Source: Crambe crambe (lineage: Eukaryota > Porifera > Demospongiae > Poecilosclerida > Crambeidae). Taken from it: a stretch of 64,000 nucleotides of DNA. The notes beneath the pieces were generated by a model. It ran no database searches, had not been told where the DNA came from, and saw only the letters and a list, made by a program, of their open reading frames with translations. The stretch lies in contig OZ004583.1 of assembly GCA_963924555.1 (NCBI GenBank), positions 310,001-374,000 of the forward strand, in the 5' to 3' direction. The position numbers and the translations under genes are program-made. Below, piece after piece: positions 1 through 64,000 of this stretch (position 1 is its first letter; each line of letters begins with the position of its first letter).

Positions 1-1010
1 GCAGTCTATATAATACCATGTATGAGCAGCTGGCATTCCTGGACTGATAGGATCTCTTCCCCCTTCCCCTCCCTCTCAAGAAAAGTAACTAGCTAAGCCA
101 CATCATAGGCAGAGGAACATAAATTTACCTGGGGGGGCCAACCCCAAACCCCCATTGCACCATACTTACCAACAATAGTTGTAATTTAATTAAAAAACAA
201 GAGTCAAAATAGAGTTGAAAATGTTTCACTTTGCACATGCAGTCATGTATAATTGTCTCCTACAATGACAAATAGTTGAATGAAATTTGGGGGGGGGGGG
301 GGGGGGGGGGGGCAAAACCATAAGTCTAAAAATCTGGGGGGGAGGTTCCTCCGCCTATACACATGACATATTTTTCTTCATAACTACTTGGTTGCTCTTT
401 TTGAAAGAACTTACATTCTAGGTGTGGTTGTGGAGCAATCTTGTGGTAGAGGAGGACCTTTGTCAGAGATGAGCGTCGAATTGCTGTCTCCTGGACAGTC
501 CTCACTATTCAGATTATTTAAAAAGTAGAATGCATTAGAAATCACTCCTCTAGCATCACTTGCGTTGCCACTACAGAAATTATTTTTTGGAACTCTGAAG
601 CAAGTGAATACAGATCTGATAGTAGTTCCATTAACACTAAATGATGGTTGTACATTCCAGCAGTTGCATCCTCTTCCACCATGCTCCAACTGCAACAGTC
701 TGAACTGCACACCTCCTACATTGCTGTCAAAGTCCAAGTTGTGTGTTACATCAGATGTTCTATTAACAGGCAATGCATCCAGTGTTATCCAGTCTCCTAT
801 AACTGATGTAGTACTGATGCTTCTGTACTGGAACTGCACTGAAGTGTTTGTCAGGCCCACTTCATTGCCACCTATACAAGGACGTTTGTTGGTTGGTACC
901 ACAGGTTCTACACTGAAATTCACTTCAACTGAGTGTCTACCAACTACTACATCAAGACACAAAACACACACTAGACTAGCAGTCAATAACTGTCGCACTA
1001 AAGGAACCAT
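1..1010 (-). CDS. Adhesion GPCR with reelin-like N-terminus, 5' exon only (cut by window edge)
   Basis: Only the first coding exon (about 415-1010) is visible. It opens with a signal peptide (MVPLVRQLLTASLVCVLCLD) and runs into a Cys-rich module containing VQFRLLQLEHGGRGCNCW, which resembles reelin-type jelly-roll repeats. The exon ends in TTTPRM at a GTAAGT donor (414-411). The same exon with the same end and donor starts the neighbouring gene at 7570, whose product continues into a GAIN domain, a GPS and seven membrane helices. I infer this is the third member of the same tandem family. The rest lies off the left edge. Bases 1-410 would be intron and contain a MITE. The amino-acid match to the neighbour's exon is high, so the duplication is fairly recent. 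Confidence 0.8.
105..358. mobile_element. MITE-like element with terminal inverted repeats
   Basis: The 14-bp end at 105-118 is the inverted complement of 345-358 with one mismatch, and the body is non-coding. A run of 24 G lies inside it (289-312). It sits in the first intron of the leftmost adhesion GPCR gene. The size and lack of an ORF fit a non-autonomous DNA transposon; the family was not identified. Confidence 0.6.
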
Positions 1011-2147
1011 TTTTTTCTTGTGTTAACTGTGTAGCCAGCTAGCAAGTGGTTGGAATGTTGATTGAGTGTTGGCTGTAACTAACTGGGTAATGAAAATGAT
1101 GGGAAGTTCCATCGAGTCTTCAGTGTGGCTGCAGTAACAAGATCATAGCTTGAAATATGCACATGTCTATAGTTTCAAAGTATTTGTTTACACACTCAAC
1201 AATAATTATTAATACAGCTCTTATGATGTGTACAAACCAGCTAGCAGCTAGCCAGTTATCTGAGTTCACTCAATTATGATGTTTCCTTGCTTATGTTTCC
1301 TCCATGTGATTATGTCGTGCTTCATGCTCTATTTTTAGTGATGGCAATTATGATAGCGATAGCTAGCTACATCCATGTGTGCATGCATGCACTGCTTACC
1401 AAAATGCTCCCGAAATGCACTTGCACCTACTATAGTTCCATACATTAAAAGAATCAGTTAGCCATATAGCTAGCTAGATAGTTACACGTAGTGAGAGATT
1501 GTGATCAAGCAGTTTAATAGGTAACCCTAATTGAAATGCCACTGATTACCTAATGATATCAATAAAGACAATCATGGACATCATTCTGACTATAACCAGC
1601 CCTGAGTTGATGATAGTGAAAGTCGTGACTCAATTGCTGTGATCTACCTTGTTAGGAAACTAATTGGTACATGTCAGTTCAGATTGCTTCCTAAATGGTA
1701 CATGACCAATCATATCTATGATGTTTTATAAACACCACATAATAGGGTTTCCTGCTAATTCCTGGTAGTTATTATTATTATTACTATGGCCATTCATATG
1801 GATAACTATTATACACTCTGGAATTATTATAGTTAGCTAACCCTCATGGACTTGCAGGATTTTTTCATCTTCATCCTCACATCTTTCTACCGTTGTGTTT
1901 TTACTAGCTATAGACTGTAAGTATAATTTTCATCATTCATTCACCCTAAATACTTGCATACATGGCTATCCTCTGCAACCCCCTCTGTGTCATTATGTAT
2001 TATTATGTCAGAAACAGTAATGATAAATTTACTAGCTGAATAGGCCAGATGTTAGATAACTAGTGAGAAAGTTAGCCAGTTAGCTAACTGTCAGAATTTG
2101 TCAAAGTTGATTATTATGAAGATATAATATGGCTATATACATGTTGA
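1011..2147. other. Intergenic spacer between two adhesion GPCR genes
   Basis: It lies between the start of one GPCR gene and the stop of the next. No convincing ORF, RNA gene or inverted-repeat element was seen. The AGCTAGCTA-type tetranucleotide recurs (near 1240, 1365 and 1470) without forming a clear array. The promoter of the leftmost gene should lie near 1011-1200. Confidence 0.5.
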
Positions 2148-4655
2148 TCAGAAGGATCGGGTCTCCATGTAGTAAGGATTGTCAAGGATCAAATTCTCTT
2201 CTGAGCCAACATTGTTCAGGAGATGATTACTGCCCTTTTCACTTGAGTTCAAACTTCCCCCCACAGAATTGTTGACGGGACCATCTGATTTGGATTTAGC
2301 AGTAGCTGTCTGCACACATGGATGGTAAGTGGAGAGTAAAAAATAGGATCAGCAGCATTGTGGATTCAGCGTAAGTACAAAATCCACTTTAACTCACTTT
2401 TCTGGTTAAAGATTTTTCTCCGAAGTATTTGCTAAGCAAATCTGACTCTCTCACTTTAATCCTCCACCATTTGGAGTAAGCTTCTCTGACTTGCTTGGAA
2501 AAGACGACAAAGATGAGGAAGATGAAGAGGCCCTGGAAGGCCACCATGATGGTGTAGATGTAAGCCAGGGGTAGCAGTGCCTTCACCTCCACTATCAGTA
2601 TTCCAAATATCCACGTCAGTCCCATGACAACCACAAGAGATACAGCTGACTTCAACCAGTTTCTATAATAGAAGCAAATTTGAAATACGATTATTTATTG
2701 TTTAGCTTATCATTAGCAGCTGCTTTACTTGATATTTTGTAATTTGGTGTTATCAACTAGCTTCTTCTGATGTTTCCATGTGATGGTGGTAGCCATGATG
2801 AAGAATCCAGTGTTAGCCAGGATCAGAACTATCACAGGAGTGATGAAGGCCCAGATGAAGTGTGTTTCAGGATTCAAGAAACAACTGAAGCAATGGATGA
2901 AACAAACGAACATGCTCATGTAAGTTAGAGACTTGATTACATAGCTAGTTACAGGTAATTTGTAAAACTTAGAAAAGGTCACCTTTGTAGATACATTAGT
3001 AATTAGCTACTTACGCTCTGGAGTATCCATAATTAGGCTGTCTGGGCAGAGCAAAGCCTAGTGGAAGTGTCAAGAGAGCCATGTAGAGCAGGGGGACACC
3101 ATAACTGATGATGGTGAATGCTATCAGGTAGCGCTTTGTATGTTTGATGAAGACTCTTACAAGGAGTACGTACAAGATCACACCCTCCATTAGCATCCAC
3201 ATAAAGGACACAAGGAAGAAGTAGTGTATGAGGACAGCTATGACCTGGCAGTGGATGGGGACTGGAGTATTTCTAGGACCAACACGAGTCACACCGATCA
3301 CAAAGATGAGCTGGGCTATCCCAAGACTGATGCAGAGGTTGACATGGATTATGTTACGCATGTTACGCAATGACCTATTTGAAAGGGGAATCCCAGTCAG
3401 TGATGTAATCGTGACAAAGTGATATGACTTACTTGAGAGCAAGGATTGCAATGACAGTGATAGTCATGACAACTAGAGATACTGACACACCCACATAACC
3501 AAGGATCTGTAGGGAGAGTTTTACTTCAGGAGTGATATTCAGTGGTCTAGGACTCAGGAGGATGGCAAAGTGGGTGAGGTGGTTGCATTCACACACTGTC
3601 ATAGAGGAATTGGAGAGGGTGTCACTCCTCTTACATCCTCTATCAGACCACTGTCCAGCACTGAGAATCACATCATTCTGTGAACTTTTAAACAGAATGC
3701 TAATAATTATGCTGTTTCATTTTCAGTGATAAACTACCTCCTTTCAGATAAAAAATCCCAAAACACGCAAGTTATTTCTGAATCGTCACCCCTCAACATG
3801 GCTTCCTGTATTGAGATAATCATGAAATGTAGGAATCTAGCTACATGCACATTGTTAACCTTAGTCGGATCAGAGTGTTCAAAGTACACACGGATTGGAG
3901 TATTCAGTGCTACATCATCCGTGGGACATCTTTCACTCCCACACTGCAAAGAGGTGGACACAATACCTGATGCCAGTTCAGTGCTGCATGAAAACAAAAA
4001 CAGAACCCACCCATGAATTAAAACATTCACATTTTTAAATATTTCCTCTGTATAATGATCATTGGTATGGAGCACTTACCCATTTTTATTCTCTGGTTGG
4101 CCTCTTGGAAAGAAATCTGACACATTGTAGTAGAGAAATGCAACTGCTCTTATGCTGCTGGCATTGTTGCTGGCAAACATTTGGACTAACTCCAGTGGGA
4201 TTTGTAGGGACATCTCAGGAAGAGAAGGATCAGTGAAGTCTGTTGAATTTATGGAGCTAAACAAAATAGATGCTTCTCCTTCAAGCAATAGCTGGTGAGT
4301 GCTGAGAACTAAAAAAACAAAATAAAAACAAAACAAAAAACAACAACAAAACTTGGTGGATTGTGGTTACTTACAATACAATATTAACTTACCGATGTTT
4401 CCAATGGAAATATTCCCATTATCCCTGTAGACTTCCAGTGGTAATCGATCAAATACACTCAGCAGAGAGCTCCCAAGGATGAATGGTTCCACCTGTAAAA
4501 ATTCATGAGCATAATAATTATAATAAAATGTGTAGTTAGCTAAGCCTTGCAGATGATTGCTGGGGATTCATAATGACAATGTAGAGTGTATGCTTCTTAT
4601 CACACATGAAAATGTAAAGGCATAGCATGAAATTTAAATGACTTCTTGGTTATTA

Positions 4656-4689
<34 letters not shown>

Positions 4690-7570
4690 AACAACAAAAG
4701 CTTCATGCTAAATTGTTATCCAACAAAAATTTTGCACTATTGTTACATAATCACGTGGAGCTTAGATGTTTGGTAATGACCAATCGTGACACTGTATGAC
4801 TGAACGTACACTTTGGCATGAAATGTCATGAGACTGTGTTGATTTAATATTAATCAACTGTTTTAAGAGGATATTAATACAAGATACTGTGCTGAAAGGT
4901 TACATATCATCTAACGTAACCATGGTTGTCATCCTGCGTGAATGTATGTAAACAGTCCAGGTAACTTTCAATGTGTACAAAGGAACACTACATGCTTTCT
5001 GGCTATTATCTGTGACCTTATTGGGAAGTTGAGCAGGAAATACTGTGGAAGCCGAGAAGGGCACTTTGTCACAAGCCAGCATAGTGGACTGTCTAATTAA
5101 ATTTACTACAGCACCTTCATGTTTTGTGCTGCTTTGATTTGTTCCTTCATGTCTTATAGGGGACAGGGAATGGGAACTGGCTCATTCTTATTGGAAGAAG
5201 AGGTTTTGATCAGAAGGAGGTACATATGTGGCACATGCTTTTTTTTTTCCCCCACTTCATTGTGAGATGAAAATCTTGCCAACACAAGACTGAAGGACTA
5301 ATGAGACCTTATGAAGTGGAGGCACCACCAAGCACCCAATTCTACTCTGTATATCCCCCAAGCCCCAATTCTATGTTTTCTATACCATTTGATTTCTGAC
5401 AGTTTGCTGTGTTATGAGGTTACCAACTCCAAGGAAGGCCTGCAAAAGATTATTACAATTATTCAATAATGCATAGCTAACTGACTTGGTATAAAAGTGT
5501 TTACCTTGCTGAATAGGTTCCCCGTGTCACTGATAGGACTAAATCTGTTTAGGATTCTTCCCAGCTGATATATTATGATGATGAGAGGTTCTCCCTCACT
5601 TACAAGTCTCTGGACTGAGTTAATAGCCTCCAATGGACTCTGCACATAATTTTGACACATGCTCTAATATTTGGTACAAGACACTTAATAGCGTTGAACT
5701 CACTTGAGCTTCACTGATAATATTTAATCTCTCATTTATTTTAATCTGCATACAAAGTGAAAGTAAAATTTGATTGCTCATAATGTGCACTATAATAATA
5801 CCTCATTTTGTATGAATGCCTCCATTTGTAATATCTGTGAATCAAGAAGAGGAATTTCATTGGTGAAAACAGTGGTGTGAACCATTGTGGTGGGAGCCAT
5901 AGTGGTTGTTGACATGGTGGTGGGAGTCATAGTGGTTGTGGACATGGTGGTGGGAGCCATAGTGGTTGTTGACATAGTGGTGAGGGCCTCAGTGGTTGTT
6001 GACATAGTGGTGGGAGTCTCATTGGTTGTTGATGCAGTAGTGGGGGTCTCAGTTGCAACTGTTTGGGAGCTATTGTCGTCTATAGTCACTTGAAAACCTT
6101 GGGTTATTGCAATTCGACTGGCAATTTGTTGTCCACCAACATCAGTACCAAATGTAAGATAATTATTCATACATGGTAAAGTGTTAGCACACTCTGTACA
6201 GATCACATTTCCTCTTCTGGGTTCCTTCCATAATGAAGAACTGAAATGAAACAAGAAATCACTTGCACTAATATAATATAATAACTATCAACTCACTTCA
6301 GTGAACAGGATTGCGCATTGTTACAGCCAAATCCATCATAAAATATGTTGGTAGATGTGTTATAGTTGTATATCAAGGTAACATTTACTCTTGCCAGTGC
6401 CCACATGTCTCTGCTTGGTCTATTAAAATCAGCTGTTCCCATCCAGCGGAACTGAACTTCAGTGGTTCGTAGGATGTCCCCACATATATATACAGTGTTT
6501 TGTTCTGCACCAGTAGTGGATCTGCGTATGATTACTGAGTCAGACAAGTCATAACCTCTGATCACTGGTGTGAATTGCTGTTCAGCGAGTAGTTGTAGAG
6601 GGATCCATTGACCACTTCCACTGGTGTCATTACGCATGGCAAACTCTATGGGTTCCCGATTATCAATTCCTCTACAACCTCCTACTCCATTAATATGATT
6701 TATTAGTCCATAATCCACCTCACTATTAAATAATTATTATTGTTAAAGATAAGTGGACAGATGCAACCACAGGCACAAAAAAAAATGACTGTCAAATTAT
6801 TCACCACCAACAATGCAGTCTGGATAAATAGCAACTTTCTGAATCAATTCATGACTAGCTTGAGAAAGGGGAAAGGGGAGGGGAGAGGCAGAAGGGAAAG
6901 AAAAATTGTCCCTATCAATCAGGCTGCTCCATGCATGGTGTATAGTTAGACCTAGCTATTGATTGGACATAATTATAGGGAAAAGAACTTACATTCTAGG
7001 TGTGGTTGTGGAGCAATCTTGTAGTAGAGGAGGACCTTTATCAGAGATGAGCTTTGAATTGCTGTCTCCTGGACACTCCTCACTATTCATATTATTTAAA
7101 AAGTAGAATGCATTAGAAATCACTCCTCTAGCATCTCTTGCGTTGCCATTACAGAAATCATCTCCTAAAGGAACTCTGAAGCAATCGATCACAGATCTGA
7201 TAGTTCCATTAACACTAAAGCTAAATGATTCTACATCCCAGCAGTTGCATTCTCCTCCACCATGCTCCAACTGCAAAAATCTGAACTGCACACCCTCCAC
7301 AGTGCTATCAAAGTCCAAGTAGTGTGATACATCAGATGTTCTATTAACAGGCAATGCATCCAGTGTTATCCAGTCTCCTATAACTGATGTAGTAATTCTG
7401 TACTGGAACTGCACTGAAGTGTTGGTCAAGCCCACCTCATTGCCACCAATGCAGGGAAATCTTGGCACCTCATACAAAGTAAAACTGACTCTAACTAAGC
7501 AGGTTGCCACATCAAGACACACCACGAAGATTAAAGTAGCAACAATAAATGAATGAAGTACAGAGACCAT
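2148..7570 (-). CDS. Adhesion GPCR with reelin-like modules, Thr-rich stalk, GAIN/GPS and 7TM
   Basis: A multi-exon gene. Exon 1 (6993-7570) has a signal peptide and a reelin-like module (VQFRFLQLEHGGGECNCW). Exon 2 (about 6298-6719) holds a second module with VQFRWMGTADFNRPSRDMW. A Thr-rich mucin-like stalk follows (5885-6060), then GAIN-type exons at about 5.5, 4.4, 4.1-4.3 and 3.8-4.0 kb. The GPS is intact: CVFWDF (about 3750), GQWSDRGC, then CECNHLTHFAILL (about 3570-3605), with the usual HL/T self-cleavage step. The helices lie in exons at about 3429-3671, 3014-3374, 2745-2885 and 2398-2662. A tail exon (2148-2309) ends METRSF. By family knowledge this is a surface receptor autoproteolysed at the GPS; ligand and G protein are unknown. 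The 7TM part is very close to the gene at 7920-14221, but the tails differ. Confidence 0.85.
4658..4697. repeat. (CAA)n microsatellite
   Basis: About 13 CAA units, with one interruption near the end, inside a roughly 0.9-kb intron of the adhesion GPCR gene. The rest of that intron (about 4500-5400) shows no feature that I can name. Confidence 0.85.
5885..6030 (-). repeat. Coding minisatellite for Thr/Met-rich stalk
   Basis: A period of about 30 bp is repeated roughly five times. On the minus strand it encodes copies of TTMSTTTMAP, a likely O-glycosylated spacer between the reelin-like modules and the GAIN domain. Repeat number is likely to vary between alleles. Confidence 0.8.
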
Positions 7571-7919
7571 AGCTAAAATATTATTTGCTATATAGCTTTT
7601 AACGGCTACATATAGAATCAGATAGCTGCTTATGTAGCTACTACAGTTAAATTGAATGGGTGCTGAACATAAAAGAAGTTTAATTAATTAATGGAAGACC
7701 TGCATGATATGAATAAACAACGCCTAGCGCCTCTGATCTGCTGATGACGGACACGCGCGGGCGGGCAGGCCAGCCGGGCGAATGCGCATGCTCAGTTTAC
7801 TTGATTGTCAACAGCTAGCTACAGATGTATCTTTGAAAAAACAACAACAACAAAAAAACAAAAAACAAAATAAAGCTAGTTATATTGCTCATAACTAGCT
7901 GGTTGACTCCCTATTTTTT
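7571..7919. promoter_or_regulatory. Spacer with CpG-rich patch upstream of an adhesion GPCR gene
   Basis: Between the stop of one GPCR gene (7920) and the start of the next (7570). A GC/CpG-rich patch at about 7735-7795, including GCGGGCGGGC and TGCGCATGC, stands out from AT-rich surroundings and lies about 165 bp upstream of the ATG. It is a candidate core promoter, judged by composition and position only. Confidence 0.4.
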
Positions 7920-10900
7920 TCATAAAAGAGTTAGTGATTGATCATAAGAAACTTCACCAGTACTGTTCACGAGTTGACACATACTTTCATCCTTGTCATG
8001 TGCAGTATCCATTCTCCCTGTCCCATTAACAACAATAGTTGTCTTCCTCTCTTCCAATCTGCTTGTTTCTACTACTTTTAAACCATTCTCCATAGGCTTC
8101 ATGTCATCAGCAATCTTTACTTCAGATAAAGAAAGTCTATCTGCATCATTATCACGGTTGTCCTTTACTGATTCTATCAGTGCTTTTTGCTGCTTCAGCA
8201 AAGAGGGGGCATATCGTACACCAGTCTGCAAACATGAACAATATTCCACTAACTATAAATCACTTGATTGTAGCTAGCTAGGATGACAATTGCTATAAAT
8301 CACTTGATTAGGATGATTTTACTCACAATTGCTGTTGATGATGTGATTTTCTTCTCTCCAAAATGCTTGCCGAGAAATTCTGACTCATTGACCTTGATCT
8401 TCCACCACTTGGTGTAAGCTTCTCTGACTTGCTTGGAGAAGACGACGAAGATGAGGAAGATGAAGAGGCCCTGGAAGGCCACCATGATGGTGTAGATGTA
8501 AGCCAGGGGTAGCAGTGCCTTCACCTCCACTATCAGTATTCCAACTATCCATGTCAGTCCCATGATGACCACAAGAGACACCGTTCCCTTTAACCAGCCC
8601 CTATACAGACAACTCTATTATCACAGGAAACTATTTATCCGCTTTATGTGGCAACTGAACTAATTTATTTAGCATTTCATGTCATATAGTGTTGTCATGT
8701 CACCCTGTCTCTGTCTGTGCCTTAGCTAGGCTATGGCCAAAACAGTTTTTGTGTTGAAAGCTGGCTTAGCTGTCTCAGTCTGTCCTATAGTGTTGCCAGT
8801 ATAAGTTAAAGGATTCTGCCTATTGAATTGCTCTCACATCTTAACTCAGAAACTCACTTGATAGTCTTCAGGTTGGATTTTCCACCAGTCTGCTTTTTCT
8901 GATGACGCCACATGATGGTCACTGCCATGATGAAGAAGCCACAGTTGATCAGGATTATCATAACCACTGGGACAATGAAGGCCCAGATGAAGTGTGTTCC
9001 AGGATTCAAAAAACAACTGGAACGAAAAATATTGACGATAGCTAGATGAGTAAAGTACCTTCACAATGATACTTACGCTTTAGTGTAGCCATAGTTAGGC
9101 TGTGTTGGTAGAACAAAGCCCAAGGCGATGGTGAGAGCCATGTAGAGCAGGGGGACACCATAACTGATGATGGTGAATGCACACATGTACCGCTTCTTGT
9201 GTTTCACAAAAACGAGGACCAGAGCCACGTACAAGACCACGCCCTCCATCAACATCCACATGAAGGACACAAGGAAGAAGTAGTGGAGGAGGACAGCTAT
9301 GACCTGGCAGTGGATGGGGACTGGGTCATTTTTGTCCCCAACACGAGTCACACCAATCACAAAGATGAGCTGAGCTATCCCAAGACTGATGCAGAGGTTG
9401 ATGTGAATGAAATTCCGCATGCTGTGCAGTGATCTGTAGATAATGAAGTGATGTATTCACAACAGAGAAATCTAGTGAGTACTTTAAAGTACTTTAAAGA
9501 CAAACCTGAACACTATAAATATAATGACAGTAACAGCCATAGCAACGAGAGATACTGACACACCCACATATCCAATGATCTCCAGTGAGAGTAGGACAGC
9601 TGGGGGAGCATTCAGAGGTCGAGCACTCAGGAGGATGGCAAAGTGGGTGAGGTGGTTGCATTCACACACTGTCATGGAGGAATTGGAGAGGTTCTCATTC
9701 TTCTTACATCCTCTATCAGACCACTCCCCAGCACTGAGGATGGTGTCATCCTGTGGACTGGTATAAAATACAGTCAGAGTAATGGTATCTCAATTTTGAA
9801 CTCCATGTAGTACACGAAACCTGTTTGTATTCACCTGGCACCTTGATCATTCACTATAAGTGCTATAACTTTCTCAATTCTTAAGCAAATTAATATTTTA
9901 ATGCCTCAACAGAAAGCTAATTATCATTATCCACTCTCTCTGGTGTTTGAAATTTGAAATTTTAGTGAATGATCAAGGTGCCAGGTGAATGCAAATATTG
10001 CACAATAACATGTGCACTCACTCATTGCCACTCAGGAATTTTAAAAACACACATAGAACCTCGTATTCACTATCATTTGAAATTCGCTCCTAAACAACAA
10101 AAATAATAATTTATTGAAATGGTGCATGTACAAACTGATTTTACTCACCTTGACTTCTCTTGAATGTTCTATGCGTATAGTGACAAGTGTGTCCAGGTCT
10201 TTAGTGTCACACCTTTGATCACCACATCGTAAGGTGGTGGACACAATACCTGACCCCAACTCAAACCTGTGCAGTAAAAGTACATCAGTGTATACATGTG
10301 TGTATGATTGAAGGAAGAATAAGCAAGTGTGTACAGCTATCAGAAGACACCTAGCACATCTTTTTCCCAAAGACTTAACTCACTTAGTGATATTTGTGAT
10401 ATTCATTCCAGGTAAGCGTTCAGGAAAAAGCCCTGTGACGTTGCTGTACACAAAGGATCCCAGTGTCACCTCATCTCCGTTTGAGTCCAGGAACTCATTA
10501 ATGAGTTGGTTAGGAAATTCGATGGACATTCTAGGTGATTGATATGCTGAGAACTCCGCAGAATCTACAGCCATCACAGAGTCTTCTCTAGCTTCAATTT
10601 GTGAAATTGATTTTCTATGAAGTACTGTAATTTGAAATATTATTATTATACAGGTGCATGGGTATGAAACACAAGTAGCTAACTATGGCTTGATTCTCTC
10701 TGCCTGCTATTATTGGAATCCTAGGGCTTTAGGTTGACTTATGCCTAGCAACCTACTTATGTCTTCTTTGGACAGCGTCATATTTTGTTGAAACTGGTTG
10801 AAAATGAAGCGATCAAGTATGTTGAAAATAGAGCTTCCCTCCACATTGGCTACGTTGTTATTCAGCTGTTAAGGGGAGGGAGGGAGAGGTGGGGGTAGAG

Positions 10901-13900
10901 AGCTATAGTAACATGATAGATCATATTATTATTATTATTATTCCATGCAGGGCATAATGATTGCTCTATGACTTCCTAGAAGTGTGGACACCTTATCCTT
11001 CAGGTACCAGTGAAAGTCAAAGAAGTTCTTTCACCAGAAAATAGTTGTAGATGTGTGGCCTCATTCCATTCTGCATGGAAACGGAAGCTACTATTATAGG
11101 CTTGTGCTGCTACTTATACTAGGAAATCCCTTGCAGCATTGCCCACTATGTTATGTTCATCACTATGGGAACCATTGATATTATCTAATTACTGTACATA
11201 CCAAGTAGAAAATTGGAGAAAAAAAAAAAAAAAGAAGCTGTCATGGTTGTACTTATAACTTATACCATAGATAAAGTATTGGATTCACTCTTCATGATAA
11301 TCCTGCTTGCAACATCAAGTGAGACCTACATACATAACATATATATACAATACAGGAACTGTTGGCATATTCACTCATCAACCCTACAGGTATATTATAT
11401 GGTCTCATTACATGTATCCTGATAGTTACTATTAAGCACACACATTTCTGGACAATTTCATGTCTGTGGGTTCAGTCCTGTTCAAGATAGAGCCAAGCAG
11501 ATAGATGAAGACAACAGGCTCACTTCTTTTTTGGTTCTCTAGGACTCCCTGAAACATTTTTATGGCTTTTCCAGGTTCCTTAAAAGACTAAAAGATGTAA
11601 TGGAGAGGAAGTAGGTAAGAGTTGACATGCATAATGTTGTGGCTTACTGTCATAAAAATTGGTCTCAAATCTGTATCATTTAGAATCTGTAGTAGAAAAA
11701 CAGCAACATTATAAAGGATGGATGTTAACAATCTTATGGCTAGGGATTCATTTTGTAGCAGTAATGAATCAGTCCTAATAAATTGAACGTCAGCCTTCCT
11801 TTGATGTGCAATGCAAACAATTCCTCCAAGGATCAAGTGATCAGCTTCTAATTAGCCACACTACCTACATATCACCACTGAGAATGTAACAGGAAGTTAC
11901 AGTATCCATGGAGACGGTTGTATTATCAGAGAATCTGTTCTTCCAGTGTAACCACTCGACTGAGCACACCGAGCAAACTAACTCTCAGGTCATTGAAAGT
12001 ATTATATATATAGGTTTACACTCCAAAATTCCCCAGGCTTAAGTATCACTCCAAAATTCCCCAGGTCCAGTAATATGCACCCTGCACATGCATAATACAC
12101 ATGCTCCAATGTAATCGCTGGCTGATTTCTACATTGACTGCAATTATTGTAGGCATTTATTTACAATCTAGTTGGTGCTAGGCTTATCTAAGTGGATTGT
12201 AGGGTTGGAGCCATCAGTTCTCTAGCCCTAGGAATACTTCACTTGCTTGTTATAGCTACTGATGATTACATTTGACTTTCAGAAAGGGTGCTTGCAACTT
12301 GCGGATTCTGGCAAAAATGACTTTTCATTGCTATTAATTAACCTTTTCTCGTGCTCTTTCTTCAGCTTGTTTTACCAAAAGATCAGCAGGTGAGTCACCT
12401 GTAATCACATAATATAAACAGTGAAAAGCAGCAACACATCCAACAATAAATGATTAAGCTAAAAATAATAAACTGAAAGAACACACCTGTAGTCATGTCA
12501 GTTGTCGTCAAAGGTGATGTTGAAGAAGGTGGTAGTGGAGTTGATGCTGTAGTCATGTCAGTTGTCAAAGGTGATGTTGAAGAAGGTGATGAAGGTGGTA
12601 GTGGAGTTGATGTTGTAGTCATGTCAGTTGTTGTCAAAGGTAATGTTGAAGGTGATGAAGGTGGTAGTGGAGTTGATGAAGGTGGAGGTGATGGTAGTGA
12701 CAAAGGAATTGTTAAGACCGAGCGACTGGTGATGATTTTTCTTTGCATTGGTAGGCTTCGAGTGTTTAGGCCGAATACTAGAGCTCCATCTGCACATTGG
12801 GAGGAGATGTTTCCATTCCTCAAGTTGCGTTGTGGCCAGAGGGTATCACTATGTAGTCAATAGAGATTGATCAAAGTAGCAAGATATTATGTTTGCATGC
12901 TTCACAACATAACACGTGGCAAAGTATGATCACTTGAACTTACTTTAATTGTTCGTTATCAAATGGATCGTGCAGTAGAGTCACTCTCTCTCCATTACTT
13001 GTTATGTAACTGATCGTTAAGTTATCAAGACTCCACACATCCTTGGGGCGTGATCCAGCTGTCAGCTGACTGGTTTGCAGCCACCGAAACTGAACCTTTG
13101 AAACCTCTTCTTCCGCAAAATGACATATGTCCACAGTGAAATTAGTATTGGTGTCATTGATCTGTTCTATGTCCTCGACAAGATACCCTCTAATATTCAA
13201 GCTTTCTCCTACCTCCCCAAGAGGGATAGTTGCTCGTGATGCATCATTGCTTCCACTCCGATAATAAAAGGAAAGTGGAACCCAAACACTTCCAGTACTT
13301 GAACGGAAAGAAAGCTCCACCCCTTCATTAAACCCATTGATCTCATTGCACTCTGAACCGGGAGGAAATTGAAATGAAAGTTCACTGTGAAAAGAAGAAA
13401 CAATTTCAGTCAATGATAAGTACTTAACTTTAACTTACATTCGAGGTGTTGTGTTGGAACAAGAAGTATCGAATGTCTCTTGCAACCGTGAGTCATTCAT
13501 CTGGTTGCCAGAGCAACCATTAGGATAGGTGAAGATCATGCTGACCCTGTGTCGGCTAGCACTTCCATTGCATTCAATGGCTGGTTCACTATAGATCACC
13601 AGTAAAAAATATGTGATAGTCAAAGAGTATAGACTTGGAAAACAGCTGAAAAATTTTTTGTGACCTACAGTAATAGTCATAAATTATTGGTCTTGGAAGA
13701 AGTGGTAAAATAGTGTGTGCAAATGCTATATAACTAGCCAGGGTTGCTTCCATCGCTATTGCCTGTAGCTCCACTGACCTGACTGACGTGTAATTCACCA
13801 ATATGTTGCTGACCCTCCAGCAATTGCAGCATCCACCTCCATGCTCCCACTGGACAAATCGAAACTCCACACACCCTCTGAATGGTAGGGTGTGGTTCAT

Positions 13901-14221
13901 TTCTTCTCCACCAGGAGTGCTAGAGATGTTCATTTTCATTCGCGTTTTCCACTCTGCATCACTGTCATTTCTGTATTCTAACTGCACTGCAGTACTGCAA
14001 AGACCATCACTGCCTCCAAGGCAGGAAAAATTATCAGGGCATGATACATGATCAGGATACTTATATTCATCCAATGTGAATGAAATGTCGATTAAGTTAC
14101 TATCTATTTCACGTCTAGTTCGTCCGCTTCTTGCCAACAGTCCTTCCATCAGCATCCTTGAGGGGACCGCAACGCTCTCCTCGACCACTACAGCCAATAA
14201 TATCAACAATAACGCAGACAT
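7920..14221 (-). CDS. Adhesion GPCR with reelin-like modules, Pro/Ser/Thr stalk, GAIN/GPS and 7TM
   Basis: The most 5' member of the array. The N-terminus (14221) has a signal peptide (MSALLLILLAVVVEESVAVP), an RTRR furin-like site, a first reelin-like module (VEFRFVQWEHGGGCCNCW), an exon ending NTTPRM (about 13440), a second module with VQFRWLQTSQ and PKDVWSLDN (12940-13390), and a Pro/Ser/Thr stalk (12.49-12.82 kb). GAIN exons lie at about 10.75-10.87, 10.38-10.55 and 10.04-10.27 kb. The GPS starts CVFLKF instead of the usual CVFWDF but keeps GEWSDRGC and CECNHLTHFAILL with HL/T. The helices are at about 9500-9765, 9076-9432, 8860-9016 and 8325-8600. A 109-codon-frame tail exon (7920-8240) is unrelated in sequence to the neighbour's tail. 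Exon order and phases match the gene at 2148-7570, showing tandem duplication. Ligand and coupling are unknown. Confidence 0.85.
9829..9990. mobile_element. 162-bp MITE with perfect 28-bp terminal inverted repeats
   Basis: Bases 9829-9856 are the exact reverse complement of 9963-9990. The interior is AT-rich and non-coding. It lies in an intron just before the GPS exons of the adhesion GPCR. Perfect ends suggest a recent insertion of a non-autonomous DNA transposon. Confidence 0.8.
12490..12700 (-). repeat. Coding minisatellite for Pro/Ser/Thr stalk
   Basis: Imperfect repeats encode units like TTDMTTTSTPLPPSSPS on the minus strand. They form the mucin-like stalk between the reelin-like modules and the GAIN part of the receptor. 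The unit is unrelated in sequence to the stalk repeat of the neighbouring gene. Confidence 0.75.
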
Positions 14222-14268
14222 TTTCTAGCTAGTTAGAACTGTGGCTGAAGCTAAAAGGCTACTATTTA

Positions 14269-14492
14269 TACACCGATTTTCACTTCACTTTGAACGTGCC
14301 CCGGGGAGCGTATGGTTTGTTTTTTCGGGCAGTTTCAATAAACATTAAACGGCGCGTACAAAGCATAACCTTCCAAATAGCTCACGGGAAACTTATGCTT
14401 TGTGGGTTCCATTGATGCCCATTGAAACAGCCTTGAAAAAACAAACCATACGCTTCCCGGAGCACGTTCAAAGTGAAGTGAAAATGGGTGTA
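14269..14492. mobile_element. Large hairpin (foldback) element upstream of an adhesion GPCR
   Basis: The arm at 14269-14339 pairs with 14421-14492 with few mismatches. Pairing resumes inside (GTACAAAGCATAA near 14356 with TTATGCTTTGTGG near 14393), so almost the whole 224 bp can fold into one hairpin. It starts 48 bp upstream of the ATG at 14221 and ends about 160 bp from the SSUH2 stop. It could be a foldback MITE or a structured 5' leader/promoter piece. No protein is encoded. Confidence 0.75.
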
Positions 14493-14524
14493 GCAGAGCA
14501 TTGCATAGCGGATGTTAAAAATTG

Positions 14525-14534
14525 GCGCATGCGC
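14525..14534. promoter_or_regulatory. GCGCATGCGC palindrome (NRF-1-like)
   Basis: A perfect 10-bp palindrome that resembles the core of NRF-1 sites in animal promoters. It lies between the hairpin element and the SSUH2 3' end, about 300 bp upstream of the adhesion GPCR start. A functional role is only inferred from the motif. Confidence 0.3.
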
Positions 14535-14655
14535 ACAAGAATGAACACTCGAACTCGTGGGCTGTACATGTCGATGAACAGAAGTCATAAAAATAACACA
14601 ACATGGAAAAATAACACTTCAATTTTTTTTTTCTGTCACAGAGTCACCATCTCTC

Positions 14656-17600
14656 TCAAAGGATGCTGCAGCCACAGCAGATTTGCTGGGGGTAGTCGGG
14701 GGCGTGGACATGGTTCTCATGACCATACACCCAATAACTGAAGGTCTTGCCCTTGTAGTCGCAGCGGGCCTCAAATACGGGGACAATTCGGATCCAATGG
14801 CGCTGTGAGAGGATCTTCTCCATGGGGAAACTGGCAGCGTGGGACTCCACAAGTTGATGGGAGGCATTATTCACTGCATTGTCAGGAAATCCAGATACAG
14901 GAGTAACCTAGGTGATGAGGAGTATGAATGTCACACTGACTCTGTATACAACACCTTCTTAGTAGTAACCATGGATGCAGGATTTCCATTCCTTGGTATG
15001 TCCACTAATTAGTAATTGTACACACTCAGAAGATGCTTATCTACTCAGTCGTTAAAAAAGCATTTGATCTGGACTTTTAAAATAGCATGGGGCAAGTGTA
15101 CAAGCCAAGCTGATGGGCCTGAACATTAATTAGATAATTAATCAGGTAAGGGAATTTGCTATGAATAGGTCAATCAATTTTCATACCGAATACTTTTTCT
15201 GGATGATGTGTACAAATTCCAGCTAGTTTTTACACAAACGAGAAGCAGTTGCTGCAATATCTGGAGGGAAAATAATGGGACCAAGGTGTGTGGTGGTCTG
15301 ATGGCCTCGTTGGTGGTCTCAACAGACCAGGATCCAGTGGTCAGGTGATCTAGTGGCCTCATGGAACAGGGCCCTTGTGGACCAGGGTATGGCGTGTCTA
15401 GTGGCTTCATGGACTCAGTGGTTCAGTACCCAGGGTTGAAGTCCACCAGCTCTCCTACACTCACCCTGGGCTGGGTGTCCTGAAAAGCCATTTTCCCCTG
15501 AGCCCCTCGGATGAGGTGATCGGGCAGTGCAGTCCGCTCCACAATGTGGTCGGCTTTGTTGTTCTTCCAAGTCACCGTCAACTTGATGTAGCATTTAACT
15601 TGACCTTTAGCATCACACACATTGCACTTGGTCTGTCCACACCCATGACAGGTCCAGCACCTGGGAAACAAGGGCAGGGGGAAGAAAAATCACCATGAAG
15701 GGTTTTTGTTTTTTATCACAAGCGGTTATAATGAACTAGCTGCACTAGCAATGTGAAACCATATCAAAGTGGTTTTGAAAAGCAAGCAATTCATTTTAGC
15801 AAAACTATTTACATGCAAAAAACCATTGCTATGGCTAGATCATGTAGCATACCTCTTTCTGCCAGAGCCATTGCAACTCATGCAAGGAACACTCTCCATG
15901 TCCACATGTGTGCCTCCATGGTGATGGTGGTGATGGTGACCATGGTGATGGTGGTGGTGATGGTTGTCATGGTGAATGTAAGGCTGGAGCCGACGCCCAG
16001 TTCCATCACAAGTTCCACAGATGATCTGGTTAGAAGATATTTACGACATGAGATTTACAAGAAGTTACAAATGTTACTACTGAAAAAGTTCAAAGTACAA
16101 ACTTTACTATAAAAAGATTTTTATACAGTGGAACCTCGGACCCAGCCTTTTATCTTTGGCAGAGAGATTGTCCTTGATTGAGAGGTTGTCCTCTTTTGGA
16201 GATTGTGTTTATACAAAGGTTGTCCTTTGGAAGTTCCACTTTTATCATGACAAACCTGGCCACGCCCAAGACATCTCTTGCAGCGGTTCATGCCAACGCC
16301 CATGCAGCCATGACAAACTTTAACGGAGGCAGTGTGGGGAACCTCAAACACCTTCACATGGTCCTCAAACATTGCTGAGGGTTGAGCAGGAATAGCCCAT
16401 GGACCAGGAGCCTGGCCATTCTGGGGGCCATCTATGGGCTGACCTGGAGTGAGGGAAAGATTTAGTAAAGGTGGGTGAGGCTGATCAGTGGGAAGGCTTT
16501 ATTAGGAATAGTGGGTGGAGCTAATAAATGGGAGGTGGGGCTAAATAATGGGAGGGGGTTGTGGGTGGACTAACCAGTGGGAAGGCTTCATTAGGAATAG
16601 TGGGTGGGGCTAATCAGTAGAGGGGCTTAAAATACATACAAATAGTAGGGTTAATCGGTGGGAGGGATTAGATCAGCAGGTGAGGTCTATGGGAGAGCTT
16701 GTTGGAACAATCAGGAGCTTACCACGGAATGGCTCATAGGCCCAAGTGGTCTTCCTGCCTTCAGTGAAAGTCTCCAGTTGATACTGTAGATAGTGACAAT
16801 AATTGTTTAACCTATTAACGTTAGCTTTCCTACTCCTAAAGTAAACTAAGTGATAAGGTTGTCTTGGTGATAAGGTTGTCTTGGTGATAGTTTAGTTCCA
16901 CGTACATGGAAAGCACTGGATGGAACGATGTTGGTGAACACAAGGTTCTGAGCAGCTCCCTTTCCATAGCAAAAGTGGTTATCGACTTCTCGCATTAAGG
17001 CATCTCGAGCAACTTCCTCAGTAATGGTGGGAATTCTGCAGGGGGCGGGGCAGGAGGGAGGGAACCATTAGAATGCAGTATAATTATATAGATTCTAAAT
17101 TTTCAGCTGGAATTTTTTTTTTTTTTTTGTGGTTTACAATACAATGAGATCATGAATTTCTTACTCGGCTTGGACAGAAGAGGACTCGTCAGTTCTAGGG
17201 GCTACTGCCTCATATGCTGGAGGTGGAACGAACGCATCTGTGGAAAGGAGAATCATGGACAACTACTAATATTCAACGTCTTTGCTAGCGATATTCATCA
17301 GTTAATTAAACAACCCCAAGTATTTCTAAAGGTCAACTATTTCACTGCCTCAACCTATAGCCAATGGGCGAAGGGATAAAGATAATGGTGGAATAGTATT
17401 GAGTCTATATATAGAATGCAAGAATGGTCTCTCTATACTATGACATAGTCTGGTAGGATAATGATGCAACTTCAGATAACTGTCTAGGTGCAGGTCTGGG
17501 GGAGATTTGCATTCTCATTATTGATAATCAGGTAGGTCAGGAAGTGCTGAAAAAACATTGAACCGAACCTGCTTCAAAGTTGACATTCTCATAGCCTTCA

Positions 17601-18092
17601 ACACGGTCCATATCAGAAACGGGTGGGGCTGAGGCAGGGACGTCATCGACTGTTTTAGCATTGTTCTCGTGCACATCCTCTGAAGGGACTTCCCCTTTGT
17701 AAGCTGGCAGCTGACCTCCTGCATTTATGAGTGGGTGTGGCATAATATAAGTTGTGGTAGTTAGAAGCCATAATTTATTTAAACATGCCTTGCTGAGGTG
17801 GCTGCTGTTGTTGTGGAGGTTGCTGGAAATTAGCTGGTGCAGGCTGATAGGTGCCCTGGGGTTGCTGCTGGTAGCCTCCCTGTTGCTGGTAGCCTCCCTG
17901 GGGTTGCTGTTGCTGGTAGCCTCCCTGAGGGGGCTGTTGCTGGTAGCCTCCCTGAGGGGGCTGTTGCTGGTAGCCTCCCTGAGGGGGCTGTTGCTGGTAC
18001 CCTCCCTGGGGCTGCTGCTGGTAGCCACCTGGGGGCGGATAACCTCCCTGTTGCTGCTGCTGATAGCCAGGCTGAGGGGGAGGTGCTGCCAT
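14656..18092 (-). CDS. SSUH2: SSUH2-like protein with DnaJ-type cysteine repeats
   Basis: About nine exons. Exon 1 (17789-18092) encodes a Gln/Pro/Gly/Tyr repeat N-terminus ([12 protein letters not shown]). Later exons encode [10 protein letters not shown] (about 17.2 kb), [20 protein letters not shown] (16.9-17.0 kb) and a cysteine region with CHGC, CKRC, CGTC, CMSC, CWTCHGC and CNVC (16.26-16.45, 15.87-16.03 and 15.43-15.66 kb). The last exon (14656-14907) ends CCGCSIL. Cys-x-x-Cys repeats followed by a beta-rich C-terminus match the SSUH2 family; the biochemical function is poorly known. A 14-His stretch (about 15905-15970) interrupts the cysteine region. Joining exon 1 to the next (acceptor before 17718) keeps frame only with a GC donor at 17788. 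If that is wrong, the Gln/Pro ORF could be a separate short gene. Confidence 0.75.
16137..16240. mobile_element. Short MITE with AGTGGAACCTC-type inverted ends
   Basis: AGTGGAACCTC at 16137-16147 is matched by its near-complement GAAGTTCCACT ending at 16240. The interior has repeated TTGTCCT words also found at 44.9-45.1 kb, so this is a dispersed family. It lies in an SSUH2 intron. Confidence 0.5.
16455..16700. repeat. Degenerate G-rich intronic repeats
   Basis: Imperfect copies of a GTGGGTGGGGCTAATCAGTGGGA-like unit (shown in part) recur through this SSUH2 intron. No coding or RNA signal was seen; it looks like a decayed minisatellite. Confidence 0.5.
17870..18010 (-). repeat. Coding minisatellite for QQQPPQGGY repeats
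   Basis: A 27-30-bp unit repeated about five times encodes GGYQQQPPQ on the minus strand, giving a low-complexity, probably disordered N-terminus for the SSUH2-like protein. Long frames on the plus strand here are only its antisense. Confidence 0.8.
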
Positions 18093-18256
18093 CTGATATT
18101 AAAGCAGCAAAACCTATAATTGAATAGATTGCACCTAGCTACTGTATTAAATACCTTGCATGCAAATAGATTGACTCGACCTTAGACCGCAATCAACTAG
18201 GAAAAAAATATTGGGCGCGGATCATGGATTGGCGCGCCACGCCCTTTTACATGTCA

Positions 18257-18264
18257 TGACGTCA
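18257..18264. promoter_or_regulatory. TGACGTCA (CRE/ATF-type) palindrome
   Basis: A perfect 8-bp CRE consensus in the 190-bp gap between the SSUH2 start (18092) and the ALG11 stop (18283). It lies about 165 bp upstream of the SSUH2 ATG, next to the GC-rich TTGGCGCGCCA at about 18229. Position suits a CREB/ATF promoter site for SSUH2; activity is inferred. Confidence 0.45.
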
Positions 18265-18282
18265 CTAGCCATAATTAATACA

Positions 18283-19809
18283 CTACACAAAAAGATGTTC
18301 AGTTGCTCTAAGAAACGATGCTTCAAAAATCTCTACTGAGAACTTTGAGCGAACTGCTTCCCTGGCTGAGCTGGTGAGCCTTCTTCGCTGCTCTTCCTTC
18401 ATGAAAAACACCTCCCTCAGACACGCAACATACTGGTTCTCCGCCACAGCCAGGTACCCGGTCTTCACTCCCTTCCAGTCCACAACAATATCCATTAGTG
18501 GACCACCAGAGTTGTGTCCCACCATGACACATCCAGCTGCCATACATTCCACCAAACAAATCCCAAAATGTTCGTCCTTCATTGTATGTAGAGCAGCAGT
18601 GGCTTGGGATAACTCATCCTTCAGCCTATCAAAAGGCACATTGATCTCAAAGCGGATATTTTTACCAATACCCATATTGCTTGCAATGCGTCTGAGTTCC
18701 TTCACCCGGTCCCTGTCCTCTTGGTTACGGCAACTCCCTATCATCACCAACTCCACCATCTTTCTCTGTTTATTATCAAGTCTGTCTAGGAAATATTTCA
18801 TCACTTGGAGCTGCAACTCGTGATCCTTTTCTGGCCGGAACTGACCGACAGAAACGACACTAAACTTCCTGGTGTCCCTCTCAATGGGAAGTTGTTGAAA
18901 AGAGCTGGTGTCACAAGGAGGATAAACAATGTACAATCGACTTGGCGACCAAATTTGTGAGATGTGCCCGTGTGTCCATGTGGAATTCACCATCACCACG
19001 TCATTTCGTCTCCCGGCAAAGCCATAGATCTTGGCAAAAACTCGGTAGTAGAAAACCTTGAGGTTTGTCAAGATCCTGCTCTGGCTGATTCTGCTGGAGT
19101 TATTGAAAGACTGTTCATTTCCTTTCACCTTGTCCAGCATGTTTTGACTGACTGTAGGATAATGAACATAACTGACAGTCTTGCAACCTCCAAACCAGCG
19201 AAATAGGGGGATAGTGAAAGCATAACCAGTGGTGTCCATGAAGACATCCGGAGCGAACTTAAACAAGGCTTCCAATCCAAGAATGATGGAACCCAAATTC
19301 TGACCCAGAATGGTGAAATGAGGCCAGCTGCTTGCTTCCACCCACTTTCGTCGGTGGAGATACACAAATTCCACTCTCTCACACAGAGAAATGCCAAACT
19401 GCTCATACACTTTATTCAGAATATCTTCTGCTATCACATCTTTCTCAAAGCCAGTGTAAATAATACAGCGAATGAAGGAGTATCGTTTCTGCAGGGCATT
19501 GATACTCTGCCATAGCACCCTTTCACCACCCCCTCCAGCGTTGCAGTAAGGGTGGAAAAACCCAACCACTACTTGCTTGATTCGCTGTTTATTGAGTCCC
19601 CACTTCTTCAGCTGGGAGCGAGACTTCAACGAGATGCAGAGCCTGAGCAGGAGGAAGAGTATGGTAAAGAGCACCAGCGATGCTAGCAGGCCATAGAGCA
19701 GCATCCACAAGAATCCAAGAGGCTCCTCATTATCTTGAAAAGAGTCCACACTGCTATCTCTGCCCTCCACATGATCAACGTGAACGTGTGGCTCTTCCTT
19801 CGCCGCCAT
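18283..19809 (-). CDS. ALG11: ALG11, GDP-Man:Man3GlcNAc2-PP-dolichol alpha-1,2-mannosyltransferase
   Basis: Intronless, about 508 residues (human ALG11 is 492). It adds the fourth and fifth mannoses to lipid-linked oligosaccharide on the cytosolic face of the ER. The N-terminus has a membrane segment (LLYGLLASLVLFTILFLLL). The family hallmark NAGGGGERVLW follows (about residue 90), then VNSTWTHGHISQIW, and the GT4 E-x7-E motif in EHFGICLVECMAAGC near residue 430. The frame stays open upstream to 19863, but I chose the Met at 19809 (MAAKEEP) because the extension before it is short and Lys/Phe-rich and adds nothing family-like. It is divergent from TMEM243, with starts 175 bp apart. Loss of introns could reflect retroposition, but no poly-A or flanking repeat was seen. 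Confidence 0.95.
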   Translation of the reverse strand: MAAKEEPHVHVDHVEGRDSSVDSFQDNEEPLGFLWMLLYGLLASLVLFTILFLLLRLCISLKSRSQLKKWGLNKQRIKQVVVGFFHPYCNAGGGGERVLWQSINALQKRYSFIRCIIYTGFEKDVIAEDILNKVYEQFGISLCERVEFVYLHRRKWVEASSWPHFTILGQNLGSIILGLEALFKFAPDVFMDTTGYAFTIPLFRWFGGCKTVSYVHYPTVSQNMLDKVKGNEQSFNNSSRISQSRILTNLKVFYYRVFAKIYGFAGRRNDVVMVNSTWTHGHISQIWSPSRLYIVYPPCDTSSFQQLPIERDTRKFSVVSVGQFRPEKDHELQLQVMKYFLDRLDNKQRKMVELVMIGSCRNQEDRDRVKELRRIASNMGIGKNIRFEINVPFDRLKDELSQATAALHTMKDEHFGICLVECMAAGCVMVGHNSGGPLMDIVVDWKGVKTGYLAVAENQYVACLREVFFMKEEQRRRLTSSAREAVRSKFSVEIFEASFLRATEHLFV

Positions 19810-19983
19810 TTTTTTCTGATTACCAACAAAAAAAAAATAAAAAATTTTTTTGCGGGATCTCAATTTTCACAGTATTATCACATGATTTCAACTCTTATGT
19901 TGAGCTCAGCAAATTGGCAATCCATCAATATACTAGTCTAAAGTTAGTTAGAAAACGAGTGCAAATTCCCTAAGAGAAGTGGG
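19810..19983. promoter_or_regulatory. Divergent promoter interval, ALG11 / TMEM243
   Basis: Only 174 bp separates the two ATGs, so both core promoters must lie here or in 5' UTR. It is AT-rich with A and T runs near 19830-19855. No TATA box or known motif stands out. Confidence 0.55.
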
Positions 19984-21226
19984 ATGGATGAGACTGACCA
20001 CCAACCTTTATTTGGAGAAACTAGAAGAAGGGTGAGTGAGTGAATCAAGCATGAGAGCTGGTTATTGTGTATGGTCTTTGCTAGTTAACATGGGGGATGT
20101 CAGGGTACAGCTTGAGAGGAATTCATGAGCTAATGCAGAATACTACTCTTTTTGTATCTATTAGCTAGCTCACTGTTACCTTCAAGCTAGTATGAAAGTA
20201 CTCTGTATAAATCATTGAGTTGGCATCTGGATCCTTGCCAGTGCAGTGGCTGGTAGCAATCTAGTTACTTTCCCACTTGTGATGGTGGCTGTGGGATTAT
20301 TTTCGGCATCTAATTATCATTAAGCTGTTAATGGGGGACACCTGAGTGCCTGGAAACAAAACATGCACTGGCTTATCGCTCCATTGGAGCAATAGGAGTC
20401 TTGCTGGCATCTCTAACACAAAACACAATATTGAAAGTACAGAGAGCACACATAGCTATTACTAATGTTTTGTTTATTTTGGTCCCCCATGCTGAATGGG
20501 CAATTGAAAATGAAACAAAAACATTTCCTTATTCAGGATAAGATCATCAACATAGTCATTGCTGCAATTACTGCCATCGTTGTTTTGGTGAGTTATTTTT
20601 TATTATTGATAAAGTCATCAGTTAAAGATGGATCCCAATTATACTCAGATCACGGTCATCGTGGCAATCTTATCGAGCGTTTTGAACCATCACAAATGTT
20701 ACAGAGTTTATGGTAAGGAGGTAAACTTTTGTGTCTACTTTGGGGACATTGTACTCTGTGCTATCATCTTTCTCCTTCTGATACCTCAAGTTTTAGTGGT
20801 AAGTTCTACGCAAGACACAGGCGGTTTTAGGGAATCTTGAAACACTGGTCATCAAGCGACAACTGTTAACTACACATGCATATTGCACATGCACAATCAC
20901 ATGCCCAGTGTACACATGGTTGTCGCTTGACGGTTGGCTCAAAATTCTCTAAAACTGCTATGCTCACTAAACCATAGATCTAAAGATTCAGTTGGCAGCC
21001 ATGCATTTTAGACACACATTGCTTCATTGATTTTGTTCAGGCTTACTGGTACAGAAGAGGAGAATTGGAACCCAAGTTTCGGACTTTGATCTACTACAAT
21101 GCAGTAGTAACAGTATTGCTGTGTATCTGTGCTAACTTGTACTTCTTGGAAGTGGGCATTGCTAGTCCTGCACAACCCCAACCCACTACCACCTGTGCAC
21201 CCGCCGCCACCACTCATGCCAGTTGA
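19984..21226 (+). CDS. TMEM243: TMEM243-like small membrane protein
   Basis: Four short exons, about 150 residues. Exon 1 (19984-20031) encodes MDETDHQPLFGETRRR; the PLFGET word is characteristic of TMEM243. Exon 2 (about 20539-20589) encodes DKIINIVIAAITAIVVL. Exon 3 (about 20623-20799) encodes further hydrophobic segments, and exon 4 (21042-21226) has YWYRRGELEPKFRTLIYY and LLCICANLYF, very close to human TMEM243. Four membrane helices are predicted. The family is small and poorly studied; the vertebrate gene was named for association with MDR1/taxol resistance. An extra Pro/Thr/Ala tail follows the usual end. The exon 3 acceptor (TTAAAG or ATG start) is the least certain point. Confidence 0.85.
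20821..20958. mobile_element. Hairpin MITE in TMEM243 intron 3
   Basis: About 42 bp at each end are inverted copies with a few mismatches: GCGGTTTTAG and AAGCGACAAC on the left, GTTGTCGCTT and CTAAAACTGC on the right. The centre is rich in CACATGCA words. It is a non-coding foldback element. Confidence 0.65.
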
Positions 21227-21463
21227 AGATTGCCCATTGATCCTTGTTCCTCCTCACTCCTTCTATTCATTTTTGTTTCATTGGACATTATACATGTTTT
21301 TACTTTGCACCCAGCAATTTCCAAATGCAATAGTGTTTGTTTTATTCATAAACTACCCATTTCAAGGGAGTGTGATGTAAATAATGTATTGCTATTCAGT
21401 GTATGAATGCTAACTGCAACACAGGTTGTGTTTTAATCATACCACTTCAGTTAAGCGCAAGTG

Positions 21464-22609
21464 CTAGTTGAGGATTTTGAAAAAGTACTCTGATTCTAAA
21501 GTCCCGTCTTCAGGTAGATCGGTGCAGTGAAGAGCATTCTTCACTTTATCTTCGCCAAACTTTGCCCTCAATGTATTGGGCCGCAAGTGTCTTGCAATTT
21601 CGGGGTCACTTGGTCCAACAAATTCCCGAAACTTTGAGTGTGCGTCCTTCCCTGTTATCTCCATGGCAATGCAAGGTCCTGACATGATCTCATCCACCAT
21701 GCCACCGTATTCCCTAACCACTCCCTTATACACCTCATAAAATTCTTCTGAATTTGCTTTATTCATACTTCTAAGCTGAAGCGCCGATATCTCTAAACCA
21801 AGTCCAGAATTGATGATTTCCATGATGATTTTGCCAGTTAGTCCTGCCGCAACAGCATGAGGTTTGATGATACCCAATGTACAGTCAGATTCACCCAATG
21901 TGGCAGTGACCATACCTTTCGGTTTCTTTTTTGCTGCTCCAAAGAAGAAATCGATTTCACGCTGAGCAGCTTCTGGAGAATCAGAGCCATGACAGGCATT
22001 TCTAGTGACATTACTTCCAAATTGGGCCCTGATGGAGTCTGGGGAGTCATTACGGGCATCAACAGGGTCAGTTGGGCCTAGAATCGTTCGCCAATTCTTG
22101 ATAGCATCTGGACCAGTAATCTCAAAAGCAAGAACAGGAGCTTCTGTCATGAGATCAAGAAGTCGTTCAAAGAATTCCTTACCCTTATGCTCACTATAAA
22201 ACTCAGCAGCCTCTTCTCTGGATAACAAAAGCATTCTAGCATTGCAAATGGTGAAACCTTCACTGGCAACTCGATCCAAGATCTCACCCATTTTATTCAT
22301 GCAGTCCGGCTTGATCATGACTAGAGTTTTCTCCTTCATCTTACCCAGTTTGTCCTTAGTGTACTTGTCGCCAAAATCTACAATGTTAAGCTGGCGTGAG
22401 TGCACGTTGACGGCGGATCCAATAAACAGATCCTTCAGATTCAGGTTATCATTTCTAGATCTCTTCAGGAAAATACGTTTGCTTTTAAGGTCGTACATTT
22501 CCACTGCGTTATCGGAAGGATAAAAGAGAAGCTGGTATTTTCTGATAAAAGAAGCATGAGGATCGTACCACTCCGCCACAAAGGCATACCTATCGTCTTT
22601 GCTAGCCAT
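21464..22609 (-). CDS. NME7: NME7, DM10-domain double nucleoside diphosphate kinase
   Basis: Intronless, 381 residues (human NME7 is 376). Domain order is DM10 (about residues 1-90, FVAEWYDPHASFIRKYQLLFY), NDK-A (about 92-225) and NDK-B (about 240-375). Both NDK domains keep the histidine that carries phosphate in active NDKs (NACHGSDSPEAA and ALHCTDLPEDG). By family knowledge it is a gamma-tubulin ring complex and ciliary axoneme protein; a role at flagellar or centrosomal microtubules is likely. It lies tandem to UROC1 (118 bp upstream of its ATG is the UROC1 stop) and converges with TMEM243. Together with ALG11 it is one of two intronless genes in an intron-rich window. Confidence 0.96.
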   Translation of the reverse strand: MASKDDRYAFVAEWYDPHASFIRKYQLLFYPSDNAVEMYDLKSKRIFLKRSRNDNLNLKDLFIGSAVNVHSRQLNIVDFGDKYTKDKLGKMKEKTLVMIKPDCMNKMGEILDRVASEGFTICNARMLLLSREEAAEFYSEHKGKEFFERLLDLMTEAPVLAFEITGPDAIKNWRTILGPTDPVDARNDSPDSIRAQFGSNVTRNACHGSDSPEAAQREIDFFFGAAKKKPKGMVTATLGESDCTLGIIKPHAVAAGLTGKIIMEIINSGLGLEISALQLRSMNKANSEEFYEVYKGVVREYGGMVDEIMSGPCIAMEITGKDAHSKFREFVGPSDPEIARHLRPNTLRAKFGEDKVKNALHCTDLPEDGTLESEYFFKILN

Positions 22610-22726
22610 CTTTGCGCCAAATGGACTGCGTTACCTAGTAACACTCCTGGTCATGTGACAAGCGCATGATGATATAGTGACGATACTGTACCTAATATTA
22701 TTACCTATTGGAAAATTGATGAAAAA

Positions 22727-25700
22727 TTAGTTTTTGAAAACTTGGTCTAATATTTTATGGTCAGTTACTTCATGGGGTATGGTGATGTTCAGTTTAGGCT
22801 GTCTCGCCATAGCTTCACACAGTGTCTCCTTGGCTAGAGGATGTCCGGACCAACTACGACGAGAAATCTGCAAAACATTATAATAATGACATTAACTATC
22901 ACTGACTAACCACTGATGATTGCTTACCCCATTCAGAACATCCCACGAAAGCATTGCCTTAACTCGTTCAGCTGCATCCTTGGGTACAAAACACAAAAAC
23001 TTTTTATACATACCATTCTACTCACTATAGTTTACCTCTGATCCATCAAGAACCAAACCAAAACCTCCATTAATCACTTCTCCCCTATAATCAAACAAGC
23101 ATTGAATCGACGAAATCTTTCTACTGTGATGATCCCTTACCAACCAACACCCCCACCATTGTGTATAGCAACCCAAGTGGCTCCTCGAAAAGAATCACCA
23201 ATGACATTATGAATGGCCATGTCTGCAAAAAAAAAAAAATAATAATAATAATAATAATAATAATTAAAAATAAACTATACCAGCACAGAATTTAGATCCA
23301 TCCTCTATATTTGACGTTTCTCTGAACGGACTAAAAAATGAAGTGTTTGTTACATACACTGGGAGGAAAGGGAGGGAGGATTTTCTGTATACCTGTCTGT
23401 CCCACTAACATCATGGTGATCCCGACTGAGCACCACTGGAGCCTATATACAATTATGATATCTCAAATTATTAGCCAGCTAGAATACTTATTTAACCTTA
23501 AGTCTGCCCTCAGTGACTGCTCTATTGAAGGCCAGGGCCACTGCTATTCGTCCTTCTTCGTTGCTGTAAAGGATGCGAGCTTGTGAACCCACGACCTTCA
23601 CACAAAGCAATCATGTAGCTAAGGTGACATTATTGTACCAAAAATGAGGTTATAACACACCAGTTGATGTTTAGATGCCTCTCTGATCCACAAACAATTG
23701 TCTTCGAACTGCTGCTTCACTCGTTCAGGCACTATTTAAAAGGACAAAGTACAAATAGCCTCTTTTTGATTGAATCCACTGTCTCTCCAGTGTGAGGTTC
23801 TCTCCAAACCTCTTCCATACCTCCTTGCTTTATAATTCCTTCCAAAACTTCCAGTGCCAAACTATCAGTGACTGCTAAGTCGCTAGGACAACCAGATGTA
23901 CATACCCATCGAAAGGGACCAAAGCCTAATGAGAAGATGTCCCTGTGAAAATGGTCATTTATTATTTCAAATTACAACTAATTACTAGGGCTTACCCCAT
24001 AATGTCTTGCACATAGGAAGGGTAGGCGAATACACCAGGTGAAGCAAGAGGTTTGCACACATCAGCCCCTATAATTATCAATTTTCAGGAATGTTATGTG
24101 ATTATCATGTGATCTCAAATCTCACCAGCTCTACTGGCTTCTAGTAGAAATGCATTTCCGTAATCCCAGAAGTACATGCCAGCATCTGCCAACTTGTTGA
24201 TAGCTGCAACTTGCCGTCTCAAACTACAAGGATGGCAAGACTCACCACAACTCCTGCTGGCCCTGCCCACAAGCTGGCTAAGTCCTCAACCCATTTTGAC
24301 CGAAAACTACCCACCATCCAGCTGGCTTTACGTGAGGTTTCCAGGTTACCTTGTTTTAACGAGTTCCTTGAATCTCATGGGATCAGTTCTAAGGACTTCC
24401 CGTGCTTCCTCAAAGTTGAGCTGGACGGGATAATAGCCACCTCCATACGGGTCATGAAGACTGGTCTGGTCCGAGCCAAGATCCACCAATCTCTCTCCAG
24501 TCCTCTCATGCTCCATGGCTAGTCTTTCCCTACACAGAAAATACATTAGAATTACTCTAGCAACTTGACTACTATAAAATACAATCACTCACTTACCATA
24601 AGTCCACTACGTTTCCCAAGTAGCCAAGACTAACTGCCTTACAATCCCTCTTGGCCCTCCTACCCAAGGGAAAAACATATCAGCACATTGCATGATAACA
24701 ATACTTTTCAATTAGCAGCCTCTATCTTGGTTGAGTACACACCTGATTCTATCCAGACATGCATCAACACTTTCTGTCCACTCCATCAACCAACCTTGCT
24801 CGAAACGTTTCATCAGAGCTGCTTTGTTAACCTGCAGGTATACATTTAGTAATACCTTCATTACTCTCTCTCTCTCTCTCTCCACACACCCTCCTCACCC
24901 CACCTCAGCAATGACTCCTACACATCCAGCAATGACAGCTGCTTTGGCTTGAGCACCACTCATTCCCCCCAAGCCTGAAGTCACAAACACCTTTCCTGTG
25001 AGATCCCCTGTCCCCAAGTACCTCCTCCCTGCATTCATCACCGTCAGCTGAAATGAAAAGCAGTGATTGGTCAAAGGTTTGGAAAATATCACTTATCTTG
25101 TACTGTATACTTACCGTAGTGCCATGGACAATGCCCTGAGGCCCAATGTAGCAATAACTGCCTGCCGTCATCTGTCCATACATAGTCACTCCCATGGCAA
25201 ACTGCTTCTCATACTCTTCTTTAGAAGAGTAATTTGGCACCACCTTTATTTAATGGGGAGATAGACTAAATTACTGATTCATCAGTATACTGACCAGATT
25301 ACTGACAGTATACTGGCCAGATTACTGAATAAGATTACTACTAACCATGCCGTTGGATATCACACAGCGTGGAGCCTGTGGGGATGAGGGGAAGAGTCCC
25401 ATTGGGTGTCCAGAGTAGAGAACAAGTGTTTGATCTTCCTCCATTGTGGAGAGAAAGTGCATCACCAGCCAGAATTGTGCCCAGTTAGAGAGCACCTGTC
25501 CATTTCCTCCGTAAGTGACCAACTCCTCAGGAAACTGCAGAACAGTAGTAATGTTAATACAGCATGCCAATGCCTCAGAGTTACTTTATCCTGAAACGCC
25601 TATTTTATTTGACTTGCCTGGGCCACATGAGGATCCAAGTTGTTCATGAGCATGTGCATAATGGCAGCTGCCTGTCCACACTGAACAGGATACTCATGAA

Positions 25701-26031
25701 AGGGATAGGCCTTCATCTCAATGGCGGGTTTAAACCGATACATGTAAATATGTCCATATTCCTGCAACTCCTTGGCAAATTCTGGTGCCAGAACTGAGTG
25801 GATGCGAGCAGGAAAGTAGCGCAGAGCATTTCGAAGGGCAAGCTGAGGTCATTAAAATTGAATAGTGTTGTTTTTGTATTAAACTAGTAATAACTAGATC
25901 CTTGCCTTTCTCTCATCTGGGCTCAACTGAGGGGTCCTGACTGGTGCATGAGGAAGGTTCGGGTCTCGTAAACGAGGAGGCGGTAGGGGATCTATAGGGA
26001 GCCCTGCACAAACACTCACTAAAGCCGCCAT
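22727..26031 (-). CDS. UROC1: Urocanate hydratase (urocanase)
   Basis: More than ten short exons. It converts urocanate to imidazolone propionate, the second step of histidine breakdown, using tightly bound NAD+. Conserved stretches in order: LALRNALRYFP, YGGNGQVLSNWAQFW, SGHPMGLFPSS, GVTMYGQMTAGSYCYIGPQG, VFVTSGLGGMSGAQAKAA, DLGSDQTSLHDPYGGGYYP, FFWD-like YFWDYGNAFLLEA, GFGPFRWVCTSG, VLSRDHHDVSGTDSPFRETS and NGGGVGWGEVINGGFGL. The length fits the animal enzyme. Exon 1 (25906-26031, exactly 42 codons) joins the next exon only through a GC-AG intron (25843-25905). It shares a 300-bp divergent promoter with HAL, whose product is its substrate. Confidence 0.95.
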
Positions 26032-26331
26032 TATTATCTCTTTGAAGTTTGATCACTGGCGCGGCATTCCGGCGGTAGAATAGTATTCTCTCGTATATTA
26101 CACACACGCCTGTGTCACACCTTTGATTATTCTCGTATATTAGACACACGCCCGCGTCACACCTCTGACACACCTCCAAATTAAGTGGCGGAGGATATTT
26201 ACATTCACAATGTACAGGTTATACCAGTTACATTACCTGTTTTTCTGGAACATTCTTCTAGCATAAAAATTAAATTTCCGCAGGCAGGCCCTAAAGCTAA
26301 CCCCTTTTGAAGACTGAAACTTTCAAGTGTC
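26032..26331. promoter_or_regulatory. Bidirectional promoter of UROC1 and HAL with a direct repeat
   Basis: The 300 bp between the two start codons contains two copies of a unit of about 38 bp (26089-26126 and 26131-26168, 42 bp apart) sharing TCTCGTATATTA, CACACGCC and GTCACACCT. The repeat lies just upstream of the UROC1 start and about 165 bp from HAL. It is a good candidate for a duplicated transcription-factor module; the factor is unknown. Confidence 0.6.
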
Positions 26332-27860
26332 ATGAAGATGAGGTTTTTCGTGAAGAATCGCGTTAATGGCGAAACTTACGTAATCCCTTGTGACGACTCC
26401 GCTGCGCCAGTGGAGGTGCTAAAGCTGAAGATAATCTCACGACTTGGGAAGACTGGAAAGGAAAGTGAACATGGGGCTTCACATCTGGTCTTGGCTGGGA
26501 GTGAGGCTATTCTAAATGATAAAGATGCAATCAGTGATGTGTTACAAGATGGAGACTTCATATCCTTGATATGTGAGTCACTAACACCTTTGCACTGGAG
26601 TATTGTTAATGTTATTTTTCCTTCAGGTAAAGATGTGGATAGATCTGATTCACATGCCAGTGAAGATATTTCCACTCTTCCTCGATATGAATCGTATCCA
26701 ATGGCAAATTTAGAAAAAGCTCTGTTACAATAGAAATTAATACTTTCAAATTACCTTAACTCTTTCACCTTTTGAATCAGGTCTGTTTATCAGGCTTTAG
26801 GCAAGGACATCAAGACTGCTCAGGTATCCAAGGGCTGCTTTGATATGTTAGCGACTCACACAGACAATATTCAGTTTAATAGTGCATGATTTTAGCACTA
26901 GGCAAATCAACTATGCTCTATTAATTATCATCACTATTCTATTCGCACCCACAGTGGATCGAACTGGATGGGAAATCCCTGACAATTGAGGACTTAATGA
27001 AGATTGGCAGAGGAGAATATCGTGTCAAGGTACAGATGGGACTCTAATGGAGTCAAATAGAAGGTGTCTTTCTTTTAGAGAGTGAGTCAGTGAGAGGACT
27101 CAGGGAAGAAGAAGTCCTTAGGTCCCTCTGATGACCTTCAGCAGTCCTGGTTATACCATTCTTCATGATAATCATATGTTGATGATGTTGTTTGTCTCTT
27201 GTAGCTCACTAAAGATGCCATTGATGTAGTTGCCAAGTCACGTGCAGTTGTGGATGAATTTGTGAAGGAACACAAAGGTAGGGTATACTTTCTAATCTCT
27301 CCTGTCTCTTTAGCCACTCCCCCTCCCTGTCCTTCCCTCCCTCCCCCTCTCTCCCATCTCTTCCTCCTCCTCTCTCTGTAGTCGTATATGGAATCACCAC
27401 TGGATTCGGGAAATTTGCTCAAGTTACTGTACCTGAAGACAGGCTAATGTAAGAGCTTCACCTTTATCGTTCCTTGGTCATTTTTTACCGATCATCCCTC
27501 CTTTTCTTCTCAGAGATCTACAAGAATGCCTGATACGATCCCATGCAGCAGGCGTTGGTCCTCCTCTCCCACCTAATCAAGTCCGTCGTCTCCTGACCCT
27601 GCGAATCAACGTCCTCTCTAAGGGATTCAGCGGAGTACGTTTGGAGACCATCCAAAGTCTCATAGCTGCTCTCAATGGTAGGCACTAGTCGTGTTAAAGT
27701 GCATGTAAGTATTGGTGACAATGGTAGGCACTGATCATGTCAGGCTACATGTAACAGGGGACAGTCTATTGATGGCTGCTATTTTGGTTGAGGGTAAATT
27801 ATGACCACAACTGTCTCAGTGGGAACAAAACTTGCTTCCACAACTTCCTGCAGCTATATA

Positions 27861-27896
<36 letters not shown>

Positions 27897-29673
27897 AGCC
27901 TCATGTTTGCCATACATTCCCCTTAAGGGGACAGTGGGGGCCAGTGGAGATTTGGCCCCCCTGAGCCACCTGGCCTTGGGAATGATGGGGGAGGGGCGTA
28001 TGTGGAGTCCCACCACTGGATGGGGACAGGCCAAGGACGTCCTTGATGCTCATGGATTAAATGGTATCTCTCTCTCCCCAAAGGAGGTAAGTAAAATGTG
28101 AAGCATCAAGAAACGATTGACTAGCAAAATGTCTCTGAATTTTCCTCTCAGGGTCTAGCACTGATAAATGGTACACAGTTCATCTGTGCTATTGGTGCCG
28201 AGGCCATCCATCGTGCAGACATGATTGCCAAGCAAGCAGATATCATTGCTGCCTTCTCCATCGAAGTTCTACAGGGCACCCCTCGGGCATTTGATTATGA
28301 TATCCATGCCAACAGGCCTCATCCTGGACAGCAGTTGGTGGCCTCCAGGCTCAGAGCTTTGTTGGACTCCAATGTCCATCCATCTGAAATAAGAAGTAAG
28401 ACAAAGAAAGAGACCAGACAAGTTGATCAACAATCTTCCTCTATTCTGCAGCCAATCATAAGAATTGTGGGCGTGTCCAGGACCCATACACCATGCGTTG
28501 TGTCCCCCAGGTCAGCCCTAGCCCACCCCTAGCCCTAGCTCCAGTAAGCCCAAGACCCATAAACCATTATGTTGGGTCCCACAGGTCCATGGGATAGTCA
28601 ATGACACCATCAACTTTGTGCAAGGAATAATCACCACTGAAATGAACAGTGCTCTGGACAATCCAGTAAGTTGAGATAGGAGATACGGTCACATGACTTG
28701 CTGGCACTATTCATCAGATGGTGCTGGCCAAACGTAAAGAGACTATTTCAGGTGGAAACTTCCATGGAGAGTACCCAGCCAAGGTGAGTGCACTGTCTGG
28801 AAAGAGTCTGATTCAAAAAAGAGTCTGATCTGCATAGGCACTGGATTACTTGGCCATAGGGGTGCACGAACTTGCCAATATCAGCGAGAGACGGCAGGAG
28901 AGGTTGATCAACCCAGCCTACAGTAGCCTCCCAGCCTTCTTGGTGAATGAAGGAGGAATCAATTCAGGATTCATGATTGCCCACTGCACCTCTGCTGCCC
29001 TAGGTGAGTGAGTGGATCTGATGTAACCTTGTACTTTATGGCCTTGGATACAGGGCTACATCAGATGATGTATCTGAATTTCTTTTTGGAATCATGAAAT
29101 GACTGTCAATGTTTTCAATATAGTATCTGAGAATAAGGTTCTCACTCATCCTTCTTCTGTTGATTCTATCTCTACCTCTGCTGGGACTGAGGACCATGTA
29201 TCAATGGGAGGTTTTGCCGCTCGAAAGGCACTGGAAGTCGTCAAGCATGTTGAACAGGTTCTGGCCATTGAGTTGTTGGCTGCCTGCCAGGCACTGGAGT
29301 TCCACAGACCCATGAAGACCACAGTACCTCTAGAGGGGGTGTACCAGCTGGTCAGATCTGTGGCAAAGTAGGCTGGCTAATTCATGCCAGATATTAAGAT
29401 GTCATTCTCTTTGTTCTCCTCAGACCGTGGGATAAAGACAGGTATTTTGCTCCAGACATCGAAGCTGCTACCAAACTCCTCACAGAAGGAAAGGTACCTT
29501 AAGTTGTTGACTAACCCCTTGACCAATGCTTCCTCCTTTACTGTGTGTGTTACAAGGTATGGAAAGTGGTAGAGCCATATATCAAGGGGTACAATGCAGA
29601 ATTCATCGAGGCCCCTTCCTATCCATCTTCACCTCAGACAACGGAATCGATATCGATCATGCCAAAAGAATGA
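26332..29673 (+). CDS. HAL: Histidine ammonia-lyase (histidase)
   Basis: More than ten exons, about 650 residues, similar to human HAL (657). It deaminates L-histidine to urocanate. The N-terminal domain seen in animal HALs is present ([20 protein letters not shown]). Then come [27 protein letters not shown], the MIO cofactor site [18 protein letters not shown] (Ala-Ser-Gly cyclises), [27 protein letters not shown] and [20 protein letters not shown]. The last exon (from about 29557) ends IMPKE. An internal junction near 26730 uses a weak GTTACA donor, placed by frame and homology. The gene is divergent from UROC1, the next enzyme. A copy of its last exon lies at 31083-31192. Confidence 0.96.
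27864..27893. repeat. (CT)15 microsatellite forming a 3' splice-site tract
   Basis: An uninterrupted CT run ends a few bases before the acceptor CAACAG at about 27898 in HAL, so it serves as the polypyrimidine tract of that intron. Confidence 0.85.
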
Positions 29674-29878
29674 TATTAAAAAAGTCACAATCTGAACTCT
29701 ACAAATATTCATTAATCTGCTGCTACACACCCAATATTATACCAACCCCCAATTGCAATTTGAACATTCAACTGATTTTATCCCCAATTAATCTTTGTCA
29801 CACTTACCATCTTTAACTGACAACAATGCAATGATTTCTTAAGTATAAAGGTGATCATCACCATAATAATTATTAGTG

Positions 29879-30710
29879 TTACTTGGTGGGTGTGGACCCA
29901 GAGGTAGCCGCTGCTTTCCACTTGCGTAGCTCAGTGAAGATGTAGGAGTAGTGGATCATGCTGTCTGATGCGTTATAAGGACGGTTACTGTTGGTGGAGA
30001 ACTGAGGGGGTGAAATAACATTAGGATAATCCAGTAAACCCTTGATGAATCCTGTCAACTTCTCCCAGGACTGTGCGACAGAATCATTCCCTTGGTCTTC
30101 TGTTTCCACAACGACAACGATCACCTTATTTGTAGAATCCATCACAATTGGACCAAACTTAACTGCGTAGGACCTGACTTCATAAATATAACCTTTGACC
30201 CAAATCTTTGAGCCCTTTCTGGCACTTGGAGCATAGAAGGGACGGAGGTTCATAAAGATGGTGTCGAGGGAGTTGTCAGCAACAATACAGTTCATGGAGT
30301 CCAAGACAGCAAATGTTGTACGGGGGTACTCCGAACTGTGCAGCATATGGACCAATTTCTGTGGTCCTCCTGCAGCTGTGAAGAGAGAGGAAGAATAGGA
30401 AAAAGGTTTATTAGTGAAACCAATAAGAGTTGATAATTCAACAGAATAGTTAGATGGATTCTTAAGACAACATATAACCCTCTTGCTCCATCCTTACTGA
30501 ATGTTTGGGTGGATTGCAAAGTCTCGCACTCCACTGACCAAGAGCCCATGTTCTTGCCTCCTAAAAGCTCCACTTTCTTTTGGAGTAGCTCCACAGCTTG
30601 AGTGGGGTTGTATCCTTCGAGGGGAGGCCATAAGAGGATGCTATGAACACAGTAAAAACTGTGAAACTGAACAATTACACTGAAGCAAGAACTCACCTAC
30701 TTACCCCCAT
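29879..30710 (-). CDS. MED20: Mediator complex subunit 20, copy a
   Basis: Three exons, about 212 residues, the same length as human MED20. Exon 1 is tiny (MGVS, 30697-30710, phase 2 at a GTGAGT donor). Exon 2 encodes NPTQAVELLQKKVELLG and GSWSVECETLQS; exon 3 encodes HMLHSSEYPRTTFAVLDS, CIVADNSLD, ETEDQGNDSVAQSWEKL and a C-terminus ending STPTK. These match the MED20 head-module subunit that pairs with MED18 to link activators and RNA polymerase II. A second intact copy lies at 31391-32207. This copy lies between HAL and a broken ALG12 fragment, and its upstream promoter partner (ALG12) is a pseudogene piece. Confidence 0.9.
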
Positions 30711-30792
30711 TTAGTACGTTAACGAGGTTTTAATCTAGGCGACCCTTACCAAGATAACTATCTACGAAAACCCTTTAATACTGATCACAGAG

Positions 30793-30967
30793 ATGTTCTT
30801 TGATGCATTGCCCCTCCTAATATGCTTTGTATATCTTCTGTTATGTCCGTATACAAAATAGAGGAGAGCTTCAACCTGCAGGCTAAACATGATCTTCTTT
30901 TCAACTATTGTTAGTCTCGCGCGCGCGTCTGGCCCGCGCGACCGCCAGTATGACCACTTGGAATTTC
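30793..30967 (+). pseudogene. ALG12 5' fragment (duplicated, broken)
   Basis: Bases 30793-30900 copy exon 1 of ALG12 (compare 32295-32430), but one base is missing after the codons for CPYTK, giving an immediate TAG. The original intron is replaced by a GC-rich palindromic insert, and only the first about 20 bases of exon 2 (ending GGAATTTC) remain before the sequence switches at about 30968 to HAL intron. This is the junction of a tandem duplication. Confidence 0.85.
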
Positions 30968-31026
30968 GTTGAGGAAAGGTACCTTGAGTTTAGCCTCGCA
31001 AAAAATACGTCTGGCGCGCGAGACTA
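30912..31026. repeat. Two GC-rich palindromic inserts at a duplication junction
   Basis: TAGTCTCGCGCGCG at 30912 and CGCGCGAGACTA ending at 31026 are inverted. A second TAGCCTCGC starts near 30990. The two pieces (about 30912-30945 and 30990-31026) look like two copies of one short palindromic element, sitting in the remnants of the ALG12 intron and the HAL intron. They are far more GC-rich than their surroundings. Confidence 0.55.
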
Positions 31027-31082
31027 CCTCGAGTTGTTGACTAACCCCTTGACCAATGCTTCCTCCTTTGCTGTGTGTGTTA

Positions 31083-31192
31083 GAAAGTGGTAGAGCCATA
31101 TATCAAGGGGTACAATGCAGAATTTATCAAGGCCCCTTCCTATCCATCTTCACCTCAGACAACGGAATCGATATCGATCATGCCAAAAGAAT
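31083..31192 (+). pseudogene. HAL last-exon fragment (duplicated)
   Basis: It closely copies the HAL last exon (29557-29673), including the codons for [11 protein letters not shown]. The stop codon is changed and the splice acceptor is altered (TGTTAG replaces TACAAG with loss of the first codons). No upstream HAL exons are present, so it cannot make a HAL product. It marks the left part of the second duplicated unit. Confidence 0.85.
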
Positions 31193-31390
31193 ATTACAAT
31201 CTGAACTCTACAAATCTTCATTAATCTGCTGCTACACACCCAACATACCAACCCCCAATTGCAATTTGAATATTATTTTAGTGATCTTGTTCACTACTTC
31301 ATATCAATTTTATCCCCAATTAATCTTTGTCACACTTTCTGAAGTATCATTATGGAAAAGGCGATCATCACCACAATAATATTATTAGTG

Positions 31391-32207
31391 TTACTTGGTG
31401 GGTGTGGCCCCAGAGGTAGCCACTGTGGGTTTGCGTATCTGAGTGAAGATGTAGGCATAGTGGATCATGCTGTCTGATGCGTTGTAAGGACGGTTACTGT
31501 TAGCGGAGAACTGAGGGGGTGAAATCGCGTTAGGATAGTCCAGCAAACCCTTGACGAATCCCGTCAACTTCTCCCAGGACTGAGCAACAGAATCATTCCC
31601 TTGGTCTTCTGTTTCCACAACGATCCCCTTATTTGTAGAACCCATCATAACTGGACCAAACTTAACTGCATAGGACTTGACTTCATAAATATAACCTTTG
31701 ACCTCAATCTTTAAGCCCTTTTTGGCACTTGGAGCATAGAAGGGACGGAGATTCATAAAGATGGCATCGAGGGAGTTGTCAGCAACGATACAGTTCATGG
31801 AATCCAGAACAGCAAATGTTGTACGGGGGTACTCTGAACTATGCAGCATATGGATCAATTTCTGTGGTCCTCCTGCAGCTGTGAAGAGAGAAAGAGAAAA
31901 GTAGTCTGATTGTTTTTGCAAATGGATAAGAGTTGATAAATTAACACACAATACGATGGACTCTTAAGACTAACTATCTCTCTTGCTCCATCCTTACTGA
32001 ATGTTTGGGTGGATTGCAAAGTCTCGCACTCCACTGACCAAGAGCCCATGTTCTTGCCTCCTAAAAGCTCCACTTTCTTTTGGAGTAGCTCCACATCTTG
32101 AGTGGGGTTGCATCCTTCGGGGGGATGCAATAAGAGGATGCTGTGAACACAGTAAAAACTGTGAAACTGAACAATTACACTGAAAGAACTCACCTACTTA
32201 GCCCCAT
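31391..32207 (-). CDS. MED20: Mediator complex subunit 20, copy b
   Basis: Three exons with the same layout as copy a: exon 1 MGLS (start 32207, phase 2), exon 2 with NPTQDVELLQKKVELLG, and exon 3 with HMLHSSEYPRTTFAVLDS and ETEDQGNDSVAQSWEKL, ending ATPTK. The frame is intact throughout, and differences from copy a are scattered and mostly mild (the C-terminal helix differs: QIRKPTV against ELRKWKA). It starts 88 bp from the intact ALG12 start, so this copy has kept the ancestral divergent promoter. Which copy is expressed cannot be told from sequence. Confidence 0.9.
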
Positions 32208-32294
32208 TTTTAGCACGTTAACGAGATTTTAATCTAGGCGACCCCTTACCAAGATAACTTTATCTCTTTACCGAGTGAATACCTGATCACAGAG
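32208..32294. promoter_or_regulatory. Divergent promoter interval, MED20b / ALG12
   Basis: 87 bp between start codons. A near copy lies upstream of MED20a (30711-30792), with several small indels. No TATA box is obvious. Confidence 0.55.
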
Positions 32295-34565
32295 ATGTTC
32301 TTTGATGCATTGCCCCTCCTAATATGCTTTGTGTATCTTCTGTTATGTCCGTATACAAAAGTAGAGGAGAGCTTCAACCTGCAGGCTACACATGATCTTC
32401 TTTACCATGGTTCTCAACTACAAAAGGTACAAATCTCCATTGTTGATAAGAAATGTGTCAATACCTTTTTATGATCCAGTATGACCACTTGGAATTTCCT
32501 GGTGTTGTCCCAAGGACGTTTGTAGGTCCCCTAGTGATCTCTGCACTTGCATACCCCGTCGTTTCAATTGCCGAATCAGCAGGAGCAGTAAAGTTCACAT
32601 CACAAATCATAGGTAATCAATAACTTTGATATAATAGTCTAATCATTGATTCCAGTCTTGCACAGTTCGAGGTGTGTTGGGGTTGTGTGTCTGTTTCTCT
32701 CTGGCTTTGCTTCGTCGTGCAGTCCATAAAACACTCGGTGCTGAAGTGGCATGCTTCACTGCCCTCGTCACTTCCTGTCAGTTCCACTTTCTGTTCTATG
32801 CCTCCAGACCACTCCCAAACACCTTTGCTCTCATTTTAGGTACATACGACATGCCTCCACCTCTCAGTAAACAATATCTCATCCCATTTAAAAATCATGT
32901 TCCCTTCCAATTCTCTAGCTCTCCTTTGTTTCAGATTCTGGTTGCTACAACAACACAGCTACTTCATCTGGATGGCAGGAGCAGCTGTCATCCTCTTCCG
33001 ATCAGAACTCGTCCTCTTGCTGGGACTGATCCTCCTCTTGGAGTTGTGGGAGAAGAGGGTTAGCTTCTGGAGTCTTATTACTCATGCAATCCCTGCTGGT
33101 GTTATCTGGCTAGGTAGCTCAGTTATTCTACTAGTTATGGGGACAGAAGTTGCATTTACTCTTTATTTATTCCAGCTCTCACTGTGGTGATCGACTCTGT
33201 GTTTTGGCAGAGGTGGGTGTGGCCTGAGGGGGAGGTGCTTTGGTTCAACACCATCCTCAATAAAAGTCATCAATGGGGTGTATCCTTTAATTAATCAATG
33301 GGGTGTATCCTTTAATTAATCAATGGGGAGAATCCTTTAATTAATGCTATTCAATGTCATTTGTTTTATCTCCTTAATGTATGAACCAGACACACCCCTT
33401 TTTATGGTATTTTTACTCGGCTCTCCCTCGGTCCCTCCTTTTGCCCCTCTTCTTCCTCCCCTGGTCCTTTTATCGTGCCCGTCAGAGGACTATTAAAATG
33501 GTTCTACCAGTTCTAGGTTTCTTGTTTCTGTACTCATTTCTTCCTCACAAAGAGTTGAGGTTTATCATCTATGTCGTCCCTCTCCTCAATGTGATAGTTG
33601 CCCTTGGTTACGCCAACATGTGAGTACTGCATGGTGTCACATGACTATCACATGACTGTAATTCTCTATTATGATTATGCTATTCACAAACATGTTTTTT
33701 TCTGTAATGATTCATTTGAGTCTGTAATGATGCAGACATCAGAGGATGCAGGATCAGTTTTTAAGTCCCAAATGAAAGCGTAATAGGAGGGATCATACCT
33801 CTTTTCCCTCCCCCCTTTGCAGTTGGGTGAATCGACACAAGTATCCCTCCTTTGTCTTGCTGGGTGTGGTGTGCAGTCTCCTCCTCAGTTTTGCCATCTC
33901 GGTATGTTTCCTCCACGTGTCTCGTCATAACTACCCAGGAGGCCATGCCTTCACACAACTCCACAGCCTCGTTGATCAGAAAATGGAAGAGAAACTAGGT
34001 ATATACCATATGGTATCATCAGGGAGAGCAAACTCTATCTCCAGTAAGGTGAAATGTCTTCTCTGTCTGTCTTTAGGTGGGGTCAAAGTTCATATAGGAG
34101 TGGAGGCTGCAATGACTGGAGTGTCAAGATATGGAGAAGTCCACCAAACATGGAAGTGAGTTAGTTGCACCCCACACAGTCCCATTCTCATTCTCTATTC
34201 TATTCAAGTTATTCTAAAGTTGGTCCCATTCTCATTCTCTATTCTATTCAAGTTATTCTAAAGTTGGTCCCATTCTCATTCTCTATTCAAGTTATTCTAA
34301 AGTTGAGGGTCTCATGCCGTCATCAGCTCACAGCAACAGCATCGGTGAAGAGACCACACCCTCTCCAGAGTTGCTCCAATTTACTTTCCTGCTGATCTCA
34401 GCAGGGGATTTCCCCTTCTTCAAAGACACCCATCATGTCATTGAGAAGAGTGAGGGCTTCTCCCAGCTCTCGTTAAGTTGGAGGGAGTTCCCTCCAATCA
34501 AGATAGTGCTGAGGGAGGCAGTATTTGTGCTTATTCGGAACAGGGACGCTACATGTAAGACTTGA
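32295..34565 (+). CDS. ALG12: ALG12, dolichyl-P-Man:Man7GlcNAc2-PP-dolichol alpha-1,6-mannosyltransferase
   Basis: About nine exons. It adds the eighth mannose (alpha-1,6) in the ER lumen using dolichyl-phosphate mannose. Exon 1 ([17 protein letters not shown]) leads to [20 protein letters not shown], with the acidic EE of this GT-C family. Later come [23 protein letters not shown]-like [72 protein letters not shown] (the HKE-x-RF motif) and NYPGGHAF. Multiple hydrophobic helices fit an ER membrane protein. The last exon ends at 34565. Two introns have tandem repeats that copy their own splice sites (33269-33345 and 34181-34309). A broken 5' copy lies at 30793-30967. Confidence 0.95.
33269..33345. 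repeat. Triplicated 25-bp unit spanning an ALG12 splice donor
   Basis: TCAATGGGGTGTATCCTTTA occurs twice in a row, and a third copy has GAGAATCC in place of GTGTATCC. The first copy contains the real exon end (TGGGGT / GTATCC). Confidence 0.8.
34181..34309. repeat. Triplicated about 45-bp unit spanning an ALG12 splice acceptor
   Basis: Three copies of a unit with CCCATTCTCATTCTCTATTC, then ATTCAAG/TTATTCTAAAGTTG. In the last copy the AG at 34290-34291 is the acceptor that restores frame. The first two copies carry the same AG. Confidence 0.8.
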
Positions 34566-35077
34566 CTTTTTTTCTTTAGATGACTTGGGCCAGGTCTTGT
34601 ATGTATACACAGAGGAAGTTTCAATGTGAATTTTATATAATTAAAATTAAATTTAAAACGCTTAATTTATATAATTTATATGGTGAAGTGAAACAGAAAG
34701 GAATATTTGACAAAGTAGCAACAGTATTGTCCCTGCCATTGTATCCAGCAAAGACAGAGACAATTAAAAAAAAAAATCACAAAGACAGAGGAAAAATATT
34801 TTCTACGCAACCAGCTGGAGCTAATCACTGCATCATGTCTGGAAGACATGTTCAAAAAAAAAAATTAAATGAAAAGACCAGGCTAAGAAAGTGCAGAGCA
34901 GTGAAGGAAAAGGATTGAAAATACTTTAAATCATGCATTGATCACAAAAATGAAGTGGCTAACATGTAGAATGTCTAAATAGAAACGACAAAAATGGCCG
35001 TAATCATACACACAAAAACAACTCAAAAGTACAGCAACATATACGCAGAAAGTGTTTATCAATTCCAATGGTGAGTC
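34566..35077. other. Convergent 3' intergenic region, ALG12 / DD3-3-like
   Basis: AT-rich with several A-runs (around 34770, 34855 and 34990) that could be poly-A signals for both converging genes. No gene was seen. Confidence 0.5.
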
Positions 35078-38000
35078 TTAGGGTTGTTTGACCGTCAGTT
35101 TTCCTTTCTGACTTCTGTTGGTAAAGTTGTTGTTTCTGGAGGAGATGTAGTGGTACGTTCCTGTTCGACGGAACCTGAGAATGGCACCTTCGAAGGAGGC
35201 GGGGGCATTGTTCAGGAGCCTGTTCATCAGCGTCTTCATAGCCACTGACTCGGTGCAGCCATCCAGACAGTGATAGTACCCTGCACTGGCGAAGGCGACT
35301 TCCACGTTGGTCTTATTCCTCCGGTTCTGGTTATGTAGGGGAATGGAGGACCAGACCACATCTGCGTCTTTAAACATCATAGCTCCATTTAGTGAGCCTT
35401 GATCCATGAGGGATGGGAAGTTAGAATTGGGGTCTGGAATCTCCACTATGTTGTGACGATCAGTACCTGTGTGTGTGTGTGTGTGTGTGTGTACATGATC
35501 AGGTGATGTTATTTCTTTGTAGCCATTTTTCTTACCTCCTGTGCCTTCCCCAGCATCTCCAGTCTGACCATCTCCACCTGGCTGTCCATTATTGTGAGTG
35601 TTAGAACCTGTCAATTGAATCACGAGGAAAAAAAAGTGAAAATTGAAACTTTTGGCACCAATCTATCACCTAGGTGTTCATACTAAAAAAAAACAACTTG
35701 CTATAGAGACTGAAGCCCACCTGTCCATTGGAAGTGGATGCAGTCACTGGTGTTGATGGTGAGTCTGTTGGGGATGAAGTCGTACTCAACCGAGGGGTAC
35801 ACTTGGACAATATTCCCCCTCTTCCCTCGTACATTTACATTGTGGATACGACAGTCACGATCCTGTGCATTGAAAGTGGGCAGATCTCGGGGGCGCAGGA
35901 CGATAGCGTGGGACCTATCCTGGAATGTACGGCCAAACTGAGCAGTGTTGATGGCAAGACGGAGTGGCTTGTTGGTGGTTGATCCAATGTTAACGTTCGG
36001 GTTCTGTTCCACAGGAGAACGTCGCCCTATACCACTGAATTTAAAGAACAAAAAGAGCAATTAATATTCTAGCTCCTTCATAGTACCCGTCCTTTACTGT
36101 CTCGCTAATGAGATTTTGACTTACGGGTTGTCATTGTGTGAGCTGTTGGTTTGCCATGGATGGTAGTCATCGGTGGAAATGTTGTACCTGCAGCCAAATG
36201 GAGGAAGAAAGACGATTATGACATCAAATTCATGTTTGCAACAGTTTGACCCCTGGTGAAACTATGTCACAGGATCATAACCCAAACATTTGTACAGTTC
36301 ATTCCATAAGTTTCCTTTGTAAGGCACAACATGTGAAGCCATGGCTGTAGCCTTACTACATTCACTGAAAACTGTATAGCTTTTTCCTTTGCTCCATTTT
36401 ATATACAGGGAAGCCCAACATGTTGTATTCAAACATGTTAATTTCTCTCATTCATGCAATTCACCATATTCACTTGTACAACTTCCTCTTTTTCTTTGAC
36501 AAATAGGAAAGGCTCAAATTTTCACCGAGATGGTGACAATAATCACTCATTTTCCCCCTTAATGGTTTATTCTTACAATCTTCTCCTCACCTGATTCGCA
36601 CCACGGCTAACTTGGTCTTGTTATTCATGAAATAAGGGATCTTCCAAGTGTAGTTGAGGGGGACTCCATCCCGACCATTACCAAGGTGATTGACACGACT
36701 CCACCCCACCTGTTGACAGTCAGGGGGAGGGGGCAAGATCAGGCACTGTGGAGTGCGGTCAGCCCAATTCCGTGGGGCCCACACAGAAGTGTACCCCCGA
36801 GTGAGAGTGCTGTTCAAGCTAATGCAAGCGACATTGTTCCTGACGTTTGTGGCGACATCAATGTAACCATACTCAGTGAACCAATTGCCTCCAGCTTCAA
36901 CACAATCAGCTTCGTTGTTATGGGCACTCCAGAGTCTGGGCTCTCCAGTGGAGTACCTACGAGGGAGAATGTAAATAAGTAAACAAGTGTCAGTGTGTAC
37001 GTACATATTACGGCACAGTAAATTGAGAAGGGTCTAGTTGGGACAACCTGAACCATCATCAGGCTTAGCAAGTCAGCACACTACTGCATAACCACAATGA
37101 TGGCAGTGCTACGATTTCAATTCATCCTTATCTCTAACTACCTGCATAACTAAGGCATAGCTTACATTTCTCTGCAGTGTTGTCTTGGCTGAACATTGAA
37201 ACTCTCTCTCTGATAAAGAGACTCACACAAGCTGACGTTGTCGGTCAGAACAGCAATGTCCTGAAGGAATGTGAAATTTTACTTTAAAAGCTTTCATCAC
37301 AAATTTCACTTCTATGTACTCACCCTCCATGGGGTAGGGTGCCAGTAAGGGTAGTAGTCTCTCTCCTCGGGGCATTCAAAGCCACGCCTATTTCCGTTGG
37401 GGTTCTGACGTGTGTATTTGGCAGAATCACCTCTTAGACGCTGGTCAGCAGTGAACAGATCTACATAAAGAAAGAATGAAATGTGTGGAATGGATTATGA
37501 CTTTATGGTATGGCATCCAATGGCACTCATTGCCACCTGTTAGCAATATTCACGAGGGAATTTGCACATGGCACTCTCTATGATTCCATATTCAGCAGCA
37601 AGCTTATTGCATTGTCCAATCATATCACATCACATCATAAGAGTATCATCTACAGGATCATAATCTTTACTTCCATCCCTTAGCTCCTCCCTCCCTCCCT
37701 CCCTCGTGACATACTTTCGTTCCTGTCCCTCTTGGTGCAATCGTCATAGTACTCCATGGTCTCATGGAGTCCCCTGTCTGCCCTCACACTGTTGTTCCGC
37801 CTGGCCAGGAAAGCAGTGTAGGTCTCCCTGTCTCCAGGAGTGGAATGTTGCTGCGTGTTCCTGTTCACCCCATTCCTTATGCGAGTGGCTCTGTTGGAAT
37901 CATCAACTGCAGAAAGAAGAAATCATGAGACCATGACAAATGACTGAGGCTTTTACTATTCCCTCAAAATTTGATCACTAGCTGTAGTTAGTGTAATAAA

Positions 38001-38585
38001 TTATCATAATGATCACACACTGACTTACCAGTTTGAGCAGTCTCATCAAAGTCCTGCAACATGTACTGGAGGACCACGTTGCAGTTGAGTTTGTGTGGGT
38101 CGTTGTCTTCGTTTCCTCCACAACCGTGCTGATTGGTCCACTCAATCTGCATCTCCGAGTCTTGCCCCTCCATAGATCCACTCTGGAAGTATTTCTGCAG
38201 CAAATTCATAAAATTATTATTATTTTTGTGGTGGCTAGAATCATAATAAGATTTGCAATTAACCCCTCCCTTGTCATTTTAATGAACTTACCATGTAGTA
38301 GATGTTGTCTTCGCTGGTGAAGGCAGCAGTGCCGACATCACCAGCATTATACCCACCTCTGTTATTGTTCTGAATAAACAAAAAATGTTCTGTAAAACCA
38401 TGATCAATTTTAAATCTTGCAATCTAGTTTACCTGAGAGTCAAACATTCTGTTGGCATTATTCCTGTTGGCAGATCTCTCGTTCAACCTGTTGTTGCTGC
38501 CTCGGGGATTATGCATGTAGACATCGCCGCAAACCAGGGTCACGGCTACGGCAAGAAAACAAATCAATCGCAGACCCGCCGCCAT
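35078..38585 (-). CDS. DD3-3-like secreted protein
   Basis: About ten exons. It starts with a signal peptide ([20 protein letters not shown]) followed at once by [16 protein letters not shown], the hallmark opening of Dictyostelium DD3-3 and its relatives in marine invertebrates. Further shared blocks: [74 protein letters not shown] and [18 protein letters not shown]. It ends VKQP with no membrane helix, so it is probably secreted. The molecular function of the family is unknown. A paralogue lies head to head at 38971. Compared with it, this gene has a longer asparagine/glycine insert after QWTG (near 35540-35610) and the C-terminal region is shorter. Confidence 0.85.
35469..35492. repeat. 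(GT)12 microsatellite
   Basis: In an intron of the minus-strand DD3-3-like gene, close to an exon edge. Confidence 0.8.
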
Positions 38586-38970
38586 TGTCTGTTGAATCAG
38601 ATCTTTTCAAAAATTTGAACTTCTTTAGCTTTGCAAGAGACCAGCTCGCTTCGCTTCTTTCTTTTTTGTCGAGAAGTTGCAAAAAACACCTGAGTCCCGT
38701 GTTTTATTTTGCGGCATAAAAAGGGGTGGGGCAGGGATGATGCCGCTAATTATAGTAGCACCGTGGGCGTTTCTTGACCTAATAAGTGCAAAATGTGGTT
38801 ACAAGCTACCTCGTGACTGCATTCTTTCCCTAATTTGGACCCGTAAGGACCGCCCAGATTGAAATAATAAGCCGAGTGCTTTTGCAACCACACGTCAGTT
38901 TTTGTGTCTGAAAAAAAAAACCGAGTGCAGGCTCGCTCTTCAAACCAACAAACCAAGAAATTTCGCAAAG
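38586..38970. promoter_or_regulatory. Divergent promoter interval of the two DD3-3-like genes
   Basis: 385 bp between start codons. No clear inverted symmetry was seen, so the pair probably did not arise by a simple inversion of the promoter. It holds AAAAAAAAAACCG near 38910 and a TTTTATTTTGCGG stretch near 38702. Confidence 0.45.
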
Positions 38971-41900
38971 ATGAGGGTTCTTCTGCTAGCCTTGGCGCTG
39001 GTCGCCATTGTCAACGCAGATATGTATCTGCATAACCCCAGGTAAGTAAATGCCTTTAATGGTTGTCGAGACTTCACTAGCTAACTTTTATTGTTGCTTG
39101 TTATTTTTTCAGGGGCTCCAACAATCGCCTGGACGAAGCGAGAAGGGAAAGAAATAATGCCAACAGGTATTAAACATTAATACATTAATTAAATTGCATG
39201 TTATTATTAATTATATTTTTCTTAGGATGTTTGATTCACAGAATAACAACCGTGGAGGGTACAATGTTGGGAACATGTATTACTACGAGGGATCCATTCT
39301 CCCCATCGAGTGGACCAATCAGCACTCCTGCGCAGACCAGAACAACCACTGTGACGTCATCATACAGTACATGTGTGCTGACAATCTCCGAGATGGCTCC
39401 AGCACTAGGTACGTGAATAAAAAATAATAAATAACCCTCAGACCTAATTTTAAGTTCTCATCAAATGCTTTTTAATTGAGGACAAGATGGCGTTAATTAA
39501 TGAGCAAGATAGGTGGGAATCACACTTTTCATATGTCGTTAACACATGAAATGCCACAATCTATTGCTAGCCTACATCGTTATCACCATGATCAAGTGTT
39601 GATCTTCCCAATTTCCACCATACATGATGATATCTTTACCCCTCTGGCAGGACCATCCCCACTAATCCGGCCCAGTGCGATAACTTTGACTGCAACACTG
39701 ACCTGGAGTACGGCATGCACGAGAACTATACCTACTACCTCAACTGTCGCCTCAGGCAGAGGAACTTGGGCCTGTACACTGCCGACCGTAACCTCAATGG
39801 CATGTCTGCCCTCTACACACGCCAGAACAACAACGGACAGAGGCGTGGTTACGAATGCCCCGAGGAGAGAGACTACTACCCATACTGGCACCCTACCCCA
39901 TGGAGGGTGAGTAGAGTCATGTGATAGTCATGTGATTAATGTCATTAATTCTTTTTTATTAGGATATCGCTATTTTGACCAATAACGTGACTCGCTGCGT
40001 CATGTATCAGGAGATGAGCCAGAATGTACAATCACGATTCTTTTGCGACCTGCCTCAGGGGTACATCAATATGCGTATTAACGCCCCTAGAAACCGTCCA
40101 CAACCCATTCCCATCACACAGGAAGAGTGCGAGGTCAGCCCAAATAGAAAAGCTTTCAGTGAATCTAGGCACCATATAAATTCCCATTCTGAAAACTTAA
40201 CCTCACAAAGATAGCTTTCCCACTGCACAGTACAGTAGTGGGGGCTCTTTTCAAGTAACTGGACTACTCTCTCCTTGCCACCTACAGGCAATCGTATGGC
40301 CCAGTCCAAATGGCACAAGAGGTGTGTGGAGGGAGGAGAAGCCCGATGAGCGTCTCTCAGCACCCGAGTGTGTGGAGAGCATTGGCAGCAGGGACAATCA
40401 CCTTGGCAACACTGAAGGAGGCTTCCCCATTTATTATAACTGGACCATCCCTAATACCCCCCATGAGCACTGCGCCTTGAGAATCAGGTGAGTGGAGAGA
40501 GAGAGAGAGAGAGAGTTCACTATGATTTGCTGTAGATACAACATCTCCACTGGTGACTATGAGGCATGGAATGAAGACAGAGCTGATGGCTCCCTTCGGA
40601 GGATGAATGCTCGTGTGTACAATGGAGACCAAAATGGTAACACTGTCAACAGACAGATTTCCAACATCTCTGACGTTTATGCCAAATTTGGAATGGATTA
40701 CGAGGAAGCTAGACTGGTAAGTGGGTGGGGCTAGTAGGGATAAAGTGGGCAGAGCTAGAAGGGGTGGGGCTGGGTACAGTACGTAATTATTTTCTGCCTT
40801 TTTTTTTTTTTTTTTTTTTTTTCAGCGTGGCTATGTCATGAGACAGAACCCAGTGGTGATGCCTTTCCCACGTGCTGGCAATGGCAGGACCTTTGGACTC
40901 CAGCTTGCCATCAATACTAACCAATTTGGAAGGACTTTCCAGGACAGGTAATGACATCCACTCTGCTAAGTAAGATAGTCAAAGAGTCTCTGAATAGACC
41001 AAGTGAGATGAGTGCTTAAACTTAACACTATGACTGTATATGGGAATATGGAGGTGTAAGCCTTTTTCCTGATCTCATTAACTTTAAATCTCTTTATGAG
41101 GAAGCAAAAAAGGGTTTCTTTTAAAGAAGACACTTTTGGCAAGGGTGGGAATAAGATCATAATTTCCTAATATGCTCAAGAAAGCTGAGTGTCTCTAAAG
41201 GAGATCAAGTTATTCATAATTTCACGTGGAGGACTTGCAGCGTGACCTTATACAATGTGCTGCATGTGGCCGTGAATCTCATTAGCTTCGTGGGATGATT
41301 GCTGAGACATCTCACCTAACTATGAATTCCATACTTACATTGTGTTGTGTAAGTAGCCCTGCACCTCTTGCCCCACCCTCTCTCCTTTTGACCCTACGTG
41401 GACCATCCCATATTGGGACAAAACCTGCTGCTTGTGCTATCATGTGATGCATGAATAGCATTAGATAAAAATCTGTGAATATCTTGTCTCGATAATTGTC
41501 AAAGTACTTTTAAGAGTTTTTTTTCAAGCTCGTATATCAGAGGTTATGATCTGGAATGTTTGCCAACTGTGAAGCCTAATTAGAACTCCACTTGTCCAAA
41601 ACAGATCCTATCCCACCTAGCCTCTATATGGTGGTGTCAGGGCTAGCATCAATTACCTTCAATCAAGAGATCATTTTGTCCCCACACTATCAGTTTTCCC
41701 TGATAAAATTTCATCCTGATTCTTGTGGTTTTTTTTTTTCACATGACAATCGGCATCTCAGATTACATGTTTGTCCACTGCTAAAGTGTGTTTATGGAAG
41801 ATAGTTTAGGCATTCGTTAATTAAAGAGTATTTCTCTGTGTGATCTGATATTCCCTCCCCTCCCTCCCTCTAGGTCTCACTCATTTGCCATCCGTGAGAG

Positions 41901-43439
41901 GCCTGACGACCTGAAGGACGCCACCATCTACAACCTCAACGTGAGAGGAAAGAGAGGCAACATTGTACAGGTGTACCCAGGAGTCGAGTATGACTTTGTC
42001 CCCAACTCTCTTGTCCTTGCTCAAGACGATTACGTCCACATCCAGTGAGTCATTCCACCATGTGTGTATGTATGTATGTATGTATGTATGTATGTATGTA
42101 TGTATGTATGTATGTATGTATGTATGTATGTATGTCTATAGTGATAGAGAGATGACCTTATTAAGCCTGTGGTGAACACTAACAGGTGGTCACATCAGCA
42201 CAAAGTCTTCTATAATTAATTCTCCTCTTCCTTCAGGTGGACTGGTTCTAACACAAACCCCAACAACAACGATGGCCAAGGTAAAGCAGGGACAGACCGT
42301 TCCAACATGGTCCTCCTGAAGGAGCAGGTGTATGATGAAGGAACCCCCATGGAAAGGAAGATGGGACATTGGGGTCGCAGCTACCCTCAGCATCTCAGGC
42401 ATCCCAACAACACCTTCCTCGGCCTCAGTATGGAGGACAGACAGGCCCTTGCTGTCCTGGACAGTGGTAAGTCATCTCATTGTATTTTCCAAAAAAACTT
42501 TACTACTTTTACTATTTTTTCTTCCAGCCCAAAATGGAGGAGAGATGTCTGAATTGGATGATGCTGGAACGTACTTTGACCTTGGCCCCCGTAAGATCAC
42601 CAGCCGTGGGATGTACCACTACATGTGCTCCAGGAACAACAACTTCACCAACCGCAGTCAGAAGGGCAAGATCGTCGTGACACAAGATGCCTCAAGAACC
42701 AGCAGGATCGGGTGGAATGGTGGAATGGCAAGAGTTAGCAAGTAAGTAGGAGTGGAGTTGATTGCCAATAACTGACAGGCTTTCTTGCCAGTAAAGCAAT
42801 TGTTCAGTTAGTGAGTGTTGATTGTGCTGGTAACACACCACTTCATGGAGCATGTTGGAATGTAGAATTTATCTTGCTCTCTCTTTCATTAGCCACACCC
42901 TCATGTTCAGGAGAGGTGACCTCACACAACCCAACTTTTTCACCATGAAAGAATACCGCAATCAAAGTGCTGCTGTTGCCGATGTAGAAGATTTGGCGGC
43001 TCAAGGGGAACTAGTTAACACTCCACCCAACCTGAACAGTCCCTACGTGCGTATTGATCCTCCCACTAGGTTCAATGGTGCAATGAGCAAAGCCGAGATT
43101 TCCATCCAGTTGACCGAAGGAGAATCTAGCATGGGTGTGACAATCCGTCGAGCAAACCCAGGCAGTGCATGGGTTTTTACAGATCTTGACACTCAGATTG
43201 TCGACGGACGAGCAGTGGCTCAGACAGATGAAGGCGGAGTGTTTGTGGCAGGTTCAGGGTTCAATTTTGGACTGGTGATTGGTCTCGTCGTTGCAGGAGT
43301 TGTCATTCTCCTTGTAGCTGTCATCGTCATCGGAACAGTTGTGTACTTTGTGGCTCGACCAGAGAAATGGAGGTCAACCAAATCCAATGTGAAGAAAACA
43401 CAGATGAAGATGAAGAGGAGTTTCGCAAGACAAGTTTGA
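38971..43439 (+). CDS. DD3-3-like membrane-anchored protein
   Basis: About eleven exons. It has a signal peptide (MRVLLLALALVAIVNA), then [99 protein letters not shown] and [18 protein letters not shown], parallel to the divergent neighbour. Unlike that gene, it continues into an extra region (from about 42890) ending in one membrane helix (GLVIGLVVAGVVILLVAVIV) and a basic Lys/Arg tail (43350-43436). This predicts a type I surface protein, while the neighbour is secreted. Many N-x-S/T sites (for example NNTFL and NNFTN) suggest glycosylation. The family function is unknown; extracellular matrix or surface coat roles are only guesses. Confidence 0.87.
40799..40822. repeat. T24 run forming a 3' splice-site tract
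   Basis: A T run directly before the acceptor CAG at 40823-40825 of the plus-strand DD3-3-like gene. Confidence 0.85.
42066..42135. repeat. (TATG)n microsatellite
   Basis: About 17 tetranucleotide units in an intron of the plus-strand DD3-3-like gene, a short way downstream of the donor at about 42044. Confidence 0.9.
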
Positions 43440-43694
43440 GCAGCAGCTGGATTGAAATGAACACTGCATGTGTGTGTATTATTATTGTAGTTATTAATTT
43501 TGTTACTAAAAGAACATTATTTTTTTTAAAGCTTTCTTATTATTTTCATCACCACTGGTTGGTGATTTGTCATAATTTTGCAGTGTGTTAGAGTGGTGAC
43601 ACCTTACCAAATTTGGCCCAACCATACATGAGGGTCCACTTAGTTGCATACAAAATGATCACATAAAAAAAGGAGAGAGATTTAGAATCAGAAG

Positions 43695-44209
43695 TTAGTT
43701 TCTTTTTGGGAGGGCAGGGGTCTTGGCTGCGGTCAGGAAAGTAGTAGATCCTATATCAACCTAATAGATTCAACAAAATAAACACAATACCCTGCACATC
43801 TTTGATAACTTCCTCACATTCAGCTCTTCCATCTCTTTCTTGATTTTGGTGATTTCTTCATGGAAGTAACCAATGGGATCGTCTGGTTGGAATGTAATTA
43901 CGTGCATAAGTAAACCCTGGATAAAAATCAACCATTTCATCACATACTGGAGTGAAACCCCCCATAATGGCCACCTTTGATGAGTGGCCACCTTGCACTC
44001 TCCTTGGTCCCACCTGCATCACTATTCAGTGTAGTACTTTGAAAAGCAACCCCTGAGATAGGGACACCTCTCTATAAAAACTTCATTCCCCAATGGTGGC
44101 CACTATATATTCTTATTTTACATGCCTGGAATATTTCTTTGAGCTTTATTTTAGACAGGTAGTCATCAGCTTCCTTCTGCTTTTTTTTACTGTCCTCAGA
44201 AGCAGACAT
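43695..44209 (-). CDS. Small RIIa/Dpy-30-like dimerisation-docking protein
   Basis: Three exons (44126-44209, 43818-43916 and 43695-43760) give 82 residues. The start is MSASEDSKKKQKEADDYL. The core IKLKEIFQ joined to GLLMHVITFQPDDPIGYFHE has the shape of an RIIa/Dpy-30-like helix pair, with the (P)xDPI-Y motif found in cilium and sperm-tail proteins (for example TEX55, EFCAB10 and AK-type proteins). By family knowledge this forms a dimer that docks amphipathic helices. Exon phases are exact only if the first intron uses a GC donor (44125-44124); a GT at 44121 would break the motif. No orthologue is assigned. It is divergent from the gene at 44325 (115 bp between starts). Confidence 0.65.
43925..44105. 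mobile_element. Probable non-coding DNA-transposon remnant
   Basis: It lies inside the first intron of the small RIIa-like gene. ATGGCCACC words near the left end face GGTGGCCA near the right end, with internal GGGACACCTCT as in pogo/Tigger-like MITEs. The ends are not sharply defined. Confidence 0.35.
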
Positions 44210-44324
44210 GGTCGTTTGTACTTCATTCACTGCAGCTCTGTTTACAACGACTCCTTGGCAACGCCTGCGATTCTAATAAGAGCGCATCAAGTTTTAATAA
44301 AAGCGCACCATAGTATCTTATTAT

Positions 44325-45572
44325 ATGGAGGAGAATGAAGAGCCCAATCTCGTCATTCCTCGACCTTTCCCTCACGAACCTCTAGAAACGCTAGAGAGGA
44401 GTCTTAGTTTAGATGTGACTCCTGAAAGAGAACCTGTCAAAAGAAGCAGAGTTCAGAGAAAGAAAAATAGGCGTAAGCTTAACAGAGCAATACTAGGCCT
44501 AGTAGAAAAAGAATCACCTGGATTTCTTTGTTATTTGCAGTATGCTTAGATGAACCACCCTCACACCCTTCAGCTCCTCCTGCACCTTCACGCCTCTCAG
44601 CACCTCAGCTCAACTCCACAGGGCACATCTACAACAAAATACGCACCCTCAAACAAGCACAGGGAATACAAGCTTCAGTGTCCTTGCATGATCTTCCCAC
44701 ACCTTCATCCAATACTTCATCATCCCACCTCAACCCAAGCTCTTCAAAACTCGGATGTCCTGATGTCGGAGACTTAACTGCTGTTGCCAATCAAAGAGCC
44801 TTAAAAGTGAGAAAGTGTTTCATAGATATCTGAGGGAGATTCATTCAGTTGTGTGGCATTGGTTACTGAAAAAGAAGAGGTTTCTCTACACACCAAATTT
44901 CATTTGGTTTCTAAAGTACAGTGGAACCTCCAATTAATGGGATGCAGTCTTTTGTCCTTTGTAGAGAGGTGTCCTCTTTTTGGTGCATAAAGTGCATGAT
45001 TATGTAGAGATTGTCCTTTATTGAGAGCTTTGTCTTCTTTGGGAGTGTCCTCCAGTTCGGTCATCAGTTTACTTGTTTTTACAGGAAGTGAATGTTCCTT
45101 GGAAAATTGCTCGCTATAAGGACCTTGTGCCTGTGAACGTTTCAGAGGAGAGCTTCCAGAAACTCACCTTCAAGCCTCACAGTGTGCAAAGAAAGTTAAA
45201 GCCTGCCTCTGTGGACAAGCCTCGCCTTGCAGATCTGTATCCAACTCTATGTAGCGGTTGTGTGCTCTGCACAGTAGGTTCAGATGTGTATTTGGTTCAG
45301 AGATTTCACTTTCAGAGGTTTTGTGCAGAGAAAATAAACAGTAAAGCCAGTAAAACTATTGAACAGCAAAGGGAAGTACGCATCCCATTAACCCATTTTC
45401 TTTATCACTGTATTTGCCTTAATTTATTGGTTCCAGATTAGTACCCAGTCTGGAATCGGAAGAAGCAGATTGGAGTGGAGTTTCCTCTGCAGGAGTTGAA
45501 CTTGATTTGAAGCCAACGCTGGTTGAATCAACTGATGTCTTTGCTCTGCATTCATTCATGAAAAGTTTATAG
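44325..45572 (+). CDS. Uncharacterised protein, probably disordered N-terminus
   Basis: I do not recognise this gene. Exon 1 (44325-44472) encodes MEENEEPNLVIPRPFPHEPL and a basic end (RSRVQRKKNRR). It joins in frame, by a GTAAGC donor, to a Pro/Ser-rich exon (about 44540-44808; LDEPPSHPSAPPAPS). The next exon (about 45085-45250) encodes EVNVPWKIARYKDLVPVN and KPRLADLYPTL. A later piece has CAEKINSKASKTIEQQ, and the final exon may encode LVPSLESEEADW and a C-terminus MKSL ending at 45572. Phases of the last two introns did not resolve cleanly, so the 3' structure is tentative. A degenerate copy of its 3' part lies at 47960-48297. Confidence 0.55.
44920..45065. mobile_element. MITE remnant of the AGTGGAACCTC family
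   Basis: ACAGTGGAACCTCC at about 44921 and repeated TTGTCCT/GTCCTCTTT words match the element at 16137-16240. The right end is degraded. It lies in an intron of the uncharacterised gene. Confidence 0.4.
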
Positions 45573-45758
45573 TCTCATTCATAATCCCCTCCCTCACTCA
45601 GATTTGTAATAATTGTTGTTGTATCAAATGTCACATGTCTTGAATGACTGCATACTCAGCTAGTACAAGGCATATACTTCCAGAATGTCACTTCAGCGTA
45701 TTATTAATTTGCCCCTTTTTCACGATAATGCGTATTAAACAGCTGTGCTGACAGTACC

Positions 45759-47510
45759 ATGGGTTGTTTGTGTTCCGGGAGGACTCAAGAAGGCAAAGGT
45801 ATGATCGGTAAGAAGATAAACTTGTGGTAGACCTGATTTGGTTTTGCAGAGAGTGATCACATCAAAAATCCCAGTTTCAAGTGGATACCAGAAGCAGTGC
45901 AGTCTCTCACTGTTACCACAAGCCAGAACCAGCAAAAACCCTCTGTGATTCTGAAATGGGAACCACCTGCCAACTGCTCTGATCCCAACCATCCCGACCA
46001 TTATGTGCTCTTCTATTACATCAAAGTGAGTTCAAAGAGCAACGAAGTACTGAGAAAGACAGAGGTTGATGGCAACACGACAGAGATTGAGCTCTCAGAG
46101 AAGGACAAGGTGGAGCCTCTGGAGGAATACATCTTTTCTGTGAAAGCCAAAGGAAGCAATAATGCGATTGGAGTCATCACAAGGGTGGATGGATTCGTTG
46201 GTACATGCCATACCTTACATTGGTGATGATAGATTAACTATCAATAAGAAATGGCTATTTTTGACTCGAAAAATTCACCAGTAAGAAATGTCATCACTCC
46301 TGTAATTAAAAACATGGCTATTACATTTTCGAGTAATGATTAGTACAATGTATCACAGTAATGAATAATTTTCATTGTGAATAAGACAGCAGATATTTTG
46401 GTATGTGATTGTTCTCTGCAGAATGGCATTGTCAGTTACCAGAATGCACAGAAAACAGGATGAAATTGAAGGATGGAATATATGACTTTTGCTCGAGGAA
46501 TCACAAAGCGGACTTTGGTAAGAAACTTACTGCATGCCCTCCAGTTCCGTTGATCTGTGTGCTCTGTGTTTCTGCAGATGGGAGATACTGCTTGTACCCA
46601 GGCTGCCAGAAATTAATAGCCTCAAGCTCCTCTGCTGGATCCCAACCCCAAAGCCCTCTCGTTAGGGAAATGGATCACTTCTGCTCCCATGATCACTACT
46701 ACCAGATTCTAAAACGAGGTACGTTACCTCCGAACGCATTTGATTGAGACCAGCTTTTTGTAGCTCGCTAGCAAACATTTCCTAAAAAGTGTGTGATTCC
46801 ATAATTATGTGTAAGAATTTCCCCTCAAAATTTTAAGAGTGTGTAGGAGTGCTAGCTAATAAATGAATTTCTGGAATTTTGATACTGCTCTCACAAAATA
46901 TTGTATAGAGAGAGATGTCCAAGCTGGTTTCTTTGTGGAAGTTGATTCTGGCTCACAAGAATACAGGGAGATCAAAGAGTACTTTCAGAAGAAGTGGAAG
47001 AAATGCCCCAATATTGATTTGGTACTGGCCATTGTCAATCCCTCCCTCAACGAACAATTCACCAACTACAAAGAAATTCATGGGAACAAGAAGGACAAAA
47101 AGAACTCTATCAAGAAATTCTTCTTCGGCACAAAGTTAGGATGTGATCTTCAGACATACCAAGTCCCTTGCAAGCGTGATAAACTGAGTGACTGTGATGT
47201 GTGTCGTCTAGCACTAAATGGGTTTGAGGACTTGTGTATTGATGGATTGAGATTAGATAAGAATCCGGAAATAGCTCATAGCAAAGCCAAGCCCCATGAT
47301 GATTCCTTCACTTATGGTCTGCTTCTCTGTGATGTGGCGTGTGGAAGCAACATGAAGAAGACGGAATCAGCAGTGAGTATCCAGCGTGATGGTTTTGATG
47401 TGGTGGGGATCAGCAAAGGAGTGGTGAAGAAGTCAACAGATGAAATAGTGCTTTATAATGCTAAAGCATTATGTCCTAGATACATCCTGCTCTATGTACA
47501 GAATAGTTAG
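45759..47510 (+). CDS. FN3 - double zinc finger - PARP-like domain protein, copy 1
   Basis: Five exons. The start MGCLCSG is an N-myristoylation plus palmitoylation type signal. Exon 2 encodes one fibronectin III domain (VQSLTVTTSQ to VDGFVG). Exons 3 and 4 each encode a C-x4-C...F-C-x3-H finger (HCQLPEC with DFCSRNH; YCLYPGC with HFCSHDH). The last exon (from about 46910) encodes a PARP/ADP-ribosyltransferase-like domain: KKFFFGTKLGCDL, CDVCRLALNGFE, GLRLDKNPEIAHSKA, LLLCDVACGS, GFDVVGISKG and DEIVLYNAKALCPRYILLY. In the canonical H-Y-E triad the His is Phe (FGT) and the Tyr appears to be Arg, while Glu is kept. It may be catalytically weak or inactive. Fingers of this kind joined to PARP-like domains are known in fungi and some animals; the FN3 addition is unusual to me. 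A paralogue is at 48546-51095. Confidence 0.75.
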
Positions 47511-47630
47511 GATACAGGTTTATTTTTTACCCCCTTTATTTTTACATAACAAGTTATAATGCAATTCATGATCATTGCAGTCGCAATAAACAGGTTAGAA
47601 GCATTTTAACTTTGCTAGAGGTGGAACTGC

Positions 47631-47852
47631 ATGGCTCAAAAACTGGAGACCAGGTGGCAAGATTTGAGATTGGACACATTTTTGCAAAGGAATCTGTCCT
47701 GGAAGGACTATGAGAATCTGAACCTTGTGTTATCCTCTCTCCAGAGGAGTACAGACACATTGTACTGGGACAGATCTGCCTCTTCAGCACAAGACCCTTC
47801 AAAGAGCCTCAAAATCTGAAATTAGTGGACATAGTGTCGATACACACAAAGT
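47631..47852 (+). pseudogene. C12orf56-like first-exon copy, frameshifted
   Basis: It copies 51802-52044 (MAQKLETRWQDLRLDTFLQR, then a small deletion after KDYE that shifts frame), reaching a stop within about 60 codons. No downstream exons follow. It is the 3' edge of the first duplicated block. Confidence 0.8.
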
Positions 47853-47959
47853 AAGCCTTGGTACCATGGCAACAGCATAACAAAGATTGCCCACCTTTAA
47901 GAACTAGATGAAGAGGCAACACCACTTGGACTTTTCAATATTAATCGTGGGCATGTACT

Positions 47960-48297
47960 GATGTGTCGGTGTCCTTTCATGATCTTCCTTCATCCAACCC
48001 AGTAGGTTCAGGTGTATGATTTCTCTTTCAGAGTCTTTTGTGCAGAGAAAATAAACAATAAAGCAAAACAACTGATGAACAAAATAAGCATAAGCATTAA
48101 TTGTAAGAATAACATTTTTACTCTAGCAATTTTATCACTGTATTTGCTTGGTTCCAGATTAGTACCCAGTCTGGAATCGGAAGAAGCAGATTGGAATGGA
48201 GGTTCCTCTGAGGGAGTTGAACTTGATTTGAAACCAATGCTGGTTGAATCAACTGATGTCTTTGTTCTGCATCCATTCATGAAAAGTCATTCGTAAC
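47960..48297 (+). pseudogene. 3' fragment of the uncharacterised gene at 44325-45572
   Basis: It copies parts of 44690-44760 and 45280-45572, including CAEKINNKAK and LVPSLESEEADWNGG, with the middle deleted. Without 5' exons it is probably non-functional. It is the 5' edge of the second duplicated block. Confidence 0.75.
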
Positions 48298-48545
48298 CCC
48301 CTCCCTTACTCAGATTTGTAATCAATATTGTTGACTTAGCTACTAATACTCTGATGTGTGAATGACTGCACACTCAGCTAGCATACTTTCAATAATGAAT
48401 AATAGCAGGAACAAGCAAGGCATATATTTCCAGAATACGTCATCTCTCAGCGTATTAATTTGCAGAAGGACATAAATGATACGCCCCCCTTTTCGCGGAA
48501 AGCTAAAGCTTTAAAGAGCGATAATGCGTCTCGACTGACGGCGTC

Positions 48546-51095
48546 ATGGGTTGCTTATCTTGCAGGACTAAAGAAGGCAAAGGTATGATCGATCAAAAGA
48601 TAACTTGTGGTAGACTAGAAGTCGAGAATTACGTCATGATAGTTATTATAGGCTTGTTAGTAGTGTATAAGGTAAAGCGGGGTGACTTGGGACACAGGTT
48701 AACTTGGGACAGTGGAGTTATATTTTAATCTTGTTTCGAGATTACTATGAGTTTCAAGATCTTATTTTGCACACATAAACATTTATGCTTTGTCTCTCTC
48801 TGAAGCCAGTCTAGAGTGCTTTGGTTACTCTGTTTGTAATAAGCAGACCTAAACACTCTGCTGATTTTATAAGACTGCAAGAAAAAACTTAATAAACTAA
48901 CTTCAAACTTACTGAACTGATTTATCAATATTCTACTCACTGAGATAATGCTGCATAATGATCTCTGTGTTTTATAAAAGTGATCAGTCAGCAAAACATG
49001 CATAGTGCACTGTTTAAGCTTTATCAAAATTGCATGGACATGCAGTGTCCCAAGTTATCCTGAAAGGGATTTCTGCATGCTACACATTGGTGAATTGTAG
49101 CCAATTAATTAGTAAGCAATACCAATCATCTTTAGCTCAGCCTGGGACTAGAAAGATTACTCTATCTCTTGCAACTTAAAGCTTGTTTATAGCTAAAGCG
49201 GTTGCAGAGATATCATTATTTGTAGTAAGAGTGTCCCAAGTTACCCCAATCTACCTTACTGCTTTGATTGTTGCACTGCAGAGAGTGGAAGGACGTCTGC
49301 AGTAGATAATCGCAGCCGCTCGAGAACTCTCAGTCTCAAGGTCCTAGAATCCTGGACACCAGAAGCAGTGCAGTCTCTCACTGTTACCACAAGTCAGAAT
49401 CAGCACAAACCCTCTGTGATTCTGAAATGGGAACCTCCTGCCAACTGTTCCCATGATCCCAGCCGTAATGTGCTCTTCTATTACATCAAAATAAGCTCAA
49501 AGATCAGCAACCAAGTGCTGAGAGAGACAGAGGTTGATGGCAACACGATGGAGATTGAGCTCTCAGAGAAGGACAAGGTGGAGCCTCTAGAGGAATACAT
49601 CTTTTCTGTGCAAGCCAAAGGAAGCAATGATGTTATTGGAGATCTCAATATGGTGGATGGATTTGTTGGTACATGACCTATTCTTCTATACCTTGCACAC
49701 ATTGGTGATGACACATTGGTACAATGCATGATAAGAAATGACTTGACATTTCCCTTTTTAATGTGTTAGTGATTGAATGTTTAGATTAATGATGGATATA
49801 AATATGGTTTTGAGTAATAGTTAATTGGGAACTTTTCATTCCTGTTTACAGTTTTCATTTTGTTGTTACTTGGAAATAATTCATTGTGAATAAGATTTCC
49901 CTATTATTTTTTGTATGTGATTGTTCTCTGCAGAATGGCATTGTCGGTTACCAGAATGCACGAAGAGCAGGATGAAATTGGAGGATGGGATATATGACTT
50001 TTGCTCAAGGAATCACAAAGTGGACTTTGGTAAGAGACTTATACATACATGCCCTCAAGTTCCATTGATTGTGTGCTCTGTGTTTCTACAGATGAGAGAT
50101 ACTGTTTGTACCCAGGCTGCCAGAAATCAGCAGTGACAGTTTCACCTACCTCGAGCTCCTCCCAACCCCAAAGCCTTCTTGTTAGGGAAATGGATCACTT
50201 CTGCTCCCACGATCACTACTACCAGATTCTAAAAAAAGGTACGTTACCTCCTGACACATTTATGGAGACCAGCTTTGTAGTTAACTATTCTTGCTAGCTG
50301 AAATATTATTCAAGAGTGTGTATAGATTCCAACTTGATAATTTAGGAGTGTGTAGGAGAATTTCTGGAATTTTGAAGTAGAAAGTTAATACTTCTCACAT
50401 GTGCACTCACACACTAAATTGATGAGTAGATATTGTATAATATTATTATTATAGAGAGAGATGTCCAAGCTGGTTTCTTTGTGGAAGTTGATTCTGGCTC
50501 ACAAGAATACAGGGAGATCGAAGAGCACTTTCAGAAGAAGTGGAAGAAATATCCCAATATTGCTTTGGTACTGGCCATCATCAATCCCTCCCTCAACGAA
50601 CAATTCACCAACTACAAAGAAATTCATGGGGACAAAAAGGATATCAAGAGCCCTATCAAGAAGGACACAAGGAGCACTGTCAGGAAGGACAGCAAGAACT
50701 CTGTCAAGAAATTCTTCTTTGGCACAAAGTTAGGATGTGATCTTCAGACATACCAAGTCCCTTGCAAGCATGATAAACTGAGTGGCTGTGATGTGTGTCA
50801 TCTAGCACTGAATGGGTTTGAGGACTTGTGTATTGATGGAATGAGATTGGATAAGAATCCGGAAATAGCTCATAGCAAAGCAAAGCCCCATGAAGATTCC
50901 TTCACTTATGGTTTGCTTCTCTGTGATGTGGTGTGTGGAAGCAACATGAAGAAAGTGAAATCAGCAGTGAATATCCAGCGTGATGGTTTCGATGCAGTGG
51001 GGATCAGCAAAGGAGTGGTGAAGAATTCAACAGATGAAATAGTGCTTTATAATGCTAAAGCATTATGTCCTAGATACATCCTGCTCTATGTATAG
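48546..51095 (+). CDS. FN3 - double zinc finger - PARP-like domain protein, copy 2
   Basis: The same five-exon plan as copy 1. The start MGCLSCRTKEGK again fits dual acylation. Exon 2 has an added Ser/Arg stretch (SGRTSAVDNRSRSRTLSL) before the FN3 domain. The two C-x4-C...F-C-x3-H fingers are kept (HCRLPEC/DFCSRNH and YCLYPGC/HFCSHDH). The PARP-like exon (from about 50455) carries a Lys/Asp/Ser repeat insert before KKFFFGTKLGCDL and ends at LLYV. The same two triad positions are changed (FGT; GMRLDKNP), and DEIVLY keeps Glu. Intron 1 is about 690 bp because of a 587-bp inverted-repeat transposon; in copy 1 that intron is about 50 bp. Both copies are open, so both are probably functional genes. 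Confidence 0.75.
48670..49256. mobile_element. 587-bp non-autonomous DNA transposon with inverted ends
   Basis: About 26 bp at 48670-48695 is inverted at 49231-49256 with few mismatches (core GACTTGGGACAC / GTGTCCCAAGTT). TA flanks both ends (48668-48669 and 49257-49258), fitting a TA target duplication. A partial inner copy of the end lies near 49041. No transposase frame is convincing. It is absent from the paralogous intron at about 45800. Confidence 0.8.
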
Positions 51096-51961
51096 TTAGG
51101 ATACAGGTTTTTATGTTCTCGTTTTTAAAACTTTTTAACCCTTTTTATTAAAATTGAACTACCCATTGAGCTCTTTTGGATCCCCCATCGCGAAATTCAT
51201 GAGGTAATCATAGATAAACACTCGCGAGTTCATCTGCTGATGAATGCTCAATGGACCGGTTAGAAGTATTTTAACTATATAGAGGCCAACTGCATGGCTC
51301 AAAAACTGGAGACCAGGCGGCAAGATTTGAGGTTGGACACGTTTTTGCGAAGGAATCTGTCCTGGAAGGACTATGAGAGAATTATCATCTCTGAACCTTG
51401 TGTTATCCTCTCTCCAGAGGAGAAACGCGTTTACAGACACGTTATACTGGGACATGAAGAAAGTGAAATCAGCAGTGAATATCCAGCGTGATGGTTTCGA
51501 TGCAGTGGGGATCAGCAAAGGAGTGGTGAAGAATTCAACAGATGAAATAGTGCTTTATAATGCTAAAGCATTATGTCCTAGATACATCCTGCTCTATGTA
51601 TAGTTAGGATACAGGTTTTTATGTTCTCGTTTTTAAAACTTTTTAACCCTTTTTATTAAAATTGAACTACCCATTGAGCTCTTTTGGATCCCCCATCGCG
51701 AAATTCATGAGGTAATCATAGATAAACACTCGCGAGTTCATCTGCTGATGAATGCTCAATGGACCGGTTAGAAGTATTTTAACTATATAGAGGCCAACTG
51801 CATGGCTCAAAAACTGGAGACCAGGCGGCAAGATTTGAGGTTGGACACGTTTTTGCGAAGGAATCTGTCCTGGAAGGACTATGAGAGAATTATCATCTCT
51901 GAACCTTGTGTTATCCTCTCTCCAGAGGAGAAACGCGTTTACAGACACGTTATACTGGGAC
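50946..51961. repeat. Two exact-looking direct copies of a 508-bp unit
   Basis: Units 50946-51453 and 51454-51961 look identical throughout by eye. Each holds the last 50 codons of PARP-like copy 2, the spacer, and the first about 53 codons of the C12orf56-like gene. The junction shares only the dinucleotide AC. 508 is not a multiple of three. It is either a very recent tandem duplication or an assembly artefact. Confidence 0.9.
51294..51603 (+). pseudogene. Extra C12orf56-like exon start fused to extra PARP-like gene end
   Basis: Bases 51294-51453 repeat the first 53 codons of the C12orf56-like gene but lack its donor and run into 51454-51603, a second copy of the PARP-like gene 3' end in another frame. 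The first frame stops at 51491. Neither part is a complete gene. Confidence 0.8.
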
Positions 51962-54605
51962 AGAACTGCCTCTTCAGCACAGAGGACCCTCCAAAGAGCC
52001 TCAAAACTGTTCTGAAATTAGTGGACATAGAATCAATACACAAGGTAAGCCAGGACTAACACTTTGGTACCATGGCAACAGCATAACAAAGATTGCCCAC
52101 CTTATAAGCTCATCATAGACCTAGATGAAGGGGCAACACTACTTGGACTTTTCAATATTAAATGTGTTATTTAGTGGTTCCTGCATGGAATATTATTATA
52201 ACTGATGTTGATTTTGAAGCTGGAAGATCTACCAGACTTTCTAAGTGGAGAGGAACAACATAACACTGTCCATATTCAGATCTGTTACACAAGACCAGCA
52301 TCACCTGCAGCGAGAGAGAGGCGATTCCTCAGTTCTCTCGGCAGCAGAAAATCTCCTGTCCCAAAAAGACATCTTAAAGAGAAGGGGGAGGAGCAGCAAG
52401 AAGAAGAGAGGTTGTCTCCTGGTAGCAACGTAGAGTTCAGAATACAAAGTGCTGAAATGGAGAAGACCTCACCAACTAGTCGAAGAAGCCCACAATTATC
52501 ACATCAGGAGAGTAAATATCACCAACTAGTTACAGTGAGCAGTAGCAGCAGTAGTCGGTCCAGAATGCAAAGGAGCCCAACACAGAGAAGCCCACCAGGA
52601 ATATTTGTAGCTCGCTCTAACTTAGAGGTTGCACATTACAAAGATGGTGGGAGTAGTAGCAATGACTATGATGAAGAATCGCCCTTAAATAAAGAGCCAT
52701 CTCATTCACCATATGAGCTGAGAAGAGCGAGTTTATCAAGCAAAATGATAATGAAACATGAAGCAGAAGATGCCCAGAAGAAGTACAGTAGTAGTAGCAG
52801 ACACCTCACTGTTTCACCAAAGCACCTTGCATCTTCTACTGGGAATCTGAGCGTCAAAGACAGAACCTCGTCAATCAACTCTCTATCATCAACTTGGAGC
52901 AAAACTTCAAGAGATACGAGTCTTGGCTCAACCTCTGGGACGTTGAGTTTCAAAGAAAGAACTTCATCTCAACCCGAGTTGCGAGTTGGAGGAGAAAACC
53001 CTAACCCTTCTGATGTCCTTTCTCTCTCTCTTGACTATGCCACCACTAGCAAATCTCTTACAAAGTCTCAAAGCTTTGGTTCTAGTACTGGTTTTCTGAG
53101 TACCAATGTATCAAGGGAGGTTGTAACAGGGGCTGCATCAAAGACTGAGCTGGCTGTGGCTGACCTGTACATCCTAAAGCAAGCCACAGACTTCTATCAC
53201 CGCTTGAAGGCATCCTGGGAGAGTGTCAAAATTGTAAGCGTGCAGATTTTTCCAGTTTGTGTTCAGAGAAAGGGGAAGATGTAGCAGATGTTGCTTACTA
53301 AAGTTACACGTAATGAATGGACATAGGTAGTATGATGATTAGTACATCTATTGAACATTGCTATTGTCCTCCCTTCTGGAAGTGTTCTCAACATCATTTC
53401 TTTTGTCCACAGAATCAAGTGCTGAAAGAAGGGCTAGGGAATAGTGATCATGATTCCACTCATGTTAGCAGTGCTAAATCTCAGTGAGTATTGTCTTGCT
53501 CTCTTTCTTTATTCAGTCCATCTTTTTCTTTTTTTAGTGATCATTTCTGTCAACAGTTTTGCACGCTGAAGGAGGATCTTCTCTCAGCTACTCAACTGGA
53601 GAGTTGTGCTGAATTGGCTCAAGAGCTCACCAGTGCTTGCCAGAAATACTTTTTCATAAAGACACTATTCTGGGAGGTCAGTCAGTTAGGGGATGACCCA
53701 GTGTTCAGTAAAGCATATCTTATTCTTCTACATAATATAGGACCCAGAAATTCTTGAGTTCTGCACCAAACAGTTGGACCATTACTTGCGAACATGCAAG
53801 TCACATTCAAAGCAGCTGGAGGATCATGTGGTGTATGTTGGAGGCAAATAAGAAAAAAAACAACAACTTAAATTTCTTCCTTTAGGTATGCCATCATTCT
53901 GATGGATTTGCTGTCCCAAATGATGAGAGAGGTCTTCACAAGCAAGAAGTTGTCACATCTGACTTGCAACAGTGGTCAACCCCTCCTCTCCTTAGCACGA
54001 GCTATCACTTACCACTTCCCCCTGCTTGACATCATTGGCCACACCCATGGAGTAGAGCTCACCGAGAAAGCCTGTGCTTTGGTGTATGAATTGATGCTAA
54101 CTGCTGACCAAGCCCGGTGGCCACTGGCTAAAAAGACAAATGTTTCCACCTCTTGGTTTGTGAAAACTCTTGCCAACAGTGATGAATTGGTATGGGTATA
54201 TGTACGTATAATTATGGGTGATCGAAACATTTACCCCCTCCCCCTCTCTTCCGTCCAGCATCACTTTTACTTGGCTATGCTTCAGTATGCTTCACAGGTC
54301 CTGTCCAATTCCCATATAATGAGTCCACAGGAACAGGTGACCCTTTACCAGATTGGAATCGTCCTCTCCACCTTGCTAAGGAGCTCTCCATTTGTAGTCC
54401 AATTCTTTAAACAACACTTCACAGAGGAATTCAAGTAAGAGAAGTATTGGGTGTGGCCAATTAATGAACTCGCTCCTAACAATATTTTTGTAGGTATTAC
54501 ATCAATACAAGTAAATTGAAGGTACTTTCAGGTCACTACCCTCTTATCACTGACACCCTAAAACTCCTCCACACCTGCAAATCAAAGGTACTCTTCTCCA
54601 AGTGA
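51802..54605 (+). CDS. Uncharacterised Ser-rich protein, tentatively C12orf56-like
   Basis: About seven exons. Exon 1 encodes LDTFLRRNLSWKDYERI, EPCVILSPEEKRVYRHVILG and PPKSLKTVLKLVDIESIHK; the style matches the N-terminus I recall for vertebrate C12orf56, but that is from memory. The next exon (52220-53234) is long, starts LEDLPDFLSGEEQ and is mostly disordered Ser/Arg-rich sequence. The helical C-terminal part has ADLYILKQATDFYHRLKASW, LMDLLSQMMREVFTSKKLSH, LLDIIGHTHGVELTEKA, VSTSWFVKTLANSDEL and a last exon ending HTCKSKVLFSK. The function is unknown. Its 5' exon is also present at 47631 (broken) and 51294 (extra copy), so the start lies in a duplication hot spot. Confidence 0.65.
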
Positions 54606-54734
54606 GTGCTGGCAACTACCATTTTCAAAGAGTCCCCAAGTCATTCTCTAATTAACACACTCACTCACACTCTTGAGATTGTTGATAATAATAAATATTT
54701 GCCAAAAAATAACTTATAATGATGAGAATTTGAT

Positions 54735-55423
54735 TTACTTCTTACTGGTTTCCAGTTTGGACCCAGAATTGGACTTGGCAATTAGTTCAGTCCCGGATTT
54801 GGAATTGTTTTCTAGTTCAGAACCAGAATCGATTATAGCTTTAGTTTTAGTGTCAGATGCTGCCTTGTCACTTTCCCTCTTCTCATCATCTTCATCTTCA
54901 GTGAACTTTCCGTATTCTTCAGGATACTTCATGAAACATTCCTGCATGCCCTTAAACTGTGGAATGCAGTCTACCCCCTTTTCCTCCTCCTGGCTGAAAA
55001 CGAACAAACAAACAAAAAACAAAAACAAGTCGAGACTCAAACAATTATGCTCCCCCACAAACCACATATATACACTCTATACAAAATAACCTCCAACCTC
55101 TCAAAAGGCTGGCCCCATTATTCAGAGGTTGATCGGTCTAGGTATTTACCTGTGATGAAAACAGGAGAAAGCATCTTTGAATTCCTTTCCACAAGAGCCA
55201 TAAGCCATACCCCCCAGGCATGGACAGTCCCAATTGATCTCTCCATTGGGGAGGATGATGCCATGTTGGTCTCCTTCCACCAGTTCTGACACCATCTCGG
55301 AACTATTCAGGTCCTCCTTCGTCAAAAACACAGACTTGTCCTTTCCTGAAGGGATGAGCCACGGAGATAAGATAAATACACACAGATGGAGAGGGACTCA
55401 CCATCTCTCTTGCAGTAAGACAT
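54735..55423 (-). CDS. CHCHD4: CHCHD4 / MIA40, mitochondrial intermembrane-space oxidoreductase
   Basis: Three exons: MSYCKRDG (55416-55423 region), the catalytic exon (about 55150-55345) and the C-terminal exon (54735-55000). The MIA40 signature is complete: DCPCLGG (redox CPC), [12 protein letters not shown] and [17 protein letters not shown] give the twin C-x9-C helices. [15 protein letters not shown] is nearly the human text. It imports and oxidises cysteine-rich intermembrane-space proteins with ALR/ERV1. The tail is acidic then Ser/Lys-rich ([14 protein letters not shown]) and longer than in human. It is divergent from LYRM7 with 76 bp between starts. Confidence 0.96.
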
Positions 55424-55499
55424 TTCTGCTTGAGTAAAGGTGTATTCCACGTGAATTCCAAGTCCAATAGTTTTTATTGTTGACGACCTTTACCAACTG
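55424..55499. promoter_or_regulatory. Divergent promoter interval, CHCHD4 / LYRM7
   Basis: 76 bp between the two start codons, both for mitochondrial proteins. No known motif is clear. Confidence 0.5.
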
Positions 55500-56064
55500 A
55501 TGCTTGCAAAGATGAAAATCGAGGTGACCAGTGCTGTTAATCATGTACATCTTCTACTTACCTGCATGCCTACCTATCCTAGGTGTTAAGGAGTTACAGA
55601 AATCTATACAGAACATGTCAGAGAGTTTTCAATGGAGATCCTGTAGCCATCAATGGTGAGTTTAATCATAGATCTACAATGACTAACCCAGTGAGGAGAA
55701 CATGAAATGCAGCGGCCAGAGCTAGAATAAGGGAGGAATTTCTTAAAAACAGTCAAGTTAGTGACAAGGACAAATTGAGTAAGGTATTATGATAAAAATG
55801 ACTAATTTCCTTCTTGTTTTAATGCTGGAGTTTCTCTGTAGTTGGTAGAAGATGCAAGGGAAGCCGAACAGTTTCTCCGTGAACACGTAGTTCAAGCCGT
55901 GCAGACTGGAGAGAATACCTTTAGTAAGTGTGTGGCCATGGCTGTCACTAAACTTGGAATGTGCCAATGATGTGTTGGATGCAGGACTCAAGATCACCGA
56001 AGATACCAAGTTAGAGGACAGTCCTTATAAACCACCACAAAATCCCACCCCAGACAAGAAGTAG
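55500..56064 (+). CDS. LYRM7: LYRM7 / MZM1-like complex III assembly factor
   Basis: Four short exons, about 105 residues (human LYRM7 is 104). Exon 1 is MLAKMKIE (an alternative start at 55512 gives MKIE). Then VLRSYRNLYRTCQRVFNGD has the LYR motif and following Arg of the Complex1_LYR family, ARARIREEFLKN continues the second helix, and DAREAEQFLREHVVQAVQTGE with FRLKITED and SPYKPPQNPTP match LYRM7 specifically. By family knowledge it is a matrix chaperone that holds the Rieske iron-sulphur protein before insertion into complex III. The stop is at 56062-56064. Confidence 0.85.
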
Positions 56065-56599
56065 GAATAAACTTCATGGAGGAAGGCCAGCATTTCAGTT
56101 TCAAAATATATATACATGTATTAATGTGCACCTGTGCACCTTTATTTCTCAAAAAGGCTAATTAACAGGGGCTCTCATTGTCCACACAAGATGATAATCA
56201 TTTTCACTAAACAAGAATTTTTATTCCTTCAAACTTGATGAGTAGAGAGAGAAAGAGAATTGAGGTCTGGTGTTACATCAAAATAAGCAGCTGCATGCTG
56301 TGTATAATATCTCATTATACACTAATTAAAATTAATGATTCCTAGTAGTGACTAATTGCATGCAATGGTGTATAAATGAACAAAAAAAAAGTGTGATTTG
56401 TTTTTCCAGCAAAGCCTTGGACTGTAAGTTGAAATACAATGTAATAAATGCATAAGTAGTCATAGTGATCGACAGAAGCATTTGTAATAATACAGTGTTA
56501 CACTTGGAACAAGCTGAGCTGGTGTAGTAGGCATTTTAAAATGTGCGGAAATAATGAAAACAAAAAACAAACACTCCTGAGTGTATTTCTTGGTTAGCT
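56065..56599. other. Convergent 3' intergenic region, LYRM7 / FERM protein
   Basis: AT-rich, with AATAAA-like words near 56443 and A-runs near 56385 and 56555. No gene was seen. Confidence 0.5.
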
Positions 56600-56957
56600 T
56601 CATTTTGATTTCTCTGCTTTTGATTTGAGTGCTACAGTTGTGGTGATGATTGAGTTGACAAAGAAGTCGACCAGTGAGCTGATCCAGCAGGCCTGGTTGG
56701 ACTCGATGGGAAAATTCTTTCCTGTGAAAGCCTGCAGCAACAAGTAAAATCTGAATTGCATGCTAATGTCCAAGAATTACAATAACATACCAGTACAAAG
56801 GTTCGTTTGGAATAGGCCCAGTTCTTGAGGACATTGTATTGCCAGAATCCCAACACTTCCTTTGTCTTGGGGTCCACTCGCAGAATGCCCTGAGGACCAA
56901 CCCCAAAGATCACTGGCTTCAGTTTGGTGCTGTGAAGCAACTTCTTCCTTGGCTCCT

Positions 56958-57035
<78 letters not shown>

Positions 57036-60000
57036 ACTGGAAGACAAGTGCTCTCTAATAAGTTGTTGTGCTTACCCTGACTGGGAAGAAGACGGCTCCA
57101 TAAGAGTCCATGCAGGAACAATGGTCAACATATGCCTCCTCAATTTCAGCATGACTCTTCTTCTGGAGACTCTCTTGTTCCTTGTACATCTTCTGCTCTA
57201 TTCCTCTAACTCCTGTATATTCCACTGGCAAAAACTCTGTTGGTCTGAGAGAGAAAACAAGTCAATGAAAGGAGAAAGGGAGGGACTGCATAAAATGTCA
57301 TGTTTCTCGTGTGTACCATGCATGTGTTGCCATAGTAGCTGTGAAAAAAACAAAAACAAACTGTAACTAATCACCTGCAGAATCCAATCACAGAGTTGAC
57401 GGCAGTTCTGTCCAGGAAGTAGGCTTGGTAGTGGAGGGCTGAAAGTCTGATGGCATCCTCTTGAGTGAGGGGGAAGTTCCCCTGCACCACACTGATCCAG
57501 CACTTGTGATACTCGTCCTCCTCAGGGGGAAATTCCGTTGAGAATGAGAGGTGGAGGGACTCCAAGGGTTCAAGGGGTCTGAGGGGAAGAAAGACGGATG
57601 GGAGAATAACTTATAAGATATGTGAAATCAGTTGGCAACCATTTCCTGTTTCTCTGACCACTATGTACCTGAGGGCGAGTATCCTGCTGGTGGTGATGCC
57701 CTGCATTCTGAAGGAGAGATTTGTCTTGAGTGTGATTGGGTCTGGCTGGTCAGGGAGGATCTGACTGTCCACTGAGCCCACTCGGTTCACCCTCACCACA
57801 TCCACCCCTGTCTCACTCTCGTGCAGTGATGAGAGACACGCCCCTTCCACCAGAAGCTGGTATTGTTCCGGATTATCTAGAACAATAAAGCTAGCAAGTA
57901 ATGTCACACACATCTTTACCTAGTAACCTACTCTATTACAATGACTTATTACATGTGCTACACCTTACCCACTCCCAGGGTATCGCAGAGTTTCTCATGA
58001 AGGTCAGAGATTGGTTTGTTGATGCTGTAAATCTCCCTCAGCAAGAAGCCATTTGGCATCTTCACAAAGAACATTCGAAACTCGCGCATCACAAAGGAAA
58101 AGTCCTTTTGTGTGTGTGGGGCATTCAATGAAAACTGAGCTAAATTTCTTAGATTAGTAGGGGCAACCTCTTCCTAATTTCTTAGATTAGTAGGGGGCAA
58201 CCCACTTCCTAATTTCTTAGATTAGTAGGGGCAACCCACTTCCTAATTTCTTAGATTAGTAGGGGCAACCCACTTCCTAATTTCTTAGATTAGTAGGGGC
58301 AACCCTACCTATTTGTACGTATGTTTTTGTCCTCACCTTGAGAGCATCAGCTGCACGGATTGGCCGCTGCTTTGTCTTCATTGCTTCAGTGTCGTCATGA
58401 GCTGCCACTCGACTTCGCCTCTGCTGTAGGATCTCTCTCTTACCCAGACGAGGACTAACACCCATCTTGTTCATCTCATGGAGACGTTTAACTGGTTCCG
58501 TCTATGTGTGTGGGAAGAGAGAGTGAAATAGATGAAGCCAAAAGAATTCTCTACATACAGTAACTGTTGAGGATTTCAGTGTTTGCTTCTGCCGCTGTTT
58601 GTCAGTTGGACTTCGTGTACCTGAACTCTCCGACCTTTTCACGGAATTCAGGAAGGAGATGGGGGAGGGGGGGTTGGGCATGGAGGCAGATACAGTGGGA
58701 GGATCTGCCCACACGTTCACGTCTTCGTATGTGTGTTGCTGTCGTCGTGGCTGCAACAGAGAAAGGTGAAGCAAAATTAGTCTTAGTATCTTTACTAAGT
58801 TGGGGATGGGTCAAGATAGTGTTAAGATCATTAAAGTTATTGTTAAGCGAGTGTGATAAGGGTTAAAGTTAAGTGTTACCTCATACCTTTGGGAGCGTAC
58901 CACAGAGCGAGTCTCCTTCACTCTCTATGGAAGGTAAGGAGGGTGAGGGTGAACTTGGCATCTCGGAGGATATCTCACTTAGTGTATCCTCATTCCCTGC
59001 CTTCCCAAGGAACCACTCGGAATGTTCTCCTTCTTCTTCTACGATCACACTAGGGGGTTTGTTGTGGACTCCACCCGCTACTTTCCTCCCTTCTAAGCTA
59101 CCAGCGGTGGCACTTAGCATGAGTTTGGACACCGGAGAGGAGTCATAGAGCCTGACCCCATCAGCCTTGAATCCCTTAATGTAGTCATAGAGGGGATTCA
59201 ATTCTTGGGACCAACGCAGGCGGTTGGAGGAACGAGGGGAGAGGAGCTCAGCAAACGGGTCCTCCTGTTGCTTCCTCCTCCGAAGGACCACACCCTCATA
59301 TTTAATTTGAGCTTCTTCATCGGCTTTTTTTGCCGCTGTTTCATCATCACTATTCGTTGGAGTAACTCCTACTTCATCTTCATCACTTGATTCCTCCTCG
59401 TCTATGCTACCGAAACGACCAAATTGATCAGAGGGGCTCTCCCTTGCTGAAGGGGGCGTGCTTAGTGCAGGCTGTGACGTGATTTTCCTAATTCCAGGAT
59501 CTACCCCCACCTCCAGGTTCTGCTCGTTGGGGACCAGGATTGGCAAGTGGTCGTAATTCCCTGACTCGGCACTACTGTTGGTGCGTGAAGAACTCCCAGA
59601 GCCACGCCTCTCCGGGAGAGAAAGGATGTCTTCATATGCACTGGATGAGGAGCGAGAGGACACTGTCACCATGGGAACAGTAGGAGTTCCCGGTGCTGAC
59701 CCACTCTCCGAGTTTGAAAAGGTCTCCCATGAATTGTACCGCTTGGAGGGAGTGATGTAGTCTTCCAGACGATCGTAGGTTTCACTGGAACCAGAACTCG
59801 CATGCTTCAGAGAATTGGAATTGGAAAGTGGTCTGTCCGCATGCTGATTAAGGGAGGGGCTACTTCGGGATATGAAGGAAAAATCCTCCGAAGGTGAGTA
59901 GAGCTCACTAGAGCCACTCTCACTTCTAATTAAGGGGGTGTGCTCATTACTCAAGTCAGATGGTGGGCGGCCCTTTCTGTGAGCCACACCTACTAAAGTG

Positions 60001-61730
60001 GGTGTGGTTTTCTTTTGTTTTCCTATTGTATTTAGTTCCTTCATACCCGGAGCCTTGGAGATGGAATTAGAACCCTCCCCTCCTCCACCACTACCTCCTC
60101 GTTCTGATTCCTCAGGGGGCAAAGTGGGTGGGGCTGATCCTGCCTTATTGAATTCCTGGAGGTGTTCTGGAATGTTTTTCTTTCGTAGCAGCGGTGAATT
60201 GGACGAGGAACGCTTGTTGTTGGACGAGGCAGCCAAGGGGGACGTCTTGGTGGAGACAGTAGTGGTGACCTCACCCTTGGTGCTAATGGGAGAATGATTA
60301 ATACCGTTGGAGTACCTCTTCTCCCTGTCCCTCGCCTCCCCAATCCGCTGACTCAGCACTTCTCGTGCAAGCTGCTTTTCAGGACCAGCTATGGTGCCGT
60401 TCATTTTGGGGGGTGAGGACCGGACGTCAGAGGCCGAACTGTACCGCACCGTCTCCAAGTTTGTCTTGGCTAGAATTTCAGGTCGATTCTCAAAGGAGAA
60501 GCTTTTTCTTGCCTCATTGTCACGTGCGTTTAATGAAGAGCCTCCTTTGCGTAGCTGGGAGTCTTGCTTGACGTTATGGACCAATCGGGAGTAAGGATCC
60601 ACTGAGCCCATGGACCTTGCTGTTCTGCGGTCAAAGGTAGAGTACTTGATTTCGTTGCTGAGATGAGACTGAGGTTTGGGATCTGGGTATGGGAATACGA
60701 CATTAAAATGAAATGGAATTATCTATTCTCGTTATACATGGAAAATAAGTGAAACCCTGCAATTATCAGTGTCACCACCCCCTCCAAATAAAGACACCTG
60801 ACTCCCACACTAAGAGGCTACTTACCAGCTGAGAACTTTCTTCTAAGCGTCATCAATCCACTCTCTGGGATCTTTGACATGGGAGGGTTATTCAAAGCAT
60901 CTTCCTGCAATCAAAAGCATACTGAAATGGAATATGGAACACGGGAATGAAATTAAACCACTACCTACGCACCAGTGCCTTGTCAGGATCTTTCTGGAAG
61001 GCATCAATGTAGGAACATATCATCTCTCCATCATCTGTTCTGATGGTATAGTCTTGCTTCCCTTTCAGTTGCTATGAATAGATCAATAAACCCATGACAG
61101 TTGCTACATAACACACTCAATACAGGGTTCATCTATTATTGTCCGGACATGATTATCTAATAGTAGTTTTAAATGTAGCGCTATGATAGAAAAATTGGTC
61201 AGACAGAGGCAGGACAAAATTGACCAGAAAATGTCCCATGACTTGACTGTTACTGTGAGTCCTGCAATACATCACATGATAGTCACATGACTCACAAGGA
61301 TGAAGGAGTAGCCTGAGTAACTGCTGTCCCTAATCTCCTTGAACTTCCAGTGTTCCAGAATCGTTGGGGTCTTGCTGTCCAGTTTATATATCCCATTCTT
61401 CCCAATGCCCAGTCTTATCAGGTTGTAGCTGACATTGCGGATAAAACTCTTCCCGGCCAGTTCCTACCGAAGGAGTAATCTTATCACTAACATTAAACAT
61501 TAATAACACAGTGCCACCCATGCACTGCTCATCTGAGCCCACTTCCCCTATAGTCTGAACCCACTTCCTCTTTGGAATTTTTATAGGAAGGATTCTTTCC
61601 TCCTGTCAGCAATAGAGGAACCCACCTTTCCATGGAAGTACACCATCTTCTTCAGATCCACTGACCCAAAGTCAGTCTTGGTCTCCTGGTGATCATCCCC
61701 ACCCAGAAGGGGTGTGTCCTCTTCATCCAT
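56600..61730 (-). CDS. Large adaptor with N-terminal PTB/PH-like domain and C-terminal talin-like FERM
   Basis: About thirteen exons, about 1,200 residues. From the likely Met at 61730 (MDEEDTPLLGG): a PTB/PH-like domain (IRLGIGKNGIYKLDSKTP, EHWKFKEIRDSSYS, QDYTIRTDDGEMICSYIDAF; 61.75-60.97 kb), then a long Ser-rich disordered exon (58881 to about 60685), a basic exon (KREILQQRRSRV), and a FERM domain: F1 (EFRMFFVKMPNGFLLREIYS), F2 (PLTQEDAIRLSALHYQA; FLPVEYTGVRGIEQKMYKEQ) and F3 (VIFGVGPQGILRVDPKTKEV, GFWQYNVLKNWAYSKRTFVL) ending KSKAEKSK. The F3 text is closest to the talin PTB lobe, which binds integrin tails. There is no talin rod. Orthology is unclear. The upstream frame reaches an acceptor at about 61743, so a 5' exon may exist. 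Confidence 0.8.
56961..57032. repeat. (GA)36 microsatellite; CT tract of a 3' splice site
   Basis: On the minus strand this is (CT)36 followed by CTACAG and the exon GAGCCAAGG, so the microsatellite is the polypyrimidine tract of the FERM F3 exon. Confidence 0.9.
58144..58306. repeat. Five-copy 34-bp minisatellite
   Basis: TTTCTTAGATTAGTAGGGGC begins each unit; copies 2-5 are nearly identical. It lies in an intron of the FERM gene, immediately before an exon. Confidence 0.9.
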
Positions 61731-64000
61731 CACAAGTCCTATCATTGGAAATAAAACATGCTGAATCAACAAGAAATATCAATCGATTGATCGCGATTAA
61801 AGATGTGCCCCACCCTAAATAGGCTCCTGTACTGTATCTCCGCACAGGGTGCAGAAGCACTGTTCATTAGCTTCTGTGCAATGCCAAGTTTTTATTACAT
61901 GCAGCAGCATAATATGCACCACACATATCCTTCCAACAACATTTGTACAATACAAAAAATTATGACTGGAAAATTATGCATTGTAAAATAGGCAGGATCT
62001 AATGGGAGTCATGGCAACTATAAATTTTATACACTGGGCATGCTCATCAGTTGGATAAACATTACCCTAATAAAGAGCATGTCAACGTACAAGAAATTAT
62101 CATGCCATGTCATGGAGGAAATAACAAACAATAAATAAACACACAAACAAAGATATCTTCCTTATCAACATGGCAACAAGTAAGGAATCAAATACTATTT
62201 TCCATCGTGTCCAGTTTCCATGGCTCCTAATACTGCAGATTAACAGTTCTGGAGAATTTAATAATCTAATTAAGGAATTTGATGATTTAAATATGAAATG
62301 AATTCACTGAGATGTGTGGGACGAGTTAGGTACTGCATGTGTCCACTGCTATCATGTGACCATATTGGAATGAAGAGGGCTGAGGACTGGTATCAGGGCT
62401 GGTATTAATAGTGCAGCTTCAATACAACAGAGCCCAATCTCTCCAAGACACAGTCTAGGAGGATTGCCAAAAGAGCTGTCCAAGTCTCTGTACAGGAATC
62501 AAAGTATGCACGCCTCTACCACATCAGGGGAGAGTGCTCATCACATCTCCACTGATGTCTCTCTGCTAGAGGCTTCAAAATAGTCTCACGTTATGCATCA
62601 CCCATCAAGGTCTGCCTAGTACACTTTCTCTCTAAAGACAAATTCCAGCTGGATTGGAACACATTCTAAGAGGAATTAGAACGTGCAAGATGGTGAATGA
62701 ATAGGAGAGTTGTGAGTTGAGTTATTAGTTATCAAGTAAATACGGAAAAAAACAACAAAAACCAACAACAATGAACTGTCTCATACCACAACAATAACAT
62801 CCTATACATCTCCACAGGATGTACACCACACAATCTTCACCATAGCCACAACCATTACAAAGCCCAAAGGGCAGCCTCTTGAAGGTGCTACAGCAAGTTT
62901 CCTCACTTTTGCCACTGCTAGAGCTAGAGGCTTTAGACCAAGCACTTTTGTGCTCAAAGAAATCACCCATGTCTATGTACAACTGTGACTCAGTAGAACA
63001 AAAGGTTTGTGTCAACTGTGGTTTTAAGACCTCTGGCTTTGCAAGGCAAAGGTGAGGAAACTTGCTGTACATTACTGCCAGTGGGTATGCATGCTCCAAA
63101 CAGTAGTAATCCAATAAAGACTGTTAAGGAATGAGTGCTTACGGTTGAACAAATGCTGATCAATGGGATGGCCATTTTAGGCAATCCACTGTCACTCCTC
63201 ATCATATTACACTCATATACAACTTACACTATTCCTAAACAAACATAATTTCCCTTATTGCAACAGGGCTGACTCCAAGATTAAGAGTCCACAGGAAAGA
63301 TTACTAGAAGGTTAAGTTAGGCAACAAGATAGAATACTAGAATGTTTGAATAAAGGCTCAAATTAAACCTAACAACAGGCCATTTAGGCAAATATACACT
63401 TTAGCATACGATACAGAGTTTGCCCTGGAGGTCATCAAGTTGTAACCGAGTCAGTCCTTTTGATGTGGTAAACCATCCCCTTTGACGTGGTCAATGGCTT
63501 ATTTGAAGTAGCACCAATGCGGGAATAGTTTAAAGATACACGTTTATAGCAGATGATCGGAGACCCCTCAAGGTAGGAAGAATGCGCCACCAGCAGATCC
63601 AGTGCTCCAAAACACAAATATGCCCTCACAACAGAAACCATAGAATACCTGGCCAGAACCAATGCCAAAAAAAACACTCTGACGGATTGACTCTGTAGTC
63701 TGAGAAATATGATCCCAAATCATCCTTCCTGGGAAAGACTCGTTGGAAAAATGTCACTCCAATTATTCCCCACCGAGATCATAACTTCATGTACATGAGC
63801 TGCAGAAGCTGTGCTCTATTTGGAGAAGTAACACGTGCAGCTGAAGCCACACCATACTGGAAGATACAGCTGTCATCATAACATGCTCCAACAGTACCTT
63901 CAAAAGCAAAACCAGATACATCCTCTTATGCCACTAGTCAATAGATCAGAAAGAAGCCAACACAGACCATCTTAATGATGGCCAGGGGTATTTGTCACAT
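61731..64000. other. Region without a supportable gene
   Basis: Open frames here are short and lack recognisable domains. The minus strand at about 63.75-63.93 kb reads GACYDD- and GVASAARVTSP-type coding-looking text for about 50 codons between stops, and could be a transposon or exon relic. The start of the FERM gene's 5' UTR may lie near 61745-62100. No RNA gene was seen. Confidence 0.4.

Follow-up and report, generated by a model that had tools for sequence, protein, structure and literature searches.

Two tandem genes in a stretch of 64,000 nucleotides from the genome of Crambe crambe (contig OZ004583.1, positions 310,001 to 374,000, here called the window) raise the question of what a PARP-like domain does in a protein when most of the residues for the use of NAD+ are gone. 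An earlier note on this DNA had described the pair as FN3-finger-PARP-like genes with an altered catalytic site, an observation which was confirmed on the sequence.

Gene structure and domain layout

Gene 1 (45759..47510, on the plus strand, as are all features of the two genes) comprises five exons with GT-AG introns and encodes 409 amino acids in an open frame that ends with the stop at 47508-47510. Its tandem paralogue, gene 2 (48546..51095), is likewise spliced from five exons and encodes 435 amino acids. In both genes the frame is open across all exons and the splice sites are conserved. Reading from the N terminus, the layout is probably an MGC start, an FN3 domain, a pair of fingers and, as the last part, an ART-fold domain which lacks most of the NAD+-use residues.

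The first exons encode MGCLCSGRTQEGK in gene 1 (45759..45798) and MGCLSCRTKEGK in gene 2 (48546..48582). By eye, the MGC starts have Ser (MGCLCS) or Cys (MGCLSC) as their sixth residue, the N terminus is hydrophilic, and stops lie in frame upstream of the MGC (in gene 1 a TAA as the 11th codon upstream). Such a start on a hydrophilic N terminus fits the rule for N-myristoylation and S-acylation. Following this consensus, N-myristoylation of G2 and S-acylation of C3 and C5 are predicted for gene 1 and acylation is predicted for gene 2. The MGC start, the upstream stops and the hydrophilic N terminus make a membrane tether by dual acylation plausible. The MGC start is known in these two young paralogues only.

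Exon 2 encodes a probable FN3 domain in gene 1 (45850..46200; Pfam fn3 E 6.5e-5, 23.5 bits) and in gene 2 (49282..49668; 3e-4, 21.4 bits), and both exons score under the fn3 cut-off of 25 bits. The FN3 profile found nothing significant among the PDB sequences (best E 0.5, titin). The FN3 letters taken from the two genes included 8 and 2 residues of intron. No other match to the FN3 exon of the pair was better than E 0.02 in the same genome, and a search for FN3 relatives retrieved the window's own pieces only. When the whole gene 1 protein was scanned against Pfam at E<=10, where the filters drop most matches above about 0.1, fn3 was the sole listed domain; gene 2 was scanned by its FN3 and ART exons only. 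As a lipid-anchored protein of this kind faces the cytosol, the FN3 domain, if real, would be intracellular.

Two fingers of the pattern C-x4-C..C-x3-H were found per gene by pattern scan. In gene 1 the first (CQLPEC..DFCSRNH, 46430..46504) lies in the exon 46422-46517 and the second (CLYPGC..HFCSHDH, 46589..46696) in the exon 46578-46718, while those of gene 2 are at 49942..50016 and 50103..50216. We presume that they bind zinc.

ART fold and four-cysteine site of the last exon

For the last exon (46909..47510 in gene 1 and 50455..51095 in gene 2) the structure model is of an ART fold. The earlier note had named a structure prediction and an HMM search as checks of the PARP-like domain; the prediction agreed with it, no second triad was seen elsewhere, and PF00644 scored 13.7 bits on one ART exon and had no match on the other, under its cut-off of 26.7 bits. 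The alignment behind the model took in relatives with an intact H-Y-Y-E site. The exon sequences used from the window (P0048 and P0057) start with about 15 and about 8 intron-derived residues, and the pLDDT of model residues 1-15, which are intron-derived, is mostly below 50. At E<=1, PF00644 matches eight of the 15 members of the clade described below (best 3.9e-4), and all six H-Y-E loci of the same genome that were tested score above the cut-off. The clade's own profile had no significant match to PDB sequences (best E 0.042, PARP4). A chance resemblance to PARP was rejected in view of the ART fold together with the family tree.

Four Cys just after the HGT motif (C94, C103, C111 and C114 of P0048; window 47142-47204) are kept in active-looking and dead members alike: all 15 rows of the clade have them, as do 74 or 75 of the 75 other rows of the alignment. 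They are likely to form a metal site within the ART domain, unlike that of tankyrase, which lies elsewhere.

Loss of the active site

The alignment of 94 rows consists of 15 clade members, 75 other rows (10 loci of the same genome and 65 database rows) and four fragments which were kept out of the 75, namely P0079 (H-Y-Y-C), P0081 and P0083 (both H-Y-Y-gap) and P0082 (Y-Y-Y-E). P0048 and P0057 were counted in the clade as its two window members. The window pair reads F-R-K-E, whereas H-Y-Y-E is found in 75/75 rows outside the clade, not all of them independent, since P0011 and P0021 differ by distances of only 0-0.006 from loci of the same genome and P0006 and P0007 are near others of these. 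The name H-Y-Y-E tetrad and the nicotinamide stacking by the second Tyr are as given in a passage of PMC7955679.

In gene 1, Phe replaces the His of HGT (F282, 47124..47126), Arg replaces the Tyr of G-x-Y (R324, 47250..47252) and the Glu is retained (E388, 47442..47444); the corresponding codons of gene 2 are 50718-50720, 50844-50846 and 51036-51038. All three assignments had been made by the earlier note for both genes, and the alignment bears them out. A mis-placed triad was rejected, since the H-Y-Y-E relatives fall into the same columns.

Across the clade the His is present in 1/15 and the first and the second Tyr in 0/15, with Lys in 14/15 at the second, while the Glu is kept in 13/15 and missing in P0077 and P0075. 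All 15 rows lack the R-F-G segment that precedes the Tyr strand, and between the fourth Cys and the Tyr position the clade has a loop of 15-17 residues versus 22-26 in the others. The first-Tyr position is free (T, R, K, M, P), and since Thr is commonest there (7/15) the Arg itself is no clade feature. The Gly and Thr of HGT are retained in 14/15 and 13/15, as is the C-terminal P-x-Y strand. P0075 reads H-M-N-T, so its site is broken despite the remaining His; because it has no Tyr, the His may have gone after the two Tyr.

The pair has therefore lost three of the four tetrad residues plus the loop, and the whole clade nearly so. That the window ART domains are inactive as PARPs, as the pseudoenzyme of the earlier note implied, is well supported by these losses, and on stronger grounds than that note had given. 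Since most of the parts for NAD+ use are gone, the window proteins are probably adaptors and not enzymes.

The clade has also gained invariant residues, namely the Asp (15/15), Asn and Pro of L-D-K-N-P and the Cys of C-P-R-Y. The Glu in 13/15 is more than a pure scaffold needs, and new chemistry is therefore conceivable. One possibility is an atypical enzyme with another use of NAD+, or a binder of a different nucleotide, whose re-purposed site would comprise the Glu, the L-D-K-N-P strand and the new Lys. That a dead pocket should be conserved in this way calls for an explanation. Yet P0077 and P0075 have no Glu, the second triad position is free and the loop ahead of the strand is gone, so that we consider this reading quite improbable. 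Only slightly less doubtful seems a wider form, in which the ART domain of the [FY]-x-K-E clade was re-purposed: once NAD+ binding had been lost, its pocket would have been rebuilt through the same features (Lys for the stacking Tyr, L-D-K-N-P, Glu) for another ligand or partner, and in this genome would be placed at the membrane via FN3 and acylation as a new receptor-proximal signalling protein.

The dead clade and its conservation

In a tree of 89 rows, from which the four fragments as well as P0062 and P0068 were left out, the 15 sequences form one group with support 100/100 and a stem of 1.52 changes per column. When a distant PARP of the same genome is drawn as the deepest row, the clade is nested among H-Y-Y-E sequences (branch support 87/89 to 98/89). 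Its sister P0071 sits on a long branch and was flagged by the tree program. Compared with gene 1, the 13 relatives from outside the window show 43-55% identity; both Tyr are missing from every one of them and the His from 12. The search of full-length proteins found three relatives, all of 224-266 amino acids. None of the 19 stretches in viral_contigs and of the 44 in genome_contigs was confirmed as a related locus, and a tblastn search of phages with a paralogue as query gave a single match (E 0.5).

Between gene 1 and gene 2, dN/dS is 0.39 over the whole protein (dN<dS, p 8e-6) and lowest in the fingers (0.21 and 0.30). The ART exon alone has a dN/dS of 0.47 (p 0.067), and its dS of only 0.098 suggests recent gene conversion between the two genes. 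That the genes are pseudogenes in decay, or peculiar to this one genome, might be suspected from the tandem duplication with a third, partial copy and from the ART exon, which alone is without significant purifying selection. This reading is already disfavoured and extremely improbable, given that both copies keep an open frame through five exons and conserved splice sites, that dN is below dS over the whole protein and that 13 relatives elsewhere share the losses; a pair of pseudogenes was rejected on the open frames and dN<dS.

Active-looking members of the finger-ART family

The same genome contains at least 10 further ART-exon loci, all H-Y-E, with identities of 30-35%. In two of nine fetched stretches (L010 and L011), C-x4-C..C-x3-H fingers precede the ART exon on its own strand, and the pattern scan found no upstream fingers in the remaining seven; finger plus ART is therefore demonstrated for some paralogues, not for all. 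P0031 (Em0001g2147a, a locus name which we take to be from Ephydatia muelleri) is a full-length protein of 433 amino acids; it has fingers, its ART domain reads H-Y-Y-E, and FN3 gave no match. Finger-ART proteins of a similar kind may also occur in fungi. The window ART domains belong to this family by one common tree, by the four conserved Cys after HGT and by the fingers upstream, features shared with C5:3786689, C5:3796545 and P0031. Unlike the window pair, these members retain H-Y-Y-E and the R-F-G loop.

Active-looking relatives in one genome also allow a special case of the adaptor, a regulatory decoy whose pseudo-ART domain pairs with the H-Y-Y-E paralogues or competes for their substrates at the membrane. 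The 10 further H-Y-E loci and the retained Gly (14/15) and Thr (13/15) of HGT, four Cys and C-terminal P-x-Y strand are in its favour, but the clade separated long ago and has diverged far (27-31% identity between gene 1 and the ten H-Y-E loci), and we think the decoy rather unlikely.

PF00644 has 42 exon-level matches in this genome, several of them locally clustered (e.g. C1:7283397-7385672, C5:3763549-3800978, C6, C9, C19), so that ART genes are numerous here. In L011 (C5:3793001-3800500), plus strand 5981-7362, four further fingers of the same pattern are followed by a partial PARP match at C5:3800739; this is probably another finger-ART gene, split by introns.

Proposed function

We favour, with somewhat better than even confidence, a membrane-anchored cytosolic adaptor with a probable FN3 domain, two fingers and a pseudo-ART domain as interaction surface, which descends from H-Y-Y-E finger-ART proteins. 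The ancestor would have belonged to the family that looks catalytically competent. Both Tyr and the R-F-G loop would have been lost before the split of the 15 known clade sequences, the His perhaps slightly later (P0075), and the ART domain of the clade would be unable to bind NAD+ in the usual way. The protein would carry a myristate on Gly2 and an S-acyl group on Cys3, which would hold it on the cytosolic side of the membrane. The fingers and FN3 may recognise the target, and the pseudo-ART domain may dock partners, which we infer could include active paralogues under its regulation. For a domain that has lost its NAD+ contacts, docking is the simplest use.

The same loss argues against a nucleotide ligand in the ART pocket and hence against the ADP-ribosyl reader of the earlier note, for which the data hold no evidence. 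The pseudo-PARP PARP13 does bind PAR, though via its WWE domain and not the dead ART pocket according to a passage of PMC10450202; for gene 1, the Pfam scan at E<=10 (with the filters noted above) gave no macro or WWE match. We rejected this reading as very improbable. The role in innate immunity proposed with it likewise finds no evidence in the data.

Comparison with known pseudo-PARPs

Known pseudo-PARPs include human ZAP and TASOR and RCD1 of Arabidopsis (PMC7532188, in part). Arguing by analogy, the adaptor reading would have its nearest working model in ZAP-L, whose dead PARP domain and farnesyl anchor are described in a passage of PMC8568172 as jointly supporting cofactor binding. ZAP-L/PARP13 resembles the window pair in its lipid anchor, zinc fingers and catalytically dead C-terminal PARP domain. 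It differs by CCCH RNA-binding fingers, WWE domains (PMC10450202, in part) and C-terminal CaaX farnesylation, whereas the window pair has another finger type, a probable FN3 domain and predicted N-terminal acylation. For the complete gene 1 protein, Pfam (with the filters noted above) listed neither CCCH fingers nor WWE domains, and the window proteins end in LLYVQNS and LLYV without a CaaX box. In place of the triad, ZAP has Y-Y-V (PMC8568172) and the pair F-R-E. TASOR shares the ART fold, a degenerate NAD+ site and a non-catalytic role, but has another architecture and, in the part of PMC7532188 concerned, hydrophobic key residues with one exception. The LRRC9-type pseudo-ART has similarly lost the His (most often to Tyr), the Tyr and the stacking Tyr (PMC7955679, same passage) but is flanked by LRRs; in gene 1 the Pfam scan found no LRR and the ART domain ends the protein.

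Among the matches listed in full-text searches of open-licence papers, none described the FN3-finger-ART layout or the dead clade. The word fibronectin does not occur in two earlier PARP surveys (PMC4245714, PMC2964712), whose passages mention sponge PARPs and fungal clades but neither the finger-ART family nor the dead clade. The layout that the earlier note had called undescribed holds up to this extent; finger plus ART without FN3 is a standing family, and what sets the pair apart is therefore the dead site and the FN3/MGC addition alone. Within a single genome the family has both active-looking and dead members, the loss falls mainly on one well-supported branch, and the dead branch is conserved, which makes the family a clean natural comparison for the function of an ART fold once NAD+ is unused. 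With anchor, fingers and dead PARP domain the pair parallels ZAP-L by other components, which would be a case of convergence provided that the acylation is real.

Local duplications

The third, partial copy (51452..51603, plus strand) covers the 3' end of the ART exon and is no separate gene. It lies within a direct repeat of about 515 bases (50944-51458 versus 51452-51965, 99.8% identical) that runs from the last part of gene 2 across its 3' flank into the first exon of the next gene; the repeat is either a recent duplication or an assembly artefact. This neighbour (51772-53284, two open frames joined) matches Pfam DUF4551 with 2.5e-37. Its first exon was copied with the tandem duplication, and copies of its 5' exon lie near 47619 and 51264. 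Upstream of both genes, 45302-45663 and 48018-48381 are also duplicated (79% identical) and mark the duplication unit.
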